Positions 1 to 55,323 of a DNA stretch of 55,323 nt are shown piece by piece (within the stretch, counting starts at the first letter, position 1; each line of letters starts with the position of its first letter). The notes beneath the pieces are model-generated. The model was not told where the DNA came from and searched no databases. It saw only the letters and a program-made list of their open reading frames with translations. The stretch is from assembly GCA_018897435.1 (NCBI GenBank), contig JAHIKI010000025.1:1-55323 (forward strand), given 5' to 3'. The stretch comes from Acidobacteriota bacterium (GTDB lineage Bacteria > Acidobacteriota > Aminicenantia > UBA2199). The position numbers were made by a program, and so were the translations under genes.

Positions 1-183
1 AAAATATTGATAAATCAAAAAATATTACAAAGTGATGATAATAATCCATTCAATCTTTTTCATGCTTTTCAACTACAGGGTTGTTTTACATACGGAGACA
101 CGAGAAAAGGACATAAAGATAAGGACAAACGAGAAAATATTGATATGACAAATGTGGAAATTTACTCACGGAGAAAAAAATAA
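1..183 (+). CDS. 3' end of an unidentified gene (partial)
   Basis: One frame is open from the first base of the window to a TAA at 181-183, about 60 codons in AT-rich DNA. The C-terminus is lysine and arginine rich and ends in SRRKK. I see no recognisable motif. It runs in the same direction as the toxin-antitoxin pair that follows. An open frame of this length in AT-rich sequence is only modest evidence for a real gene, and the start lies outside the window. Confidence 0.35.
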   Translation, partial: KILINQKILQSDDNNPFNLFHAFQLQGCFTYGDTRKGHKDKDKRENIDMTNVEIYSRRKK

Positions 184-214
184 ATATTTAATAAATAAAT
201 TCATCAAAAAATGC

Positions 215-220
215 TATAAT
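215..220 (+). promoter_or_regulatory. -10 box TATAAT, 6 nt upstream of the mntA-like start
   Basis: A perfect TATAAT sits at 215-220 and the chosen ATG is at 227, leaving 6 nt between them. Transcription would begin at or next to the A of the ATG, giving a leaderless message. No good -35 is visible at 16-18 nt spacing and no Shine-Dalgarno precedes the ATG. Confidence 0.5.
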
Positions 221-226
221 TCAAAC

Positions 227-905
<679 letters not shown>

Positions 906-918
906 AAATGGCAATTCC

Positions 919-949
919 GGCGATGGCCTATGGCCACGCCTGATTTTTT
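919..949 (+). terminator. Rho-independent terminator after hepT
   Basis: GGCGATGGCC and GGCCACGCC pair around a TAT loop (stem 919-940), followed by TGATTTTTT. It lies 13 bp after the hepT stop and would end the mntA-hepT transcript. Confidence 0.65.
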
Positions 950-1005
950 AGCGTTAGCCATAAAAAATATGGTTCAATTTCAATTTCAACATATCGATCA
1001 TTAAA

Positions 1006-1042
1006 TATTCCCCTCTTCCGTAAAGGGGATGAATGGGGGATC
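1006..1042. repeat. CCCCT...AGGGG intergenic palindromic repeat
   Basis: CCCCTCTTCCGTAAAGGGG followed by ATGAATGGGGGATC. The same style of C-run/G-run palindrome with a central TAA appears twice at 33838-33963. It sits between the convergent hepT and rluB genes. It may be a repeat element or a bidirectional terminator; I cannot tell which. Confidence 0.4.
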
Positions 1043-1109
1043 GAGAGTCCTTACGTAACTTGGTTCTTGCTCTCTACAACCAGATTACTCACCCACGGTG
1101 CCCACCGGT

Positions 1110-1847
1110 CTATTCCGGATAACGGTATTTCTTCTTGAAGGCGGCGATTTCGTAATCCTTCAATTCGCGCCATTCGCCCAGCGGCAGTTTGCCGAGGCTG
1201 AGGCTGCCGATGGCGATGCGGCGGAGCTTTTCCACCGGGTGCCCCGAATACTTGAAGGCATTGCGCAGGATATGCTTCTTGCCTTCGCTGATGGTCACTT
1301 TCAGCCAGGAGTTGCCGGAACTGGTCATTTTCACCGGCTCGATGACGAAGGGATTCAGCCGTTCCCCTTCCAGGAATACCCCTTTTTCCAGTTTTTTTTG
1401 CGTCGTCTCGCTTAAAGCTCCTTTGACTTTCAGCAGGTAGGTTTTGGGTACCTGGTTCTTGGCCGAGATGATGAAATTGGCCAGGTCGCCGTCGTTGGTC
1501 AACAGCATGAGCCCGTCGGAGTTATAATCCAGCCTGCCTACCGGATAGACCCTCTCCTTGATGCGGGTGATTAAAGAACGGACGGTAGGCCGCCCCTGCG
1601 GGTCGTCAAGGGTGGAAACGATCCCTACCGGCTTGTTGAACAGGAAATAACTTTTGCTTTGCGGATTGAGTTTCAGCAGTTTGTTTCTCACGTGGATGCG
1701 ATCGCCCGGGGTGCGGACCGGGAAATTGGGATCGGTCACGGTGCGTTGGTTGACCTTGATCTTGCCATCATGGATCCAGGCGCGGATATCGCGGCGGCTG
1801 GCCGCTCCGCAGCTTTGCAGGTATTTTTGAAGTTTTGTCTCTTTCAT
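1110..1847 (-). CDS. rluB: 23S rRNA pseudouridine synthase, RluB/RsuA family
   Basis: A 245-residue enzyme with an N-terminal S4 RNA-binding domain (about residues 3-60) and a pseudouridine synthase domain. The family signature GRLDYNSDG is at residues 104-112, with D107 as the catalytic aspartate. Members convert a specific uridine in helix 89 of 23S rRNA (RluB/RluF) or in 16S rRNA (RsuA) to pseudouridine. The start ATG overlaps the stop of the upstream response regulator as ATGA (1844-1847), so it is the last gene of a coupled operon with a two-component system. The exact target uridine cannot be read from sequence; RluB is the nearest guess. Confidence 0.85.
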   Translation of the reverse strand: MKETKLQKYLQSCGAASRRDIRAWIHDGKIKVNQRTVTDPNFPVRTPGDRIHVRNKLLKLNPQSKSYFLFNKPVGIVSTLDDPQGRPTVRSLITRIKERVYPVGRLDYNSDGLMLLTNDGDLANFIISAKNQVPKTYLLKVKGALSETTQKKLEKGVFLEGERLNPFVIEPVKMTSSGNSWLKVTISEGKKHILRNAFKYSGHPVEKLRRIAIGSLSLGKLPLGEWRELKDYEIAAFKKKYRYPE

Positions 1848-3193
1848 TTGTCTATCCTCAGTCGTTTGATCAGTTCATAGAGCGTGGATGGCTTGAGCCC
1901 CAGGGCCTCAGCGGTTTTTTTCTGGACCCAGTTGTTTTTTTCCATGGTTTCGATGATCAGCTGCCTTTTAAAAGCAACCACTTTTTCGTTGAAGCCGCCC
2001 GGCTCCTGCCGCTGGTTCTTGACGCAAAGGATTTCCGGGGTCAGTGCTTCGGGAGTCAGCGTGTCGGTATTGGAAAGCAGAACGGCCCGCAGCATCGTAT
2101 TCTGCAGCTCGCGGATATTCCCCGGCCAATTGTAGTCCATCAAATGCCGCAGGAATTTCGCGTTCATGTCCTTGATGGATTTATTGTTTTCGCGGGCAAA
2201 CCTTTTCAAAAAAGCATCGGCCAGCAGGGGAATGTCCTCCTTGCGCTCGCGCAGGGGCGGGAGGTGGATGTTGATAATGTTCAAGCGGTAATAAAGGTCT
2301 TCACGGAATTCGCCGCTTTTTACTTTGGTCAACAGATCGATGTTGGTGGCCGCCAGAATGCGTACGTCGACTTTTTTGATCACATTGCCGCCCAGGGGCT
2401 GGATTTCCTTTTCCTGGATGACGCGCAGGATCTTGGCCTGAGTCTCTGTGGTCAGGTTGGCGATTTCGTCGAAAAAGATGGTGCCGCCATCCGCTTCTTC
2501 GAATATCCCTTTTTTGTCGCTGACCGCCCCGGTGTAGGCGCCTTTTTTGTAGCCGAAAAGCAGGCTTTCAAATAAAGTAGCCGGGATATTGCTCGAATTG
2601 AAAGGCGAAAACGGCATGTTTCTGCGGTTGGAGTTGGAGTGGATGGCCTTGGCGATTAGTTCCTTGCCGGTGCCGCTTTCCCCGGTGATTAAAACGGTGG
2701 AATTGGCATCGGCCACGCTTTCCACGATGCCCAATATTTTTTTCAGGAGCGGGCTGCGGCCGATGATGTTACTGAAGGAAAAACGGTCGCCGAGTGTTTT
2801 TTTAAGCTGGGTGTTTTCCCGCTTCAGTTTTTTCTCCTTGATAACGCGGTCCACCTTATGCTTGAGCTCGATATTGTTGAATGGCTTTTGCAGATAGTCC
2901 AATGCTCCCTGTTGGATGGCCTCGATGGCGGCTTCGATCGTTCCGAAAGCGGTAAGAAAGATAACCTTGATCTGCGGATCATTGGTTTTCAGTTCCTTGA
3001 AGATCTCCAGCCCCGAACTGCCGGGGATCATCTGGTCCATAATAACCACATCCACATCTTCGTCATGGTTGGTTTTGGCCTGGGATTTGTTTTCTGAAAT
3101 GCGCAACTCGTACTCGGGTTCCTGGAAAATTCTCCTGAAAATATCGTGGATGATGCTTTCGTCGTCGACCAAATGGATCGTTTTTCTTTTCAT
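1844..3193 (-). CDS. NtrC-family sigma-54-dependent response regulator
   Basis: 449 residues in three parts. A receiver domain (about 4-120) has phospho-acceptor D53. An AAA+ domain carries Walker A GESGTGKE at about 171-178 and the sigma-54 contact loop GAYTGA at about 218-223, a common variant of GAFTGA. A C-terminal Fis-type helix-turn-helix begins near 410. Phosphorylated NtrC-type regulators bind enhancers and use ATP to open sigma-54 promoters. The gene overlaps the upstream histidine kinase by 4 bp (3190-3193) and the downstream rluB by 4 bp, so kinase and regulator are very probably cognate. I found no convincing sigma-54 promoter (TGGC-N8-TTGC type) nearby, so the target genes are unknown. 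Confidence 0.92.
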   Translation of the reverse strand: MKRKTIHLVDDESIIHDIFRRIFQEPEYELRISENKSQAKTNHDEDVDVVIMDQMIPGSSGLEIFKELKTNDPQIKVIFLTAFGTIEAAIEAIQQGALDYLQKPFNNIELKHKVDRVIKEKKLKRENTQLKKTLGDRFSFSNIIGRSPLLKKILGIVESVADANSTVLITGESGTGKELIAKAIHSNSNRRNMPFSPFNSSNIPATLFESLLFGYKKGAYTGAVSDKKGIFEEADGGTIFFDEIANLTTETQAKILRVIQEKEIQPLGGNVIKKVDVRILAATNIDLLTKVKSGEFREDLYYRLNIINIHLPPLRERKEDIPLLADAFLKRFARENNKSIKDMNAKFLRHLMDYNWPGNIRELQNTMLRAVLLSNTDTLTPEALTPEILCVKNQRQEPGGFNEKVVAFKRQLIIETMEKNNWVQKKTAEALGLKPSTLYELIKRLRIDK

Positions 3194-5949
3194 AAACTAA
3201 TGCTCCTCAGCGGGCTTTGCAGGGGAAAGGTGATGCTGAAAGTGGTGCCGCGGTCTATCTTGCTGTTCACCTGGATGTTGCCGTAGTGCTCTTTGACGAT
3301 GTTGTAGACGATGGCCAGGCCCAGGCCTGTGCCCTTGCCGATCTCCTTGGTGGTGAAAAACGGGTCAAATACCTTTTCCAGGTTCTTCTCGCGGATGCCG
3401 CGACCGTTGTCCTTAAAGCGTATTGTGATCTCTTCGGCGCTTTCTTCCCCGCTGATCGAAATCCAGCCTTCGCTGTCTATGGCATCGATGGCGTTGATGA
3501 AAAGATTGATGAAAAGCTGTTGCAGGCGGGTGGAAAAACCGTGGAAACTCTTCTGAAATTCAGTTATTTTATTGAAGGTGATGCTCTTTTTATTCAGCTT
3601 GTGCTCGACCAGGGCCAGGCTCTCGTCGATCACTTTGTTCAGGTTGATGGGCATGGGCTGCTGACCTTTTTGCCGGGAAAAATCGAGCAGGGTGCGGATG
3701 ATCTTGTTCACGCGCAGTACCTGGTCCTGCATTTTTCCGACCAGCTCCAGGTTTTCCGCTCCATTCGGATTGTCGAGCAGGAATTGGCAGTAAGAGGAAA
3801 TGCCGGTCAAAGGGGTATTGATCTCATGGGCGATGCCGGCGGAAAGCAGTCCCAGTGAAGCCAGTTTTTCCGAAGTGATCAACTGGTTCTGGATGTTGTT
3901 TTTTTCGGTTACGTCCTCGAATACGAATATGCGGCCGGATATGCTGCCGCTATCGTTTTTCAACGGGGATATATACACGTCGTAGATCGATCCCGCGCCC
4001 TGGATTTGCACCTTGACATTGCGCAGGGTGTGGTTGGCGAAGCGGTCGGTTCGGATCTTGCTCCAGAATCCCGCTCCCAGGACCAAAGGCGCTTTTTTGC
4101 GCAGCGCTTTTTCCCGCTTGATCTGAAAGCGATCTTCCATGAAATAATTCCAAGACTGCACCTTGTTCAGGCGCGAGACGACCATGATGCCGAGATTGAT
4201 GTTTTGAATGATGTTTTCATTGAATTCCTTCAGCAGGTTCAACTCTTCGAGCTGGGTTTCCAAACGGGAATACAGGAAGGCGTTTTCCACCGAAAGGGCC
4301 AGGGGCGAGGAGATGCTGGACATCAGTTCCCAATCCTCGACGGTCAGGTAGGTATGGTTTGTTTTGCGGCCCATGGCCACAATGCCGATCAGCCGGTCGG
4401 CGATCTTTAAAGGCAGGAACTGGAAAAATTTATTCGGCGGCAGGGCGGCATGATCGCCGGGAAATTTTGTTGCGAATTCCTGTTCGGAAAGGAAAATGAG
4501 ATGCTCCTGGCTTTCCAGGGTGCTACGGAACGTTTTGGTCAAATGCAGGCGAGAGCGGTTGGGCATCGAGTAGAACATGTTGTTTTTGTAATGGATCAAA
4601 AGGGAAGAATCATGCAGTTGGAAACCGCGGTTGATGATCTCCAGGAAATTCTGCGATAATGAGGAAAGATCCCTCTGGGCGCTGATCGAGTGTTCCAGCT
4701 CCTTCAGCTTGCGCTTGAAATTGAATGTTTCGCGGTAGAATAGTTTTTCAAAGAATTTCTGGATGGTGCTTTCCAACGGCTTGAACAGCAGCCCGGCCAT
4801 CAGAATGGCGGCGATGGACCAGAAAATGCCCAGCAGCTTGTTCTGCTCGATATTCAGTCCCAAAAACATGTAAGTGCCGAAAATGAAAACGAAAAGCGAT
4901 GAGACCGACAGGGTTTTCTTGATGATGTTTTCAATATCGGTCACTCGTTTTGGGGACAGAAAGTAAACCAAGCTCAAGGGCAGGAAAGGGAGAAAGAACA
5001 TGCCAAGGAAAATACCGAGATTGGTTTTTCCGGCAAATGCCTGCGGTGAATAATTCAGCAACAGCAGGGAAATAAAACTCAGGGTGATGCCGCTTAAAGG
5101 GAAAATATAGCGCCTTTGCTTTTTTTTCAGGATCAGGGTCAGGGATGAAACGACGATGCTGATCCAGGCCAGAAAAACGTAGAGTGTGAAATATTGGCTG
5201 GCCAGGGAGCGGAAATGGTTGATGGCGGTGGTCAGAATCTCCGGATCGGGCCTGAAAATATTCTGCAGAATGAAATAAAGATTGATGAAAAGGAAAAGCA
5301 GCGGCGGCAGGTAGATCAGCAAGTAGCGGAAATTTTGGCTGAATTTTTTAAAGGCTCTGGTTCTGAGCGGATACTGCAATGCGTAATGGAGCAGCACGGC
5401 CGGAAAAAAAATATAGCAGACCGTATCCAGGACCAGGAAAATGAAATCGGCCGGGCCGTAATCGCCGCTGGGGGAAAATATCAGAAACCCGGACAGGGTG
5501 AGGCTGAGAATGAAAAAGATCTGCGGCGGCGGGAAAAGGGTCGCTTGCTTGACGTGCATGTTGAGAATGCCCAGGGTCAGCAAGATGGAGAGGATGCCGA
5601 TGAAAACCAGTATGTAATAGGAAAAAGGCGTAAAAACCGGATTGATGTCGACGCCGACGTTTTTCAGGATGCCGTGGCGTTCGATCTCGTAGCGGCAGTA
5701 ATTCCTGCCGGCGATGGAGCGCAACAGATCGATGCTGTTGCTGACCGAGTATTTGTTGACGGCCAGGAGGATGTCACCTGGCTTGATCTGACTGTTGGCC
5801 GGGGCCGATGCGCAGACCAGCCCCTGCTGCGAGTTTTCCCAGACCAGGTGATCGGAAACCGAGCTCCATTTCAATTTTTGGAAGAGATTGGCCAAGCTGA
5901 TGAGGATGAACAGGGCGAAAATGAAGTGCCAGGGATACTTTTTGATCAT
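3190..5949 (-). CDS. Membrane sensor histidine kinase with N-terminal PDZ-like region
   Basis: 919 residues. One N-terminal membrane helix is followed by a PDZ-like segment (about 40-100; [13 protein letters not shown] is PDZ-like). Then come a block of about eight hydrophobic helices (about 110-390), a GAF-like region, a PAS-like region and the kinase core. The H box [14 protein letters not shown] has its histidine near residue 708. An N box with LFINAIDAI, a G1 box DNGRGI and a G2 box GTGLGLAI follow. It should autophosphorylate and pass phosphate to the overlapping NtrC-type regulator. The ligand is unknown. A PDZ before a 7-8 TM sensor is less common than a plain periplasmic sensor. It overlaps the small secreted gene upstream by 4 bp. 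Confidence 0.92.
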
Positions 5950-6230
5950 AATAAAATATTAGCCCTGGCGGTCTTGAAAGACCATACTATCTTTTCCCTG
6001 GAACTCAGCGGCGGTAGGGTTTTTTGAAAGAAGCGGCGCGACAGCAGTTCCCGTTCGTAGTTGGCTGAAAAAATATCGTCCTCGCTCTCGGCATAGCCGT
6101 CGCTTTTTTGGGGAATGGAGCTTTGCTGGGGGTCTGCACCGTCCGGGTTCTGTTCGAGCGCCGAGGCTTTGAATCCCCGGGGGGTCTGCAGCAGCAGTAT
6201 CAGCAAAATGATAAAAAGGGTCTTTCTCAT
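5946..6230 (-). CDS. Small secreted protein, first gene of the two-component operon
   Basis: 94 residues. The N-terminus (MRKTLFIILLILLLQT) is a typical Sec signal peptide, followed by a low-complexity polar linker rich in Q, S, D and E and an RRFFQKTLPPL-type tail. No family is recognised. The stop overlaps the kinase start by 4 bp, so it is co-translated with the sensor. A consensus promoter lies upstream at 6273-6301. It could be a periplasmic partner or ligand modulator of the kinase; that is inference from position only. No clear Shine-Dalgarno precedes the ATG. Confidence 0.6.
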   Translation of the reverse strand: MRKTLFIILLILLLQTPRGFKASALEQNPDGADPQQSSIPQKSDGYAESEDDIFSANYERELLSRRFFQKTLPPLSSREKIVWSFKTARANILL

Positions 6231-6272
6231 TGTTTTTTCCCGTACGCGCTCAGACGCGTTTTACCTACTTCC

Positions 6273-6301
6273 ATTATAACAATATATCTTTTTGCTGGCA
6301 A
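6273..6301 (-). promoter_or_regulatory. Sigma-70 promoter of the two-component/rluB operon
   Basis: On the minus strand TTGCCA (6301-6296), a 17 nt spacer and a perfect TATAAT (6278-6273). The predicted start near 6266 gives a leader of about 35 nt. An ACGCG...CGCGT inverted repeat lies in the leader (about 6242-6258). Confidence 0.75.
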
Positions 6302-6365
6302 TCATGCTGCCGGAGGAGTCGCAGTTCCTGGCACCCGGGGTTGGACTGCCGCTTGAGAGAGGTGG

Positions 6366-7571
6366 TTATTTCCGGTTAGGAGCTATGACTTTCAGGGTTT
6401 GTTCGGCAATCTCCAGCTCTTCGTTGGTGGGAATGACCATGACGCGGACCCTGGAATCGGGCTTCGAGATGACGCCGAGCTTGCCGAATGCCTCCTGATT
6501 GGCATTTTTATCAAAAACAATGCCCAGAAATTCCATGTTTTCCAGGATCATCTCTCTCTCTATAAGACCCCTTTCACCGATACCGGCGGTGAAAATGATC
6601 AAGTCGGCGCCATTCATGGCGGCCATATAGGCGCCGATGTATTTCTTGATGCGGTAGGCGAAGATCTCCAGGGCCAGGCGGGCCTGGGCATGGCCGGCGG
6701 CTGCCTTTTCGTTGATGTCGCGCATGTCGGACGAAACCTCGGAAATTCCCAGCATGCCGCTTTTGCGGTTGAGCACGGCATCCACCTGATCGTGGGTCAT
6801 GCCCATGCTGCGCTGGAGCACCAGCGGGATGGCCGGGTCGATATCGCCGCAGCGTGTGCCCATGGCCAAGCCTTCCAGGGGGGTGTAGCCCATGGTGGTG
6901 TCTACGGAAATGCCGTTCTGGATCGCGGCCATGGATGAGCCATTGCCCAGGTGGCAGGTGATGATCTTCAGGTCCTCAAGTTTTTTGTCCATGGCCTTGG
7001 CGCCCTGCTTGGCCACATAGAAGTGCGAGGTGCCGTGAAAACCATAGCGGCGGATCTTGTCCTTACGGTAGTATTCATAAGGGATGGGGTAGATGTAAGC
7101 TTTGGCGGGCATGGTCTGGTGAAAGGCGGTATCGAAGGTCCCGGCCATGGGGATGCCTGGCAGGATCTTCTGGCAGGCCTCGATGCCGGTGATGTTGGGC
7201 GGGTTGTGCAAGGGCGCCAGGGGGATGCACTCCTTCAGCGCGTTGAGCACGGCCTCGGTGATGGGCACGGTGCCGTTGAATTTTTCCCCGGCGTGCACCA
7301 CGCGGTGGCCGACGGCGAATATCTCTTTTTTATCCTTGATCACTCCGGTCTCAGCATCGGTGAGATTGCTGACGATCAGGTTGATGCCTTGCTCGTGGTT
7401 GGGAATGTCGAGCTCGCTGACCCGCTTCCGCTCGCCCTGGTAATAACTCAGTACCGAGCCCTTGATGCCGATCCTTTCCAGCAGGCCTTTGGCCAGGACC
7501 TGGAGACTTTCCATGTTGATCAATTGGAATTTGATCGAAGAACTGCCGCTGTTGATGACCAGAATTTTCAT
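6366..7571 (-). CDS. ackA: Acetate kinase
   Basis: 401 residues, the normal length for AckA. It begins MKILVINSGSSSIKFQL, the N-terminal nucleotide-site signature. DTAFHQTMP and GFHGTSH contain catalytic-site residues, and HLGNGSS and GIGERG are also present. It interconverts acetate plus ATP with acetyl phosphate plus ADP in the cytoplasm. In fermenters it makes ATP from acetyl phosphate. No phosphotransacetylase gene adjoins it here. It has its own promoter (7606-7633) and a GAGGGCG ribosome binding site. Confidence 0.96.
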   Translation of the reverse strand: MKILVINSGSSSIKFQLINMESLQVLAKGLLERIGIKGSVLSYYQGERKRVSELDIPNHEQGINLIVSNLTDAETGVIKDKKEIFAVGHRVVHAGEKFNGTVPITEAVLNALKECIPLAPLHNPPNITGIEACQKILPGIPMAGTFDTAFHQTMPAKAYIYPIPYEYYRKDKIRRYGFHGTSHFYVAKQGAKAMDKKLEDLKIITCHLGNGSSMAAIQNGISVDTTMGYTPLEGLAMGTRCGDIDPAIPLVLQRSMGMTHDQVDAVLNRKSGMLGISEVSSDMRDINEKAAAGHAQARLALEIFAYRIKKYIGAYMAAMNGADLIIFTAGIGERGLIEREMILENMEFLGIVFDKNANQEAFGKLGVISKPDSRVRVMVIPTNEELEIAEQTLKVIAPNRK

Positions 7572-7605
7572 TGCGCCCTCGTGTGCCGCCGAATTTTTAA
7601 TTTAA

Positions 7606-7633
7606 ATTATAACGCTTTTTCAATTAAATGCAA
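7606..7633 (-). promoter_or_regulatory. Sigma-70 promoter of ackA
   Basis: Minus strand TTGCAT (7633-7628), 16 nt spacer, TATAAT (7611-7606). The predicted start near 7599 gives a leader of about 28 nt with a GAGGG ribosome binding site. Confidence 0.7.
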
Positions 7634-7689
7634 TACGGCAAACGGCATAAAATTAAATTATTAACTTTATTTCCGGCGCCGGCCCAAAG

Positions 7690-7840
7690 CTGGTGTTAGT
7701 GGTAGTGATAGTATTAGCAAGAAAATCAACGAAATTTGTATTTGAATTCATTCCCGTGCTGTTTATTGACACTGTCCTGGAACTGACACCTTTATCTCGG
7801 TTTTTTCTCCTGCTGTCACTAACACTGACACTGACACTTT
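7690..7840. repeat. Imperfect inverted repeat with degenerate tandem arms (GTGTTAGTGG type)
   Basis: The left arm (about 7690-7720) is built of GTGTTAGTGGTAGTGATAG-type words. The right arm (about 7811-7840) is built of TCACTAACACTGACACTGACAC words, so the arms are imperfect reverse complements. The roughly 90 nt between them also contains TTGACACTG and CTGACACC words. It fills most of the ackA/7872 divergent gap. It is one of several such islands in the window with different word sequences but the same plan. Confidence 0.55.
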
Positions 7841-7866
7841 GCCCTGGCAGTGAATTATGTTAAAAT
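7839..7866 (+). promoter_or_regulatory. Leaderless promoter of the 7872 gene
   Basis: TTGCCC (7839-7844), 16 nt, TAAAAT (7861-7866), then 5 nt to the ATG at 7872. The -10 box lies downstream of the alternative ATG at 7857, which argues against that start. Confidence 0.5.
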
Positions 7867-7871
7867 CGCTT

Positions 7872-9956
7872 ATGAAAAAAATTAGACTTCTTCTGCTCTT
7901 GACCATACTTCTAGGCCTGCCCTTGTTCTGCTATGTCGGTCCCGGGGCCGGTTTTGCCTTCGTCGGTTCGTTCTTTTTCATATTCGCGGCTTTTTTCCTG
8001 GCTATTTTCAATTTCCTGACCTTCCCGGTGCGCGCGCTGCTGCGCTTCATCAAGCGGGCCAGGACGCTGAAAAAAGCCAAGTTCAAGAGGGTGTTGCTGA
8101 TTGGTTTCGACGGCATGGACTACCACCTCTTCAAGCAGTTCAAGAAGCAGGGACACAAGTTCCCCAATTTTGATAAGCTGGCCAAGGAGGGGACCTTCTC
8201 ACCGCTGTGGAGTACCGAACCGCCGATCTCGCCCGTAGCCTGGTCCACTTTCACCACCGGCGTCAATCCCGGCAAGCACAATATCTTCGACTTTCTGACC
8301 ACCGACCGGGCCACCTATATGCCCAAGATGGCCGGTTCCGACATCATCCCGCCCCGTCGCAGCCTGACGATCGGCAACTGGGTGATCCCTCTGGGCAGCC
8401 CCAAGATCGAACTGAAGCGCAAGAGCCAGAGCTTCTGGAAGATCGTCAGCAGCAAGGGCATCTACGCTTCGGTGTTGCGCATGCCCTTCACCTTTCCGCC
8501 GGAAAAATTCTACGGTTCCATGCTGTCCGGCCTGGGCACGCCGGACCTGCGCGGTACGCAAGGGAGCTTCAGTTTCTATTCCGACGGCCAAGCCGAAAAT
8601 TACGACATTTCCGACGGTGTTTTTGAATCACTGCAGCCACTGGGGGGCGATCGTTTCAGCGGCAGGATCAAGGGACCCGGGCATCCTTTTCGCAAGGGCA
8701 ACCCGCCGCTGGAGATTCCCTTCACCCTGACCCTGGATCGCGAAAACAAGAGCGTTGAGATCGCGGTCGGCAAGGAAAAGATCAGACTGCGGCAGAACCA
8801 ATTGTCCCCCTGGGTCAAGCTGGATTTCAAGGCCGGACTGATCGGGGTGGCCGGTATCGCCCAATGGGTGCTGGAAGATGTCGCACCCTTGAAGCTCTAC
8901 CTGTCGCCGATCAACATCGACCCGGAAAAGCCGTCCATGCCGGTTTCTCATCCGAAAATATTCTCGGTTTACCTGGCCAAGCTGCTGGGTCCGTTCGCCA
9001 CCCTGGGCATGGCCGAAGATACCTGGTCGCTGAATGAGCGCGTCCTGTCGGAAAAAAACTTCATCGACCAGGTTTACCGTACCCAGGAGGAGAGGGAAAA
9101 GATCTTCTTCAACACCCTGGCCAAGATCAAGGATGGACTGGTTATCCAGGTTTTTGAAACCACCGACCGCATCCAGCACATGTTCTGGCGTTACCTGCCC
9201 GATTCCGGCTCGCCGGCGCCCAGGCCCAGCAACGATCCGCTGGTGACCGGGTCCATTTTGGAAAGCTACCGGCGCATGGACGATTTTCTGGAAAAACTTT
9301 ATAAAAAAATGCGCCCGCATGACCTGTTGATGATCGTCTCCGATCATGGCTTCAACGCTTTCAACCGCGGCTTTAACCTGAACACCTGGCTGCACCAGGA
9401 AGGTTACCTTGTCCTAAACCAGGGCAAAAAGACAAGCGGCAAGTGGTATGCCGACGTGGACTGGAGCCGCTCGCGGGCCTACGGCCAGGGTTTGAACGGC
9501 ATCTTTCTCAACCTCAAGGACCGGGAAAGCCAAGGCATTGTCAATCCCGGCGCTGAGGCCGAGGCGCTGAAAAAGGAGATCAAGGAAAAGCTGCTGAGGG
9601 TAGTTGACGAAAAGCACAAAAAAAACGCCATCAAGTCGGCCTTTATCCGTGAAGAGATCTACCACGGACCCTACACTGTCAACGCCCCAGATATCGTGGT
9701 CGGCTACATGGCGGGGTACCGGGTTTCTTGGGAATCGGCGGTAAATTATGTCGGTGAGGAACTGTTTTCCGACAACACCCGCATGTGGAGCGGTGACCAC
9801 GCTTTTACCCGCGACCAGATCCCGGGCGTGTTTTTCTGCAACCGCAAGATCGCGGCAAAGGACCCGGGCCTGATCGACATTTCACCGACCGTGCTGGCCG
9901 CTTTCGGCATCGAAAAACCCGGTTTTATCGAAGGCCGCGACCTGAAAATAGAATGA
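7872..9956 (+). CDS. Membrane-anchored alkaline-phosphatase-superfamily phosphodiesterase
   Basis: About 694 residues. Two hydrophobic N-terminal segments (roughly the first 50 residues) are followed by a cytosol-facing basic stretch and then the type I phosphodiesterase/nucleotide pyrophosphatase fold. GFDGMDYHLF supplies a metal-binding aspartate. PVAWSTFTTGVNPGKHNIFDF contains the probable catalytic threonine or serine. IVSDHGFN and WSGDHAF supply later metal ligands. The family cleaves phosphodiester or phospho-linked substrates in two-metal sites; some members modify lipids or glycans. The substrate here is unknown. I prefer ATG 7872 over 7857 because a -10 box overlaps the codons between them. 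Confidence 0.8.
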   Translation: MKKIRLLLLLTILLGLPLFCYVGPGAGFAFVGSFFFIFAAFFLAIFNFLTFPVRALLRFIKRARTLKKAKFKRVLLIGFDGMDYHLFKQFKKQGHKFPNFDKLAKEGTFSPLWSTEPPISPVAWSTFTTGVNPGKHNIFDFLTTDRATYMPKMAGSDIIPPRRSLTIGNWVIPLGSPKIELKRKSQSFWKIVSSKGIYASVLRMPFTFPPEKFYGSMLSGLGTPDLRGTQGSFSFYSDGQAENYDISDGVFESLQPLGGDRFSGRIKGPGHPFRKGNPPLEIPFTLTLDRENKSVEIAVGKEKIRLRQNQLSPWVKLDFKAGLIGVAGIAQWVLEDVAPLKLYLSPINIDPEKPSMPVSHPKIFSVYLAKLLGPFATLGMAEDTWSLNERVLSEKNFIDQVYRTQEEREKIFFNTLAKIKDGLVIQVFETTDRIQHMFWRYLPDSGSPAPRPSNDPLVTGSILESYRRMDDFLEKLYKKMRPHDLLMIVSDHGFNAFNRGFNLNTWLHQEGYLVLNQGKKTSGKWYADVDWSRSRAYGQGLNGIFLNLKDRESQGIVNPGAEAEALKKEIKEKLLRVVDEKHKKNAIKSAFIREEIYHGPYTVNAPDIVVGYMAGYRVSWESAVNYVGEELFSDNTRMWSGDHAFTRDQIPGVFFCNRKIAAKDPGLIDISPTVLAAFGIEKPGFIEGRDLKIE

Positions 9957-10023
9957 CCGGTTTTCCTGATTGAAAATTTCTGAAATTTGAATATATATAT
10001 ACTTAGAAAAAAAAGGGAGTGCC

Positions 10024-10377
10024 ATGATCAAAAAAAGAGAAGAAAAACGTATTCCTTTCCGAAAATTGATCATTTGCAAATGCGGCAAGGAGATGCACCC
10101 AGGCTTCACCCAGGATGTTTCCCAGCATGGTATCGGCATCCAGACCATGCAGTACCCCTCTCTTAATCACAAGGTGCGCATCGCGCTGGCGGTCGAGCAG
10201 GACTCGATATTTCTCGACGGCGAGGTCCGCTGGGCGCGTGAATCCTCCGACCAGCATGAAGTAAAACCCCGGGAGATCGGCATCTATATCCGCAAGCCGC
10301 CGGCCGACTACCTGCGCCTGGTGGCCGAGTGCAGCGACCGCAGCCGGCCCCGCCATCTTTACGAGCCGTTGAAGTAG
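10024..10377 (+). CDS. PilZ-domain protein
   Basis: 117 residues with the hallmarks of a c-di-GMP-binding PilZ domain: an N-terminal REEKR-IPFR segment (RxxxR type) and, about 25 residues later, DVSQHGIGI (D/NxSxxG). It is a single cytoplasmic domain with no output domain, so it would act by binding a partner. An AGGGAG ribosome binding site precedes the ATG. It stands alone between the phosphodiesterase-family gene and tldD. A functional link to either is not shown. The first arginine pair is slightly unusual, so c-di-GMP binding is likely but unproven. Confidence 0.7.
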   Translation: MIKKREEKRIPFRKLIICKCGKEMHPGFTQDVSQHGIGIQTMQYPSLNHKVRIALAVEQDSIFLDGEVRWARESSDQHEVKPREIGIYIRKPPADYLRLVAECSDRSRPRHLYEPLK

Positions 10378-10534
10378 CCGCTGTCCCAGATTTTTTCGCG
10401 GCTGAAAAACGCAGTTTAGGTCTTGCGCTAAATTTATTTTGCAATGAGCGAAACTTTATGATAAAAAAAACGTCTATAGATAATATAGGATTGCTTCAGG
10501 CAATTTTATTGAATAAAAAATCGAGGAGGTTTTT

Positions 10535-12058
10535 ATGGCTGAAATGAGCAGGCGTTCTTTTTTGAAAACTACGGCCGGGGCTGCCGCCGCAGTGCCGGTC
10601 CTTGCCGGCGGCTGGCAGCATTTGCTGGGTGCCGAAAAGCCCGGTTATTTCGAACGGGAATTCGGCATCAGCGATGCGCTGTGCCGGAAAGTGCTGGCCG
10701 CGTCGCTGGCCAGGGGCGGTGACTACGCCGACCTGTATTTCGAGCATACCATCGGCAACTGGATCGTTCTGGAAGACGGCAAGGTCAGTCGCGCCTACAG
10801 TGATGTGGCGCTGGGCGTGGGCATCCGCACCGTCAAGGGCGACCAGGTCGGCTACGGATTTACCCAGGAACTGGATGAGAAGGCCATGCTCAATGCCGCC
10901 GCCATCGCCGCCACCATTGCCGCCGGCGGCAAAACCGAGCCGGCCAAGCAATTCGCCTGGCTGAAAACCGCGAATCATTATCCCCTGGTAAAACTGCTGA
11001 CCGACGTGCCTTTGATCGCGAAACTGCCCCTGGTCCAGGGAGTCAATGAAAAGTGTTTCGCCCTTTCGCCGCTGGTGATCAAAGTCAATGCCACCTTCCA
11101 TGACCAGCAGAAACGCATCATGGTGGTCACCTCCGACGGCGTTAAGGCCGAAGATTTGCAGCCGCGCAACTACCTCACGGCAGCGGTTGTCGCGGAAAAG
11201 GATGGCAAACGGGAGCAAGCGGGCTGGAACCTGGGCGGGCGCAGGGATTTTTCCTATTTCACGCAGGCTGCTGTCGAGGCCATCGCCGCCAAGGCTGTCG
11301 CAAACACTCTGCTGCTGTTCGACGCCGTGCAGCCGCCGGCCGGGGAAATGCCGGTGGTCTTGGGACCAGGAGTGACGGGTGTCCTGCTGCATGAAGCCAT
11401 CGGCCACGGCATGGAAGCCGATTTCAACCGCAAGAAAACGTCGACCTACTGCACCATGATCGGCAAAAAGGTGGCCGAGCCTTTTGTGACCATCATCGAT
11501 GACGGCACTATCCCCGGCATGCTGGGCTCCATCAACTTCGACGATGAGGGCATCCCGGGGCAGAGGACGGTGCTGGTGGAGAACGGCATGCTGAAGAGTT
11601 ACATGCATGACCGGATTTCAGCCCGGTACTACAAGGTAAAACCCACCGGCAACGGTCGCCGCGAAAGCTACCAGCACTACGTGCAGCCGCGCATGCGCAA
11701 CACGCTGATGCTGGCCGGCCCGGCCGATCCCCGGGAAGTGATCCGCGCCGCCGGCAAGGGCATCTACGTGCAGAACGTCAGCAACGGCCAGGTGAAGATC
11801 GGCGAAGGCGATTTCGCTTTCTATGTTTCTCAAGGGCGGATGATCGAGGACGGCAAGCTCGGCGCCCCGATCAAGGACATCAACATCATGGGCAACGGCC
11901 CTAAAATGCTGCAGAACATCGGCATGGTGGCCAATGACCTGGAATTGTTCCAGGGCGGCACCGGCGCCTGCGGCAAAGGCGGGCAGGCCGTCCCCTGCGG
12001 ATTCGGACAACCCTCGTGCCTGGTCAAGTCGCTGACCGTCGGCGGCGTCAGGTCCTGA
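10535..12058 (+). CDS. tldD: TldD-family metalloprotease with Tat signal
   Basis: 507 residues. The catalytic HEAIGH (HExxxH) is at about 286-291, and near the C-terminus GACGKGGQAVPCGFGQ carries the conserved glycine/cysteine region. TldD and TldE form a heterodimeric zinc protease that trims small peptides; in E. coli it acts on microcin B17 precursor and CcdA. Oddly, this copy begins with a clear twin-arginine signal: SRRSFLK followed by an Ala-rich hydrophobic stretch (about residues 5-25). E. coli TldD is cytoplasmic and lacks such a signal. It has a strong GAGGAGG ribosome binding site. The tldE gene follows 17 bp after the stop. Confidence 0.92.
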   Translation: MAEMSRRSFLKTTAGAAAAVPVLAGGWQHLLGAEKPGYFEREFGISDALCRKVLAASLARGGDYADLYFEHTIGNWIVLEDGKVSRAYSDVALGVGIRTVKGDQVGYGFTQELDEKAMLNAAAIAATIAAGGKTEPAKQFAWLKTANHYPLVKLLTDVPLIAKLPLVQGVNEKCFALSPLVIKVNATFHDQQKRIMVVTSDGVKAEDLQPRNYLTAAVVAEKDGKREQAGWNLGGRRDFSYFTQAAVEAIAAKAVANTLLLFDAVQPPAGEMPVVLGPGVTGVLLHEAIGHGMEADFNRKKTSTYCTMIGKKVAEPFVTIIDDGTIPGMLGSINFDDEGIPGQRTVLVENGMLKSYMHDRISARYYKVKPTGNGRRESYQHYVQPRMRNTLMLAGPADPREVIRAAGKGIYVQNVSNGQVKIGEGDFAFYVSQGRMIEDGKLGAPIKDINIMGNGPKMLQNIGMVANDLELFQGGTGACGKGGQAVPCGFGQPSCLVKSLTVGGVRS

Positions 12059-12075
12059 GCAAAGGAGAAATGGCA

Positions 12076-13398
12076 ATGAACAAGGAAATGTTAGAATTGT
12101 GTGCCTGGGTGGTCAAAACCGCCAAGGTGGCCGGCGCCGACGCCTGCATGGTCAATCTGGACAGCAACCGTTCCGTTGAGGTCAGTTACCGCGATCGCCG
12201 CCCGGAAAACATCAAGGAGGCCTCCACCAAGGCCCTCAATGTCCGGGTTTTCGTCAACGGCCGCTATTCCAATCAGAGTACTTCCGACCTGAGGAAGGAG
12301 GCTTTGCGGGATTTCCTGGCCAACGCCGTGGTCGCCACCAGACTCTTGGCAGAAGATCCCTACCGGACCCTTCCCGACCCGAAATACTGCCAGGGCCGGG
12401 CTGAAATGGACCTCGAACTCGCGGATGCCGCCTATGCGTCCTTCACCCCGGAAAACCGCCACGAAATGGCCAAGGCCATGGAAAATGCCTGCCTGCAGGC
12501 CGGCGGTGACAAGGTGATCTCGGTCACGGCCCAGGAGGAGGACGGCAAACAGGAATCGGTGCTGGTGGCCAGCAACGGCTTTGAAGGCTACAGCCAGGGG
12601 ACCTATTACGCGGCCTTCGCCCAGATGACGGCCCAGGACGCCGGCGACCGCCGGCCCAACGGTTACAGTTACGCGGTGACCGTTTGCCGTAGCGACCTGC
12701 CCCGGCCGGAAGAGATCGGCGCCCTGGCCGCCCGGCGCACCCTGGACCTGATGGGGGCCAAAAAAATCAAGACCGAGACCCTGCCCATCATAATCGAGAA
12801 CCAGAACGTGGGCCGCCTCTTCGGGGGTTTCCTCAGCGCCATGTTCGGCCGCAGCATCCAGCAAAAACGGTCGTTCCTGGCCGACAAGAAAGGCCAGGCG
12901 GTCGCCAGCCGGCATCTCACCCTGGTCGACGATCCGTTCATCACCAAAGGCCTGGGCAGCCGCCTGTATGACGATGATGGCATCACAGCCAAAAAAAGGG
13001 TCATGATTGAGGCCGGAGTTTTAAAGGAATTTTTCGTCGACTGGTACTACAGCCGCAAGCTGGAGTGGGAGCCCACTGCGGGCGGCCCTTCCAACCTGGT
13101 CATTCCCCCGGGCCGGCGCCCGGTCCAGGAGATCATGAAAGACCTGGGCCGCGGCATCCTGATCAGCGGCTTCATCGGCGGCAACTCCAACCCGACCACC
13201 GGCGACGCCTCGATCGGTATTACCGGCCAGCTCTTCGAAAACGGTGAGCCGGTGCAGGCCGTGGCCGAGATGAACATCGCCGACAACCACCTGAAGTTCT
13301 GGCACAAGCTCATCGAAGTAGCCAATGACCCGTTCCTCTACTCTTCCTTCCGCTTCCCCAGCCTGGTCTTCGAGAACGTGGTCGTGTCGGGAGTGTAG
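12076..13398 (+). CDS. tldE: TldE/PmbA-family protease subunit
   Basis: About 441 residues, the non-catalytic partner of TldD: it aligns in style with PmbA (C-terminal GNSNPTTGDASIGITGQLFENGEP) and has no HExxxH. It is needed for protease activity of the heterodimer. It directly follows tldD. The AAAGGAG at 12061-12067 is spaced properly for ATG 12076; ATG 12070 would be too close. No signal peptide is visible, although its partner TldD has a Tat signal. Either TldE is carried out with TldD or the TldD signal is not processed as such. Confidence 0.88.
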   Translation: MNKEMLELCAWVVKTAKVAGADACMVNLDSNRSVEVSYRDRRPENIKEASTKALNVRVFVNGRYSNQSTSDLRKEALRDFLANAVVATRLLAEDPYRTLPDPKYCQGRAEMDLELADAAYASFTPENRHEMAKAMENACLQAGGDKVISVTAQEEDGKQESVLVASNGFEGYSQGTYYAAFAQMTAQDAGDRRPNGYSYAVTVCRSDLPRPEEIGALAARRTLDLMGAKKIKTETLPIIIENQNVGRLFGGFLSAMFGRSIQQKRSFLADKKGQAVASRHLTLVDDPFITKGLGSRLYDDDGITAKKRVMIEAGVLKEFFVDWYYSRKLEWEPTAGGPSNLVIPPGRRPVQEIMKDLGRGILISGFIGGNSNPTTGDASIGITGQLFENGEPVQAVAEMNIADNHLKFWHKLIEVANDPFLYSSFRFPSLVFENVVVSGV

Positions 13399-13427
13399 TA
13401 TCTTTTGAATAAAAGCAGGCTGCCGGC

Positions 13428-14480
13428 TTAAATGAAATAGCCCAGAATTTCGTTCAAAAGCAGGATCTTATCCGCGGGCACGGCGATATTTTTACCCTTG
13501 CGGACCAGGAAGCCTTCGGTCAGCAAAAAATCGGTGGGGGCGGGAAAAGACTTGAAAGCAGATGCCGGGATGCCGTCGAGCAGGCGCAGGCCGGTGATGA
13601 TGCGGCGCAGGTCGGGCTGTAGGGGAGCGGTTTTTTGCTCGGGAAGAATCCCTTTGTTCAGGGCGGCGTAATATTTTTTCAAATCCGAAAAATTCTTGTA
13701 ATCGCGACTGTTAAGGAAACCGGCAGCCGAGGGGCCAAGGCCGATGTAAGGTTGATTTTTCCAATATTTCAGGTTATGTTGCGAAGCCTTTCCCGGCCGG
13801 CAGAAGTTGGAGACTTCGTAGTGGTTGTAGCCCAGGTCAAGCAGGCTTTGCCGGGCTTGAAAATAGAGGCGGGCGTCCCGTTCATCGGCAGCCTGGCGCG
13901 GCACTCCCTCCAAAATATAGACAGAAACGTGGGCGGGTTTCAATGTTTCGATTTGGTGAAAATTCAGCGCCATGCTCTTGGATGTCTGGGTTTCCAGGCC
14001 GATGATCAGGTCGAGGCTGATGTTGGTGAAGCCGGCGTCCCGGGCCTGTTCCATTGCCTGCAGCGCTTGAGCGGCGCTGTGCGTCCTTTTCAGGCAGCGC
14101 AGGTCGCGATCCTGGAAGGACTGGACACCGATGCTCAGGCGGTTGACGCCGGCGCGGCGGCATGCCCTTAATTGCGGCGCGGCCAGGTCTTCCGGATTGG
14201 CTTCCAGTGTGATCTCGCTTTTTTTGTCGATTGGGAAGTTTTTCGCCGCTGTTTCCAGTAGGGCCGATATTTGCGGTGCGGTCAACAGCGAGGGCGAACC
14301 GCCGCCGATATAAACCGTGTCCAATGGGCGGCCGGGATCCCGACGCCGGCGGATTTCCCGCGCCAGGTAACGGAGATAAATAGCAGCAAGGGCCGGCCGG
14401 TGTTTTTTTTTGAAAAAATGGCAGTAAAAGCAGGCGCGGCGGCAGAAGGGAAAATGGATGTATAATCCGCTTTTTTTCAA
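13428..14480 (-). CDS. hemW: HemW-like radical SAM protein
   Basis: 350 residues. CRRACFYC at residues 13-20 is the radical SAM CxxxCxxC cluster motif, and IGGGSPSLL is the SAM-binding GGGxP-type region. HemW is a heme chaperone related to oxygen-independent coproporphyrinogen oxidase but lacking that activity. The first codon is TTG at 14480, overlapping the batE stop (TTGA). No ATG lies before the essential Cys motif, so the TTG start is likely. It ends the bat operon and converges on tldE with only 29 bp between stops. Confidence 0.85.
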   Translation of the reverse strand: MKKSGLYIHFPFCRRACFYCHFFKKKHRPALAAIYLRYLAREIRRRRDPGRPLDTVYIGGGSPSLLTAPQISALLETAAKNFPIDKKSEITLEANPEDLAAPQLRACRRAGVNRLSIGVQSFQDRDLRCLKRTHSAAQALQAMEQARDAGFTNISLDLIIGLETQTSKSMALNFHQIETLKPAHVSVYILEGVPRQAADERDARLYFQARQSLLDLGYNHYEVSNFCRPGKASQHNLKYWKNQPYIGLGPSAAGFLNSRDYKNFSDLKKYYAALNKGILPEQKTAPLQPDLRRIITGLRLLDGIPASAFKSFPAPTDFLLTEGFLVRKGKNIAVPADKILLLNEILGYFI

Positions 14481-15226
14481 ATCAGGGCCAGGCGCTTTTT
14501 CTCGATCCAGCCGGCGATCTGGGTGGAAGCGCTGACCTGCACCCAGTCGCGGTAACGGTCGATGATCCGGACTTCCAGGCCGGGATCGACCTTGAACAGC
14601 ACGGTGTTGTCCTCGCCCGGGCCGCTGCGCAGCAGGGAGTTTTCCTCCATGATCATGGCGCTGCCGCTTTGGCCGAGGGCGGCCACGCGGCTGATGTGAT
14701 AGGCACCGAGGGCCAGGATCAGCAGGAGAGAGAAAGCCGCGGCGTAGAGGATTTTTTTATTTCTTCCCCTGGTCAGCAGCAGGAATAGCGAGATGTTCAG
14801 CAGCAGCAAGGCCAGCAGCAGCATGGTGCTTAATGTGTTCAGGCTCAGTTTGCTTTCCAGGACCTGCAGGCTGCGAGTGACGAAATCGGGTTTGGCCGGG
14901 ACCGCGGCGGCGGGGAAGTGGCGGTTGACCATGGCGATGTTTTTAGAGATGGCAGGGTCGAGGGGGCGCAATTCACGGGCCTGCAAATAGTAGATCTTGG
15001 CTGACAGGAAATTCTCCAGTTTGTAGTGGCAGTTGCCGATGTTGAACAGCACCTTCCAGTTCGTGACCTGGCGGCTGATGTTCAGGTATAGGGGCAGGGC
15101 GGCGGCAAATTTGCCCTCTTCATACAAGCGGTTGGCGGCAGCGAAGTCCTCCTGGACTCCGGCACCCGCGACCGCGGTCAGCAGCGCCATCAGCGTGCAA
15201 AAAAAGATCGCTTTTTTTTGTTTCAT
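14477..15226 (-). CDS. batE: BatE-like TPR and SH3-domain protein
   Basis: 249 residues: a signal peptide, two or three TPR units (about 28-110, for example NRLYEEGKFAAALPLYLNI), two membrane helices (about 135-185), and a C-terminal bacterial SH3 domain (NSLLRSGPGEDNTVLFKVDPG). This matches BatE of Bacteroides aerotolerance loci. The start overlaps batD by 4 bp and the stop overlaps hemW. Bat proteins act at the inner membrane/periplasm and are linked to envelope stress and oxidative tolerance, but the mechanism is poorly known. Confidence 0.8.
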   Translation of the reverse strand: MKQKKAIFFCTLMALLTAVAGAGVQEDFAAANRLYEEGKFAAALPLYLNISRQVTNWKVLFNIGNCHYKLENFLSAKIYYLQARELRPLDPAISKNIAMVNRHFPAAAVPAKPDFVTRSLQVLESKLSLNTLSTMLLLALLLLNISLFLLLTRGRNKKILYAAAFSLLLILALGAYHISRVAALGQSGSAMIMEENSLLRSGPGEDNTVLFKVDPGLEVRIIDRYRDWVQVSASTQIAGWIEKKRLALI

Positions 15227-16989
15227 TTCATCTTCTTGTCGATTTCCCTGAGCAGGCCGCGCAGGGTCTCCAAGTCCTTTTTCAGCTCCAATGCCGATTT
15301 TTTATGCTCAGAGAACTTGGCCAACTCCGACTGCGACTTGATGAACAGGAATTTTTCGGCGCTGGCGGCGGCGACCTGCCGTTGGCGGAAGATCTCGGCG
15401 ATCTTCTGGTTGGAGATCTCGGCCAGGCCCAGACCGCATTTTTCCTGGAAGTAGGCCTCCAGGAGCGGGGCAATGTCTTCGCCGTGCCGGACGCGGGCCA
15501 ACTGCTTCAGTATCCGGGCCAGGACCTGCCGGTTACGGAGCAGCGGGCTGGGGGCAATGTGGCGGTCCCAGAGAACGGTTTTCAGCAGCAGCAGCAGGTT
15601 GAAGGCGAAGAAAGCGAGAATGACGGCCGCGAACCATTTCTGGCGGTACAGGTGCCAGGATTGGTCATGGAGCCGGCCGCTGCGGATGAAATCGATGTCC
15701 TCGCCCTTCTGCACAATAGCGCTTCTGGGCAGGGTCAGGGCATGGTCCGTTGAAAGTTTTTCGCCGCTGACCCGGATCGACAGGGGATGGCTGCGCAGGC
15801 TGACGATATTGCCCCGGGCCGGGTCGAAATACCTGAACTCCAGGGCCGGGAAAGTAAGGGTGCCTGTTTTGTTGAAGGACACCGGGATTTCGGCCCGCAG
15901 GGTCCCGGCCAGGGCGGCGGAATTATATTTGTTCTCCTGGGTGATCTTGGCCGGATAGGTAACGAACTGATCGCTGCCGGGCAGCGTCGGAGGAATAATG
16001 GCTTTGCAATTGCCGCTGCCGCTGATCTCAATTTGCAGGGTGACGATGTCGTTGATATCGGCCTGGGCCTGGGGGCTGTGCAGCGAAAAATCGAATTGGC
16101 CTACCGGCAGCCCGGCCCCCTCGGGGGGAGGTTCGCCAACCGTGATCTTCACTTCCTGGGTCGAGCGGCGGATCGGCTGCGAACCGAAGAACATGGATTG
16201 CGCATCGGCCATTTCCAGTTCGAACTGCAGGGACGGTATGGTCAGGGTGCCGCCCTCGCTGGCGAACAGCGCCGCTTTGCGGATCTCGTAGACCTGGTAG
16301 ATGACGCCGTTGACGTTTTCGCTGCCCGGGGTGATGGACTGGGGGACCGGAAACCATTCCTGCCAGAAACCGGCGAACGAAGCGCTGGAAAGCATGTTTA
16401 CGGCTTGGATGCGGTTGCGGGTGTAGAGCAGGACACGGAACAGCAATTGCTCGCCTTTCAGGCAGTTTTTTTTGGGCAAAACCGCCCGCAAGTAGGCATC
16501 CACCTTCTGCGGCTGGCGATTCTGCATGGGGGAGGTGAAAAAATCGTCACCAAAAAACGAAGGCTGTCCTGCCGGAGGGGGCTGGGCGGGGTTTAAGCTG
16601 CCTTTGACCACTTCCACCGTGAACTGCCGGGTCTGGTAATCCTGCCCCTGGTACTGGTAGCGGACCGGCGGCAAGGTCAATTTTCCGGTGCGCACCGGCA
16701 TCAGGTAGTAGACGAAGCGGGTGGAGGTGGAGCTGGCACCGTTGCGGAATTGGAATTCGGAACTGCGTGTTGTCTGCAGGGTCTTGAAATCGTCGAGGTA
16801 GGTCAGATCTGGCTGGCTGGGATTTTCGATATTTTTAAAGGTCAGGGTGTAGATCAAGGTGTCGTCCAGGCCGAGTTTTTCAGCGCTGACCCTGGCCGTG
16901 ACCTCGGCGTCCACGTTCGACATCAAGGTTGACGCGGCCAGCAACATGGCCAGAAGCAAGAAAAAACAGGCGCTACCAGTCCTTTTCAT
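15223..16989 (-). CDS. batD: BatD-like membrane protein
   Basis: 588 residues, the size of BatD. It has a signal peptide, then several immunoglobulin-like beta domains (periplasmic), a membrane helix at about 455-475 (AAVILAFFAFNLLLLL) and a cytoplasmic helical tail. The N-terminal DLTYLDDFKTL and SSEFQFRNG phrases are typical of the BatD family. Its start overlaps batC by 17 bp. Likely partners are the VWA protein BatB and the TPR proteins. Function is inferred from family and operon. Confidence 0.85.
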   Translation of the reverse strand: MKRTGSACFFLLLAMLLAASTLMSNVDAEVTARVSAEKLGLDDTLIYTLTFKNIENPSQPDLTYLDDFKTLQTTRSSEFQFRNGASSTSTRFVYYLMPVRTGKLTLPPVRYQYQGQDYQTRQFTVEVVKGSLNPAQPPPAGQPSFFGDDFFTSPMQNRQPQKVDAYLRAVLPKKNCLKGEQLLFRVLLYTRNRIQAVNMLSSASFAGFWQEWFPVPQSITPGSENVNGVIYQVYEIRKAALFASEGGTLTIPSLQFELEMADAQSMFFGSQPIRRSTQEVKITVGEPPPEGAGLPVGQFDFSLHSPQAQADINDIVTLQIEISGSGNCKAIIPPTLPGSDQFVTYPAKITQENKYNSAALAGTLRAEIPVSFNKTGTLTFPALEFRYFDPARGNIVSLRSHPLSIRVSGEKLSTDHALTLPRSAIVQKGEDIDFIRSGRLHDQSWHLYRQKWFAAVILAFFAFNLLLLLKTVLWDRHIAPSPLLRNRQVLARILKQLARVRHGEDIAPLLEAYFQEKCGLGLAEISNQKIAEIFRQRQVAAASAEKFLFIKSQSELAKFSEHKKSALELKKDLETLRGLLREIDKKMK

Positions 16990-17569
16990 TTTTGACCGGG
17001 GCGATCTTGCGCTTTTTCTTTTCCATCTGCCGCTTTTCGTTCTGGTTGAGGAATTGCATCATGGCATTGTATTTCTGCTTCTGTTTTTCGGCTTCGGCCT
17101 GCGGGTCCTGCTGCTGGTCTTGCGGCTGCTCCTGCTGTTGCTGCTCCTGGATCTTTTTCAGGGTCAGCTCGAAGTTCTTCTTGCCCTGCAGGTCTTCGGG
17201 ATCGAGGCGCAGGCATTGCTTGTAGCTTTCCAGGGCCTTGGGGAATTGGCCAAGCCGGTAGTAGGCGTTGCCCAGGTTGTAATGAAGACCGGCCGCGGCC
17301 GCTCCCAGCTTGGCGGGCTCGATGCGGGAAAATTCATCCAGGGCTTCCTGGTATTTTTTCAATTCGTAAAGCGTGGCGGCGGTGTTGTTCTTCAATTGCG
17401 GGGCTTCGGCTTTCAGACCCTTGGCCGAGAGGAATTGTTCCAGCGCTTCCGCGAATTTACCCTGGCGGTAGGCCTCGATCCCCTTCTGGTTTTTGCGGGC
17501 GGTCGGTTCGAACCAATGCCAGCCCAGCAGCAGGGGGAACAGCAGTAAAATGATCAGCTTTTTTGCCAC
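16973..17569 (-). CDS. batC: BatC-like TPR protein
   Basis: 198 residues. A short hydrophobic N-terminus is followed by three TPR-like repeats (about 27-135) and a Gln/Lys-rich tail with EQQQQEQPQDQQQD. The start codon is GTG at 17569. It overlaps batB by 16 bp and batD by 17 bp, so the genes are translationally coupled. BatC is thought to organise the BatA/BatB/BatD complex in the periplasm. Confidence 0.8.
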   Translation of the reverse strand: MAKKLIILLLFPLLLGWHWFEPTARKNQKGIEAYRQGKFAEALEQFLSAKGLKAEAPQLKNNTAATLYELKKYQEALDEFSRIEPAKLGAAAAGLHYNLGNAYYRLGQFPKALESYKQCLRLDPEDLQGKKNFELTLKKIQEQQQQEQPQDQQQDPQAEAEKQKQKYNAMMQFLNQNEKRQMEKKKRKIAPVKNEKDW

Positions 17570-18564
17570 GTGACCTTCCTGTCGCTGATGGCCATCTCGC
17601 TTACCAGAAAAAAAACGGCCAGCAGCAGTGGATAGGCAAAGCGGTCGATCTTTTTGCTTTTGACTTTTTTGGCCAGCAGCTGCCGTTCATAATCCCCTAA
17701 AATTCTAATGAAGGAAGAGATCCCGGCCGCGGCGCTCAGGCGGTAGTATTGCCCGGCGCCGGCCGAGGCGATCTCGATGAGCGTGTTTTCAACCAGCTGC
17801 GATTTAATGATATTGCCCTGGCTGTCCTTTTTCCAATTAGCGGTCTTGCCGCTTTCATCAAGAATGGGAATCGGCGCTCCGCCGGGAGATCCAACGCCAA
17901 CGGTGAAAACAGCGATCTTTTGTTTTTGCAGTTCCGGCATTGATGTCGACCAATTTTTTTCCTGGTCTTCGCCGTCGCTGATCAAAACGATCACCTTTTG
18001 GCTGGCCGGGGAATTCTTGAACATGCGCAGGGCCAGGGCGAACCCCTTGGCGAAGTCGGTGCCCTGCTCTTCTTCCGGGCTGGCGGCCGAGGCCAGGGTC
18101 AGGAGTTTGAAGGCCTCATAATCCATGGTCAGCGGGCATTGCACGTAGGCTACGGCGGCGAAATTGACCAGGCTGACCATGTCGGTCTTCAGCGCGTCTA
18201 CTATTTCCGCGATCAGGTTCTTGGCCACTTCCAGGCGCGAGGGCTGCAGGTCCTCGGCGTTCATGGAGGTGGAAGTGTCGAGCAGGAAAACGATCTCCAG
18301 GCCGCGGATGTCCAGGGTTTCAAAGCGTTCGCCCCACTGCGGCCGGGCCAGGGCCAGGATGAGGAAGAAGAAGGCCGCCAACAGCAGCGCCGCTTTAAAA
18401 AAATCCATTTCCCGGCCGCTGCGCACCACGCTCCGTGCTTCAGCCGCTGCCGCAATAAAATCACGCAGAATCCGCCTTTTTTTGCGGTAGTTCCACACCA
18501 CCAGCAGGGTGAAGGGAATGAGCAGCAGCAGGAGAAAGAGCAGGGCGGGGTTGGCGAAGCTCAT
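17554..18564 (-). CDS. batB: BatA/BatB-like von Willebrand factor A protein
   Basis: 336 residues. An N-terminal helix, a second helix (about 55-73), a VWA domain with an intact MIDAS (DTSTS at 96-100) and a C-terminal helix (RFAYPLLLAVFFLV) give the BatA/BatB layout. It heads the batB-C-D-E-hemW operon. Only one VWA protein is present, and the MoxR ATPase and DUF58 genes that usually precede batA are absent from this locus. A TATAAT at 18618-18623 is the probable promoter, with a leader of about 47 nt. Confidence 0.85.
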   Translation of the reverse strand: MSFANPALLFLLLLLIPFTLLVVWNYRKKRRILRDFIAAAAEARSVVRSGREMDFFKAALLLAAFFFLILALARPQWGERFETLDIRGLEIVFLLDTSTSMNAEDLQPSRLEVAKNLIAEIVDALKTDMVSLVNFAAVAYVQCPLTMDYEAFKLLTLASAASPEEEQGTDFAKGFALALRMFKNSPASQKVIVLISDGEDQEKNWSTSMPELQKQKIAVFTVGVGSPGGAPIPILDESGKTANWKKDSQGNIIKSQLVENTLIEIASAGAGQYYRLSAAAGISSFIRILGDYERQLLAKKVKSKKIDRFAYPLLLAVFFLVSEMAISDRKVTWQKS

Positions 18565-18617
18565 GGGCGCTCGTCGAAGGCTTTGTGATTTGATACTTTG
18601 ACCATTTTTCCTAGATT

Positions 18618-18623
18618 ATTATA
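18618..18623 (-). promoter_or_regulatory. -10 box TATAAT upstream of the bat operon
   Basis: Perfect TATAAT on the minus strand; the best -35 (TTCATT, 16 nt away) is weak. It would start transcription near 18611. Confidence 0.5.
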
Positions 18624-18662
18624 GCAAAATGATGCGCTGAATGAAAGAATAGCTCGGTGCAA

Positions 18663-18688
18663 GGTAGACGGTTGACGGTGTACGGGCA
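18663..18688. repeat. GACGGTTGACGGT-type intergenic repeat, copy 1
   Basis: GGTAGACGGTTGACGGTGTACGG. Related copies are at about 32951-32990 (reverse orientation) and 38367-38400. It is a short degenerate tandem (GACGGT words) directly followed here by a REP element. Confidence 0.5.
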
Positions 18689-18700
18689 CGGCACGAAAGC

Positions 18701-18725
18701 GGGGCACGGCGCGCCGTGCCCCTAC
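18701..18725 (-). repeat. REP element, CACGGC type
   Basis: A perfect 22 bp palindrome (GGGGCACGGCG plus its complement) followed by CTAC, i.e. 5'-GTAG-GGGC on the minus strand. A GTAG tetranucleotide before a palindrome is the hallmark of REPs mobilised by RAYT transposases. Confidence 0.8.
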
Positions 18726-18756
18726 GATCCCCCTCACGAGTTCTGACCCAAAAACC

Positions 18757-18785
18757 TTGACATAAAATCCCCAATAGGTTAAACC
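18757..18785 (+). promoter_or_regulatory. Possible promoter of the restriction-modification gene
   Basis: Perfect TTGACA (18757-18762), 17 nt spacer, then a weak -10 TAAACC (18780-18785), 14 nt before the ATG. No Shine-Dalgarno is visible. Confidence 0.4.
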
Positions 18786-18799
18786 TTAAACAAATCGCC

Positions 18800-21700
18800 A
18801 TGAGCAAAACCTATGATCAGGGAAGAGAAGAGATAGCCAAACTTTGCAACTACTTCGCCACCAACCGTCAGGCTTTTTTCGCGGCGGGAGTCAAGGAAGC
18901 CCATATCCGCCAAAGCCTGATCGATCCTTTTTTCGAAGCCTTGGGTTGGGATATGCGCAATGCGGCTATGGTTGCGCCGCAGTACCGCGAGGTTGTTACT
19001 GAGGACAGCCTGGAAATCGAGGGTCAACAGAAAGCACCGGATTACACCTTTAGGGTTGGCACCCTGGCCAAGTTTTACACCGAAGCCAAAAAATGCGGTA
19101 TCAACATTAACGCCGATCCGGGACCGTCTTACCAATTGCGTCGCTACGGTTGGAGCGCCAAGGTGCCCCTCTCCATCCTCACCGACTTCGAGGAACTGGG
19201 AGTTTATGACTGCACCATCAGGCCACGGCCCGTTGACAAAGCCAGTTACGGCCGCATTCAGTATTTTCGCAGCGAGGAATATGTCGATCGCTGGCGGGAA
19301 TTGTGGGATATTTTTTCACGCGAAGCGGTGTGGGCGGGGGCTTATGATCGTTACGCCGCCTCCAAGCGCAAGCGCGGCACCTCCGAGGTGGACAGCGAGT
19401 TCCTGAAGGAGATCGAAGGCTGGCGCGATTCCCTGGCCCGCAATATCGCCCTGCGCAATCTGTACCTGGGCTATGACGATCTGAACACGGCCGTACAGCG
19501 CACCATCGACCGCATTATTTTTCTGCGTATGGCCGAGGACCGCGGCAGCGAATCTTACGGCCAGTTGCTCAAGCTCTGCGAACAGCTGGGAATATACACC
19601 CAATTTATGAAACTGTGCCGCAAGGCCGACGAAAAATATAATTCGGGGATATTCCATTTCCAGAAAGAAGAGGGGGTTTCTGAACAGCACGACCGCCTTA
19701 CTCCGGCGCTGACCATCGATGACAAGGTAATCAAGCCCATCCTGCAGAATCTCTACTTCGAACACGGTTCGCCCTACCATTTCGGCGTTTTGCCGGTAGA
19801 AATCCTGGGCACGGTCTATGAGCGTTTCCTGGGCAAGGTCATCCGCCTGACGCACGAGCACCGGGCCAAGGTGGAAGAAAAGCCAGAAGTGCGCAAGGCC
19901 GGCGGAGTTTACTACACTCCCTCTTACATCGTTGATTATATCGTAAAAAATACCGTGGGCAAGATGATCGATGGCAAGAGTCCGGCCCAGCTCGCTGGCG
20001 GCAAAAAGGACCAGCCGCTGCGCATCCTGGACATGGCATGCGGCTCCGGTTCATTCTTGCTTGGAGCTTATCAATGCCTGCTCGATCACTGTTTGAAATG
20101 GTACCTGGAAAACCACCCGGCAAAGCATAAGGAAGCGGTTTACCTGGACCGCCGCGGCAAGTATTGGCGCCTGACCATCGCTGAAAAAAAGCGCATTTTG
20201 ATCACACATATTTTTGGCGTGGACATCGATCTCCAGGCGGTTGAGGTCTCGAAACTGTCTTTGCTGCTCAAGGTCCTGGAAGGTGAAACAGACGAAACCG
20301 TGGGCCAGTCCCGACAGCTCTTCCACGAAAGGGCTCTGCCGAATCTCTCCAATAACATCAAGTGCGGTAACTCCCTGATCGGCCCCGACTATTTCTCCGG
20401 CCGCTTGATCCCCGACCCCGATGAAATGAAGCGCGTCAATCCCTTCGACTGGAACCGCGAATTCCCCGACGCCATGTACTCCGGTGGCTTTGATTGCGTG
20501 ATAGGGAATCCACCGTATATCCGCATTCAGACAATGAAAGAATGGGCGCCGCTCGAAGTCGAAATATACAAACAACTATTTCATGCCGCTAGTACTGGAA
20601 ATTATGATATTTATGTTGTCTTTGTCGAAAAAGGATTGAATCTATTAAATTCAATAGGGAGATTGGGATTTATTCTACCTCATAAATTCTTTAACTCTAA
20701 ATACGGTGAAGCCTTACGCAGTTCTTTATCTAAAGGAAAGCATCTCTCTCAGATTGTTCATTTCGGCGATCAACAAGTTTTTGATGGAGCAACAACTTAT
20801 ACCTGTTTATTATTTCTTGATAAGACAGGTATAAATGAATGCAAGTTTACAAAAGTGGATGATTTGACTGCTTGGCATAGTCATGGTCAAGCTTCTGTAG
20901 GGGCTATTTCAGCTGCAAATGTTAGTTCCGCAGGATGGAACTTTATTGTAGGCAAAGGTGTTGCTCTTTTTGAACGATTGAATAAAATGCCAGTTAAGTT
21001 AAAGGATGTTGCTTCTATATTTGTTGGTTTACAAACAAGTGCCGATAAAATATATATTTTAAAAGACTCAGAACTCAAAAAAGGCAAATATATCACAGTT
21101 GAAGATCGGAATGGTAAAAAATGGACACTTGAACAGGAGGTTCTAAGGCCTTTCATTAATGATGTATCTCTTTCTACTTTCGAACGCCCAGTTTTAAATC
21201 ATTGGCTGATTTTTCCTTATAAAGTAGAGAAAATGAAAGCTACATTACTAACCGCTTCTGAAATGATTGAATTTTTTCCAAAGACTTGGCAATATCTCAA
21301 GGAGAACAGTGATTTACTTAGGAATCGGGAATCTGGTAAGGCAGACACCACTGAATGGTATGGATATATTTATCGAAAGAACTTATCTCTTTTTAATGCT
21401 CCCAAATTAATTGTTCAAGTCATTTCACTTTTCGGAAAATATGCATACGATTCATCAGGTATTTATTTTTCTGGAGGGGGTAATGGCCCATATTATGGGA
21501 TTCGCTGGTTAGATTCTAATAACCTTCATTCAATTCATTACTTACAAGCATTGCTATGTTCTCGAATTTCCGATTTTTATTTACATCGAGTCAGTAGTCC
21601 TTTCCGAGGAGGGTATTGGTCTTATGGAAAGCGTTTTATCGAGCAGATTCCAATTCGCACAATTAATTTTTCGAACCCATCCGACATTTCATTCCATGAT

Positions 21701-21892
21701 CAAATCGTGAAACATGTAGATCAAATGTTCAAATTAAGTGAACAACGTACTAATTCGAAATCTGAATCTCTAAATACAGCAATTCACCGACAGATCAATT
21801 CGGTTGGCCTCGAACTCGACAAGATATTATATAAATTATATAGATTGACGGAAGAAGAAATTAAGATTGTTGAGGATGGAGCGGCGAAATGA
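18800..21892 (+). CDS. Single-chain restriction-modification enzyme (Type IIG-like)
   Basis: 1030 residues. The N-terminus has a PD-(D/E)xK nuclease pattern: PDYTF (D81) and TEAKK (E96, K98). The middle has an N6-adenine methyltransferase: DMACGSGSF (about 411-419) binds SAM and NPPY (570-573) is catalytic. The C-terminal part should hold the target recognition domain. It would cut unmodified foreign DNA and methylate host sites. Base composition changes sharply after NPPY: upstream is GC-rich like the neighbours, while from about 20,520 to the stop it is AT-rich. The GIY-YIG gene overlaps its stop as ATGA. The recognition sequence is unknown. Confidence 0.88.
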   Translation: MSKTYDQGREEIAKLCNYFATNRQAFFAAGVKEAHIRQSLIDPFFEALGWDMRNAAMVAPQYREVVTEDSLEIEGQQKAPDYTFRVGTLAKFYTEAKKCGININADPGPSYQLRRYGWSAKVPLSILTDFEELGVYDCTIRPRPVDKASYGRIQYFRSEEYVDRWRELWDIFSREAVWAGAYDRYAASKRKRGTSEVDSEFLKEIEGWRDSLARNIALRNLYLGYDDLNTAVQRTIDRIIFLRMAEDRGSESYGQLLKLCEQLGIYTQFMKLCRKADEKYNSGIFHFQKEEGVSEQHDRLTPALTIDDKVIKPILQNLYFEHGSPYHFGVLPVEILGTVYERFLGKVIRLTHEHRAKVEEKPEVRKAGGVYYTPSYIVDYIVKNTVGKMIDGKSPAQLAGGKKDQPLRILDMACGSGSFLLGAYQCLLDHCLKWYLENHPAKHKEAVYLDRRGKYWRLTIAEKKRILITHIFGVDIDLQAVEVSKLSLLLKVLEGETDETVGQSRQLFHERALPNLSNNIKCGNSLIGPDYFSGRLIPDPDEMKRVNPFDWNREFPDAMYSGGFDCVIGNPPYIRIQTMKEWAPLEVEIYKQLFHAASTGNYDIYVVFVEKGLNLLNSIGRLGFILPHKFFNSKYGEALRSSLSKGKHLSQIVHFGDQQVFDGATTYTCLLFLDKTGINECKFTKVDDLTAWHSHGQASVGAISAANVSSAGWNFIVGKGVALFERLNKMPVKLKDVASIFVGLQTSADKIYILKDSELKKGKYITVEDRNGKKWTLEQEVLRPFINDVSLSTFERPVLNHWLIFPYKVEKMKATLLTASEMIEFFPKTWQYLKENSDLLRNRESGKADTTEWYGYIYRKNLSLFNAPKLIVQVISLFGKYAYDSSGIYFSGGGNGPYYGIRWLDSNNLHSIHYLQALLCSRISDFYLHRVSSPFRGGYWSYGKRFIEQIPIRTINFSNPSDISFHDQIVKHVDQMFKLSEQRTNSKSESLNTAIHRQINSVGLELDKILYKLYRLTEEEIKIVEDGAAK

Positions 21893-22248
21893 AAAAACAA
21901 CGTAAGCGGACTCCGCTTGTTATCGAGCACTTGGAAAAAATTCCTGGGATTGCCATTACGCTCTGTCCTGAAATTTTTACGGAATTCGCTAGAAAGAAGA
22001 GCGGGGTTTATGCGCTATACAAAGGAAGTTCTCTGTATTACGTCGGACTGACAAAAAACCTTCGTTCCCGCTTACATCGTCACCTCCGCGACCGTCACGC
22101 CCAGGAATGGAACCGTTTCAGCACCCTTTCCGTAGGGGCTTATAACTATACGCCCTATAATGACCGTATGTATCGCACCAAATCATGGGCGAAAATTTTT
22201 TCGCCCCTACGGAACAATCAAATCGTATTCGCCAAGATAGGCGGATAA
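21889..22248 (+). pseudogene. GIY-YIG domain gene truncated by a REPIN
   Basis: The first 80 residues contain a GIY-YIG nuclease core: SGVYALYKGSSLYYVGLTKNL with GVY at 39-41, YVGL at 51-54 and conserved arginines at 59 and 61. From residue 81 the frame runs into a 79 bp inverted REP pair (22132-22210) and then a short unrelated tail. The C-terminal part, which normally supplies the catalytic Glu, is missing. The start overlaps the restriction-modification stop (ATGA), so the intact ancestor was probably a coupled part of that system. It could still be translated as a chimeric 119-residue protein. Confidence 0.75.
22132..22210. repeat. REPIN inside the GIY-YIG gene
   Basis: It begins GTAGGGGCTTATAACTATA-CGCCC and ends GGGCGAAAATTTTTTCGCCC-CTAC: two REPs in inverted orientation, 79 bp overall. 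The same layout and nearly the same ends occur at 22543-22618. Confidence 0.85.
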
Positions 22249-22275
22249 TTTGTGATGCCCTTATGAAAAAAACGC

Positions 22276-22908
22276 ATGAATCCTGATATACGCGGTCGAC
22301 GGTCGATCCGCCTCAAGGGTTGGGATTACGCCTCGCCTGGCTGGTATTTCGTCACCCTCTGCACCCGGAACCGGGATTGTTTGTTTGGAGATGTCGCCAA
22401 TGGAGATATGTTATTGAATGACGCCGGACGTAATGTAAAAAAATATTGGCAGGATATTCCCGAACATTTTCCCCACGTTACATTAGACGAATTCGTCATC
22501 ATGCCAAACCACGTGCATGGCATCATTTTCATCGCCCATTCCGTAGGGGCGTATAAACATACGCCCCAAAAATTGGATCAACCGATCCGAAGAAGGGCGA
22601 AAATTTTTTCGCCCCTACCCGACAACCCACGATTACGTTCACCCTCCAAAACCGTCGGTTCCATCGTCCGCGGTTTTAAAATCGGGGTCAGCGAATGGTT
22701 TCGCAAAAATTCGGATATGTCCGCCATTTGGCAGCGCAACTATTATGAGCATATCATCCGCAATGAAATCGAACTGAATAAAATCCGTCAATATATACGC
22801 GATAATCCGGTTGCTTGGCCGCTGGATGACGAAAATCCAGAAAAGCAATTCTCAATTAAGGATGAGAAAAAGCAGGATGACATTTGCCCGTGTTATAGTG
22901 AGAGGTGA
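22276..22908 (+). CDS. REP-associated tyrosine transposase (RAYT, IS200-like Y1)
   Basis: 210 residues of the Y1/HUH transposase family. MPNHVHGI carries the HUH pair (H79, H81), and NYYEHIIRNEIELNKIRQYI near 155-175 carries the catalytic tyrosine and its helix. RAYTs nick and move REP elements that start with GTAG or GGAG; such REPs are abundant in this window. Unusually, a 76 bp REPIN (22543-22618) sits in frame inside the gene, coding about residues 90-115 between the HUH motif and SPSKTVGSIVRGFK. The protein is still full length, so it may be active. It lies between the disrupted GIY-YIG gene and the BRO-like gene. Confidence 0.88.
   Translation: MNPDIRGRRSIRLKGWDYASPGWYFVTLCTRNRDCLFGDVANGDMLLNDAGRNVKKYWQDIPEHFPHVTLDEFVIMPNHVHGIIFIAHSVGAYKHTPQKLDQPIRRRAKIFSPLPDNPRLRSPSKTVGSIVRGFKIGVSEWFRKNSDMSAIWQRNYYEHIIRNEIELNKIRQYIRDNPVAWPLDDENPEKQFSIKDEKKQDDICPCYSER
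22543..22618. repeat. REPIN inside the RAYT coding sequence
   Basis: GTAGGGGCGTATAAACATACGCCCC at one end and GGGCGAAAATTTTTTCGCCC-CTAC at the other, in frame with the transposase. The right half is identical to the right half of the REPIN at 22132-22210. Confidence 0.85.
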
Positions 22909-22910
22909 TT

Positions 22911-23735
22911 ATGGAAACCAAGATCGCGGTATTTAAGGGAAAATCGATACGCAAGACTATCCACAATAATGAGTGGTGGTTCGCAGTCGTAGATGTAGTA
23001 GAGGTGCTGGCTGACAGTAATGATCCGGTGCAATATATCAAAAAAATGCGCAACCGCGATCCGCAACTTCAAACCAACTGGGGTACAATTTGTACCCCCC
23101 TTGATTTGATCGCCAAGGACGGAAAAATCAGGAAAGTTCTCTGTGCCAACACGGAAGGGATTTTTCGAATAATTCAATCCGTCCCTTCACCAAAAGCTGA
23201 ACCTTTTAAGCGCTGGTTGGCTAAAGTTGGGTATGAGCGCATTCAGGAAATCGAAGACCCCGAGTTGGGGCAGAAGCGTACCCGCGCTTTGTACAAAGCC
23301 AAGGGTTACAGCGAGGATTGGATCGAAAAGCGGATGCGTGGCATCGCCATTCGCGAAGAATTGACCGATGAGTGGAAAAAGCATGGAGTTGAAAAGGATC
23401 GCGAATATGAAATCTTGACGGCTGAAATTTCTAAAGCGACTTTTGGCTTTACCCCCAGTGAATACAAAAAGTTGAAACGTTTGCAAAGGGAAAATCTGCG
23501 TGATCACATGAACGACCTGGAACTGATTTTTTCCATGCTGGGCGAAGCGGCCACCACCGAAATCACGAAAGTGGAGCATCCGCTTGGATTCGAAAAGAAT
23601 CGCCAGGTCTCCAAGCGCGGGGGCCGCATCGCCGGCGGGGCGCGGGAAAAGCTTGAAAAGGAAACGGGGAAAAAAGTGGTCAGCCCGACTAATTATGTGA
23701 CTGAAACCCAGAAGTCAAAGAAATTAAAAAAATAG
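22911..23735 (+). CDS. BRO/DinD-like antirepressor-family protein
   Basis: 275 residues. The N-terminus (FKGKSIRKTIHNNEWWFAVVDVVEVL) is a Bro-N domain, typical of phage antirepressors and of DinD, a DNA-damage-inducible protein. WGTICTPLDLIAKDGK and ANTEGIFRIIQSVPSPKAEPFKRWLA continue this domain. The C-terminal half is charged and helical and ends in a basic tail. ATG 22911 follows GAGAGGTGATT; a GTG at 22905 is possible. It starts 2 bp after the RAYT stop. Such genes are mobile accessory cargo; the DNA target is unknown. Confidence 0.8.
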   Translation: METKIAVFKGKSIRKTIHNNEWWFAVVDVVEVLADSNDPVQYIKKMRNRDPQLQTNWGTICTPLDLIAKDGKIRKVLCANTEGIFRIIQSVPSPKAEPFKRWLAKVGYERIQEIEDPELGQKRTRALYKAKGYSEDWIEKRMRGIAIREELTDEWKKHGVEKDREYEILTAEISKATFGFTPSEYKKLKRLQRENLRDHMNDLELIFSMLGEAATTEITKVEHPLGFEKNRQVSKRGGRIAGGAREKLEKETGKKVVSPTNYVTETQKSKKLKK

Positions 23736-23825
23736 CAAACCCTGTGATGCTGATCTCTCCAGGCTCAGGCCAACCTATGGTAGGGAGCCCCCGGAGAACA
23801 TCTGATATATATTGAAAATCAATCG

Positions 23826-24182
23826 TCATTTCATGCCACTGCGGATCTTCTCGGCCAGTTTCTGCCCCCTCAGGGAACGGAAGAATACCGGCAGGACTTT
23901 GACCAGCTCCGCATCTTCCATGATATCTTGGGGCACGATCCCCTGATCCGCAGCAGCCAGGTCAAAGAACTGGTACCACTCATCCGATCCTTCGACCAGG
24001 TTGAGCGCTTCGGCATATTTTTCAAGTATTTCCCTTCCCTTGGGCGGCTGGATCAGCCCCCGCTCCATTCGGCTTATGTTGGCTGGATCGCATGAAGCTT
24101 TCTTGCAGAACATGCGCAGGGTTAACCCCTGTTCCTGGCGCAGCTGTTCGAAATAACTCCCAAAATGAAGCAGCCTTTTCAT
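23826..24182 (-). CDS. XRE-family transcriptional regulator
   Basis: 118 residues with an N-terminal lambda-repressor-like helix-turn-helix (about 7-65: LRQEQGLTLRMFCKKASCDPANISRMERG). The size and C-terminal helical region resemble antitoxins. No toxin gene follows it, so it is an orphan or its partner was lost. A GAGGAG ribosome binding site lies upstream. A perfect inverted repeat overlaps its -10 box (24205-24223), the classic place for autorepression. Confidence 0.8.
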   Translation of the reverse strand: MKRLLHFGSYFEQLRQEQGLTLRMFCKKASCDPANISRMERGLIQPPKGREILEKYAEALNLVEGSDEWYQFFDLAAADQGIVPQDIMEDAELVKVLPVFFRSLRGQKLAEKIRSGMK

Positions 24183-24204
24183 TTTATTTTATCTCCTCTT
24201 ATGT

Positions 24205-24242
24205 GTTGTATATTTTATACAACGGGCAAAATGAAAAGTCAA
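24205..24242 (-). promoter_or_regulatory. Promoter and operator of the XRE gene
   Basis: Minus strand TTGACT (24242-24237), 17 nt, TATAAA (24219-24214). A perfect 8-3-8 inverted repeat, GTTGTATA-AAA-TATACAAC, spans 24205-24223 and covers the -10 box. The neighbouring regulator is the obvious candidate to bind it. Confidence 0.75.
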
Positions 24243-24348
24243 GTTTTTTTTAAGAAGATAAAAAAAGCGGGAACGGATGGCGACTTCAGCTAAGTTTAGT
24301 TGTCCGAAAAAACCGGACAACTGGAATTAATTTCCACGATGACAAGAG

Positions 24349-24371
24349 GGGTACAAGTTGTACCCCCCTTC
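24349..24371. repeat. GGGGTACAA-N-TTGTACCCC palindrome, copy 2
   Basis: A near-perfect palindrome followed by CCTT. The same sequence with one central change occurs at 23080-23102 inside the BRO-like gene. Here it lies in the 252 bp gap between the XRE gene and the 24435 gene. Confidence 0.45.
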
Positions 24372-24434
24372 ATACTCTTGCGCTACTGCGGAATGTAGAC
24401 CGAAGATGCACTGTGCCAAAAAATGGAAAAGAGC

Positions 24435-24716
24435 CTATACCTCTTCGTACTTATCCAGACAGCGCTGCAGTTTTTCGAAAAAGCGGTCCAGCCTGGCTTG
24501 GACCTTCTTATCAGAGCAGTGGTTGGCGGCAGCCGCGACATCTCCCTGGAGTTCTTCAATATCAAGCAGAGTCATCGGCACGACGAATCCATTTCCTTCA
24601 CAATCGGCCAAGTTGGCAAACTCGGGGTCGTAGAGTGTCTCATCGCGAACGAGTGTGCGCTCGGCAGGGGTTAGGTGGAAGCGGACCATATCGCCTTCAG
24701 GAATCTTCCTTTTCAT
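24435..24716 (-). CDS. Small conserved-looking hypothetical protein
   Basis: 93 residues, soluble and acidic. It has an N-terminal basic start (MKRKIPEGDMVRFHLTPAERTLVRDE) and a helical C-terminus (LDIEELQGDVAAAANHC and KVQARLDRFFEKLQRCLDKYEE). I recognise no named family, though short proteins of this type occur beside toxin-antitoxin genes. No clear Shine-Dalgarno is seen. Codon use matches the host. It lies between XRE and RhuM genes on the same strand, but gaps are too long for a tight operon. Confidence 0.55.
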   Translation of the reverse strand: MKRKIPEGDMVRFHLTPAERTLVRDETLYDPEFANLADCEGNGFVVPMTLLDIEELQGDVAAAANHCSDKKVQARLDRFFEKLQRCLDKYEEV

Positions 24717-24775
24717 GGCTGTCTCAGTTCATTTTATTAGCTTGGACTCGTTCGCTCAACGTGTTCATATTCAAA

Positions 24776-25837
24776 TTATTTTTTAATTTTTTTGTCTAAC
24801 GCGACAAATTTCTTTTTAGAATTTAATAATTTTTTGACTTCGCGGTCAAAGTCGGAAATATAGTTTTTGTCCTGTATGGCGCGATATTTTTCATATTCTT
24901 TTAAAGCAAACTCTTCCGCGACTTCATGGCTGATCTTGCCGCTGTCCCGCAAAATATCTTTTTCGTTGAATTGTAAAAAAGCATCCAATTTTTTCACCCA
25001 ATCTTTCATATACATCAAGACACCTTTTTGCGCCTGCATTTCAGCATAGTCAAGATACATCGTGACAATTCTGTTCAGTCCATCCAATTCTTTTTCATCC
25101 AGATAATTCTTGGCAATAGCGATATCGGTTTTTCGAATTGTACCTGCGGGCGAGTTTTTCCAGTTCGTGAGTCCCATATTTGGTTTCGCGCTATTTACTC
25201 TATTGGAAATAATTTCTGCCGCGGTTTGGCCGGAAATCGCGAAATGGAGTTTGTTTTGCACGGTAGCAAAAAATTGTTTGGTAATTTCTTCATTCGGATC
25301 ATAGTCAGCGCTGCATTGGGCGTAAATGTCGGTAATTTTCTGATAGAACCTGCGCTCACTGCTGCGGATATCGCGGATACGTGCCAGTTGTTCTTCAAAA
25401 TAATCTTTGCCGAAAATATTGCCGGGATTTTTGAGCCGTTCATCATCCATGGCAAAGCCCTTGATGATGTATTCCTTAAGTACTTGTGTCGCCCAGATAC
25501 GGAAGTGCGTCGCTTGCGCAGAATTTACCCGGTAACCAACAGAAATAATGGCATCCAGATTGTAAAAATTAGTTGAATATTTTTTTCCGTCTTTGGCAGT
25601 TATTTCCAAAATGGAAACAACTGAATCTTCCTGCAATTCCCCTGTTTCAAAGATGTTTTTGAGATGTTTATTTATAGCCGGTATGCCAACGCCAAAGAGA
25701 TCGGCCATTCTTTTTTGTGTGAGCCATATATTTTCATCACGCAAAAATATTTCCACTTTGACTTTGCCGTTTGGCGTGGTGTAGAGCAGGAACTCTGTAA
25801 AAGTGTTCTGTCTGGCGATCTGATGATTCTTTTTCAT
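24776..25837 (-). CDS. rhuM: RhuM-family protein
   Basis: About 353 residues. It shows the N-terminal KVEIFLRDENIWLTQKRMADLFGV segment typical of virulence protein RhuM, then DGKKYSTNFYNLDAIISVGYRVNS and a helical C-terminus. RhuM genes are common in pathogenicity and defence islands next to restriction-modification and toxin-antitoxin genes; their biochemical role is not settled. The N-terminal part resembles the DNA-binding region of Bro/KilA-type proteins. I chose ATG 25837; a TTG at 25852 would extend it by five residues. Confidence 0.82.
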   Translation of the reverse strand: MKKNHQIARQNTFTEFLLYTTPNGKVKVEIFLRDENIWLTQKRMADLFGVGIPAINKHLKNIFETGELQEDSVVSILEITAKDGKKYSTNFYNLDAIISVGYRVNSAQATHFRIWATQVLKEYIIKGFAMDDERLKNPGNIFGKDYFEEQLARIRDIRSSERRFYQKITDIYAQCSADYDPNEEITKQFFATVQNKLHFAISGQTAAEIISNRVNSAKPNMGLTNWKNSPAGTIRKTDIAIAKNYLDEKELDGLNRIVTMYLDYAEMQAQKGVLMYMKDWVKKLDAFLQFNEKDILRDSGKISHEVAEEFALKEYEKYRAIQDKNYISDFDREVKKLLNSKKKFVALDKKIKK

Positions 25838-26028
25838 AATGTTATAACTCAATTTTCCAATTCGCTTGCTTTATCTCCCCTTAAATCAGGTGCTCAACAA
25901 AATCCATAATAAAAAATGGGGAAGTAAATGTCAACCCGCCCGCGGGGACGGTTTCCCCTGTCGGGGATAAGTGTGAAACGCCCGTATAAAATACACCTGT
26001 AAATTAAATATTCGGTAAAATCCGGTAT

Positions 26029-26051
26029 CAGGTTTTTCATTATTACATTTT
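26029..26051. repeat. CAGGTYTTTCATTAT repeat, copy 1
   Basis: CAGGTTTTTCATTATTAC followed by ATTTT, flanked here by GTATCAG and CTGATAC so that it forms the loop of a 7 bp inverted repeat. Copies 2 and 3 are at 26940-26962 and 28037-28059. Confidence 0.5.
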
Positions 26052-26116
26052 CTGATACTGAATGGGAACCGGTTCGCAAAAAGTTTTCATTCGTTGTTAT
26101 TTCCTCAATGCGCATT

Positions 26117-26551
26117 TCATGCAGGGGCACGGCGCGCCGTGCCCTTACAAGAAGTTTTGGGATCACGACTCGATGTTGAGTGCATTGGCACCCGTTTCAT
26201 CGTACAGATCGTGTTCTGCTCGGTTAACAGGTAGATCAAGAACTGGTTCAGGCTCAGGTTTTCCCTTCGGGCGCTTTCCGCCAATTTGCGGTGTAATGAC
26301 TTGGGGATACGCAACACGAACTTGCCGCTGTAGGATTCCGGCTCGGGGATGGTGATCCCCCGGTCCAGCGCCGTCGTCAACCAGGCCTCCAAGGCGTCAC
26401 GGATATTGCCGGCAACTTCCTCCAAACTCTCTCCCTGAGTCATACAGCCTTTCAGCTCCTCCACCCGGGCAAAGAAACCGCCTTCGGCTTCAGCCTGGAT
26501 ATGGATGCTGTAAGGCAGGGTCAGGTAATAGGAGATGTCTTTCTTTTCCAT
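26117..26551 (-). CDS. hicB: HicB-like antitoxin with a REP-encoded C-terminus
   Basis: 144 residues. The N-terminal HicB fold (YYLTLPYSIHIQAEAEGGFFARVEELKG, then a GESLEEVAGNIRDALEAWL helix) is a degraded RNase-H-like domain that blocks the toxin. A ribbon-helix-helix segment (about 77-112: KFVLRIPKSLHRKLAESARRENLSLNQFL) should bind the operon operator. The last 20 or so residues are atypical and end in GTARRAPA, which is the translation of a REP palindrome at 26124-26144. The gene follows hicA by 3 bp. The core antitoxin appears intact. Confidence 0.85.
   Translation of the reverse strand: MEKKDISYYLTLPYSIHIQAEAEGGFFARVEELKGCMTQGESLEEVAGNIRDALEAWLTTALDRGITIPEPESYSGKFVLRIPKSLHRKLAESARRENLSLNQFLIYLLTEQNTICTMKRVPMHSTSSRDPKTSCKGTARRAPA
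26124..26144 (-). repeat. REP element at the 3' end of hicB
   Basis: It carries the same CACGGC palindrome as the REP at 18701-18725. The flank here reads TTAC instead of CTAC, so this copy has lost the perfect GTAG. Confidence 0.75.
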
Positions 26552-26554
26552 GGC

Positions 26555-26791
26555 TCAATCCTCCAAATCAAGTATTTCGATCATAATCTGTAAATATGTT
26601 CTTTTAACAACGTGATTGTGAACCGGAACCGTCATCTGAATATCCCCTTTGAAGAATACAAAGTGGCTTCCTTTCTGATTCTTTTTGTCCAACGTAAATC
26701 CAAAATGCTCTAAAATCACTTTTACCTCATCAAAACGCATATCGACAGGTTTGCGCAAAAGCCGTTCAATTAATTTCTCCCTTTTTGACAT
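26555..26791 (-). CDS. hicA: HicA mRNA interferase toxin
   Basis: 78 residues. The dsRBD-like fold is marked by EVKVILEHFGFTLDKKNQKGSHFVFFKGD; GSH contains the catalytic histidine of HicA toxins. It cleaves mRNA and is neutralised by HicB encoded 3 bp downstream. ATG 26791 gives the standard size; upstream in-frame codons would lengthen it past the promoter. No Shine-Dalgarno is visible, in line with a near-leaderless transcript. Confidence 0.87.
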   Translation of the reverse strand: MSKREKLIERLLRKPVDMRFDEVKVILEHFGFTLDKKNQKGSHFVFFKGDIQMTVPVHNHVVKRTYLQIMIEILDLED

Positions 26792-26801
26792 GCACAATAA
26801 A

Positions 26802-26830
26802 GTAGTACTATATTTAATACTATTAGTCAA
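26802..26830 (-). promoter_or_regulatory. Promoter of hicAB
   Basis: Minus strand TTGACT (26830-26825), 17 nt, TACTAC (26807-26802), 10 nt to the ATG. The region is rich in AGTATT/AATACT and AAAGTA/TACTTT inverted words that could be the HicB operator. Confidence 0.5.
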
Positions 26831-26894
26831 TACTTTATTATGCTTTTTTGTATTTTATTTAATTTTATTAAGAAAAGCACAAAACCGGAATGGA

Positions 26895-26919
26895 GTAGGG
26901 ACAGGACACGACTTGTCCC
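26895..26919 (+). repeat. REP element, GGGACA type
   Basis: GTAG followed by GGACAGG...CTTGTCCC, an imperfect palindrome with GGGACA/TGTCCC ends. It has the same GTAG head as the other REPs but a different palindrome. Confidence 0.6.
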
Positions 26920-26939
26920 ATTAGCGAAGGAATTCGTGC

Positions 26940-26962
26940 CAGGTCTTTCATTATTGCATTTT
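26940..26962. repeat. CAGGTYTTTCATTAT repeat, copy 2
   Basis: CAGGTCTTTCATTATTGC followed by ATTTT. It lies between the GGGACA REP and the CACGGC REP, downstream-divergent from hicA. Confidence 0.5.
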
Positions 26963-26986
26963 AAATTAATAAATGGGAATTAAACA

Positions 26987-27011
26987 GGGGCACGGCGCGC
27001 CGTGCCCCTAC
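26987..27011 (-). repeat. REP element, CACGGC type
   Basis: Identical 25 bp to the REP at 18701-18725, ending in CTAC. It forms the 3' boundary of a decayed RAYT gene. Confidence 0.8.
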
Positions 27012-27021
27012 TCCCGCACAA

Positions 27022-27241
27022 ACCTCATACCGTGCACCAAAGAGCGGGATTGTTTCTGATGTACTCTTGAATTCGGCTTAAATCCGCTTCATCACGGACA
27101 ATATGCTCGTAATAATTGCGCTGCTAAACGGGGACGCCAGGAGCCGCACGCAATTCATTAATGCGTTTGGCGGCCGCTGATTTAAAGGATCTGATTATGG
27201 TTGGCAGCGAGCCATGGACGGGTTTCCCGAATTGTTCCAAC
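27022..27241 (-). pseudogene. Decayed RAYT transposase fragment
   Basis: Read on the minus strand from the REP at 27242: FGKPVHGSLPTIIRSFKSAAAKRINELR, then APGVPV-stop-QRNYYEHIVRDEADLSRIQEYIRNNPALW. This is the C-terminal half of a Y1 REP-associated transposase including the catalytic NYYEH helix. The residue normally W before QRNYYEH is an in-frame TAG (27124-27126 region), and the N-terminal half with the HUH motif is missing. REPs lie at both ends. It is a different RAYT lineage from the intact gene at 22276. Confidence 0.8.
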
Positions 27242-27267
27242 GTAGGGGCACGGCGTGCCGTGCCCCC
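27242..27267 (+). repeat. REP element, CACGGC type
   Basis: GTAGGGGCACGGC-GTGCCGTGCCCC, plus orientation. It bounds the decayed RAYT on its truncated side. Confidence 0.8.
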
Positions 27268-27333
27268 TCATCGTGCCATGCCCTCATCTCATGTCGTGCC
27301 CCGTTCTCGCGCTGTGCCCCCTTCTCGTGCCGT
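27268..27333. repeat. Degenerate tandem repeat between two REPs
   Basis: About three and a half units of 16-19 bp of the form TCATCTCATGTCGTGCCCC, GTTCTCGCGCTGTGCCCCC, TTCTCGTGCCGTG. Each contains a partial REP-like GTGCCCC. It may be a decayed REP array. Confidence 0.45.
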
Positions 27334-27358
27334 GGGGGCACGGCGCGCCGTGCCCTAC
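27332..27358 (-). repeat. REP element, CACGGC type
   Basis: Palindrome ending GCCGTGCCCTAC. It is inverted relative to 27242-27267, so the pair forms an expanded REPIN. It ends 9 bp before the mazF stop. Confidence 0.75.
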
Positions 27359-27367
27359 CTCATTCTT

Positions 27368-27706
27368 CTACCTGCCGATCAATGCGGCTAGCAGCTCGCT
27401 CGCTCGGTTGGAGACCGCTGCCGGCAGCTTTTTGATCAAGGCCGCCTCCCTGGCCTGCCAATCAAGACTCTTGACCTGGTCGGCCAGGATCGCGCCTTTG
27501 ACGGGGAGACCGGAGGGCAATTCAACTTCGAAGGGGTAACCCTTTACCTGGCTGGTGATGGGGCAGAGGACGGCCAGGCCGGTCTTGCGGTTATAACTCT
27601 CGGGGGAAAGCACCAGGGCAGGGCGGCGGCCCGCTTGTTCGTGCCCCGATTGCGGGTTGAAATTCAACCAGATCGCGTCCCCGCGGCGCGGAACATATTC
27701 CTCCAT
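27368..27706 (-). CDS. mazF: MazF/PemK-family endoribonuclease toxin
   Basis: 112 residues. It shows the MazF core: RRGDAIWLNFNPQSGHEQAGRRPALVLSPESYN near the N-terminus (GHEQAGRRPALVLS is diagnostic, with catalytic Arg), then VLCPITSQVKGYPFEVELP. MazF cleaves single-stranded mRNA at short motifs. The ATG at 27706 shares one base with the mazE stop (TGATG); a GTG at 27709 is also possible. The reading is intact. Confidence 0.9.
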   Translation of the reverse strand: MEEYVPRRGDAIWLNFNPQSGHEQAGRRPALVLSPESYNRKTGLAVLCPITSQVKGYPFEVELPSGLPVKGAILADQVKSLDWQAREAALIKKLPAAVSNRASELLAALIGR

Positions 27707-27948
27707 CACCAGATTTCTTTGCCTGCGGCCGCCCCGGTTTCAACGGCTTCGTGGCGGTTTCCGTCATTTATCTTGGCCAGCAATTTTTTCAATTCCGGTT
27801 TTTTAGCCAGCATGGGCTTAATGATCAGGCTGGACTTGGCGACGCGCATTTCCACGCTCGTGGCTTCTTCAAGGCCCAGCTCCCTGCTGTATGCACTGGG
27901 AATGCGCAGGGCTAAACTGTTTCCCCATTTTCGTATGGTTGCCCGCAT
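27706..27948 (-). CDS. mazE: MazE-family antitoxin
   Basis: 80 residues. MRATIRKWGNSLALRIPSAYSREL is the swapped-hairpin AbrB/MazE DNA-binding fold; the acidic/amphipathic C-terminus should wrap MazF. ATG 27948 follows a GGAGG ribosome binding site, and a longer reading would cross the promoter. It is expressed from a consensus promoter with an inverted repeat over the -10 box, so it is probably autoregulated together with mazF. Confidence 0.88.
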   Translation of the reverse strand: MRATIRKWGNSLALRIPSAYSRELGLEEATSVEMRVAKSSLIIKPMLAKKPELKKLLAKINDGNRHEAVETGAAAGKEIW

Positions 27949-27962
27949 GACATCCTCCATTA

Positions 27963-28002
27963 AGTATAAACAATGTATATACTCCTTATTTTGCAATGTC
28001 AA
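27963..28002 (-). promoter_or_regulatory. Promoter and operator of mazEF
   Basis: Minus strand TTGACA (28002-27997), 17 nt, TATACA (27979-27974). AGTATA (27963-27968) and TATACT (27978-27983) form an inverted repeat around the -10 box, a likely MazE operator. Confidence 0.75.
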
Positions 28003-28036
28003 GGGCAAAATGATAATTATTTGTTTGAATTGCGGC

Positions 28037-28059
28037 CAGGTCTTTCATTATCACATTTA
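28037..28059. repeat. CAGGTYTTTCATTAT repeat, copy 3
   Basis: CAGGTCTTTCATTATCAC followed by ATTTA, upstream of mazEF. All three copies lie within 2.1 kb, beside the hicAB and mazEF loci. Confidence 0.5.
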
Positions 28060-28205
28060 ATTTTAAATGAAGGTTATACCGAGTTATACGAAATAATCGG
28101 ATAACTGAGGTCTGGTCCCAAATCAGACGTTCAGGGCTTGAGTTTGTGATGGTTATTTGCACTCTGAGTATCATCCCGCCGATTTACTTCGATCTCTCAA
28201 CCGGT

Positions 28206-28211
28206 TAGAAT
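28206..28211 (+). promoter_or_regulatory. -10 box TAGAAT, 6 nt before the homoserine dehydrogenase fragment
   Basis: TAGAAT ends 6 nt before ATG 28218. A TTTACT lies 17 nt upstream as a possible -35. The geometry matches the other leaderless promoters in the window. Confidence 0.45.
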
Positions 28212-28217
28212 GCTGCC

Positions 28218-28394
28218 ATGAAGAAAAAACCTCTGCGTGCCGTTTTCGTTGGCTTCGGCAACGTCGGCCAAAGGCTGGCAGCCATGCTGACCCAAAAGAG
28301 CGACGCCAATTCCCCGGCCTGGCCGATCTGGAGCTGGAAACTATGGTTGCGAACCGGTAAGGAGAAAAAAAATGTACGCGAAAACTCGGCTTGA
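28218..28394 (+). pseudogene. N-terminal fragment of homoserine dehydrogenase
   Basis: MKKKPLRAVFVGFGNVGQRLAAML is the Rossmann nucleotide-binding start of homoserine dehydrogenase (GxGxVG). After LTQKSD the frame is shifted: another frame continues FPGLADLELETMVANR, as expected for this family, and then stops. The original frame runs out at 28394, past the start of the DUF1684 gene. At about 45 meaningful codons of roughly 350 it cannot work. The rest of the gene was lost by deletion. Confidence 0.6.
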
Positions 28395-29313
28395 AAAAAG
28401 CGGAACTCTCTTGTTCCCGGTCCTGATGCTGTTTTTTTTACCGGCGCTACTGTATATGGCGGCACAAACAGTTCAGAATGGAGATGAAGCTTGGGGACAG
28501 GAACTTCTTAAAGAGAGGGAGCAGAAGGATATTGAATTCAAGACCTCGGCCACTTCGCCCATGGCCGGCGGCGCTCGTTTGACCGTCAGCGCCCCGGGGA
28601 AAACTTTCATAACTATCATGGACGGGACCGTGTCCGTTAAAGCCCAGGCCGGCGCCGGAACGGTTTTTGCGGTATTTTCCAGAGAAGGGAAATGGTATTG
28701 GGACGAAAGTGCCCAAGGGATCCTATGCCGCATGGGAGAACGTGACATCGCCCGGAATGTTGAGGCGCTAATCCCGGGATGCCTGTTCAGGGCCGGCCGG
28801 TTCACGCTCGCCGCCTATCCCGGCCCGGACAGTCTGGCCCTGATCGTCTTCGACCAGCAGCGCCGCCAGCAGCTTGATTTTGAACACTTGCTTTATTTTC
28901 CTGCCGATCCCGTTTACGCGGTGCAAGCCAGGTTGGAGAAATTTCTGGAAAAGCGCGAAGTGAAGATCACTACCACGCGCAAGCTGGAAAAGACATTTTA
29001 TCGCTACGCCCGCATCCATTTTCAGCTGCATGGCAAAAACCTGGCTTTGACCGCCTTGAAGTCAAGCCTGGATGGTCCTGACGCAAATTACCTTTTCATC
29101 CCTTTCAAGGATATGACCAACGGCAGGGAGACCTATGAAGTCGGGCGCTTCATGGATGTGCCCGAGCCTCAAGGTGAGGAATTCGTCCTGGATTTCAACC
29201 GCTGCTACAACCCCCTGTGCAATTACTCACCCGCCTACAACTGTCCGCTGCCGCCACTGGAGAATTTCCTGGACATCGCCGTTCCGGCCGGAGAGAAGAC
29301 ATATCCTCATTAA
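28372..29313 (+). CDS. DUF1684 family secreted protein
   Basis: 313 residues. A hydrophobic N-terminal segment (about 11-31: LLFPVLMLFFLPALLYMA) is a signal or anchor. The C-terminus carries the DUF1684 signature: YEVGRFMDVP, LDFNRCYNP and YNCPLPPLENFLDIAVPAGEK. The DUF1684 function is unknown. The family is common in soil and Acidobacteria-like genomes and predicted to be extracytoplasmic. AAGGAG precedes the ATG. It starts within the end of the homoserine dehydrogenase remnant, so it may now use that gene's promoter. Confidence 0.8.
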   Translation: MYAKTRLEKSGTLLFPVLMLFFLPALLYMAAQTVQNGDEAWGQELLKEREQKDIEFKTSATSPMAGGARLTVSAPGKTFITIMDGTVSVKAQAGAGTVFAVFSREGKWYWDESAQGILCRMGERDIARNVEALIPGCLFRAGRFTLAAYPGPDSLALIVFDQQRRQQLDFEHLLYFPADPVYAVQARLEKFLEKREVKITTTRKLEKTFYRYARIHFQLHGKNLALTALKSSLDGPDANYLFIPFKDMTNGRETYEVGRFMDVPEPQGEEFVLDFNRCYNPLCNYSPAYNCPLPPLENFLDIAVPAGEKTYPH

Positions 29314-29345
29314 GAAAAGAACGAGCAATCGTGACGAGTAATCCC
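29313..29345. repeat. GTGACGAG-type arm, left half of an inverted repeat
   Basis: GAACGAGCAATCGTGACGAGTAAT; the matching right arm (GTCACTTAGCACTCGTCACTTATTACTTGTCAC) is at about 29668-29704. The two arms enclose the AAATTCCAA-type element at 29410-29662, giving nested inverted repeats. Confidence 0.5.
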
Positions 29346-29409
29346 CTCGGCGAGGTTCTTTAGGGCAAGTAACTAAGGAAAAAAACTAAAAAAACAAAAG
29401 TAAGAGAAG

Positions 29410-29662
29410 AAAAATTCCAAATCACAAATCCCAAATTCCAAATAAATTCCAAGTTCCAAATTCCAATGACCCAAACAAAAAAGTAGATGGGTAGAAGGGT
29501 AAACGAGTGAAAGGGTTAGGAAAACAGCAAGCGTTCGCTGCCAGTGCGATTGCCCCATCAACTCATCTACTCTTCAACGAGTGCTTATTTTTACGTTTTG
29601 GTCATTGGTACTTGGAGCTTGTTTGTGTTTTGGTATTTGGAATTTGATATTTTAGTCTTCCA
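29410..29662. repeat. AAATTCCAA-type inverted-repeat island, copy 1
   Basis: The left arm (about 29412-29470) is a string of degenerate CAAATTCCAAAT/CCAAGTTCCAA words. The right arm (about 29597-29660) is its imperfect reverse complement (GGTCATTGGTACTTGG...GGTATTTGGAATTTG). The centre holds GTAGATGGGTAGAAGGGT and ACTCATCTAC. The copy at 38420-38645 shares arms and much of the centre. It fills the 372 bp gap after the DUF1684 gene. No gene is seen in it. Confidence 0.65.
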
Positions 29663-29685
29663 AGTTCCTTGTCACTTAGCACTCG

Positions 29686-30084
29686 TCACTTATTACTTGT
29701 CACTGAGCTAGGCGCGGGGCCATGCAGCACCGAGCTTTCTTTTTTAAGCGGCTTGCCGCCCTGCACCGTATCCCAGCCGGTCAGCCAGGTCTGCACGTCG
29801 CGGTCGCCGTGCAAGGCAACGGTGATCTCGTCGCTGTCGCCGCCGCCAAATGGTTCGGCTTCCAAAAAAACGGTGCGGATCTCATTCTCTTGATCCAGGG
29901 GAATGGCCCAGGTCTGTGAATCGTAGGCGGCGATATCGATCCCGTCACCGTCGACCCAGGCCGCCATCGGCATGTTGCCGATATTGACCACGGTCACGTA
30001 GGCTTCATAGTTCTGTTTCACGCAGGAAACAAGGAACAGGGTCAGCATCAGCACGGCAAATCCCAGTAATATCTTTTTTTTCAT
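29686..30084 (-). CDS. Small lipoprotein, unknown function
   Basis: About 132 residues. MKKKILLGFAVLMLTLFLVSC is a lipoprotein signal with lipobox LVSC, C21 being the lipidated residue. The mature part has VTVVNIGNMPMAAWVDGDG, consistent with a small beta-sandwich. ATG 30084 follows GGAGG; longer starts would bury the signal peptide. It is divergent from the S9 peptidase gene. The family is not recognised. Confidence 0.7.
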   Translation of the reverse strand: MKKKILLGFAVLMLTLFLVSCVKQNYEAYVTVVNIGNMPMAAWVDGDGIDIAAYDSQTWAIPLDQENEIRTVFLEAEPFGGGDSDEITVALHGDRDVQTWLTGWDTVQGGKPLKKESSVLHGPAPSSVTSNK

Positions 30085-30213
30085 ATCTGCCTCCATGGGG
30101 CACTCGGGCCGCCACCACTCTCCAAGCAATTCGCATGCCAATCCTGAAGGGTAAATTTGTCCTGAAAAAAGGACAATCCGTGCTACCCGGTTTATCTTTG
30201 CATTTCTCAAGCG

Positions 30214-30219
30214 TATAAT
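30214..30219 (+). promoter_or_regulatory. -10 box TATAAT of the S9 peptidase gene
   Basis: Perfect TATAAT followed by a TTGGAGGATAAATC leader; the -35 (TTTATC at 17 nt) is weak. GGAGG at 30231-30235 is well spaced from ATG 30243. Confidence 0.5.
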
Positions 30220-30242
30220 AGCATCTTTTTGGAGGATAAATC

Positions 30243-32774
30243 ATGAAAATAAGAAACGTAATTTGCATACTGATAATGCTCGTGGCGCTGCCGGCTTTCC
30301 CGCAGGTGAATGCCCAGAAAATCAGCCAATGGCTGGTCCTGGGACCGGCGGAAATTCTCGCCAATGGCGCAGCTCTGCCTGCAGGTGAGGAAGCGGCTTT
30401 GGAATATGATTTCCTGTCCGCCGCCCTGCTCCGGCCCCAAGCGGGTGTGCGAGCGCAGTGGAGCACCCAGCGCCAGCTGACCTGGCAGCCCGGGGCCGCT
30501 CGTTTCGCCGGGTCGGCCGGGAAACAGGCTGTCTACCTGGCCGTTTACCTGGAAAGCCCACGCTGGTTGCAGGCCCAGCTGGTGCTAGAAGCGGCTTTTC
30601 CGCTGCGGGTCTATTTTGATGGCGCAGCACTGCCTCAGCCAGCCATAGACGGGAAGGAAGCGGAAAAAAACAGTTACCAGCTGACCCTGGCCAACGGTAA
30701 GCACCTGCTTCTGATCAAAGGGATTTTGCCCGCGGGTGCGGACAAGAATCATCTGCTGCAGGCCAGCTTGAAAAACAAGCCGGCTTTCGCTGCTGATCCC
30801 ATCGCGGTTTCCCTGGGGGCCGAGCGCCGCACCAGCATGGAAGACGTGCTGAACACGGTGAACATCGATGATGTTTTTCTGGCCCCGGACGGGAGCAAGG
30901 TGGCCGTGGCTTTAAGCAAGCGTCAAAGCGGAGAAAGCGAGAACCGCCGCTGGCTCGAGATCCTGGATACGGGAAACGGCGGCCGCATATTTACTTCACA
31001 AGGTCTGGGAGCCATCGGCAATTTTCAATGGTTGAAGAATTCCCGCAGTTTTTTCTTCGGCCGTGCTGAAAAAGATCTTACCGACCTGTGCGTATATGAC
31101 CTCGATGCCCACACCTGTCGGACGATCCTGGCCGGGATCAAGAACTTTTCCTCGTGCTGGTGGTCTGAAGACAGCAGGTTCCTGGTCTATGCCACCCAGG
31201 ATGAACCTGAAAAAGACAAGGCATTCCGTCATGTCAAGAACATCGACGACCGTTCGCGCTTCGCGGAACGGCGCCAGTCGCTGACCTTGTTCTTCCCCGA
31301 ATCGGGCGTGCGGCAGCCGCTCACCAATTCGAGCGACAATGTCAGCCAGGTGCGCATCAGCCCCGACGGCCGCATGCTGCTGCTGGCATCTTACAGCGAA
31401 GATGCCAAGGTCCGCCCTTATCACAAAAACACCCTTGTCCTGTATTACCTGGCCGATGGCCGGCGGGAAAAGATCCTGGACGATCCCTGGATCGATGATT
31501 TCGCCTGGTCGCCGGATTCCAAAAAACTGCTGTTGCTGGGCGGCCCGTCGGCTTTTTCCGGGCTGGGCAGCACCCTGCCCGCCGGAGTGGTGCCCAACGA
31601 CTATGACGGCCAGGCCTATGTTTTTGACCTGAAAACCCGAAAGGCCGAAACGCTGACCCGCAAGTTCGCTCCATCGATCAATGCCGCTCACTGGCACCCG
31701 GGCGGCAGCATATATCTGCAAGTGACCGACAATGACTATTCTCGCCTGTACAGCTGCGACCCGGCCGCAAAGAAATTCTCCCGCCTGGAAACCGCGCCCG
31801 ACGCCGTTGAAAGCGTCAGCTACTCCCGGGCCAGGAAAGCCGCCTATTCCGGTTCGGGACTGGCCGCGCCGCAAAAACTTTTCATGCTGAATCTGGATTC
31901 AGGAGGTTCGCGGCTGTTGAAGGATTACAACCAAGATGAATTCCGCCGCGTCCGCTTCGGCAAGATGGAAAATTGGAATTTCAAGACCAAGGAAGGCAAG
32001 ACCATTGGCGGATACATCTGCTACCCGCCCGATTTCGACCCGGCGCGCCTGTATCCCTGCATCGTCAACTACTACGGCGGCACCAGCCCTATCGGCCGTA
32101 ATTTCGGCGGCCGCTATCCCAAGGACTGGTACGCGGCCAACGGCTACATCGTCTGCGTGCTCCAGCCCAGCGGCGCGGTCGGCTACGGCCAGGAATTTTC
32201 AAGCGCCCATGTCAACGATTGGGGTGAGATCACCTCGGCAGAGATCATCCGCGGCGTCGAGGAGTTGCTGCGCAGCCATCCCTATATCGACAACCGCAGG
32301 GTCGGCGCCATCGGTGCCTCATACGGCGGCTTCATGACCCAGGTTCTGGCGGCCAAAACAGACCTCTTCGCCGCCTTCATCTCCCACGCCGGCATCAGCG
32401 ACATCTCTTCGTACTGGGGGGTGGGCGACTGGGGCTACAGCTACAGCGGCGTGGCCACTGCCAACAGTTTTCCCTGGAACCGCAAGGACATCTATGTCGG
32501 CCACAGCCCGCTGTTCATGGCCGAACGCATCGGCAGACCCCTGCTGCTGCTCCACGGCGAGAACGACAACAACGTGCCGCCCGGTGAGAGCTACCAGATG
32601 TTCGCCGCCCTGAAGCTGCTGGGCAAGGAGGTGGCGCTGGTCACCTTCCCCGGCCAATATCATTTCATCCTGACCCCGGCCCAGCGGGTGCGCTGGCTGC
32701 AGACCATCATGGCCTGGTTCGACCGCTGGCTGAAAGGACAGGGGGAATGGTGGCAGGAGCTTTACCCGGAATAA
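30243..32774 (+). CDS. Secreted S9-family prolyl oligopeptidase / acylaminoacyl peptidase
   Basis: 843 residues. A signal peptide (about 1-24) is followed by an N-terminal beta region and a WD40/TolB-like propeller (about 190-560; repeated SPDGRMLLLAS and WSPDSKKLLLLGG). The C-terminal alpha/beta hydrolase has the nucleophile in GASYGGF (S693), the acid in LLHGENDNNVP and the histidine in FPGQYHFI. Such enzymes release peptides from oligopeptide substrates, the propeller gating access. Its export suggests a role in nutrient peptide use. The long N-terminal region before the propeller is not typical of the minimal family. Confidence 0.9.
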   Translation: MKIRNVICILIMLVALPAFPQVNAQKISQWLVLGPAEILANGAALPAGEEAALEYDFLSAALLRPQAGVRAQWSTQRQLTWQPGAARFAGSAGKQAVYLAVYLESPRWLQAQLVLEAAFPLRVYFDGAALPQPAIDGKEAEKNSYQLTLANGKHLLLIKGILPAGADKNHLLQASLKNKPAFAADPIAVSLGAERRTSMEDVLNTVNIDDVFLAPDGSKVAVALSKRQSGESENRRWLEILDTGNGGRIFTSQGLGAIGNFQWLKNSRSFFFGRAEKDLTDLCVYDLDAHTCRTILAGIKNFSSCWWSEDSRFLVYATQDEPEKDKAFRHVKNIDDRSRFAERRQSLTLFFPESGVRQPLTNSSDNVSQVRISPDGRMLLLASYSEDAKVRPYHKNTLVLYYLADGRREKILDDPWIDDFAWSPDSKKLLLLGGPSAFSGLGSTLPAGVVPNDYDGQAYVFDLKTRKAETLTRKFAPSINAAHWHPGGSIYLQVTDNDYSRLYSCDPAAKKFSRLETAPDAVESVSYSRARKAAYSGSGLAAPQKLFMLNLDSGGSRLLKDYNQDEFRRVRFGKMENWNFKTKEGKTIGGYICYPPDFDPARLYPCIVNYYGGTSPIGRNFGGRYPKDWYAANGYIVCVLQPSGAVGYGQEFSSAHVNDWGEITSAEIIRGVEELLRSHPYIDNRRVGAIGASYGGFMTQVLAAKTDLFAAFISHAGISDISSYWGVGDWGYSYSGVATANSFPWNRKDIYVGHSPLFMAERIGRPLLLLHGENDNNVPPGESYQMFAALKLLGKEVALVTFPGQYHFILTPAQRVRWLQTIMAWFDRWLKGQGEWWQELYPE

Positions 32775-32778
32775 AAAG

Positions 32779-32999
32779 AGGTTCGAGGTTCGACGTTCGA
32801 AGTTGAAGAAAAAGCGAGCAGTCGTGATGAGTGAAAGAACTTCCAGGACTCAGTGATGAGTGATGAGAAAGAAAAAGAACCATTTAGAGATTTCGTTTTT
32901 ATGCGTTTTCTCATCACGTATCACTCATTACTTATCACGATAATTCGTTCTTCCTCCCGTACACCGTCAACCGTCTGCCGTCAACCGAGTCTTTTGTAC
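32779..32999. repeat. Intergenic island of nested inverted repeats (GGTTCGA, GTGATGAG and GACGGT words)
   Basis: It starts with GAGGTTCGAGGTTCGACGTTCGAAGTTG. Then a left arm (about 32822-32870) of GTGATGAGTGATGAG words and a right arm (about 32904-32945) of CTCATCACGTATCACTCATTACTTATCACG words follow. It ends with a reverse copy of the GACGGTTGACGGT repeat (about 32951-32990). It fills the whole gap between the convergent S9 and mtgA genes. No gene is seen. Confidence 0.6.
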
Positions 33000-33005
33000 C
33001 TTGAA

Positions 33006-33764
33006 CTAAAGTCCCATCTCGGCCAGCGCCTGGTCGTAGGTCTCTTGCTGGATCCAGCGTCTCCTGAGCATGCGCGCGGCGAGGATGCGGCGTTTGCGGT
33101 TCAGCCGCGTGCTGGCGGTGTCCAGGGCCGAAAAGCGGTGCGGGTTAGGCAGGATGGACGCCAGGCGGATAGCCTGGGACAGGGTCAGGGCCGCGGCCGG
33201 ACAGGAAAACCAGGAACGCGCCGCGGCTTCGGCGCCGTAAATATTGTCGCCCCACTCGATCAGGTTGAGGTAGAGTTCCAGGATGCGCTTCTTGCTCAAT
33301 TCCCTTTCCAGTTTCACGGCAATGGCCGCTTCGCGCAGTTTGCGCACGATGTTCTGGCTGGGCTTGAGAAAAAGGTTCTTGGCCAGCTGCTGGGTGATGG
33401 TTGAGCCGCCGCGGCGGACACGCTTTTTGGCGATATTGGTTTCAAGCGCCTGGCGCATCGAAACCCAGTCAAACCCCTCGTGTTCGAAAAACTTATCATC
33501 CTCGGCGATCAGCACCGCCTGGATGAGGTAAGGGGAAATGCGCGAGAGCGGAACGCGCTTCCAGTAGCGGCGCGCCTTTTTGCCTTGCTGCCGCGCCTGT
33601 TCGGCGCGGAATTTCATCATGGCCGTTTCCTTGGGGTTCTCTTTTTTCAGCCAGGAAACCGAGGGCAGGGTGAGCCAGAAGACCAGGCTGGCGGCAAGGG
33701 CCAGGGCCAATGCCGCCGCCGCGATGCGCCAGAAAACGCGCCAGTTTTTCTTTTTGTCGTTCAT
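33006..33764 (-). CDS. mtgA: Monofunctional biosynthetic peptidoglycan transglycosylase
   Basis: 252 residues. One N-terminal membrane helix (about 12-30) precedes a GT51 domain: AEDDKFFEHEGFDW (catalytic Glu motif 1), RGGSTITQQLAKNLFL (motif 2) and KRILELYLNLIEWG (motif 4). It polymerises lipid II into glycan strands outside the inner membrane. There is no transpeptidase domain. The length is standard. A promoter with TTGACA and a -10 box 9 nt before the ATG gives almost no leader. Confidence 0.92.
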   Translation of the reverse strand: MNDKKKNWRVFWRIAAAALALALAASLVFWLTLPSVSWLKKENPKETAMMKFRAEQARQQGKKARRYWKRVPLSRISPYLIQAVLIAEDDKFFEHEGFDWVSMRQALETNIAKKRVRRGGSTITQQLAKNLFLKPSQNIVRKLREAAIAVKLERELSKKRILELYLNLIEWGDNIYGAEAAARSWFSCPAAALTLSQAIRLASILPNPHRFSALDTASTRLNRKRRILAARMLRRRWIQQETYDQALAEMGL

Positions 33765-33773
33765 GTTTATGCC

Positions 33774-33802
33774 AATTTAATGCAATCTATTATTTCTGTC
33801 AA
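33774..33802 (-). promoter_or_regulatory. Promoter of mtgA with minimal leader
   Basis: Minus strand TTGACA (33802-33797), 17 nt, TAAATT (33779-33774), then 9 nt to the ATG. No Shine-Dalgarno is present. Confidence 0.6.
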
Positions 33803-33837
33803 CGGTCAACCTTGTTTCGGCCATTACCGATATCCGC

Positions 33838-33963
33838 ATCCCCCCTGTTTCCCCCCTTGGGTAAGGGGGGAGAAGGCAATTGACCGAGATTTAATTTGGC
33901 TTGCTTTTGTGCCTGTTTTAACCCCCTTTACCTAAGGGGGGTGGCGTAGCCGGGGGGATCCAG
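33838..33963. repeat. Pair of CCCCC...GGGGG palindromic repeats
   Basis: CCCCCCTTGGGTAAGGGGGG (about 33851-33870) and CCCCCTTTACCTAAGGGGGG (about 33921-33940), the second followed by TGGCGTAGCCGGGGGGATCC. They resemble the element at 1006-1042. They lie in the gap between mtgA and the GYD gene. Confidence 0.5.
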
Positions 33964-33985
33964 GTTTTGCCAGAGATGTTTTATT

Positions 33986-34058
33986 GTAGGGGCGATTCGG
34001 TGAATCGCCCTGGAATGATTGCTTCCGGAAGCAGGGCGACCCACCGGGTCGCCCCTAC
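33986..34058. repeat. REPIN, GATTCGG type
   Basis: 73 bp. It begins GTAGGGGCGATTCGGTGAAT-CGCCC and ends GGGCGACCCACCGGGTCGCC-CCTAC, two inverted REPs. The spacer contains a perfect 12 bp palindrome, GCTTCCGGAAGC (34021-34032). It ends 8 bp before the stop of the GYD gene. Confidence 0.8.
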
Positions 34059-34066
34059 GGCATTCT

Positions 34067-34369
34067 TCAGATGCCGATCTCCTTGGTGATCTCGACAAAG
34101 CGGTTCCAGGGGATTGCCGGCCAGCTCTCGGCTTTCAGCGCCCCGTTGGCCCGGGTGATTAGCGACACCTTGGCCGCGGTCTCCTCGTTGGCGGCTTCGT
34201 AGATGTCCATGAAATCGTAGGGACCCAGCAGGGCGTAGTGCGCCTGCCACTTAACGTCGGGGCACAGCTTGGCCACTTTCTTTTTCCACTGCTTGCCGAT
34301 GGCCTCGCGCCGCTTCAGGTCGGCCGAAATTTCCGGGATCATCTTGGTCATTAAAATATATGTTCCCAT
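34067..34369 (-). CDS. GYD-domain protein
   Basis: 100 residues with a ferredoxin-like GYD fold: YILMTKMIPEISADLKRREAIGKQW, then HYALLGPYDFMDIYEAANEETAAKVSLI (GPYDF is the GYD-type motif). The family is small, soluble and of unknown function. GGGAGGTGG precedes the ATG. It stands alone between repeat-filled gaps. Confidence 0.8.
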   Translation of the reverse strand: MGTYILMTKMIPEISADLKRREAIGKQWKKKVAKLCPDVKWQAHYALLGPYDFMDIYEAANEETAAKVSLITRANGALKAESWPAIPWNRFVEITKEIGI

Positions 34370-34417
34370 CGTCCACCTCCCATTGGTTCGATTGTATGCC
34401 TTTATGGTAATTAGAAC

Positions 34418-34532
34418 AAGACTCAGTGATGCGTGAACGAGCTTCCCGTGATCAGTGATGAGTGATGAGAAAGATCAATAGCTCGAGCTATTGCCGCTAC
34501 TTATCACTCATCACTTATAACTCATTACGATA
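34418..34532. repeat. GTGATGAG-type inverted-repeat island
   Basis: The left arm (about 34424-34471) has CAGTGATGCGTGA and GATCAGTGATGAGTGATGAG. The right arm (about 34498-34530) has TTATCACTCATCACTTATAACTCATTACG. The centre AATAGCTCGAGCTATT is itself a perfect 16 bp palindrome. It is related to the island at 32822-32945. Confidence 0.6.
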
Positions 34533-34538
34533 GTGCGG

Positions 34539-37289
34539 CTAGAAGCTTCTCCCCGTCCTGATATATAGCCACCACTGTTTTTGCGGTCCGAAGCCGTACG
34601 CCGCGCCAAAAGCGAGGTCATAGGCCGCGGCGCCGCCGAAAGCCAGGCGCAGCACCATTTCGCCGCCGACGGAATAGGCTACCGGATGCGAATAATACTC
34701 GCTGGAGAGACGGCCCATGTCGAAAAATGGATTCAGCCAGATCCGGTCTAGACTGACGGCAGGCAAGATTGCTTTTTCGATCTTGAACAAGGGCAGGCGA
34801 TATTCCAGGTTGAACTGCCAGCCCCTGTCGCCCATGTAATATTCAGCGTCTAAGCCGCGAAGCAGCTTGAAAGGGCGGCTGTTTCCCAGTCCGCTTTCGG
34901 CCGTGAAGCCGCCCATGCTGAAGTAGTGGTTCCCTGCGTTCCAACTCCTGGCCAGGGCCAGGCGCCAGGCCAGCACGCCGGGACGGAAGAGAGGGATGTA
35001 TTGCCGCAGGTCGGCTTGGACATTGCGGTTGGACCAATGGTTACCCAGGCCGGCGGGGTGAACGGCGCCCTGCACAACGAGGCGGACGCCGTCCGACTGA
35101 GAGACCGAATCATAGTATTCACGGGCTGAGTTGAAGCTCAAGCCCAGGCGGAAGCCGTTGTAGCTGCCTGGAAACTCGAAAGTTCCCCAATCGTCAATGA
35201 CGGCGCGGCGCTCCGCGTGCAGGTCGGCATAGGCGTACAGCTGCGAGCGCTTGCGGATGCGCAGCGGCCATAGTGATACCAGCTTCAGTTCCTGGGTGCG
35301 TGAGGAATAGAAGTAATAATCTGTATTGTCGCTGTAAGAAAGCGACAGGGTCGGGAACAGCCCGTCGTAAACATAACTGAATAAGAAATTGGCGCGTTGG
35401 CTGGAAAAGCCGTAGTAGCCTTCCAGGCTGTAGCTATGGACACCCAATGCGTCCTGGCCGCCGGTCAAGATACCGGCCTGGAATTCGTCGCCTCCCATGC
35501 GCCAGGCCGGGGCCCACCAGCGCGGTAGCAGGTCGCGCCAGAAGCGGTAGGGACGGGAGGGGGTGGAAGGCGCGGCAGGAGGGAATTCGGAAATTCCGGA
35601 TAACACGGTCATTTCCAATGGTGAAAAAGGCAGGTTCGCGATGCTGAGCTTGGATATTTCCTGGCCGCGGCCGCTGAAATAAGTGAAATACACGCATTTG
35701 CCGTCAACGGACAAGGCGAACTGCTGCAGTCCACTCAGGCGCGGATCGTCCAGAAAAAAGCTTTTGCCATGGGCCAGAGAAAATCCTGCGAGTCGCGTTG
35801 TTAGGGCTCCGGACTGGATGAAATAAAAATTCTGATTATCAAGCCAGCGGGGTTGGCGACAGTCGGATTCTTTTGCGGAAATGAATTTTAGCAAGTCTCC
35901 GGAGCTTGAAAAAACGCCGATTCCCCATGGTCCGCCCTCGGGCTTGACCGATGCGGAGAGGAGGCTTTGGTCGGGAGACAGGCTCAGTTGCGAGAGCCCG
36001 GTGAAGCCGCGGGAAAGAGTTTTTGCCGCTTGCTTGCCTGGGTCAAAAATAGCCAGGAAGAACTGTCCGTCGCGGCGCTGGACACAGAATATTTCGTTGG
36101 AATTTTCCTTTTTGACCGGTTGCGAGAGGCGTTGGCCGCGGGATAGCCTTTTCAAGTGCCGCTTTTGTATGTCAAACTCGTAGAGATCGGAAAAGTCGTT
36201 GAAGTTATGGAAATACTCCGAAGCGGATAGATAAATCCTATTTTCTTTTGCCGCGAAACTGAGGGAATTGACCTCGTCCAGCTTGAGCAGTGTCATTTCT
36301 TGGCCTGAACTCACATCCAGCATCACGACCGCGCCCCGGCCCCGATAATCGCGGTGGTAATAGGCCAGCCTGCCATTGCCCAGCGGGCAGGGGTATTGAT
36401 GTGAAAAACCGTCTTTGGTAAGGGGCTCGGGACCGGGAGCCAAGGCGGCGGTTTCGTCCACCGCCGGCAAATAGTTCCTGTATTCCTCCCAGAGCGTCGC
36501 CAGCGGCGCCCCGAAAGTTTTATTGAAATCGCGGCTGCTGCTGAGCAGGACCAGGCGGCTGGTCGCCCGCAACAGGTATTGCCTGAGGCTGGAGGCTCCG
36601 TATTTATCGGCTAAAAATTGCATGAACCCGGCGCCGAAAAGGTATTTGGCCGTGGGCCCGGGCCAGGCGGTCGGGGTGCCGCCTAGCCGCTGCCAGTCGG
36701 GGAACAGGTTGTCGCGGCGGGCCGCCCCCAGCATCAGCGCATAGGGCGGGTGGTTGAGGCGGCCGTCTTCCGTGAAGCGTGATTCGCCGTATACGGCCAG
36801 CCCTTCGATGACCCAGGACGGCAATTGCACGGCCGGATAAAGGGCCGGCTGGCTGCCGAACACCCGGCGCAGCATGAGGAACGGCTTGGCGGCGGAGTTC
36901 AGATTGAATATGTGGGTCAGCTCGTGGGTCAGGACCAGGTCGAGCCAGCTGCGCTTCGCGGCCAGTTGCGAATCGGGCGGCGGCTCGCTAAGGTTGACCC
37001 CGACCAGGTTGAAGGGGAAAAAAGTGGCAAAGCCGTTGGCCTGGTCGGTACTGTCATCGAGGATGATGCGTATCCTGCCCCGGGGTTGGTCGCGCCAGAA
37101 GGCAACCAGTTTTTCATAAGCGCTTTCGGCCCCGGCCAGCGCGGTTTCGGCCTGCTGCCAACACTCGGCAGGAAAGATGATCGTGATAGCGCCGCGGTGG
37201 ATCTCACGCCACTGCAGGTTGGGCGGGTATTTGGCCGCCGCGAGCGTTAAACAGGCCAGCCAGAGGATGGTGAAAAATTTATTTTTCAA
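34539..37289 (-). CDS. Outer-membrane Peptidase-MA-like / propeller / beta-barrel protein
   Basis: 916 residues. After a signal peptide, a gluzincin-type domain carries HELTH (about 122-126) with a downstream Glu in WVIEGLAVYGES, the pattern of Peptidase MA metalloproteases. A TolB-like propeller follows (about 290-570). The C-terminal 300 residues look like a BamA-type 16-strand barrel (alternating aromatic strands, ending in IRTGRSF with terminal Phe). The first codon is TTG at 37289, overlapping the galE stop (TTGA). It probably sits in the outer membrane as a surface or periplasmic protease. The substrate is unknown. Confidence 0.78.
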   Translation of the reverse strand: MKNKFFTILWLACLTLAAAKYPPNLQWREIHRGAITIIFPAECWQQAETALAGAESAYEKLVAFWRDQPRGRIRIILDDSTDQANGFATFFPFNLVGVNLSEPPPDSQLAAKRSWLDLVLTHELTHIFNLNSAAKPFLMLRRVFGSQPALYPAVQLPSWVIEGLAVYGESRFTEDGRLNHPPYALMLGAARRDNLFPDWQRLGGTPTAWPGPTAKYLFGAGFMQFLADKYGASSLRQYLLRATSRLVLLSSSRDFNKTFGAPLATLWEEYRNYLPAVDETAALAPGPEPLTKDGFSHQYPCPLGNGRLAYYHRDYRGRGAVVMLDVSSGQEMTLLKLDEVNSLSFAAKENRIYLSASEYFHNFNDFSDLYEFDIQKRHLKRLSRGQRLSQPVKKENSNEIFCVQRRDGQFFLAIFDPGKQAAKTLSRGFTGLSQLSLSPDQSLLSASVKPEGGPWGIGVFSSSGDLLKFISAKESDCRQPRWLDNQNFYFIQSGALTTRLAGFSLAHGKSFFLDDPRLSGLQQFALSVDGKCVYFTYFSGRGQEISKLSIANLPFSPLEMTVLSGISEFPPAAPSTPSRPYRFWRDLLPRWWAPAWRMGGDEFQAGILTGGQDALGVHSYSLEGYYGFSSQRANFLFSYVYDGLFPTLSLSYSDNTDYYFYSSRTQELKLVSLWPLRIRKRSQLYAYADLHAERRAVIDDWGTFEFPGSYNGFRLGLSFNSAREYYDSVSQSDGVRLVVQGAVHPAGLGNHWSNRNVQADLRQYIPLFRPGVLAWRLALARSWNAGNHYFSMGGFTAESGLGNSRPFKLLRGLDAEYYMGDRGWQFNLEYRLPLFKIEKAILPAVSLDRIWLNPFFDMGRLSSEYYSHPVAYSVGGEMVLRLAFGGAAAYDLAFGAAYGFGPQKQWWLYIRTGRSF

Positions 37290-38302
37290 GGCTTGCCTGC
37301 GGCCAGCTTTTTCTCCCAGTTCCAGGCACTGGCTACGATCTCGTCCAGGCGGGGGACGCTCGGTTTCCAGCCCAGTTCGCGCCCGATGGCGCCGGCGTCA
37401 GCCACCAGGGCGGCCGGGTCGCCGGGACGGCGGGCGGCATGGACCACGGGAAAATCGATGCCGGTAACCCTCTTGGCCGCGGCCACGACATCAAGGACCG
37501 AGTGGCCGATGCCGTAACCGCAGTTGAATACCCGACTCCCCTTATCGGACTTGAGGAAATCGAGCGCCAGCAAATGGGCTCCGGCCAGGTCGTCGACGTG
37601 GATGTAGTCGCGAATGGCCGTACCGTCGGGGGTCGGATAGTCGGTTCCGAACACTTCCAGCTTTGGGAACCGGCCCAGGGCGGTTTTCAGCGCCAGGGTA
37701 AGCAGGTGGGTGGGCTGGCGGTAGTCCTGGCCCAGCCGCGCCTGGCGGTCGGCGCCGGCGGCGTTGAAATAGCGTAGGGCTACGTAATGAAAGCCGGGGT
37801 TGGCGGCGGCGGCATCGCGCAGCAGCATTTCGCTGACCAGCTTGGAACCGCCGTAGGGGTTGATGGGCAGTAGCGGGGCTTTTTCGTCCACCGGGACCTT
37901 TTCGGGCATGCCGTAGACCGCGGCGGTCGAGGAGAAGATGAAGTTTTCCACCTTGTTTTCAAGGCAGGCCTTGATCAGGCGCAGGCAGTTGAACGAGTTG
38001 TTCTCATAATATTTCAGGGGCTGGCTGACCGATTCGCCTACCTGGATTGAGGCGGCAAAATGCATAACGCTGCGGATGGCGAATTTACGCAGGATCGAAC
38101 CGACCAGTTCGCTGTCGGCGACATCGCCGTGGATAAGTTCGCCGCAGAGCACGGCTTCGGGATGCCCTGAGGAAAGGTTGTCCAACACAACCGGGTAGTA
38201 GCCGCGTTCGCCCAGGTCGCGCACCACGTGTGAGCCGATGTAGCCGGCTCCGCCCGTGACCAGGATGGGTTCCCCCAGGTCGGTTTTTGCTTTCGCGTTC
38301 AT
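37286..38302 (-). CDS. galE: UDP-glucose 4-epimerase
   Basis: 338 residues, the usual GalE length. GGAGYIGS near the N-terminus binds NAD+, the SSTAAVYG segment carries the active-site serine region, and NPYGGSK provides the catalytic YxxxK. It interconverts UDP-glucose and UDP-galactose for glycan synthesis. A consensus promoter lies directly upstream with the -10 box 6 nt from the ATG and no ribosome binding site. The barrel/protease gene overlaps its stop. Confidence 0.94.
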   Translation of the reverse strand: MNAKAKTDLGEPILVTGGAGYIGSHVVRDLGERGYYPVVLDNLSSGHPEAVLCGELIHGDVADSELVGSILRKFAIRSVMHFAASIQVGESVSQPLKYYENNSFNCLRLIKACLENKVENFIFSSTAAVYGMPEKVPVDEKAPLLPINPYGGSKLVSEMLLRDAAAANPGFHYVALRYFNAAGADRQARLGQDYRQPTHLLTLALKTALGRFPKLEVFGTDYPTPDGTAIRDYIHVDDLAGAHLLALDFLKSDKGSRVFNCGYGIGHSVLDVVAAAKRVTGIDFPVVHAARRPGDPAALVADAGAIGRELGWKPSVPRLDEIVASAWNWEKKLAAGKP

Positions 38303-38308
38303 AAGGGC

Positions 38309-38337
38309 AGTATAAGCAATTGCCGCTTTTCAGTCAA
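38309..38337 (-). promoter_or_regulatory. Leaderless promoter of galE
   Basis: Minus strand TTGACT (38337-38332), 17 nt, TATACT (38314-38309), 6 nt, ATG (38302). It is the clearest leaderless promoter in the window; the 6 nt GCCCTT between -10 and ATG contains no Shine-Dalgarno. Confidence 0.75.
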
Positions 38338-38366
38338 GAAAAGCTGGTTGGGTGAGAGAATATCGG

Positions 38367-38400
38367 CGTAGGGCGTACGGTTGACGGTAGACGGTAAACG
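38367..38400. repeat. GACGGTTGACGGT-type repeat, copy 3
   Basis: GGCGTACGGTTGACGGTAGACGGTAAACG, related to 18663-18688 and to the reverse copy at about 32951-32990. Confidence 0.5.
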
Positions 38401-38419
38401 AGAAGAAAAAGTAAAGCAC

Positions 38420-38645
38420 CAATAATCAAGCACTAAATCCCAAATAAATTCCAAGCTCCAAATTCCAATGTCCCAAACCAAGAAGTAGATGGGTAGAAGG
38501 GTTAAAGGCAAATTGCACTTGTTCGATGCCATTGCTTTTGCCCCTTCAACTTGTCAACGAGTGTTTGTTCTCTTCGTTTTGGTCATTTGTCATTGGAATT
38601 TGGTGCATGTTTGTAATTTGGTGCTTGAGATTTGGAATTTTTCTT
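38420..38645. repeat. AAATTCCAA-type inverted-repeat island, copy 2
   Basis: The left arm (about 38428-38480) has AAATCCCAAATAAATTCCAAGCTCCAAATTCC. The centre has AGTAGATGGGTAGAAGGGTTAAAG and GCCCCTTCAACT...CAACGAGTG. The right arm (about 38576-38640) has GGTCATTTGTCATTGGAATTTGG and GAGATTTGGAATTT. It shares arm words and centre phrases with 29410-29662. No gene is seen in this 506 bp gap apart from the repeats and the promoter at 38730. Confidence 0.65.
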
Positions 38646-38729
38646 GAAACCCGCTATGCACTGTATGTCAATTTCTGCAATTTCGGATTTTTTTCTCTTT
38701 AAAAACCTATGAAAACGGGCTCTGAATCA

Positions 38730-38758
38730 TTGACATCAATGCCAATATTGATTATACT
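38730..38758 (+). promoter_or_regulatory. Sigma-70 promoter of the cDPGS-like/carbamate kinase operon
   Basis: TTGACA (38730-38735), 17 nt, TATACT (38753-38758). The leader is about 44 nt with AGGAGG before ATG 38809. Confidence 0.8.
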
Positions 38759-38808
38759 TATACTTCATTTCCACAACTTGAGAATAACTACACATACAGG
38801 AGGATTAG

Positions 38809-40122
38809 ATGCGAAACGCCTTAATCATGGGTGCTGCAGGAAGAGATTTTCATAATTTCAACACTTTTTTCCGGAGTAACCCGGACGTGCGGATAAAGGC
38901 ATTTACCGCCACGCAAATTCCCGATATCGCCGGCCGTAAATATCCCAAGGAACTGGCCGGGGAATATTATCCCCAGGGTATTCCCATTTACCCTGAAAGC
39001 GAACTGATTTCATTGATCAAAAAACTGGCTATCGAAGACGTTTATTTCGCCTACAGCGATGTCCGCCATACGTACGTCATGGACAAAGCCTCGGAAGTCA
39101 TGGCCGCCGGCGCCAATTTCATCCTGCTCGGACCCAGGGAAACCATGATCAAGAGCAGCAAGCCGGTGGTTTCGGTTTGCGCCGTGCGCACCGGTTGCGG
39201 CAAGAGCCAGACCACGCGCCATGTCAGCCAGATCCTGATAGGCATGGGCAAGAAAGTGGCCGCCGTCCGCCACCCCATGCCCTACGGCGACCTGGTGGCC
39301 CAGAAAGTGCAGAAGTTCGTCACCAAGGCCGACCTGCTCAAGCACAAGTGCACCATCGAGGAGATGGAGGAATATGAACCCCACATTGAGAACGGCGTCA
39401 TCGTCTTTGCCGGCGTTGATTACGGCGCCATCCTGCGCGAAGCCGAAAAAGTCGCCGATGTCATCCTCTGGGACGGCGGCAACAACGACTTCCCCTTTTA
39501 TAAGTCCGACCTGGAGATCGTGGTGGTCGACCCGCACCGGGCCGGGCACGAGCGCGAATATTACCCGGGTGAAGTCAATTTCCGCCGCGCCGACGTCATC
39601 GTCATCAACAAGATCGACACCGCCGACCTGGAAAACATCCTGGAAGTGCGGGACAATATCCGCGAGCTCAATCCCGGCGCCATCGTGGTCGATGCCGCTT
39701 CGCCTCTGCAGGTAAAGGACAGCGAGAAGATCCGCGGTAAGCGGGTGCTGGTCATCGAAGACGGTCCCACCCTGACCCACGGTGAAATGCAGTACGGGGC
39801 CGGTGTCATGGCGGCCGCGAAATACGGCGCCGCCGAATTGGTCGATCCCCGCGAATTCGCTGTGGGCACCATCGCCGAAACCTTCAAGAAATATCCCGAT
39901 ATCGGCGTGCTGCTTCCGGCCATGGGTTACGGCGCCAAGCAGATGAAGGACCTGGAAGCGACCATCAACAAAGTGCCCTGCGACCTGATCGTCATCGCCA
40001 CTCCCATCGACCTGGGCCGCATCGTCAAGTTCAAAAAACCCACGGTCCGCGTCGGCTACGAGCTTCAGGTGATCGGCAAGCCGACCCTGGAAGACATCCT
40101 GAAAAAGAAGTTCAAGAAATAG
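38809..40122 (+). CDS. Cyclic 2,3-diphosphoglycerate synthetase-like GTPase/ATPase
   Basis: 437 residues. The N-terminal 115 residues form a Rossmann-like domain (MGAAGRDFHNFN). A P-loop domain follows with RTGCGKSQ at about 127-134 and VINKID near 265. Archaeal cDPGS closes 2,3-diphosphoglycerate into a cyclic phosphoanhydride using ATP. Bacterial homologues of this length are common, but their substrate is not established. It starts a plus-strand run with carbamate kinase 74 bp downstream. That context hints at a role in acyl-phosphate or carbamoyl-phosphate metabolism, which is inference only. Confidence 0.82.
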   Translation: MRNALIMGAAGRDFHNFNTFFRSNPDVRIKAFTATQIPDIAGRKYPKELAGEYYPQGIPIYPESELISLIKKLAIEDVYFAYSDVRHTYVMDKASEVMAAGANFILLGPRETMIKSSKPVVSVCAVRTGCGKSQTTRHVSQILIGMGKKVAAVRHPMPYGDLVAQKVQKFVTKADLLKHKCTIEEMEEYEPHIENGVIVFAGVDYGAILREAEKVADVILWDGGNNDFPFYKSDLEIVVVDPHRAGHEREYYPGEVNFRRADVIVINKIDTADLENILEVRDNIRELNPGAIVVDAASPLQVKDSEKIRGKRVLVIEDGPTLTHGEMQYGAGVMAAAKYGAAELVDPREFAVGTIAETFKKYPDIGVLLPAMGYGAKQMKDLEATINKVPCDLIVIATPIDLGRIVKFKKPTVRVGYELQVIGKPTLEDILKKKFKK

Positions 40123-40196
40123 CGCCATAACCATTCGGTATGGGGTGGCCGTTATGATGGGAGCTGCGGCCCCGCTTAATTTTGGGTTGGGAGAAA

Positions 40197-41201
40197 ATGA
40201 GAAATAAACTTGCTTTGATCGCCTTCGGGGGCAATGCCATGCTGGAAGCCGGACAAAAGGGAACGGCCCGGGAACAGTACCGCAACGCCCAGAAAGCTGC
40301 CCAACTTATGGTCGAAATTATCCGTAAGGGCTATGAACTGATCATCGTCCACGGCAACGGCCCCCAGGTAGGCAACATCCTGCTACAGATGGAGGCGGCG
40401 GCCAATACCATCCCCGCTTTCCCCCTGGATGTTTGCGACGCCATGACCGAAGGCAGCATGGGCTATATGCTGGAACGGGCCATCCTCAACGAACTGCGCA
40501 AGCGCTCCATTGACAAGGAAGTGGCCACGGTACTGACCCAGGTGGTGGTGGACCGCGAGGACAAGGCTTTCCTGAAACCCACTAAGCCCATCGGCCCGTT
40601 TTACAACAGTTTCCGGGCCGCTCAATTGAAGAAAGAGAACAAGTGGCAGATGGTCGAGGACGCCGGACGCGGTTTCCGCCGCGTGGTGCCGTCGCCCCTG
40701 CCCATCGACATCATACCCAAGCGGGCCATCCGCTCCATGGTGGAAAGGGGGATTATCGTCATCGCCGCCGGCGGCGGCGGCATCCCGGTCTTTATCAATT
40801 CTTCTGGACTGATCGAAGGAGTCGAAGCGGTCATTGATAAGGACCATGCCTCGGCGCTGATCGCTAGGGAAGCCAAGGCCGAATTGTTTATCATCCTGAC
40901 CGGGGTGGAGCGGGTAGTAGAGAATTTCGGCATGGAGAACGCCCGTCCCATCGCGCGCATGGATGTGGACCAGGCACGGCGCCTGTTGGACCAAGGACAA
41001 TTTCCACCCGGTTCCATGGGTCCAAAGATCATCGCCGCCATCGATTACATCAACGGCGACGGCAGCGAAGTGCTGATCACCTCGGCCGAAAAGCTGAAGG
41101 CCGCCCTGGCCAACCGCTCCGGTACCATGATCGTCCGTAACCGGGCGGACATGAAAATTATGGGCGTGACCGCGGGCACAAAAATTTTAGAGGGGGAATA
41201 A
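40197..41201 (+). CDS. arcC: Carbamate kinase
   Basis: About 334 residues of the amino-acid-kinase fold. It begins NKLALIAFGGNAML, then VHGNGPQVGNILLQME, AAGGGGIPV and DKDHASALIA, all typical of ArcC. It makes ATP and carbamate from carbamoyl phosphate and ADP, the energy-yielding last step of arginine or agmatine or purine-derived ureide fermentation. No arginine deiminase or carbamoyltransferase gene is in the window. ATG 40197 follows GGGAG; a TTG at 40182 is less likely. Confidence 0.92.
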   Translation: MRNKLALIAFGGNAMLEAGQKGTAREQYRNAQKAAQLMVEIIRKGYELIIVHGNGPQVGNILLQMEAAANTIPAFPLDVCDAMTEGSMGYMLERAILNELRKRSIDKEVATVLTQVVVDREDKAFLKPTKPIGPFYNSFRAAQLKKENKWQMVEDAGRGFRRVVPSPLPIDIIPKRAIRSMVERGIIVIAAGGGGIPVFINSSGLIEGVEAVIDKDHASALIAREAKAELFIILTGVERVVENFGMENARPIARMDVDQARRLLDQGQFPPGSMGPKIIAAIDYINGDGSEVLITSAEKLKAALANRSGTMIVRNRADMKIMGVTAGTKILEGE

Positions 41202-41206
41202 ACAGA

Positions 41207-43465
41207 GTGGACAAAAAAATAGAAACCAGTCTGGATATCGGCGCCAATGACATCGAATTTATCCGGAACTATCTCAAGGGCAAAACTCAGCCGCAGGACT
41301 TTGCGGACATCGTTTACCAGGTGGCTCTTTTCAAGACGCGGGAAGACCGCAAAAGCCGGGTCAAGATCTACGATCCCGACTGCGAATACAAGGCAGGCGA
41401 CCTGATCTTCAAGGAGTATCCCGGCCAATTACCGGTAGGCAACAAGAAATATGTCGCCGTGGACCAAGGTGTGATTCTCACGGTCGAGGAGGCCCGCAAC
41501 CAGGGCGGCCGCGATGAAATTCGCCTCAGTTATGATGGCACTTCGGAGTTTCGTAAATACACCGAATACCTGGTCAGGCAGAAGATAGATCTGCTTCTGC
41601 CGCACAAGCAGGGAAGACCCTGCCGTGATGCCGGATACATCTCTATTGATAACGACCCGCGCCAGACCCAGACGCCGCTCATCATGCGTGATTTTAACAT
41701 TTTGCGCAAGAAGCTTACCACGGCACTGAACAGGGAAGCCGGCATCGCCTTCATCAACGGCAAGGCATTGCTCATGGAAAACCTCAAAGCCATCGCCCCC
41801 GATGTTTTCAATGCCATCCGTGAATTCCTGAAAGATAGGCAGGCTTCGGAAAGTACAGAGTTCTTCGTCGAGAATTTTTGCAAGGTTGACCCGGCTGCGC
41901 CTGACTTTGCCGCTACCTGCTTCGCCTTGAATTACATCATGACCAGCCAATACAAGATCGACTTGCTGCAGACCTGCGGCGGTGGCTGGGGAAAATGGCA
42001 CCTGATATCGGTACTCTACCACATCAAGAAAAATGTCCTGGTCAGCGAAGCCAATCCTTTTTTGGCTAAGCTCAGCTTTGCTGACAGGAAGAACCTGCTG
42101 CAGAAAAGGAAAAAATTCGAAGAACAGATCTTCAGCGAAGGCGAAACGCGCTATTTCCTAACCCAAAGGGAAATTTCCTCAGGGGCCATGCGCTTGAAAC
42201 CCGGACTCTACAATTTTGGCGACGCCATTGAGATCGAAGCCGCTGATATCTTCACCCATAAGAAGCACACCCTCTATTTTTACCAAGACGAGAACCTGCT
42301 GCTGGGTTTCGAAAAGATATTTGAAAGCTACAAGGCCTTGCAGGGGACGACTATTGTTTTTGAGCAGACCTCGGATGGGGAATTCCAGTTCATGGTCAAA
42401 ACCACTAGGAAAGGAGCCATCTCCGACAAGATTGTCTACGATACCGATAACAAGGTGTTCGTGGCCTGTGGTGAAAAGCTAGCCTCGCTGGTCGCGGTCA
42501 ACAAGCAGATCTTCCTGGAAACCGAGGTTTTCAACTCCCTGGCGGCGCGCATAGAAGAATTCCGCAAGGTAGAGACCGGAAACAAATTGTTTCATAAGAT
42601 ATTCCTGGAATTCGGCGGCCGGGAAAAAAATTACGAAATCCACATCCTGCGTCTCTACCACATCCTCGACCTGATCGCTCCCATCGATCTCAAGCTGGTT
42701 GAAGAGGTCATCCTGAGCAATCCGGAGTTCATCCTTTCCGAAAAGCTGGCGGGCGTCTTCTATTTGGATTCGGACGCCGTGGTGGAGATCGAGGAAGAGG
42801 AGCAGCAGCGCCGCCAGGGGCTGATCGAGGACCAGAAGCGTCGGCGTGAAGAATCACGCAAATTGCAACTTGACGAAGAACTTAAGGTCAAGGAAGAGAT
42901 CCGCCTGTTGCGCGAGGAGCATCGCAAGAAGCGCGAAGAGGAGATGTGGCAGAAGGAGAAGTTGCGTCAGGAAAAGGAATCGCAGCGTCGCGCCGAAGCC
43001 ACTTTTGCCGCGCAGGAAAATGCCCCGGCCACGGATGGGCGCGTCCGCAGCACCGCCCGAAAATCTTTCGGCAAGGATAAGGAAAGCTTCGCCAAACCGG
43101 ATGTCGCGTTCGCCGACGTGCCCGTCAAGCCCGATGCGATCAAGAAGCAGAAGAAAAAGATTTCAATTGAAAAATCTGTCAAGACCATCAAGAAAGGGCA
43201 GAAAAAGATTTTGGAAGAAAAAATAGAGCTTGACGAGATCAAGAAACAGATCCGCCAGGACGACCTGACCGACAAAATGATCGATAAGGAAAAGGAAGTG
43301 AGAAAGGAGCCGGTCAAGGAGGTCAAGGTGGCCTATAAGGACGAGGGCGGCTTCGGCGGCATTTTCGCCAGCCAGCTCGACCAGATCGTCAAGAAAGAGA
43401 CCGAAGCACCCAAGAAGCAGAATGTGAAAAAGGAAAAGAAAGGGAAAAAGAAATCCGGGAAGTGA
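41207..43465 (+). CDS. Large uncharacterised protein with charged coiled-coil tail
   Basis: 752 residues from a GTG start 5 bp after arcC, with AGGGGG upstream. Residues 1-520 look globular, with no signal peptide or membrane helix. Notable phrases include CEYKAGDLIFKEYPGQLPVGNKKYVAVDQG (possibly a small beta barrel), LLQTCGGGWGKWHLISVLYHIKKN and LEFGGREKNYEIHILRLYHILDLIAP. From about 525 it is extremely charged (EEEEQQRRQG, KVKEEIRLLREEH), predicted coiled coil, and the last 100 residues are Lys-rich. I do not recognise the family. The stop shares a base with the next start (TGATG), so it is coupled to nnr. Confidence 0.75.
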   Translation: MDKKIETSLDIGANDIEFIRNYLKGKTQPQDFADIVYQVALFKTREDRKSRVKIYDPDCEYKAGDLIFKEYPGQLPVGNKKYVAVDQGVILTVEEARNQGGRDEIRLSYDGTSEFRKYTEYLVRQKIDLLLPHKQGRPCRDAGYISIDNDPRQTQTPLIMRDFNILRKKLTTALNREAGIAFINGKALLMENLKAIAPDVFNAIREFLKDRQASESTEFFVENFCKVDPAAPDFAATCFALNYIMTSQYKIDLLQTCGGGWGKWHLISVLYHIKKNVLVSEANPFLAKLSFADRKNLLQKRKKFEEQIFSEGETRYFLTQREISSGAMRLKPGLYNFGDAIEIEAADIFTHKKHTLYFYQDENLLLGFEKIFESYKALQGTTIVFEQTSDGEFQFMVKTTRKGAISDKIVYDTDNKVFVACGEKLASLVAVNKQIFLETEVFNSLAARIEEFRKVETGNKLFHKIFLEFGGREKNYEIHILRLYHILDLIAPIDLKLVEEVILSNPEFILSEKLAGVFYLDSDAVVEIEEEEQQRRQGLIEDQKRRREESRKLQLDEELKVKEEIRLLREEHRKKREEEMWQKEKLRQEKESQRRAEATFAAQENAPATDGRVRSTARKSFGKDKESFAKPDVAFADVPVKPDAIKKQKKKISIEKSVKTIKKGQKKILEEKIELDEIKKQIRQDDLTDKMIDKEKEVRKEPVKEVKVAYKDEGGFGGIFASQLDQIVKKETEAPKKQNVKKEKKGKKKSGK

Positions 43466-45027
43466 TGAATATCCTGCTCAAGGCCTCGATGCGGGCGGTG
43501 GACAGCGCCGCCATTGATAGATACGGCATCCCGTCCATTGTTTTGATGGAGAACGCCGCCAAGGCTTGCGTCGCTTTTTTCGCCACGGAATTCCCCCGCA
43601 ACCGCTTCCCCGATTGCCTGGTGCTGGTCGGCAAAGGCAACAACGGCGGCGACGGGCTGGCCATTGGTCGCCTGCTGCTGGAACGGGGCTATGGCGTGCG
43701 CTTCCTCCTCTTGGCCTCTCCCGATCAGATCAGCCCTGACGCCAGGACCAATTACGATATCATCCGCGCCCTGGACTGTGATATTGAGATCATTACTTCT
43801 TCCCTAAAATTTAAAAAAATCCTGGCGACCTGCGATGCGAATGAAACCTTCCTGGTCGACGCCGTCTTCGGCACCGGACTGGACAGGCCCCTGGCCCCGG
43901 GATTGTACGCCGAAATCATCGAAGCGGTCAACCACTCGGGCCTTGCCGTCGCTGCCGTGGACATCCCCTCGGGCCTGGGCGAGGGCTTCGCCCCCGAAGC
44001 CGGCATCCACGTCCGGGCCCGGATTACGGCCGCCCTACACAGTTTGAAATGGGCTCACCTCAATGCCGACGGCAGCCCCGCCTGCGGCAGGATCCGCGTC
44101 CTGGACATCGGCATTCCCCAAGATTTGGATAACGTCGAAAAACACTTTATCCGCCTGACCGAGCCCGCCGATTTCAAGGTCTTGTTGGCCAGGCGCAAAG
44201 CGGCGGCGCATAAGGGGGCCTTCGGCCACGCGCTGGTCGTCGCGGGTTCGGGGGAAAAGCCGGGGGCCGGCATCTTGGCTTCTTACGCCGCCTTGAGGGC
44301 CGGGGCGGGACTCTGTACTGCCGCCGTCTCAATGCGCAACCGCGACCTCTATGTCCTGGCCCATCCTGAGGTCATGACCCTTGCTTTCGAAAAGCCTGAA
44401 GAACTCTCCGGGAAATTGAGCGGTTTTTCCTGCATCCTGGCCGGCCCGGGAATGGGCGCGCGGCTTTCTACCCTAAAGACCGTCTCGCTGCTCCTGAAGG
44501 AATCGCGTCAGCCGCTCATCCTGGACGCCGACGCCCTCAATGTGCTGCAGGACCAGACCGCTCTGTTGCAAACAAGCGGTTTGCGGCCGCTGGTGCTGAC
44601 TCCGCACCCCGGCGAATTCGCTCGGTTGACCGGAAAAACCATAAAGGAAATTCAGGGAGATCGATTGGCCTTGGCCCGCGAATTCGCCATGAAGCACAGC
44701 GTGTTCCTTGTTTTGAAAGGGCACCACACCTTGATGGTGACTCCCGCAGGTCGGGTCTGGGTCAACCAGACCGGCAATCCGGGCATGGCCACTGCCGGCA
44801 GCGGCGACGTCCTTGGCGGCATGATCGCCGGCTTTGTGGCACAATTTCATCCGAAACATCCCATGGAAACGATCCTGGCCGCCGCCGTTTTCCTGCACGG
44901 CTTTGCCGGCGATCTGGCTGCGCGCCAGATCGGTGAGATGGGGCTGACCGCCAGCGACATTATCGCTTTCATCCCGAAAAGCGTCCTGAAAATAAATGAA
45001 TTCCACTCTCCTTTCCTCGGGTCCTGA
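43465..45027 (+). CDS. nnr: Bifunctional NAD(P)HX epimerase / dehydratase
   Basis: 520 residues in the usual fusion. The N-terminal YjeF/NnrE epimerase (about 1-210) has MENAAKACVAFF and GKGNNGGDGLAIGRLL. The C-terminal NnrD ADP-dependent dehydratase (about 225-510) has LTPHPGEFARLTG and NPGMATAGSGDVLGGMIAGF. It repairs hydrated NADH and NADPH. ATG 43465 overlaps the previous stop by one base. Its end overlaps tsaE by 32 bp, a frequent arrangement (nnr-tsaE). Confidence 0.93.
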   Translation: MNILLKASMRAVDSAAIDRYGIPSIVLMENAAKACVAFFATEFPRNRFPDCLVLVGKGNNGGDGLAIGRLLLERGYGVRFLLLASPDQISPDARTNYDIIRALDCDIEIITSSLKFKKILATCDANETFLVDAVFGTGLDRPLAPGLYAEIIEAVNHSGLAVAAVDIPSGLGEGFAPEAGIHVRARITAALHSLKWAHLNADGSPACGRIRVLDIGIPQDLDNVEKHFIRLTEPADFKVLLARRKAAAHKGAFGHALVVAGSGEKPGAGILASYAALRAGAGLCTAAVSMRNRDLYVLAHPEVMTLAFEKPEELSGKLSGFSCILAGPGMGARLSTLKTVSLLLKESRQPLILDADALNVLQDQTALLQTSGLRPLVLTPHPGEFARLTGKTIKEIQGDRLALAREFAMKHSVFLVLKGHHTLMVTPAGRVWVNQTGNPGMATAGSGDVLGGMIAGFVAQFHPKHPMETILAAAVFLHGFAGDLAARQIGEMGLTASDIIAFIPKSVLKINEFHSPFLGS

Positions 45028-45436
45028 AAAAACCCTGGCCCTGGGCCGGCGCCTGGGCCGCCTGCTGCGCGGCGACGAGGTCGTACTGGTCAGCGGCGAG
45101 CTTGGAGCCGGCAAGACAGTCTTCATTAAGGGATTGGCCGCGGCCCTGGATATCCCCGTTGAGGAAGTGGTCAGTCCCTCCTATGTCCTGATGAACCTTT
45201 ACAATGGCAAGGTTGACCTGTACCATTTTGACCTTTACCGCCTGGGCCTGATGCCGGCGGAGGTGGAAAACCCGGTCGATGAGTACATCGGCGCCGGCAT
45301 TGTGGTCGTGGAGTGGGCCCAGTACCTGGGGCCCGACTATTTCGCCCTGCCCACAGCCGTGGCCATCGGCATCGAAGCCGATGTAGACGGTCGCCGCATC
45401 AGTGTGCGCACGGAACTGCCTTATATTGCCCTGTAA
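44996..45436 (+). CDS. tsaE: tRNA threonylcarbamoyladenosine biosynthesis protein TsaE
   Basis: 146 residues. P-loop GELGAGKT, then VSPSYVLMNLYNG and HFDLYRLG, the TsaE signatures. It is the ATPase that drives the TsaB/TsaD complex making t6A37 in tRNAs reading ANN codons. tsaB and tsaD are not in the window. It overlaps the 3' end of nnr by 32 bp in another frame. Confidence 0.94.
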   Translation: MNSTLLSSGPEKTLALGRRLGRLLRGDEVVLVSGELGAGKTVFIKGLAAALDIPVEEVVSPSYVLMNLYNGKVDLYHFDLYRLGLMPAEVENPVDEYIGAGIVVVEWAQYLGPDYFALPTAVAIGIEADVDGRRISVRTELPYIAL

Positions 45437-46057
45437 ATGAAGATGATCTACCTGATCCGCCACGGCGAGATCCAGGCCAACCGCGAGGGGATCTTCCGCG
45501 GCCGCGGCGAAGTCCCATTGAGCCCCGCCGGGCTGAAACAAGCCGGAGAGCTGCGCGCCTATTTTTCGGGCCTGAAGGTTGAGCGCGTTTTCTCATCGCC
45601 CCTGAAACGGGCGGCCGAGACCGCGGCCATCAGTTTTCCCGGCCAGGCCATCGAACTCCAGGAGCTGGTCAACAATCTCGATCTGGGGCGCTGGGCTGGC
45701 CGGAAAAAAAAGGAGCTCGCCCTTGAGGAGCCGGAGCTCTGGCAGAGCTGGCGCGAAGAGCCGGAAAAGATGTCTTTCCCGGGCGGTGAATCGCTGGCCG
45801 CTGTGAAAGCGCGGACCCGCCACTTCAACAGTTTGCTGGCGGCCGGATGCGAAGAGCGCATGGCCGTGGTCTCGCACCGTTCGGTCTTTAAAGCCCTGCT
45901 GGCCGAGGCCCTGGGACTGGGGGAGAAGTGGTTCTGGAAATTCCATTTGGACAACGCATCGGTCACGGTTTTGCTGCACGAACCGCTGCGCGGCTTCGTG
46001 TTGGCCAAGCTGAACCGGACAGAGCACTTGTCCAGTTACATGTTCGAGTGGGATTAG
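45437..46057 (+). CDS. Histidine phosphatase family protein
   Basis: 206 residues. LIRHGEIQANREGIFRGRGEVPLS is the phosphoglycerate-mutase/alpha-ribazole-phosphatase N-terminus with catalytic His in RHG; VVSHRSVFKALLAEALG supplies the second His. It begins directly after the tsaE stop. It may be CobC-like (cobalamin) or a general sugar phosphatase; sequence alone does not decide. Confidence 0.85.
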   Translation: MKMIYLIRHGEIQANREGIFRGRGEVPLSPAGLKQAGELRAYFSGLKVERVFSSPLKRAAETAAISFPGQAIELQELVNNLDLGRWAGRKKKELALEEPELWQSWREEPEKMSFPGGESLAAVKARTRHFNSLLAAGCEERMAVVSHRSVFKALLAEALGLGEKWFWKFHLDNASVTVLLHEPLRGFVLAKLNRTEHLSSYMFEWD

Positions 46058-46073
46058 TTCGTTTAGATGAACT

Positions 46074-46178
46074 CCGTAATTTGTAATTTGTGATTCGTGA
46101 TTAGAAAGAGGAAGAGAAATTGAAATACTTCTCGAAATTGCGGCTTCGAATTACGAATTACATTTTACGAATCACGTA
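46074..46178. repeat. AATTTGTAATTTGTGATTCG-type inverted-repeat island
   Basis: The left arm (about 46078-46103) is GTAATTTGTAATTTGTGATTCG. The right arm (about 46148-46173) is GAATTACGAATTACATTTTACG then AATCACG, an imperfect reverse complement. A partial single arm recurs at 46802-46832. It has the same plan as the other islands but a different word. Confidence 0.55.
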
Positions 46179-46223
46179 TCTCATTGATCGAGTATATAAC
46201 GCACAACGATGGGGGTGATTGAA

Positions 46224-46790
46224 ATGGTGAATTTATTAAAGAGCATAAACCTGGTGCTTCTGCTGCTTGTCCTGCTCATGTTCCTGGGGCAGCTCTGGAA
46301 CGCGCTCAGGAAAAAGATCAACCTGTTCGGCCGGCCGCCCGTCCACCGCGCAGTCTTCATCGTCGGCAAACTGGCCAATTTCAATTGCTGGGGCATTTTC
46401 TACTACCAGGTGATCGCGGGATGGTTCAAACCACGAGTGATCTCCGTTCCGTTGCTCGCCGCCTCCACGCTGGCTCTTTTTTTCTCGGCGCTGCTGGTCT
46501 TTCTTTCGTTCCGCCGCCTCGGCGACCTGAACAAATTCGGCCTGCCGGAGGAAAAGACGCGCATCGTTCAAACCGGAGTCTATTCCTTCAGCCGCAACCC
46601 CATGTACCTGGGTTTCTATCTGCTCAACCTGGCCTCGGTTTTGTATTTTCCCCATCCGCTCAACCTCGCCCTCGGCGTGGTCGGCGTCGCCATCCACCAC
46701 CTGATCGTCCTGGGCGAAGAGAGCTTCATGGCAGCCACCTTCGGCGCCGAGTGGGACGAGTACAGAAAAAAAGTGGGAAGATATTTTTAG
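46224..46790 (+). CDS. Isoprenylcysteine carboxyl methyltransferase-like membrane protein
   Basis: 188 residues with about four or five membrane helices. GVYSFSRNPMYLGFYLLNL is the PEMT/ICMT SAM-binding signature (RNPMYLG), and ESFMAATFGAEWDEYRKKVGRYF is the conserved C-terminus. It methylates a lipid or hydrophobic small-molecule carboxylate or amine in the membrane; the bacterial substrate is unknown. ATG 46224 is set by GGGGGTG 6 nt upstream. Confidence 0.85.
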   Translation: MVNLLKSINLVLLLLVLLMFLGQLWNALRKKINLFGRPPVHRAVFIVGKLANFNCWGIFYYQVIAGWFKPRVISVPLLAASTLALFFSALLVFLSFRRLGDLNKFGLPEEKTRIVQTGVYSFSRNPMYLGFYLLNLASVLYFPHPLNLALGVVGVAIHHLIVLGEESFMAATFGAEWDEYRKKVGRYF

Positions 46791-46833
46791 GTGGAGACAA
46801 CATTCGTAGTTCTTAATTTGTGATTTGTAGTTT

Positions 46834-46937
46834 CCCAGGAACAGATATGCCTGCCTGGGGATATCTTGGATCGATTGCACAGAACAATCCGCATGTTTTC
46901 AACAATACAAACTTTAAACTGCCGTCCCTAAAATCTT
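46834..46937 (-). repeat. Duplicated 3'-flank element, copy 1
   Basis: About 100 bp, roughly 75-80% identical to 49107-49210. Both contain AGAACAATCCGCATGTTTTC and AATACAAACTTTAA. In copy 2 the right-hand 20 bp is the coding end of the Reg_prop gene, so copy 1 may be the last remnant of a second Reg_prop gene. It is fused to a four-helix-bundle gene remnant. Confidence 0.65.
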
Positions 46938-47073
46938 ATATTTGAAGCAATCGACACCGCAGCGCGCATCATCTGATCCTTCAAGCCGTAATCGCGGCAA
47001 TCTTTCAATACTTCATACATTCGCATTGCAGACTGCAAGCCCGCTTCCAAACCTCCAACTTCTCATACGAGGA
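46935..47073 (-). pseudogene. Decayed four-helix-bundle (S23-like) gene
   Basis: Minus-strand reading YEKLEVWKRACSLQ, a frameshift, then MRMYEVLKDCRDYGLKDQMMRAAVSIASNI, then abrupt end. These are the first about 45 residues of the 23S rRNA intervening-sequence / four helix bundle protein family (normally YGLxDQxxRAAVSIxSNIAEG). It is truncated right after SNI, where the duplicated flank begins. No functional product is expected. Confidence 0.6.
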
Positions 47074-47279
47074 AAAGTCAAAGGGGATTACAATCTCCGA
47101 TTGGAGACGGCCGCCATCCTTTTTAATCCAACCCTTTATGGCATTTTTTTCCCGATTTCCTCCGAGACTTATTTTCCTTCCTCAGATCCATTAAATATCG
47201 AATCTTACAGGATAATGAAACGCATTCAGAGGTGATAAAGAAGAATAGCAAAAGTTATAATAAGCTTTTTGTTAACCGT

Positions 47280-48869
47280 TTATCGAAGAAGAATGATCCC
47301 GCTTCTTGGTGGAAGCGTAACCTGAGTCACCGCCTCACCGTTGTTGAATGAAGGGTCCATTATTCCCTTGATCTTTTTAAACGTAGCGCCAAGCTTTATA
47401 GTTTTCTCAGAGGCGGACGGATTCACAAGCACCATTCCGTGTTCGAAATTACGCTCCCAGACCTTATTCTGCGCCGCGGTTCCGCCTGACAGCAGAGTAT
47501 TCTTGAGAATTTCATTCGGACTAAGCGTGTTGTGCGCATCTCCTAATGGATTGCCAAGATAGCCCTTCGCTGTTAGCGATTTCACCGATTCGCCGGTCGT
47601 CAGGTTCACTGAATATTCATCGAACCACCAGTTTGACGCGTATGATCCCTTATTCGTGAAGCAGAAATAGCCGTTGAACATAAGTACTGACGCAAGAGCG
47701 AAGCGCTGGAATTGGAAGGAAGAGCTGTCGTCGTTTGCCATAATAAAGCTCAGGTTCGGACTCAGTCCCTGCGTATGTTGATAATAGGTCAGCATCAATC
47801 CGCACCAGCCGTAATCGGCGCCCATCCATTCTCCGTCGAGGAAATTCTCGATCATCATGCCGTTGATGTAGGAATCATAGACATTGGAACATCTCCATCC
47901 GCCGTTTCCGATAATGATGGAACCGGATGGAAAGGTTGACCTGGAATTTTGAAGCAGGGTGATCGTGCCTTGCCGCCATAGATTGTCGAGTAGCGTGTTC
48001 GTCTCCTTGATCGAATCGTTATTGATATCGAGCGGGCCGCTGGGAGAATTGGTCCGGTTATTAAGCCAATGGATTTCATCGTTTATCCAGTCATAAAAGA
48101 TTCCGTCCGTCAAATTACCCGCCAGGACATTACTATTCAGATAGCTTGGCAAAAAAGAGTTCACTCCGGTTGTAAGGTTCAGCATTTCACTCCAAAAGCC
48201 CGGCGTCAGCTCGAACAGCTTCACCTTGTTTCCCGATGTGTCTTTCATATACCAACCGTCCTGAAGTCCGCTGATAAAGCCTGCATTTATCGGTGCGGTG
48301 TTGCCGGGGATGATATCGGCGGCAGAAAAATATGAAACAATTACCAGGTTCGGGTTCACACTTCGGAGCGTCCCGAAAGGGCCGAGGTCCGATGGATTAT
48401 AATGAACCAATTCCGCATCGAGCGCGAGCAGGTCATAATAAGCGGCATCCTGAAGAAATGCAGATGATGGAGTATATCTCTGTATCTGATTCGCAAGCTT
48501 GGGATAGGAATGGGCGGCTATACGCGCAGAGAGTGTTAAACTTACTTTAACGATTCCCGTTGTTGTTGCGGTGAAATTTTTATCGTCGGTTACAGTAAGA
48601 ATGACCGTATAGCTTCCGGAAGAAGAAAATGTGTGCGAAGCCGTAATACCCGAGCCGGTTATTCCATCTCCGAATGCCCATTGATATGCAACGATTGAGC
48701 CGTCAGAGTCGTGCGATCCCGATGCGTCAAAAGATACTGCTAGAGGTGCGTCACCGGAGGCAGGATTATAAATGAATGCAGCTACTGGCGCAGAATTTCC
48801 CTTGTTCTCACATGCAGCAAATTGAAGTAATAAAACACTTAATAAAAAAGAAAAGAATAATTTCCCCAT
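47280..48869 (-). CDS. PKD-domain lipoprotein with GHL15-like glycoside hydrolase fold
   Basis: 529 residues. Lipobox FAAC places the lipidated Cys at residue 20. A PKD domain (about 28-110: VSFDASGSHDSDGSIVAYQWAFGDG) is followed by a putative TIM-barrel: VIVSYFSA, GIFYDWINDE, IIIGNGGW and MMIENFLDGEW, which resemble the hypothetical glycosyl hydrolase 15 group. The acidic residues in FYDW and MIENF are plausible catalytic positions. It is probably surface or periplasmic glycan processing. Base composition is more AT-rich than its neighbour at 49-52 kb. It starts from a leaderless promoter. Confidence 0.7.
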   Translation of the reverse strand: MGKLFFSFLLSVLLLQFAACENKGNSAPVAAFIYNPASGDAPLAVSFDASGSHDSDGSIVAYQWAFGDGITGSGITASHTFSSSGSYTVILTVTDDKNFTATTTGIVKVSLTLSARIAAHSYPKLANQIQRYTPSSAFLQDAAYYDLLALDAELVHYNPSDLGPFGTLRSVNPNLVIVSYFSAADIIPGNTAPINAGFISGLQDGWYMKDTSGNKVKLFELTPGFWSEMLNLTTGVNSFLPSYLNSNVLAGNLTDGIFYDWINDEIHWLNNRTNSPSGPLDINNDSIKETNTLLDNLWRQGTITLLQNSRSTFPSGSIIIGNGGWRCSNVYDSYINGMMIENFLDGEWMGADYGWCGLMLTYYQHTQGLSPNLSFIMANDDSSSFQFQRFALASVLMFNGYFCFTNKGSYASNWWFDEYSVNLTTGESVKSLTAKGYLGNPLGDAHNTLSPNEILKNTLLSGGTAAQNKVWERNFEHGMVLVNPSASEKTIKLGATFKKIKGIMDPSFNNGEAVTQVTLPPRSGIILLR

Positions 48870-48875
48870 GCTTCC

Positions 48876-48904
48876 ATTTTAAGTATAATTATTTGGAATG
48901 TCAA
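48876..48904 (-). promoter_or_regulatory. Leaderless promoter of the PKD/GHL15 lipoprotein gene
   Basis: Minus strand TTGACA (48904-48899), 17 nt, TAAAAT (48881-48876), 6 nt, ATG (48869). Confidence 0.75.
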
Positions 48905-48930
48905 TAGCCGTTCAGATAGATTTTTAATGA

Positions 48931-49011
48931 GGCAATATGTAGTCGGCAGCGATTTTTTTGAGGTAAAGTATTGAAAGAAAGAATTTTTATCAAAAGTGAG
49001 TGCGTTTTTTG
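48931..49011 (-). repeat. Duplicated 5'-flank element, copy 1
   Basis: Contains GCAATATGT...GCGATTTTTTTG, TTGAAAGAAAGA and TGCGTTTTTTG in the same order as 51874-51945 upstream of the Reg_prop gene. Similarity is roughly 65% by eye. Together with the duplicated 3' flank it suggests two cassettes with shared ends. Confidence 0.5.
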
Positions 49012-49106
49012 AAATCCGGATAAGGAGTGGCCGAACTATAAGGAGACGGTGGATTAGTATTTGTGTTTTATTTTTTCATACATTTTGGCATTCTTGGTGA
49101 TGAACC

Positions 49107-49210
49107 CCCAGGGAACGGATACGTAAGGATTGGGAATCTAATGGATTGATTATATAGAACAATCCGCATGTTTTCAAAAATACAAACTTTAATCCACTGT
49201 CTCCGAAATC
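49107..49210 (-). repeat. Duplicated 3'-flank element, copy 2
   Basis: Partner of 46834-46937. It covers the last codons of the Reg_prop gene and about 80 bp beyond. Confidence 0.65.
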
Positions 49211-51792
49211 TTCGGATATAGCTTCTTTATGCATGCCGGGCAAATGCCGTGGCTGAACTCCGCTTCGGAATGATCTTTGATGTACATCTCGATCTCTTTC
49301 CAGTAGCCTTTGTCGTCGCGGATGTTCTTGCAGGAAGCACATATGGGAAGCAGTCCGCGGAGCATTCGGATCTTCGCCAGGGCGTCGTCGACGCGCCGAG
49401 TCAATTTCCTCTCTCGTTCCAGCAACCGCCGCACACGGAGGCCGTGGATGCCCAGGGCCAACATAAAGGCGGCGCCGATGCAGATAGCGTAGAACCAGAC
49501 CGTCCGGTAGAAATGCGGGTAGAGGTCGAACTCCAACGAGTCGCCCGTTTCGTTCCACACTCCGTCCTCGTTACTGGCTATCACCCTGAAACGATAGTGT
49601 CCCGGCGGAATGCGGGTGTAGTAGGCAACGCGACGCGTCCCCGCGGCCACCCAATCCTTGTCGAATCCCTCCATCAGATACTTGAAGTTCACACGCTCGG
49701 CGGCACCCAGGTTGACAGCCGTGTACTCAATTTCAAACCGCTCACTGCCAGGAGAGAACTCACGCACTCCGGCACCAGGCCGCACCCCATCGATGGCGAA
49801 ACCCGTGATGTACACGGGTGGTGCGCTCTGGTTCGTCTTCATGTGCGCCGGATCCACCACAACGGCTCCCCTGATTGTCGGGAACCAAAGCCTGCCGTCG
49901 CGGGTCTTGCAAGCTGCTCCGCTGTTGCATTCGGCGCTCCTCATGCCGTCCGCCTTTCCGAAGGAAGTGCAGATGATCGACGTCATCTTCCCGGCGGCGA
50001 AGAGGTCGAGCTGCTTCTTGCTCACTCGATACAGACCTTTATTGCAGCTCATCCACAGGTTGCCGGAGGCGTCTCCCAATATGGCAAATACAACATCGTC
50101 GAACAGCCCGTTCTTTTTCCTATAGGCCGTGAAGCGGCCGTCCTTGAGGCGCATCAATCCGCCTCCGAACGTGCCGATCCAAAGAGTCCCCTCCGCATCC
50201 TCGTGAATGGATGTCAACGTGTCGCTCGCAAGACCGTCCTTGGTTCTGTAAACAATGAACCGTCCGTCCTGCAACAGGTTCAATCCCCCGCCGAAGGTGC
50301 CTACCCAAAGCCGGCCCTGGCGATCCTCGTGCACGAAGATCACGTCCGCGTTCGAAAGACCTTGGTCCTTCCCCAGCACCGTGACCTTGCCATCCTGCAA
50401 CCGGTTCAACCCCCCGCCGAACGTTCCCACCCAAAGCGCACCGGAACGATCTTGGCACAACGACATGACATTGTCGCTGGATAATCCGTCTTTCTTCGTG
50501 AGGGTCCTGAACCTGCCGTTCTGGAGACACGAGAGCCCGCCACCGTGGGTTCCGATCCACAGCCTCCCCTCACGATCGGCCAGCACCGCCCAGATCCTAT
50601 CGCTCGCCAGGCCATCTTTCTGGGTGTACGTGCGGACGGCACCACCACGCAGTTGATTCAGCCCACCGCCCCAGGTGCCCACCCACAGAGCTCCTTCACG
50701 ATCTTCCTCGATGGCCCAGATCATGTCGTTCGCTAATCCCTCCTGAGTTCCGTAGGGCGTCACCTTGCCCTCCTTCAAGCGGTTCAGTCCTCCGCCGTCC
50801 GTGCCCACCCACAGGTTCTGCTCACGGTCCTCGAATATCGACACAACGTTTTCATGCGACAGACCTTCGCCGGTGGAGTAGACGTCCAGCCGGGCGCCGG
50901 TGATACGTTTCAGCCCACCCCCGGTCGTCCCGATCCAGAGACTGCCAGTACGGTCCTCGTAGATGCATCTGATGATGTCGCCAGCTAGCGCACCCTTGGC
51001 CTGGTAGTCAGTGAAGACGCCGTTTTGGAAGCGATGCAGTCCGCCGCCGCGGGTCCCGACCCACAGGATGCCGGCCCGGTCGCAATGGAGGGCCATCACC
51101 ATATTGCTGCCCAGTCCGTCGGCGGTGGAATACGTTCGGAACTTCCCATCCTTCATCCTGCCCAGACCGCGTATCGTTCCGATCCAGAGACTGCCCTCAC
51201 GATCCTTGCAGATAGCAGTGATCTTGTCGCTGGGCAGACCATCCTTTTCCCGGTAAGCAGCGGCAACGCGTCCCTGGTCGAGACGATTGAGTCCGTCTTC
51301 ATCCGTCCCTATCCAAAGATGACCACTATCATCCTCGTATATCGACCATATGATGCTTTCCGAAAATCCCTCATCCAGCGAGACCGCGGTGAAGCTGCCC
51401 TGAGCATAACGGATCAGCCCGCCTTTGTGAGTCCCTATCCACAACGACCCTGCCTGATCTTCGCATAGCGCCAGAATGCTGCTGCTGGTCATGGCCGCGG
51501 TGTTCTCCTCGTCGAACACCGTGAACGCCATGCCGTCGAAGCGGACGAGCCCTTCCTCGGTGCCGATCCATAGATAGCCGTCACGCGTTTGCGTGATGGC
51601 GCGCACGGAATTCTGTGGCAGCCCATCCTCGATCTGCCAGACGTTGTGGATGAACTGCGTTGGGGCTTTCGTTGGATCAAGGGCGAGCGCCAGTCCAGTT
51701 GCTCCGAACAGCAGCCAGCCGAGCCATGCTGTCCGGAAAACCGTCAGGCCGCGTCGTCGCAATGCACCTGGGCTCGGATCTGCCTTAATCAT
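49189..51792 (-). CDS. Two-component-regulator propeller (Reg_prop) membrane protein without kinase
   Basis: About 867 residues. After a signal peptide come about fourteen Reg_prop propeller repeats (each with GSLWIGTxGGGLxRL and DGLxSDxI phrases, about 30-630), a Y_Y_Y domain (about 680-750: EIEYTAVNL, RRVAYYTRIPPGHYRFRV) and one membrane helix (about 765-785). Hybrid sensors normally continue with a histidine kinase. Here only about 85 residues follow, ending in LPICASCKNIRDDKGYW and HGICPACIKKLYP, two CxxC pairs that could bind Zn. It is therefore a sensor that must signal through a partner. ATG 51792 follows TTGGAGG. Confidence 0.88.
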   Translation of the reverse strand: MIKADPSPGALRRRGLTVFRTAWLGWLLFGATGLALALDPTKAPTQFIHNVWQIEDGLPQNSVRAITQTRDGYLWIGTEEGLVRFDGMAFTVFDEENTAAMTSSSILALCEDQAGSLWIGTHKGGLIRYAQGSFTAVSLDEGFSESIIWSIYEDDSGHLWIGTDEDGLNRLDQGRVAAAYREKDGLPSDKITAICKDREGSLWIGTIRGLGRMKDGKFRTYSTADGLGSNMVMALHCDRAGILWVGTRGGGLHRFQNGVFTDYQAKGALAGDIIRCIYEDRTGSLWIGTTGGGLKRITGARLDVYSTGEGLSHENVVSIFEDREQNLWVGTDGGGLNRLKEGKVTPYGTQEGLANDMIWAIEEDREGALWVGTWGGGLNQLRGGAVRTYTQKDGLASDRIWAVLADREGRLWIGTHGGGLSCLQNGRFRTLTKKDGLSSDNVMSLCQDRSGALWVGTFGGGLNRLQDGKVTVLGKDQGLSNADVIFVHEDRQGRLWVGTFGGGLNLLQDGRFIVYRTKDGLASDTLTSIHEDAEGTLWIGTFGGGLMRLKDGRFTAYRKKNGLFDDVVFAILGDASGNLWMSCNKGLYRVSKKQLDLFAAGKMTSIICTSFGKADGMRSAECNSGAACKTRDGRLWFPTIRGAVVVDPAHMKTNQSAPPVYITGFAIDGVRPGAGVREFSPGSERFEIEYTAVNLGAAERVNFKYLMEGFDKDWVAAGTRRVAYYTRIPPGHYRFRVIASNEDGVWNETGDSLEFDLYPHFYRTVWFYAICIGAAFMLALGIHGLRVRRLLERERKLTRRVDDALAKIRMLRGLLPICASCKNIRDDKGYWKEIEMYIKDHSEAEFSHGICPACIKKLYPKISETVD

Positions 51793-51873
51793 TCTTGAAC
51801 CTCCAACAGGAGATCCCACGATAGAAAAATCAATTTCCCCTATGATGGGATCTTAAAGGGAATATATTGAAAT

Positions 51874-51945
51874 TGCAATAAGTGGCCGTGATTTTTTTGG
51901 AAATTTAGTGAAAAAAGATTTTTTGGCAAAAAAGATGCTTTTTAG
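51874..51945 (-). repeat. Duplicated 5'-flank element, copy 2
   Basis: Partner of 48931-49011: GCAATAAGT...GTGATTTTTTTGG, GTGAAAAAAGA, ATGCTTTTTAG. It lies about 80 bp upstream of the Reg_prop start. Confidence 0.5.
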
Positions 51946-51982
51946 TTGGGGACTGTCTCTTTTTCTTCTACAATGGTTATTA

Positions 51983-52360
51983 CTACTTTCTACCTGCTAA
52001 AAGGTAAATCGTCACGGCTGTGGAGATCACGGTCACAATCGTCATTATCCTATGGATAGTCAATACTATGTTATTGACCGGCTTGCCAAGGCTCAGTAAA
52101 ACGCCTGAAATAAACAATGCGAGAGCAGACAATCCCACGACCACAATCAAGGTTAATATAATTACTTTGGCTTCAACATTCTTGAGCAAATTGTGAATCA
52201 TAATAACCGTGAATACCACTGCCGCAAGGGCTGTTAGCTTGTGGATGGTAAAAATTAAGGTGTTTAACGGCTTCCCGGAATTACTCAGCCAAACACCAAA
52301 AACAATCGTGAAGAGAAAAAGTAATCCAGTGAGTACCATTCTTAATGCAATAGTGCCCAT
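51983..52360 (-). CDS. Small four-helix membrane protein with intramembrane histidines
   Basis: 125 residues, four hydrophobic helices. Histidines sit in or at helix 2 (TIHKLTALAAVVFTVIMIHNL) and helix 4 (LTIHRIMTIVT), a pattern like small b-type heme membrane proteins. I do not recognise the family. ATG 52360 is set by AGGAGG 6 nt upstream; an earlier ATG at 52405 would add 15 residues. It follows the flavodoxin genes on the same strand with a 183 bp gap, so joint expression is uncertain. Confidence 0.65.
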   Translation of the reverse strand: MGTIALRMVLTGLLFLFTIVFGVWLSNSGKPLNTLIFTIHKLTALAAVVFTVIMIHNLLKNVEAKVIILTLIVVVGLSALALFISGVLLSLGKPVNNIVLTIHRIMTIVTVISTAVTIYLLAGRK

Positions 52361-52431
52361 TTCAACCTCCTGGTTTGCTGGGGGAATTTGGGTCTGGTCT
52401 TTCATTGTTACTTTTACCTTTTGCTTTTGAG

Positions 52432-52454
52432 GTGGTCTTGACAAGCAAGACCAC
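52432..52454. repeat. Perfect 9 bp inverted repeat
   Basis: GTGGTCTTG-ACAAG-CAAGACCAC in the gap between the flavodoxin and the small membrane protein gene. It has no T-run, so an operator or processing hairpin is as likely as a terminator. Confidence 0.5.
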
Positions 52455-52543
52455 ATCAGACACCGAGAATAATGTTTGATAGCGGCTAGTCCTAACCCAT
52501 GCCGAATGCTGAGGCCACTATTTTTTTCCCCTTTGGGTTGCAA

Positions 52544-53083
52544 TTATTCTGATTGCGTTCCTGACGCCGAGACCTTTTCCTTCAGCACATCGGCGATAGC
52601 CGTGGCCCAGGAAGTGATGGCATTCCAATCACGAAAGTCCCCAACAGGAGCTTCGACCTTTTTGATCATGAATTTTTGAATGAAATTCAATTTTTTTGTG
52701 TCTACATTGCCATGAAAAAGTTTAATGTCACGAGGCTTTATATTCTTGGCAATGGATTGTAAGTTCTTGGGGAACCGCCAACCTTCAGTTAATTTAACCG
52801 GATCACCTTTGCCCGTAGGTCCGCTCGAAAAGAGCCACAACGGCTGCTCAGCCAGCGCTTTCTCGTTGGTCTTTAAGAATTTCGCCGCCTCCTTTCGCCA
52901 GCGGCCGATGTAAACCGCGCTGCCTAATATGACTGCCGTGTATTGAGTCGGATCACTGACGCGATTTGCAGGTAGCACATCGGTACGCAGACCTGCTTGA
53001 CGAAGCACTTGCCCGATTTTCTCGGCAATCTCTGCCGTTGCGCCGTACTTAGTGGCATAAGTCACTAAAACTTGAGTTTTCAT
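52544..53083 (-). CDS. HemG/flavodoxin-like protein
   Basis: 179 residues with an FMN-binding loop at the N-terminus (VTYATKYGATAEIAEKIG) and AVILGSAVYIGRW in the middle, the pattern of Flavodoxin_5 / menaquinone-type protoporphyrinogen oxidase HemG. LWLFSSGPTGKGDP is also typical of this subgroup. It may carry electrons or oxidise protoporphyrinogen; no other heme genes adjoin. ATG 53083 follows GGAGG. Confidence 0.85.
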   Translation of the reverse strand: MKTQVLVTYATKYGATAEIAEKIGQVLRQAGLRTDVLPANRVSDPTQYTAVILGSAVYIGRWRKEAAKFLKTNEKALAEQPLWLFSSGPTGKGDPVKLTEGWRFPKNLQSIAKNIKPRDIKLFHGNVDTKKLNFIQKFMIKKVEAPVGDFRDWNAITSWATAIADVLKEKVSASGTQSE

Positions 53084-53190
53084 TTTATCCTCCATTTTGT
53101 TCGGGTAGCGACTGTAGTCGCCACGTCTGATTTTAATAAAATAATTTTGCACAAACAATTGTAGATAACATTTCCAAAATAGTTGTTGAA

Positions 53191-53646
53191 CTACATTTTA
53201 CCCTTAACAATCACTTTAGCCCAATTGGCAGCACGCTCTAGCTCTCCCTCTTTCAGCGGACCTTCTTTGCCTGTTACGAAAAAACCTTCTGGTGACCCTA
53301 AAAGAGTCCCGCCATTTTTTTTCAGACTGTCAGCGATCCTTGCCGCGGCATAACCAAAGATTTTTACCAGTTTCGTCGAAAATCTGGTGTCGAACGCCGC
53401 TACATTGATGCCCCTGATGGTAGGCTTCGCAATTTTATCAAGAAAATCTTGAATCGCCGGCGTAGGTCTGCCCCCTTGGGTAGGGGAGCCAACTATTAAT
53501 AATCCCAATTCAGTTAAGTGTTCAGGCTTTATTTCGCTTACCCGAAGTGTTACTACATTCTCTTTAAAACCAAGAGCATCACCTATTGCTAGAGCTATTT
53601 GCTCTGTGTTACCAAATACTGAATCATAAACAATCAAAGTTTTCAT
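53191..53646 (-). CDS. Flavodoxin-family protein
   Basis: 151 residues. VYDSVFGNTEQIALAIGDAL is the FMN phosphate loop; LIVGSPTQGGRPTPAIQDFL is the second conserved loop. It is a single flavodoxin domain likely to act as a low-potential electron carrier. GGAGG precedes the ATG. With the HemG-like gene 107 bp downstream it forms an operon driven from 53782-53810, divergent from the AraC regulator. Confidence 0.88.
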   Translation of the reverse strand: MKTLIVYDSVFGNTEQIALAIGDALGFKENVVTLRVSEIKPEHLTELGLLIVGSPTQGGRPTPAIQDFLDKIAKPTIRGINVAAFDTRFSTKLVKIFGYAAARIADSLKKNGGTLLGSPEGFFVTGKEGPLKEGELERAANWAKVIVKGKM

Positions 53647-53781
53647 CTTGATATATTACCTCCTTTAAACGGTCTAAAATCATCGATCACAATGGTTGAG
53701 AAACCGGCTTTTTTTCAAGACGCCCAAGTTGAAACAGCCTTCGACCAAGAAGTATGCACCATATTATATCGATTCCAAGAT

Positions 53782-53810
53782 ATTTTATTTCATTTTAGCG
53801 CGTCGGTCAA
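53782..53810 (-). promoter_or_regulatory. Promoter of the flavodoxin operon
   Basis: Minus strand TTGACC (53810-53805), 17 nt, TAAAAT (53787-53782). The leader would be about 130 nt. It lies in the 257 bp divergent region with the AraC gene, the natural place for AraC-family operators. Confidence 0.55.
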
Positions 53811-53869
53811 TGACCAAGCACGCATAAATTGTGTCATATCGCGCATAAAGGAAATATGCCGCCTCAAAA

Positions 53870-53897
53870 TTGACAATATCTGGTTAAATGCTATCCT
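53870..53897 (+). promoter_or_regulatory. Leaderless promoter of the AraC-family gene
   Basis: TTGACA (53870-53875), 16 nt, TATCCT (53892-53897), 6 nt, ATG (53904). No Shine-Dalgarno. Confidence 0.65.
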
Positions 53898-53903
53898 AGT
53901 CTG

Positions 53904-54944
53904 ATGCTGAAAGGAATTAACAGATCCCCCTTCAACGTTTCCGTGACAGTGCTGTCACAGTTGGTTCGCTATCTTTCTTTTCTGAAAGTCGATACGGACA
54001 AGCTTTTTTGGTCAGTGGGAGTTGATCCGGTCATCCTAAAATCCCCGGATGCGAGAATAGCGGTTGAAACTTATATTGCCATCGAGGATGAAGCCGCCCG
54101 GGTTACGGGCGACCCCTATTTCGGCTTGCATATGGGAGAGTTTTACGAAATCGGCAGCTGGTCCATTCTCGGCTATATGATGATGAACTGCCGGACCCTT
54201 GGCGAGGCCTTTGAAAAGTCAGCAAGGTACTCGAATATAATAGGAAACCTGATTCAAGCCAGTGGACATCTCAGATATAAAAAAATTAAAGTTGTGCTTT
54301 CAACACCGAAAAATGCACCTTATATTTCACGTCATCGTTTTGAAGCTACTTTTTCGAGCATAGTCCGCATGATCAGAACCCTTACCGGTCAAAAATTGCA
54401 TCCCTTGCAAGTCGGATTCGCATTTCCGCCCCCCGCATCGATCACGGAGTATAAAAGAATTTTCTGTTCACCGGTATGGTTTGAACAAAAACATAATTAT
54501 ATTACTTTTGATTCAAATATCGGCAATATTCCCGTCCTGCTTCCCAACCCGGGTTTGTTGGAGCATTTCGAAAACTATGCCAGGGATTTTCTTTCTGAAA
54601 TCGAGGGATTAAACAGTACTACCCGAACAGTGATAAAGCTAATACTCGAACGTTTGGACAAAAAGACGCTTACCATCGGAAGCATAGCCAGGGAAATGTC
54701 GCTAAGCGTCAGAACCCTTCAAAACCGTCTAAAAAGTGAAGGCAGGGTATTCAGCGAATTGCTTGAGGAAACAAGAGAGAGGCTGGCTAAAAAATATTTA
54801 CGTGAGAAATACACCGTGGAAGACATAACCTATCTGCTTGGTTTTGCCGAGCCAAGTGTTTTCAGGAAGGCCTTTAAGAAATGGTCAGGAAGTACCCCCA
54901 AAGAGTACAGGGAAATTTCGCTCGCTAGAAATGATCATCTATAA
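53904..54944 (+). CDS. AraC-family transcriptional regulator
   Basis: 346 residues. The N-terminal 190 residues match the AraC arabinose-binding-like domain used in OruR/ArgR-type regulators (PYFGLHMGEFYEIGSWSILGYMMMNCRTLGEA). The C-terminal double helix-turn-helix (about 245-340) has IAREMSLSVRTLQNRLKSEG and ITYLLGFAEPSVFRKAFKKWSGSTPKEYR. It is divergent from the two flavodoxin genes and probably controls them. The effector is unknown. Confidence 0.9.
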   Translation: MLKGINRSPFNVSVTVLSQLVRYLSFLKVDTDKLFWSVGVDPVILKSPDARIAVETYIAIEDEAARVTGDPYFGLHMGEFYEIGSWSILGYMMMNCRTLGEAFEKSARYSNIIGNLIQASGHLRYKKIKVVLSTPKNAPYISRHRFEATFSSIVRMIRTLTGQKLHPLQVGFAFPPPASITEYKRIFCSPVWFEQKHNYITFDSNIGNIPVLLPNPGLLEHFENYARDFLSEIEGLNSTTRTVIKLILERLDKKTLTIGSIAREMSLSVRTLQNRLKSEGRVFSELLEETRERLAKKYLREKYTVEDITYLLGFAEPSVFRKAFKKWSGSTPKEYREISLARNDHL

Positions 54945-55028
54945 AATGACCAATCTTTTTTAAGCATATTTGTCCCCTCCTTTGGTCAACTGCCTCCATA
55001 TTTTGAAATTAAACCGAAAAAAATAGGC

Positions 55029-55053
55029 GATGGGGCAACCCTGATTCCCCATC
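55029..55053. repeat. GATGGGG...CCCCATC hairpin before the IS
   Basis: A 7 bp perfect stem with an 11 nt loop, about 85 bp after the araC stop. It may be a terminator or part of the left end of the insertion sequence. Confidence 0.4.
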
Positions 55054-55068
55054 AATAAAAATAAAAAA

Positions 55069-55138
55069 ACCTCGTTGGCCTTGATATAACAAGGTATAAT
55101 GGGTTTTGAGATCAAGCAAAATCCATAACCAACGAGGT
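55069..55138 (+). promoter_or_regulatory. Stem that can hide the transposase ribosome binding site
   Basis: ACCTCGTTGG (55069-55078) is the exact complement of CCAACGAGGT (55129-55138); the latter contains the GAGGTGA ribosome binding site of the transposase. A TATAAT (55095-55100) lies between the arms. RNA starting upstream of the element would fold and block translation, while RNA from the internal promoter lacks the left arm. This fits known IS self-control. Confidence 0.6.
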
Positions 55139-55148
55139 GAAGATATTA

Positions 55149-55323
55149 TGCCACAAGGACTGCTTCCATACAAGTACGAGACAGAGAAGAGAGAAGGTGG
55201 ACTGACAGCGCTAGGCGGGGTTGGGTTATATTTGGATTTGTTTCGGGCCCTCAAGCTTGGGCATATTTTGGATAGCAGCATCGGGATTCGTGATTCAGAT
55301 CAAGGATACATGGACAGGCAGAT
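55149..55323 (+). mobile_element. IS1380-family transposase, N-terminal part (runs off the window)
   Basis: MPQGLLPYKYETEKREGGLTALGGV is the typical start of IS1380 transposases, followed by LYLDLFRALKLGHILDSSIGIRDSDQGYMDRQ. 58 codons are seen before the window ends. GAGGTGA precedes the ATG. The left terminal repeat cannot be fixed without the right end. Confidence 0.82.

Follow-up and report, generated by a model that had tools for sequence, protein, structure and literature searches.

Probable dispersed palindromic repeats with heptamer-built stems in intergenic gaps of a Candidatus Aminicenantes genus

The window, that is, the whole 55,323-nt stretch of DNA analysed here (contig C92 of a 2.19 Mb metagenome assembly, 60% complete), contains six intergenic islands of inverted repeats, none of them assigned to a strand. 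Island A (7693..7831) lies in a divergent gap and consists of the hexamer words GTGTTA, GTGGTA, and GTGATA in arms at 7693-7723 and 7801-7831; its ortholog in the sister genome G015 is also a period-6 hairpin, with AGTGATA and GGGATA words. Island B (29331..29710) occupies a convergent gap, in which what is left of an outer GTGACGAG hairpin (29331-29342 and 29668-29710) encloses an AAATTCC element; the outer part is common to G014 and G004. The 5′ arm of this element (29412..29485) comprises AAATTCC, AAATCAC, and AAATCCC heptamers and the inner core AATGACCCAAACAAAA, the inner part (29486..29585) comprises octamer words of the GGGTAGAT type together with the centre and has homologues at 38360 and on contigs C13 and C20, and the 3′ arm (29586..29652) forms the GGAATTT side. 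Island C, also in a convergent gap, contains a GTGATGA hairpin (32845..32932, arms 32845-32870 and 32907-32932), accompanied on the left alone by GGTTCGA heptamers (32778..32807) and on the right alone by the complement of ACGGTNN heptamers (32957..32987). Island D (34448..34521, arms 34448-34483 and 34486-34521) is a GTGATGA hairpin in a co-directional gap. Island E lies in a divergent gap; its AAATTCC element (38409..38645, arms 38409-38483 and 38571-38645) is 77% identical over 285 columns to a copy on contig C13, and ACGGTNN heptamers stand on one side, outside the element (38367..38401). Island F (46059..46191, arms 46059-46106 and 46145-46191) is a hairpin of GTAATTT and GTGATTC heptamers in a co-directional gap. 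The genes flanking islands B-F are ordinary, including DUF1684, prolyl oligopeptidase, transglycosylase, GYD, epimerase, and histidine phosphatase genes. Elsewhere in the window, at 22128-22214, 26987-27266, and 33986-34058, GTAGGGGC...GCCCC(TAC) palindromes resemble GTAG-tagged REPs, and palindromes of this type are found at many further genomic loci.

When each gap was aligned to its reverse complement, with 20 dinucleotide shuffles as the reference, all six islands noted in the preliminary description exceeded the shuffles, with z of 5.3 (7572-7856), 18.0 (29314-29685), 3.8 (32775-33005), 8.2 (34370-34538), 13.8 (38303-38808), and 12.6 (46058-46208); the weakest is the inner GTGATGAG hairpin at 32779. 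That the second arm is the reverse complement of the first holds generally, except that GGTTCGA and the GACGGT complement at 32779-32999, as well as GACGGT at 38367, are one-sided.

The further statistics are based on 1.25 Mb of the host genome, 480 kb of G015, and shorter stretches from other genomes. G015 belongs to the host genus and matches the genome of Candidatus Aminicenantes bacterium UBA6072 identically in places, which assigns the host to an Aminicenantes genus. Strong hairpins number 63 in 518 gaps of the host genome, compared with 1 in shuffled copies; the single plan with changing words proposed for the window extends genome-wide, and the islands are not confined to the gaps first described. 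Their median arm is 46 nt, the median span is 157 nt, and arm pairing is 76%. The words first described as 7-10 nt long have a period of almost exactly 7, with 6 or 8 in a few. Within the arms of 59 strong hairpins in the 1.25 Mb, identity at lags of 7, 14, and 21 is 0.43, 0.41, and 0.34, respectively, against approximately 0.27 elsewhere. Within the window, the 7690 island departs from this with a period of 6, as do the 29313 and 38367 islands with a period of 8 in their inner GGGTAGAT part. The heptamers comprise AAATTCC with AAGCACC and AAATCCC, GTGAYGN, GTGATTN, ACGGTNN, GGTTCGA, AGTAGNN, GGTNATR, and CAGAGNN; the octamers are GGGTAGAT and GTTGAAGN; and the hexamers GTGTTA and AGTGAT occur chiefly in divergent gaps. 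Hairpins of period 6 with AGTGAT and GTGTTA were located in the host and G015 at window positions 7693-7831, L240 ~3445-3620, and L241 ~15770-15960, and divergent gaps were the commonest setting among the hits.

A search for periodic tracts that is blind to inversion (28-nt windows, lag identity of at least 75%) identified 44 period-7 tracts within the 161 kb of intergenic sequence and a single one across approximately 1 Mb of coding DNA, such that the claim that islands never lie in genes is nearly exact. Only 0-8 intergenic tracts were found at each of lags 4-6 and 8-13, compared with the 44 at lag 7, and the units are degenerate. Although these tracts share the head-to-tail period of heptanucleotide tandem repeats, they are not direct-only arrays, as an inverted partner fits better than a direct one in 33 of the 44. 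An artefact of metagenome assembly is unlikely, given that period-7 tracts with inverted partners are also present in Niastella sp. OAS944, a genome that its record does not label as a MAG. Collectively, these results confirm that the islands are a real, organised feature.

A paralogous copy at E<1e-8 was found for 39 of the 67 islands in the host and G015. Copy pairs at different loci reach 94% identity over 220 columns, and another pair shows 82% over 293 columns; no target-site duplication was seen among the aligned pairs. In addition, 22 AAATTCC islands of several species have in common the inner core TGACC[CA]AAAC...GTTT[GT]GGTCA. One stem position is mismatched in 22 of 24 AAATTCC cores, as C-T in 10 and A-G in 9, and this split represents one asymmetric element in two orientations that are about equally frequent. 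Descent from a dispersed element explains the conserved mismatch, while mending of the arms or selection for pairing alone does not. RNAalifold returned no structure for the 22 AAATTCC islands, the repeat alignment being too gappy. A shared core was demonstrated for AAATTCC and not for GTGAY, ACGGT, or the other words. As a separate observation, a small hairpin, AAGTCCCCGTCAGGGGA, lies within one arm of several AAATTCC islands of G015 and G008 (L257 13628-13909, L259 17695-17865, L269 6747-6904, and L253 6952-7294); the other arm has no mirror of it, and it resembles a tiny insertion. A second dispersed palindrome family, TTAGCCCGCATTTCTCACAAATATTTGCTGCAATTGCGGATATGG, has no heptamer period and occurs at L042 10288-10522, L180 8526-8943, L194 1787-2236, and L050 891-1047.

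Where orthologous gaps were compared across as many as 12 sister species, the hairpin is usually retained, and the word is often another. In the convergent gap of island B, the sisters have a GTGAC hairpin (G014), GTGAC around ACGGTNN (G004), a GAGGGAA-like hairpin (G001), GGTTCGA with GTTGAAG octamers (G003), or AAATTCC (G002, G005, G011, and G015). Two sisters, G006 and G010, have no hairpin in this gap and also lack the convergent neighbour gene; the loss of hairpin and gene may be a single deletion. In the gap of island C, the sisters carry at least six word sets, including AGTGAAA, ACGGTNN, ACGGTNN with AAATTCC, GTGACGC, one-sided GTGACGC with AAATTCC, GGGGTTA, and GGTTCGA with GTTGAAG. 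Between the host and G007, the proteins flanking this gap are on average 93% identical, and the hairpins are unrelated. The arms of islands B-E are closer to other islands of the same genome than to the orthologous gap (for gap C, 42 versus 10-13). Across 74 orthologous gaps, island presence is associated with an odds ratio of 39, a figure that is descriptive only because just five host gaps drive it. Counting against a spread of copies among sites, nearly every sister has a hairpin in gaps B and C, more than free insertion at the mean rate (approximately 24% of convergent gaps) would produce, unless existing hairpins draw in further copies.

With genes called by a simple codon-usage caller (stops exact, starts rough), the 720 gaps of the host and G015 comprise 98 convergent, 468 co-directional, and 154 divergent ones, of which 23, 31, and 13, respectively, hold islands. 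At constant gap length, 9.8 convergent gaps with an island were expected, and none of 5000 permutations reached 23; the bias also appears in each of the two genomes taken separately (odds ratio of 3.1 with p 0.005 in one and of 6.6 with p 8e-5 in the other). Co-directional islands lie nearer the 3′ end of the upstream gene in 27 of 31 cases, and the median distance is 22 nt to a gene 3′ end versus 90 nt to a 5′ end. These positions are what would be expected if the islands were selected transcript-end elements, with a long hairpin needed at certain 3′ ends, chiefly those of convergent genes, as a bidirectional terminator or a 3′ mRNA protector and with the word free. This explanation, which we hold possible but rather doubtful, also agrees with the hairpins kept in gaps B and C under changing words and with the joint absence of hairpin and convergent gene in G006 and G010, although the latter may reflect one deletion. 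The base pairs lend it no such support. In co-directional gaps read in transcript orientation, 83 G-U and 87 A-C mismatches were counted, and this equality gives no sign of RNA-level selection through a G-U excess; one stem position even stays mismatched. A T4+ tract at the outer 3′ edge is rare (13 of 87 islands), which does not fit an intrinsic bidirectional terminator of hairpin and U-tract. Furthermore, 27 of 68 convergent gaps of at least 100 nt contain no hairpin, 13 islands lie in divergent gaps, and insertions purged near promoters would yield the same gene-end bias. The position of the islands favours the earlier suggestion of transcript-end structures, whereas their pairing and T-tracts do not; with G-U no commoner than A-C and few T-tracts, an RNA role is tentative.

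The arms have a fixed polarity. The word occupies the 5′ arm in 82 of 83 cases and the 3′ arm in one, and purines predominate in the 5′ arm of 85 of 87 islands, whatever the gap type, compared with 312 of 664 control arms. This polarity is a property of the element and not of the strand, since reverse-complementing a hairpin leaves it unchanged; within one family, common descent suffices for it. Polarity also bears on neutral local palindrome growth, by which 7-nt slippage and strand switching would make and mend arms in place with no mobile element, and which the preliminary description had offered as a source of the islands. The period of 7 with degenerate units is consistent with such growth, as is the symmetry of G-U and A-C mismatches, which indicates change at the DNA level. 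Of the 36 islands with five or more units, 16 showed a poorer match between arms once the unit order of one arm was shuffled (p<0.05), as mirrored units would predict. However, nearly all of these are AAATTCC islands, which are copies of one family, so that mirrored order is not independent evidence of arm-to-arm templating. Local growth as the main source is unsupported because strand switching that corrects the arms would erase the mismatch conserved in both orientations; homologous copies at different loci, their non-repeated centres included, a fixed polarity for each word, and the replacement of a word between flanking proteins 93% identical (G000 versus G007) also count against it. We regard it as quite unlikely overall; it is disfavoured for the AAATTCC class and could hold for core-less classes.

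Spread by TnpA-REP (RAYT) transposases, with the islands as ordinary REP elements, is less probable still. The islands are palindromic, intergenic, and dispersed, some REPs likewise carry a conserved stem mismatch, and Y1_Tnp (PF01797) matches occur in all four genus genomes searched (8 in G000, 6 in G015, and 1 each in G002 and G014). In contrast, the islands are 10-20-fold longer than REPs, are heptamer-built, and have no GTAG or CGTC tag at the foot, while true GTAGGGG palindromes coexist in the window and show no purine polarity (12 of 22). As a cause of island number, Y1/RAYT copy number is a misfit, since G002 has the most AAATTCC matches yet 1 Y1.

Beyond the host, AAATTCCAAATTCCAA, with one mismatch allowed, has 33-352 matches per genome in five sampled genomes of the host genus, 0-1 in two sampled genomes of a sister genus, and tens to 111 in a few distant Acidobacteriota families (for example, f28 and f61), with approximately 0 for the reversed control. 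The exact 23-mer AAATTCCAAGTTCCAAATTCCAA is present in at least 108 contigs from many phyla and absent from all viral contigs searched; the phages, plasmids, and IMG/VR contigs searched gave no match and hence no phage or plasmid vehicle. In unbiased pieces of Niastella, Sunxiuqinia, a Flavobacteriaceae bin, and a Terriglobia bin, the commonest lag is period 7, and 6 of 10 Niastella tracts have inverted partners. AAATTCC occupies the 5′ arm of all 13 hairpins from Bacteroidota, all 5 from the PVC group (Verrucomicrobiota/Planctomycetes), and all 35 from Acidobacteriota, a polarity across phyla that is a lead and not proof because the AAATTCC word itself served to select the loci and metagenome bins may be mixed. 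The inner core, in contrast, was found at 0 of 52 loci in Bacteroidota and the PVC group and at 25 of 41 in Acidobacteriota. With the word and polarity shared among several phyla and the core not shared, a common enzyme or constraint writing in sevens might generate the hairpins, which would then form an unnamed, widespread bacterial class with stems of interchangeable heptamer words and fixed arm polarity; we put this forward as a speculative and rather unlikely extension.

On balance, the islands are probably dispersed non-autonomous palindromic repeats of a Candidatus Aminicenantes genus, with heptamer-built stems, that settle at gene ends. We have shown the heptamer build, the polarity, the bias toward 3′ ends and convergent gaps, the change of words at orthologous gaps, and, for the AAATTCC class, the dispersed copies with a shared core and conserved mismatch. 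Copies would spread among intergenic sites, presumably by active copying, and new copies might settle in or replace existing hairpins, whereby a gap would keep its hairpin and change its word. The arms may grow and shrink through slippage in 7-nt steps. Accumulation at gene 3′ ends, chiefly between convergent genes, whose two transcripts would each end in the hairpin, might reflect tolerance or mild use at transcript ends.

Rfam searches of the window at gathering and relaxed thresholds yielded only a chance match to a REP-like palindrome, and none of the island words themselves appeared in the freely accessible papers searched. A described relative exists in kind only, namely, the P6b stem of the tRNA-Leu(UAA) group I intron of Nostoc and Calothrix, which consists of degenerate heptanucleotide repeats (TDNGATT or NNTGAGT) (PMC4476775). 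The stem-loop changes length by whole units, and one word class is repeatedly replaced by another with the stem kept (PMC4476775). The islands of gaps B and C behave likewise across up to 12 sisters, NNTGAGT matches the TGAGTGA phase of the window words, and this replacement appears to be the closest analogue of the island word change. However, P6b is one cyanobacterial intron locus with two words, and dispersal over intergenic gaps, a gene-end preference, and nested words are not reported in the portion consulted (PMC4476775).

Intergenic heptamer repeats, such as TAACTGA (PMC4679880), GGGNATC (PMC4692102), the Geobacter heptanucleotide elements (PMC2700814), and cyanobacterial heptanucleotide repeats, share with the islands the 7-nt period, the intergenic preference, and a patchy distribution over phyla that include Bacteroidetes and Cyanobacteria. 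They differ in being direct arrays, mostly of one word per genome, without hairpin arms or word replacement; MacGregor counted 169 direct heptamer-repeat sets and one indirect. REP elements are 20-40 bp palindromes with a GTAG or CGTC foot tag (PMC3733652), whereas the islands are untagged heptamer arrays with arms of 30-100 nt and changing words. Like REPs and MITEs, the islands are dispersed, intergenic, non-coding palindromes with copies in both orientations; the earlier statement that they resemble neither thus applies to their sequence and not to their behaviour, as they disperse in the manner of palindromic repeats. MITEs have terminal repeats and target duplications, and the many homologous non-coding copies at different loci expected of MITEs are found among the islands (39/67, E<1e-8).

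Heptanucleotide stems, direct heptamer repeats, and REPs or MITEs are thus each known, and we found none that combines the features of the islands. Heptamer repeats have long been noted as over-represented in bacterial genomes, with no mechanism given (PMC4692102). In the islands, such heptamers build the arms of hairpins that are dispersed, constant in polarity, and strongly biased toward gene ends, and whose words are quickly replaced while their positions stay the same. Testable questions follow: what copies the islands, why seven, why one polarity, and whether they are used at convergent transcript ends. A further caution is that gaps of this sort can show seemingly conserved, covarying structure through swaps of whole hairpins rather than through compensatory mutation.
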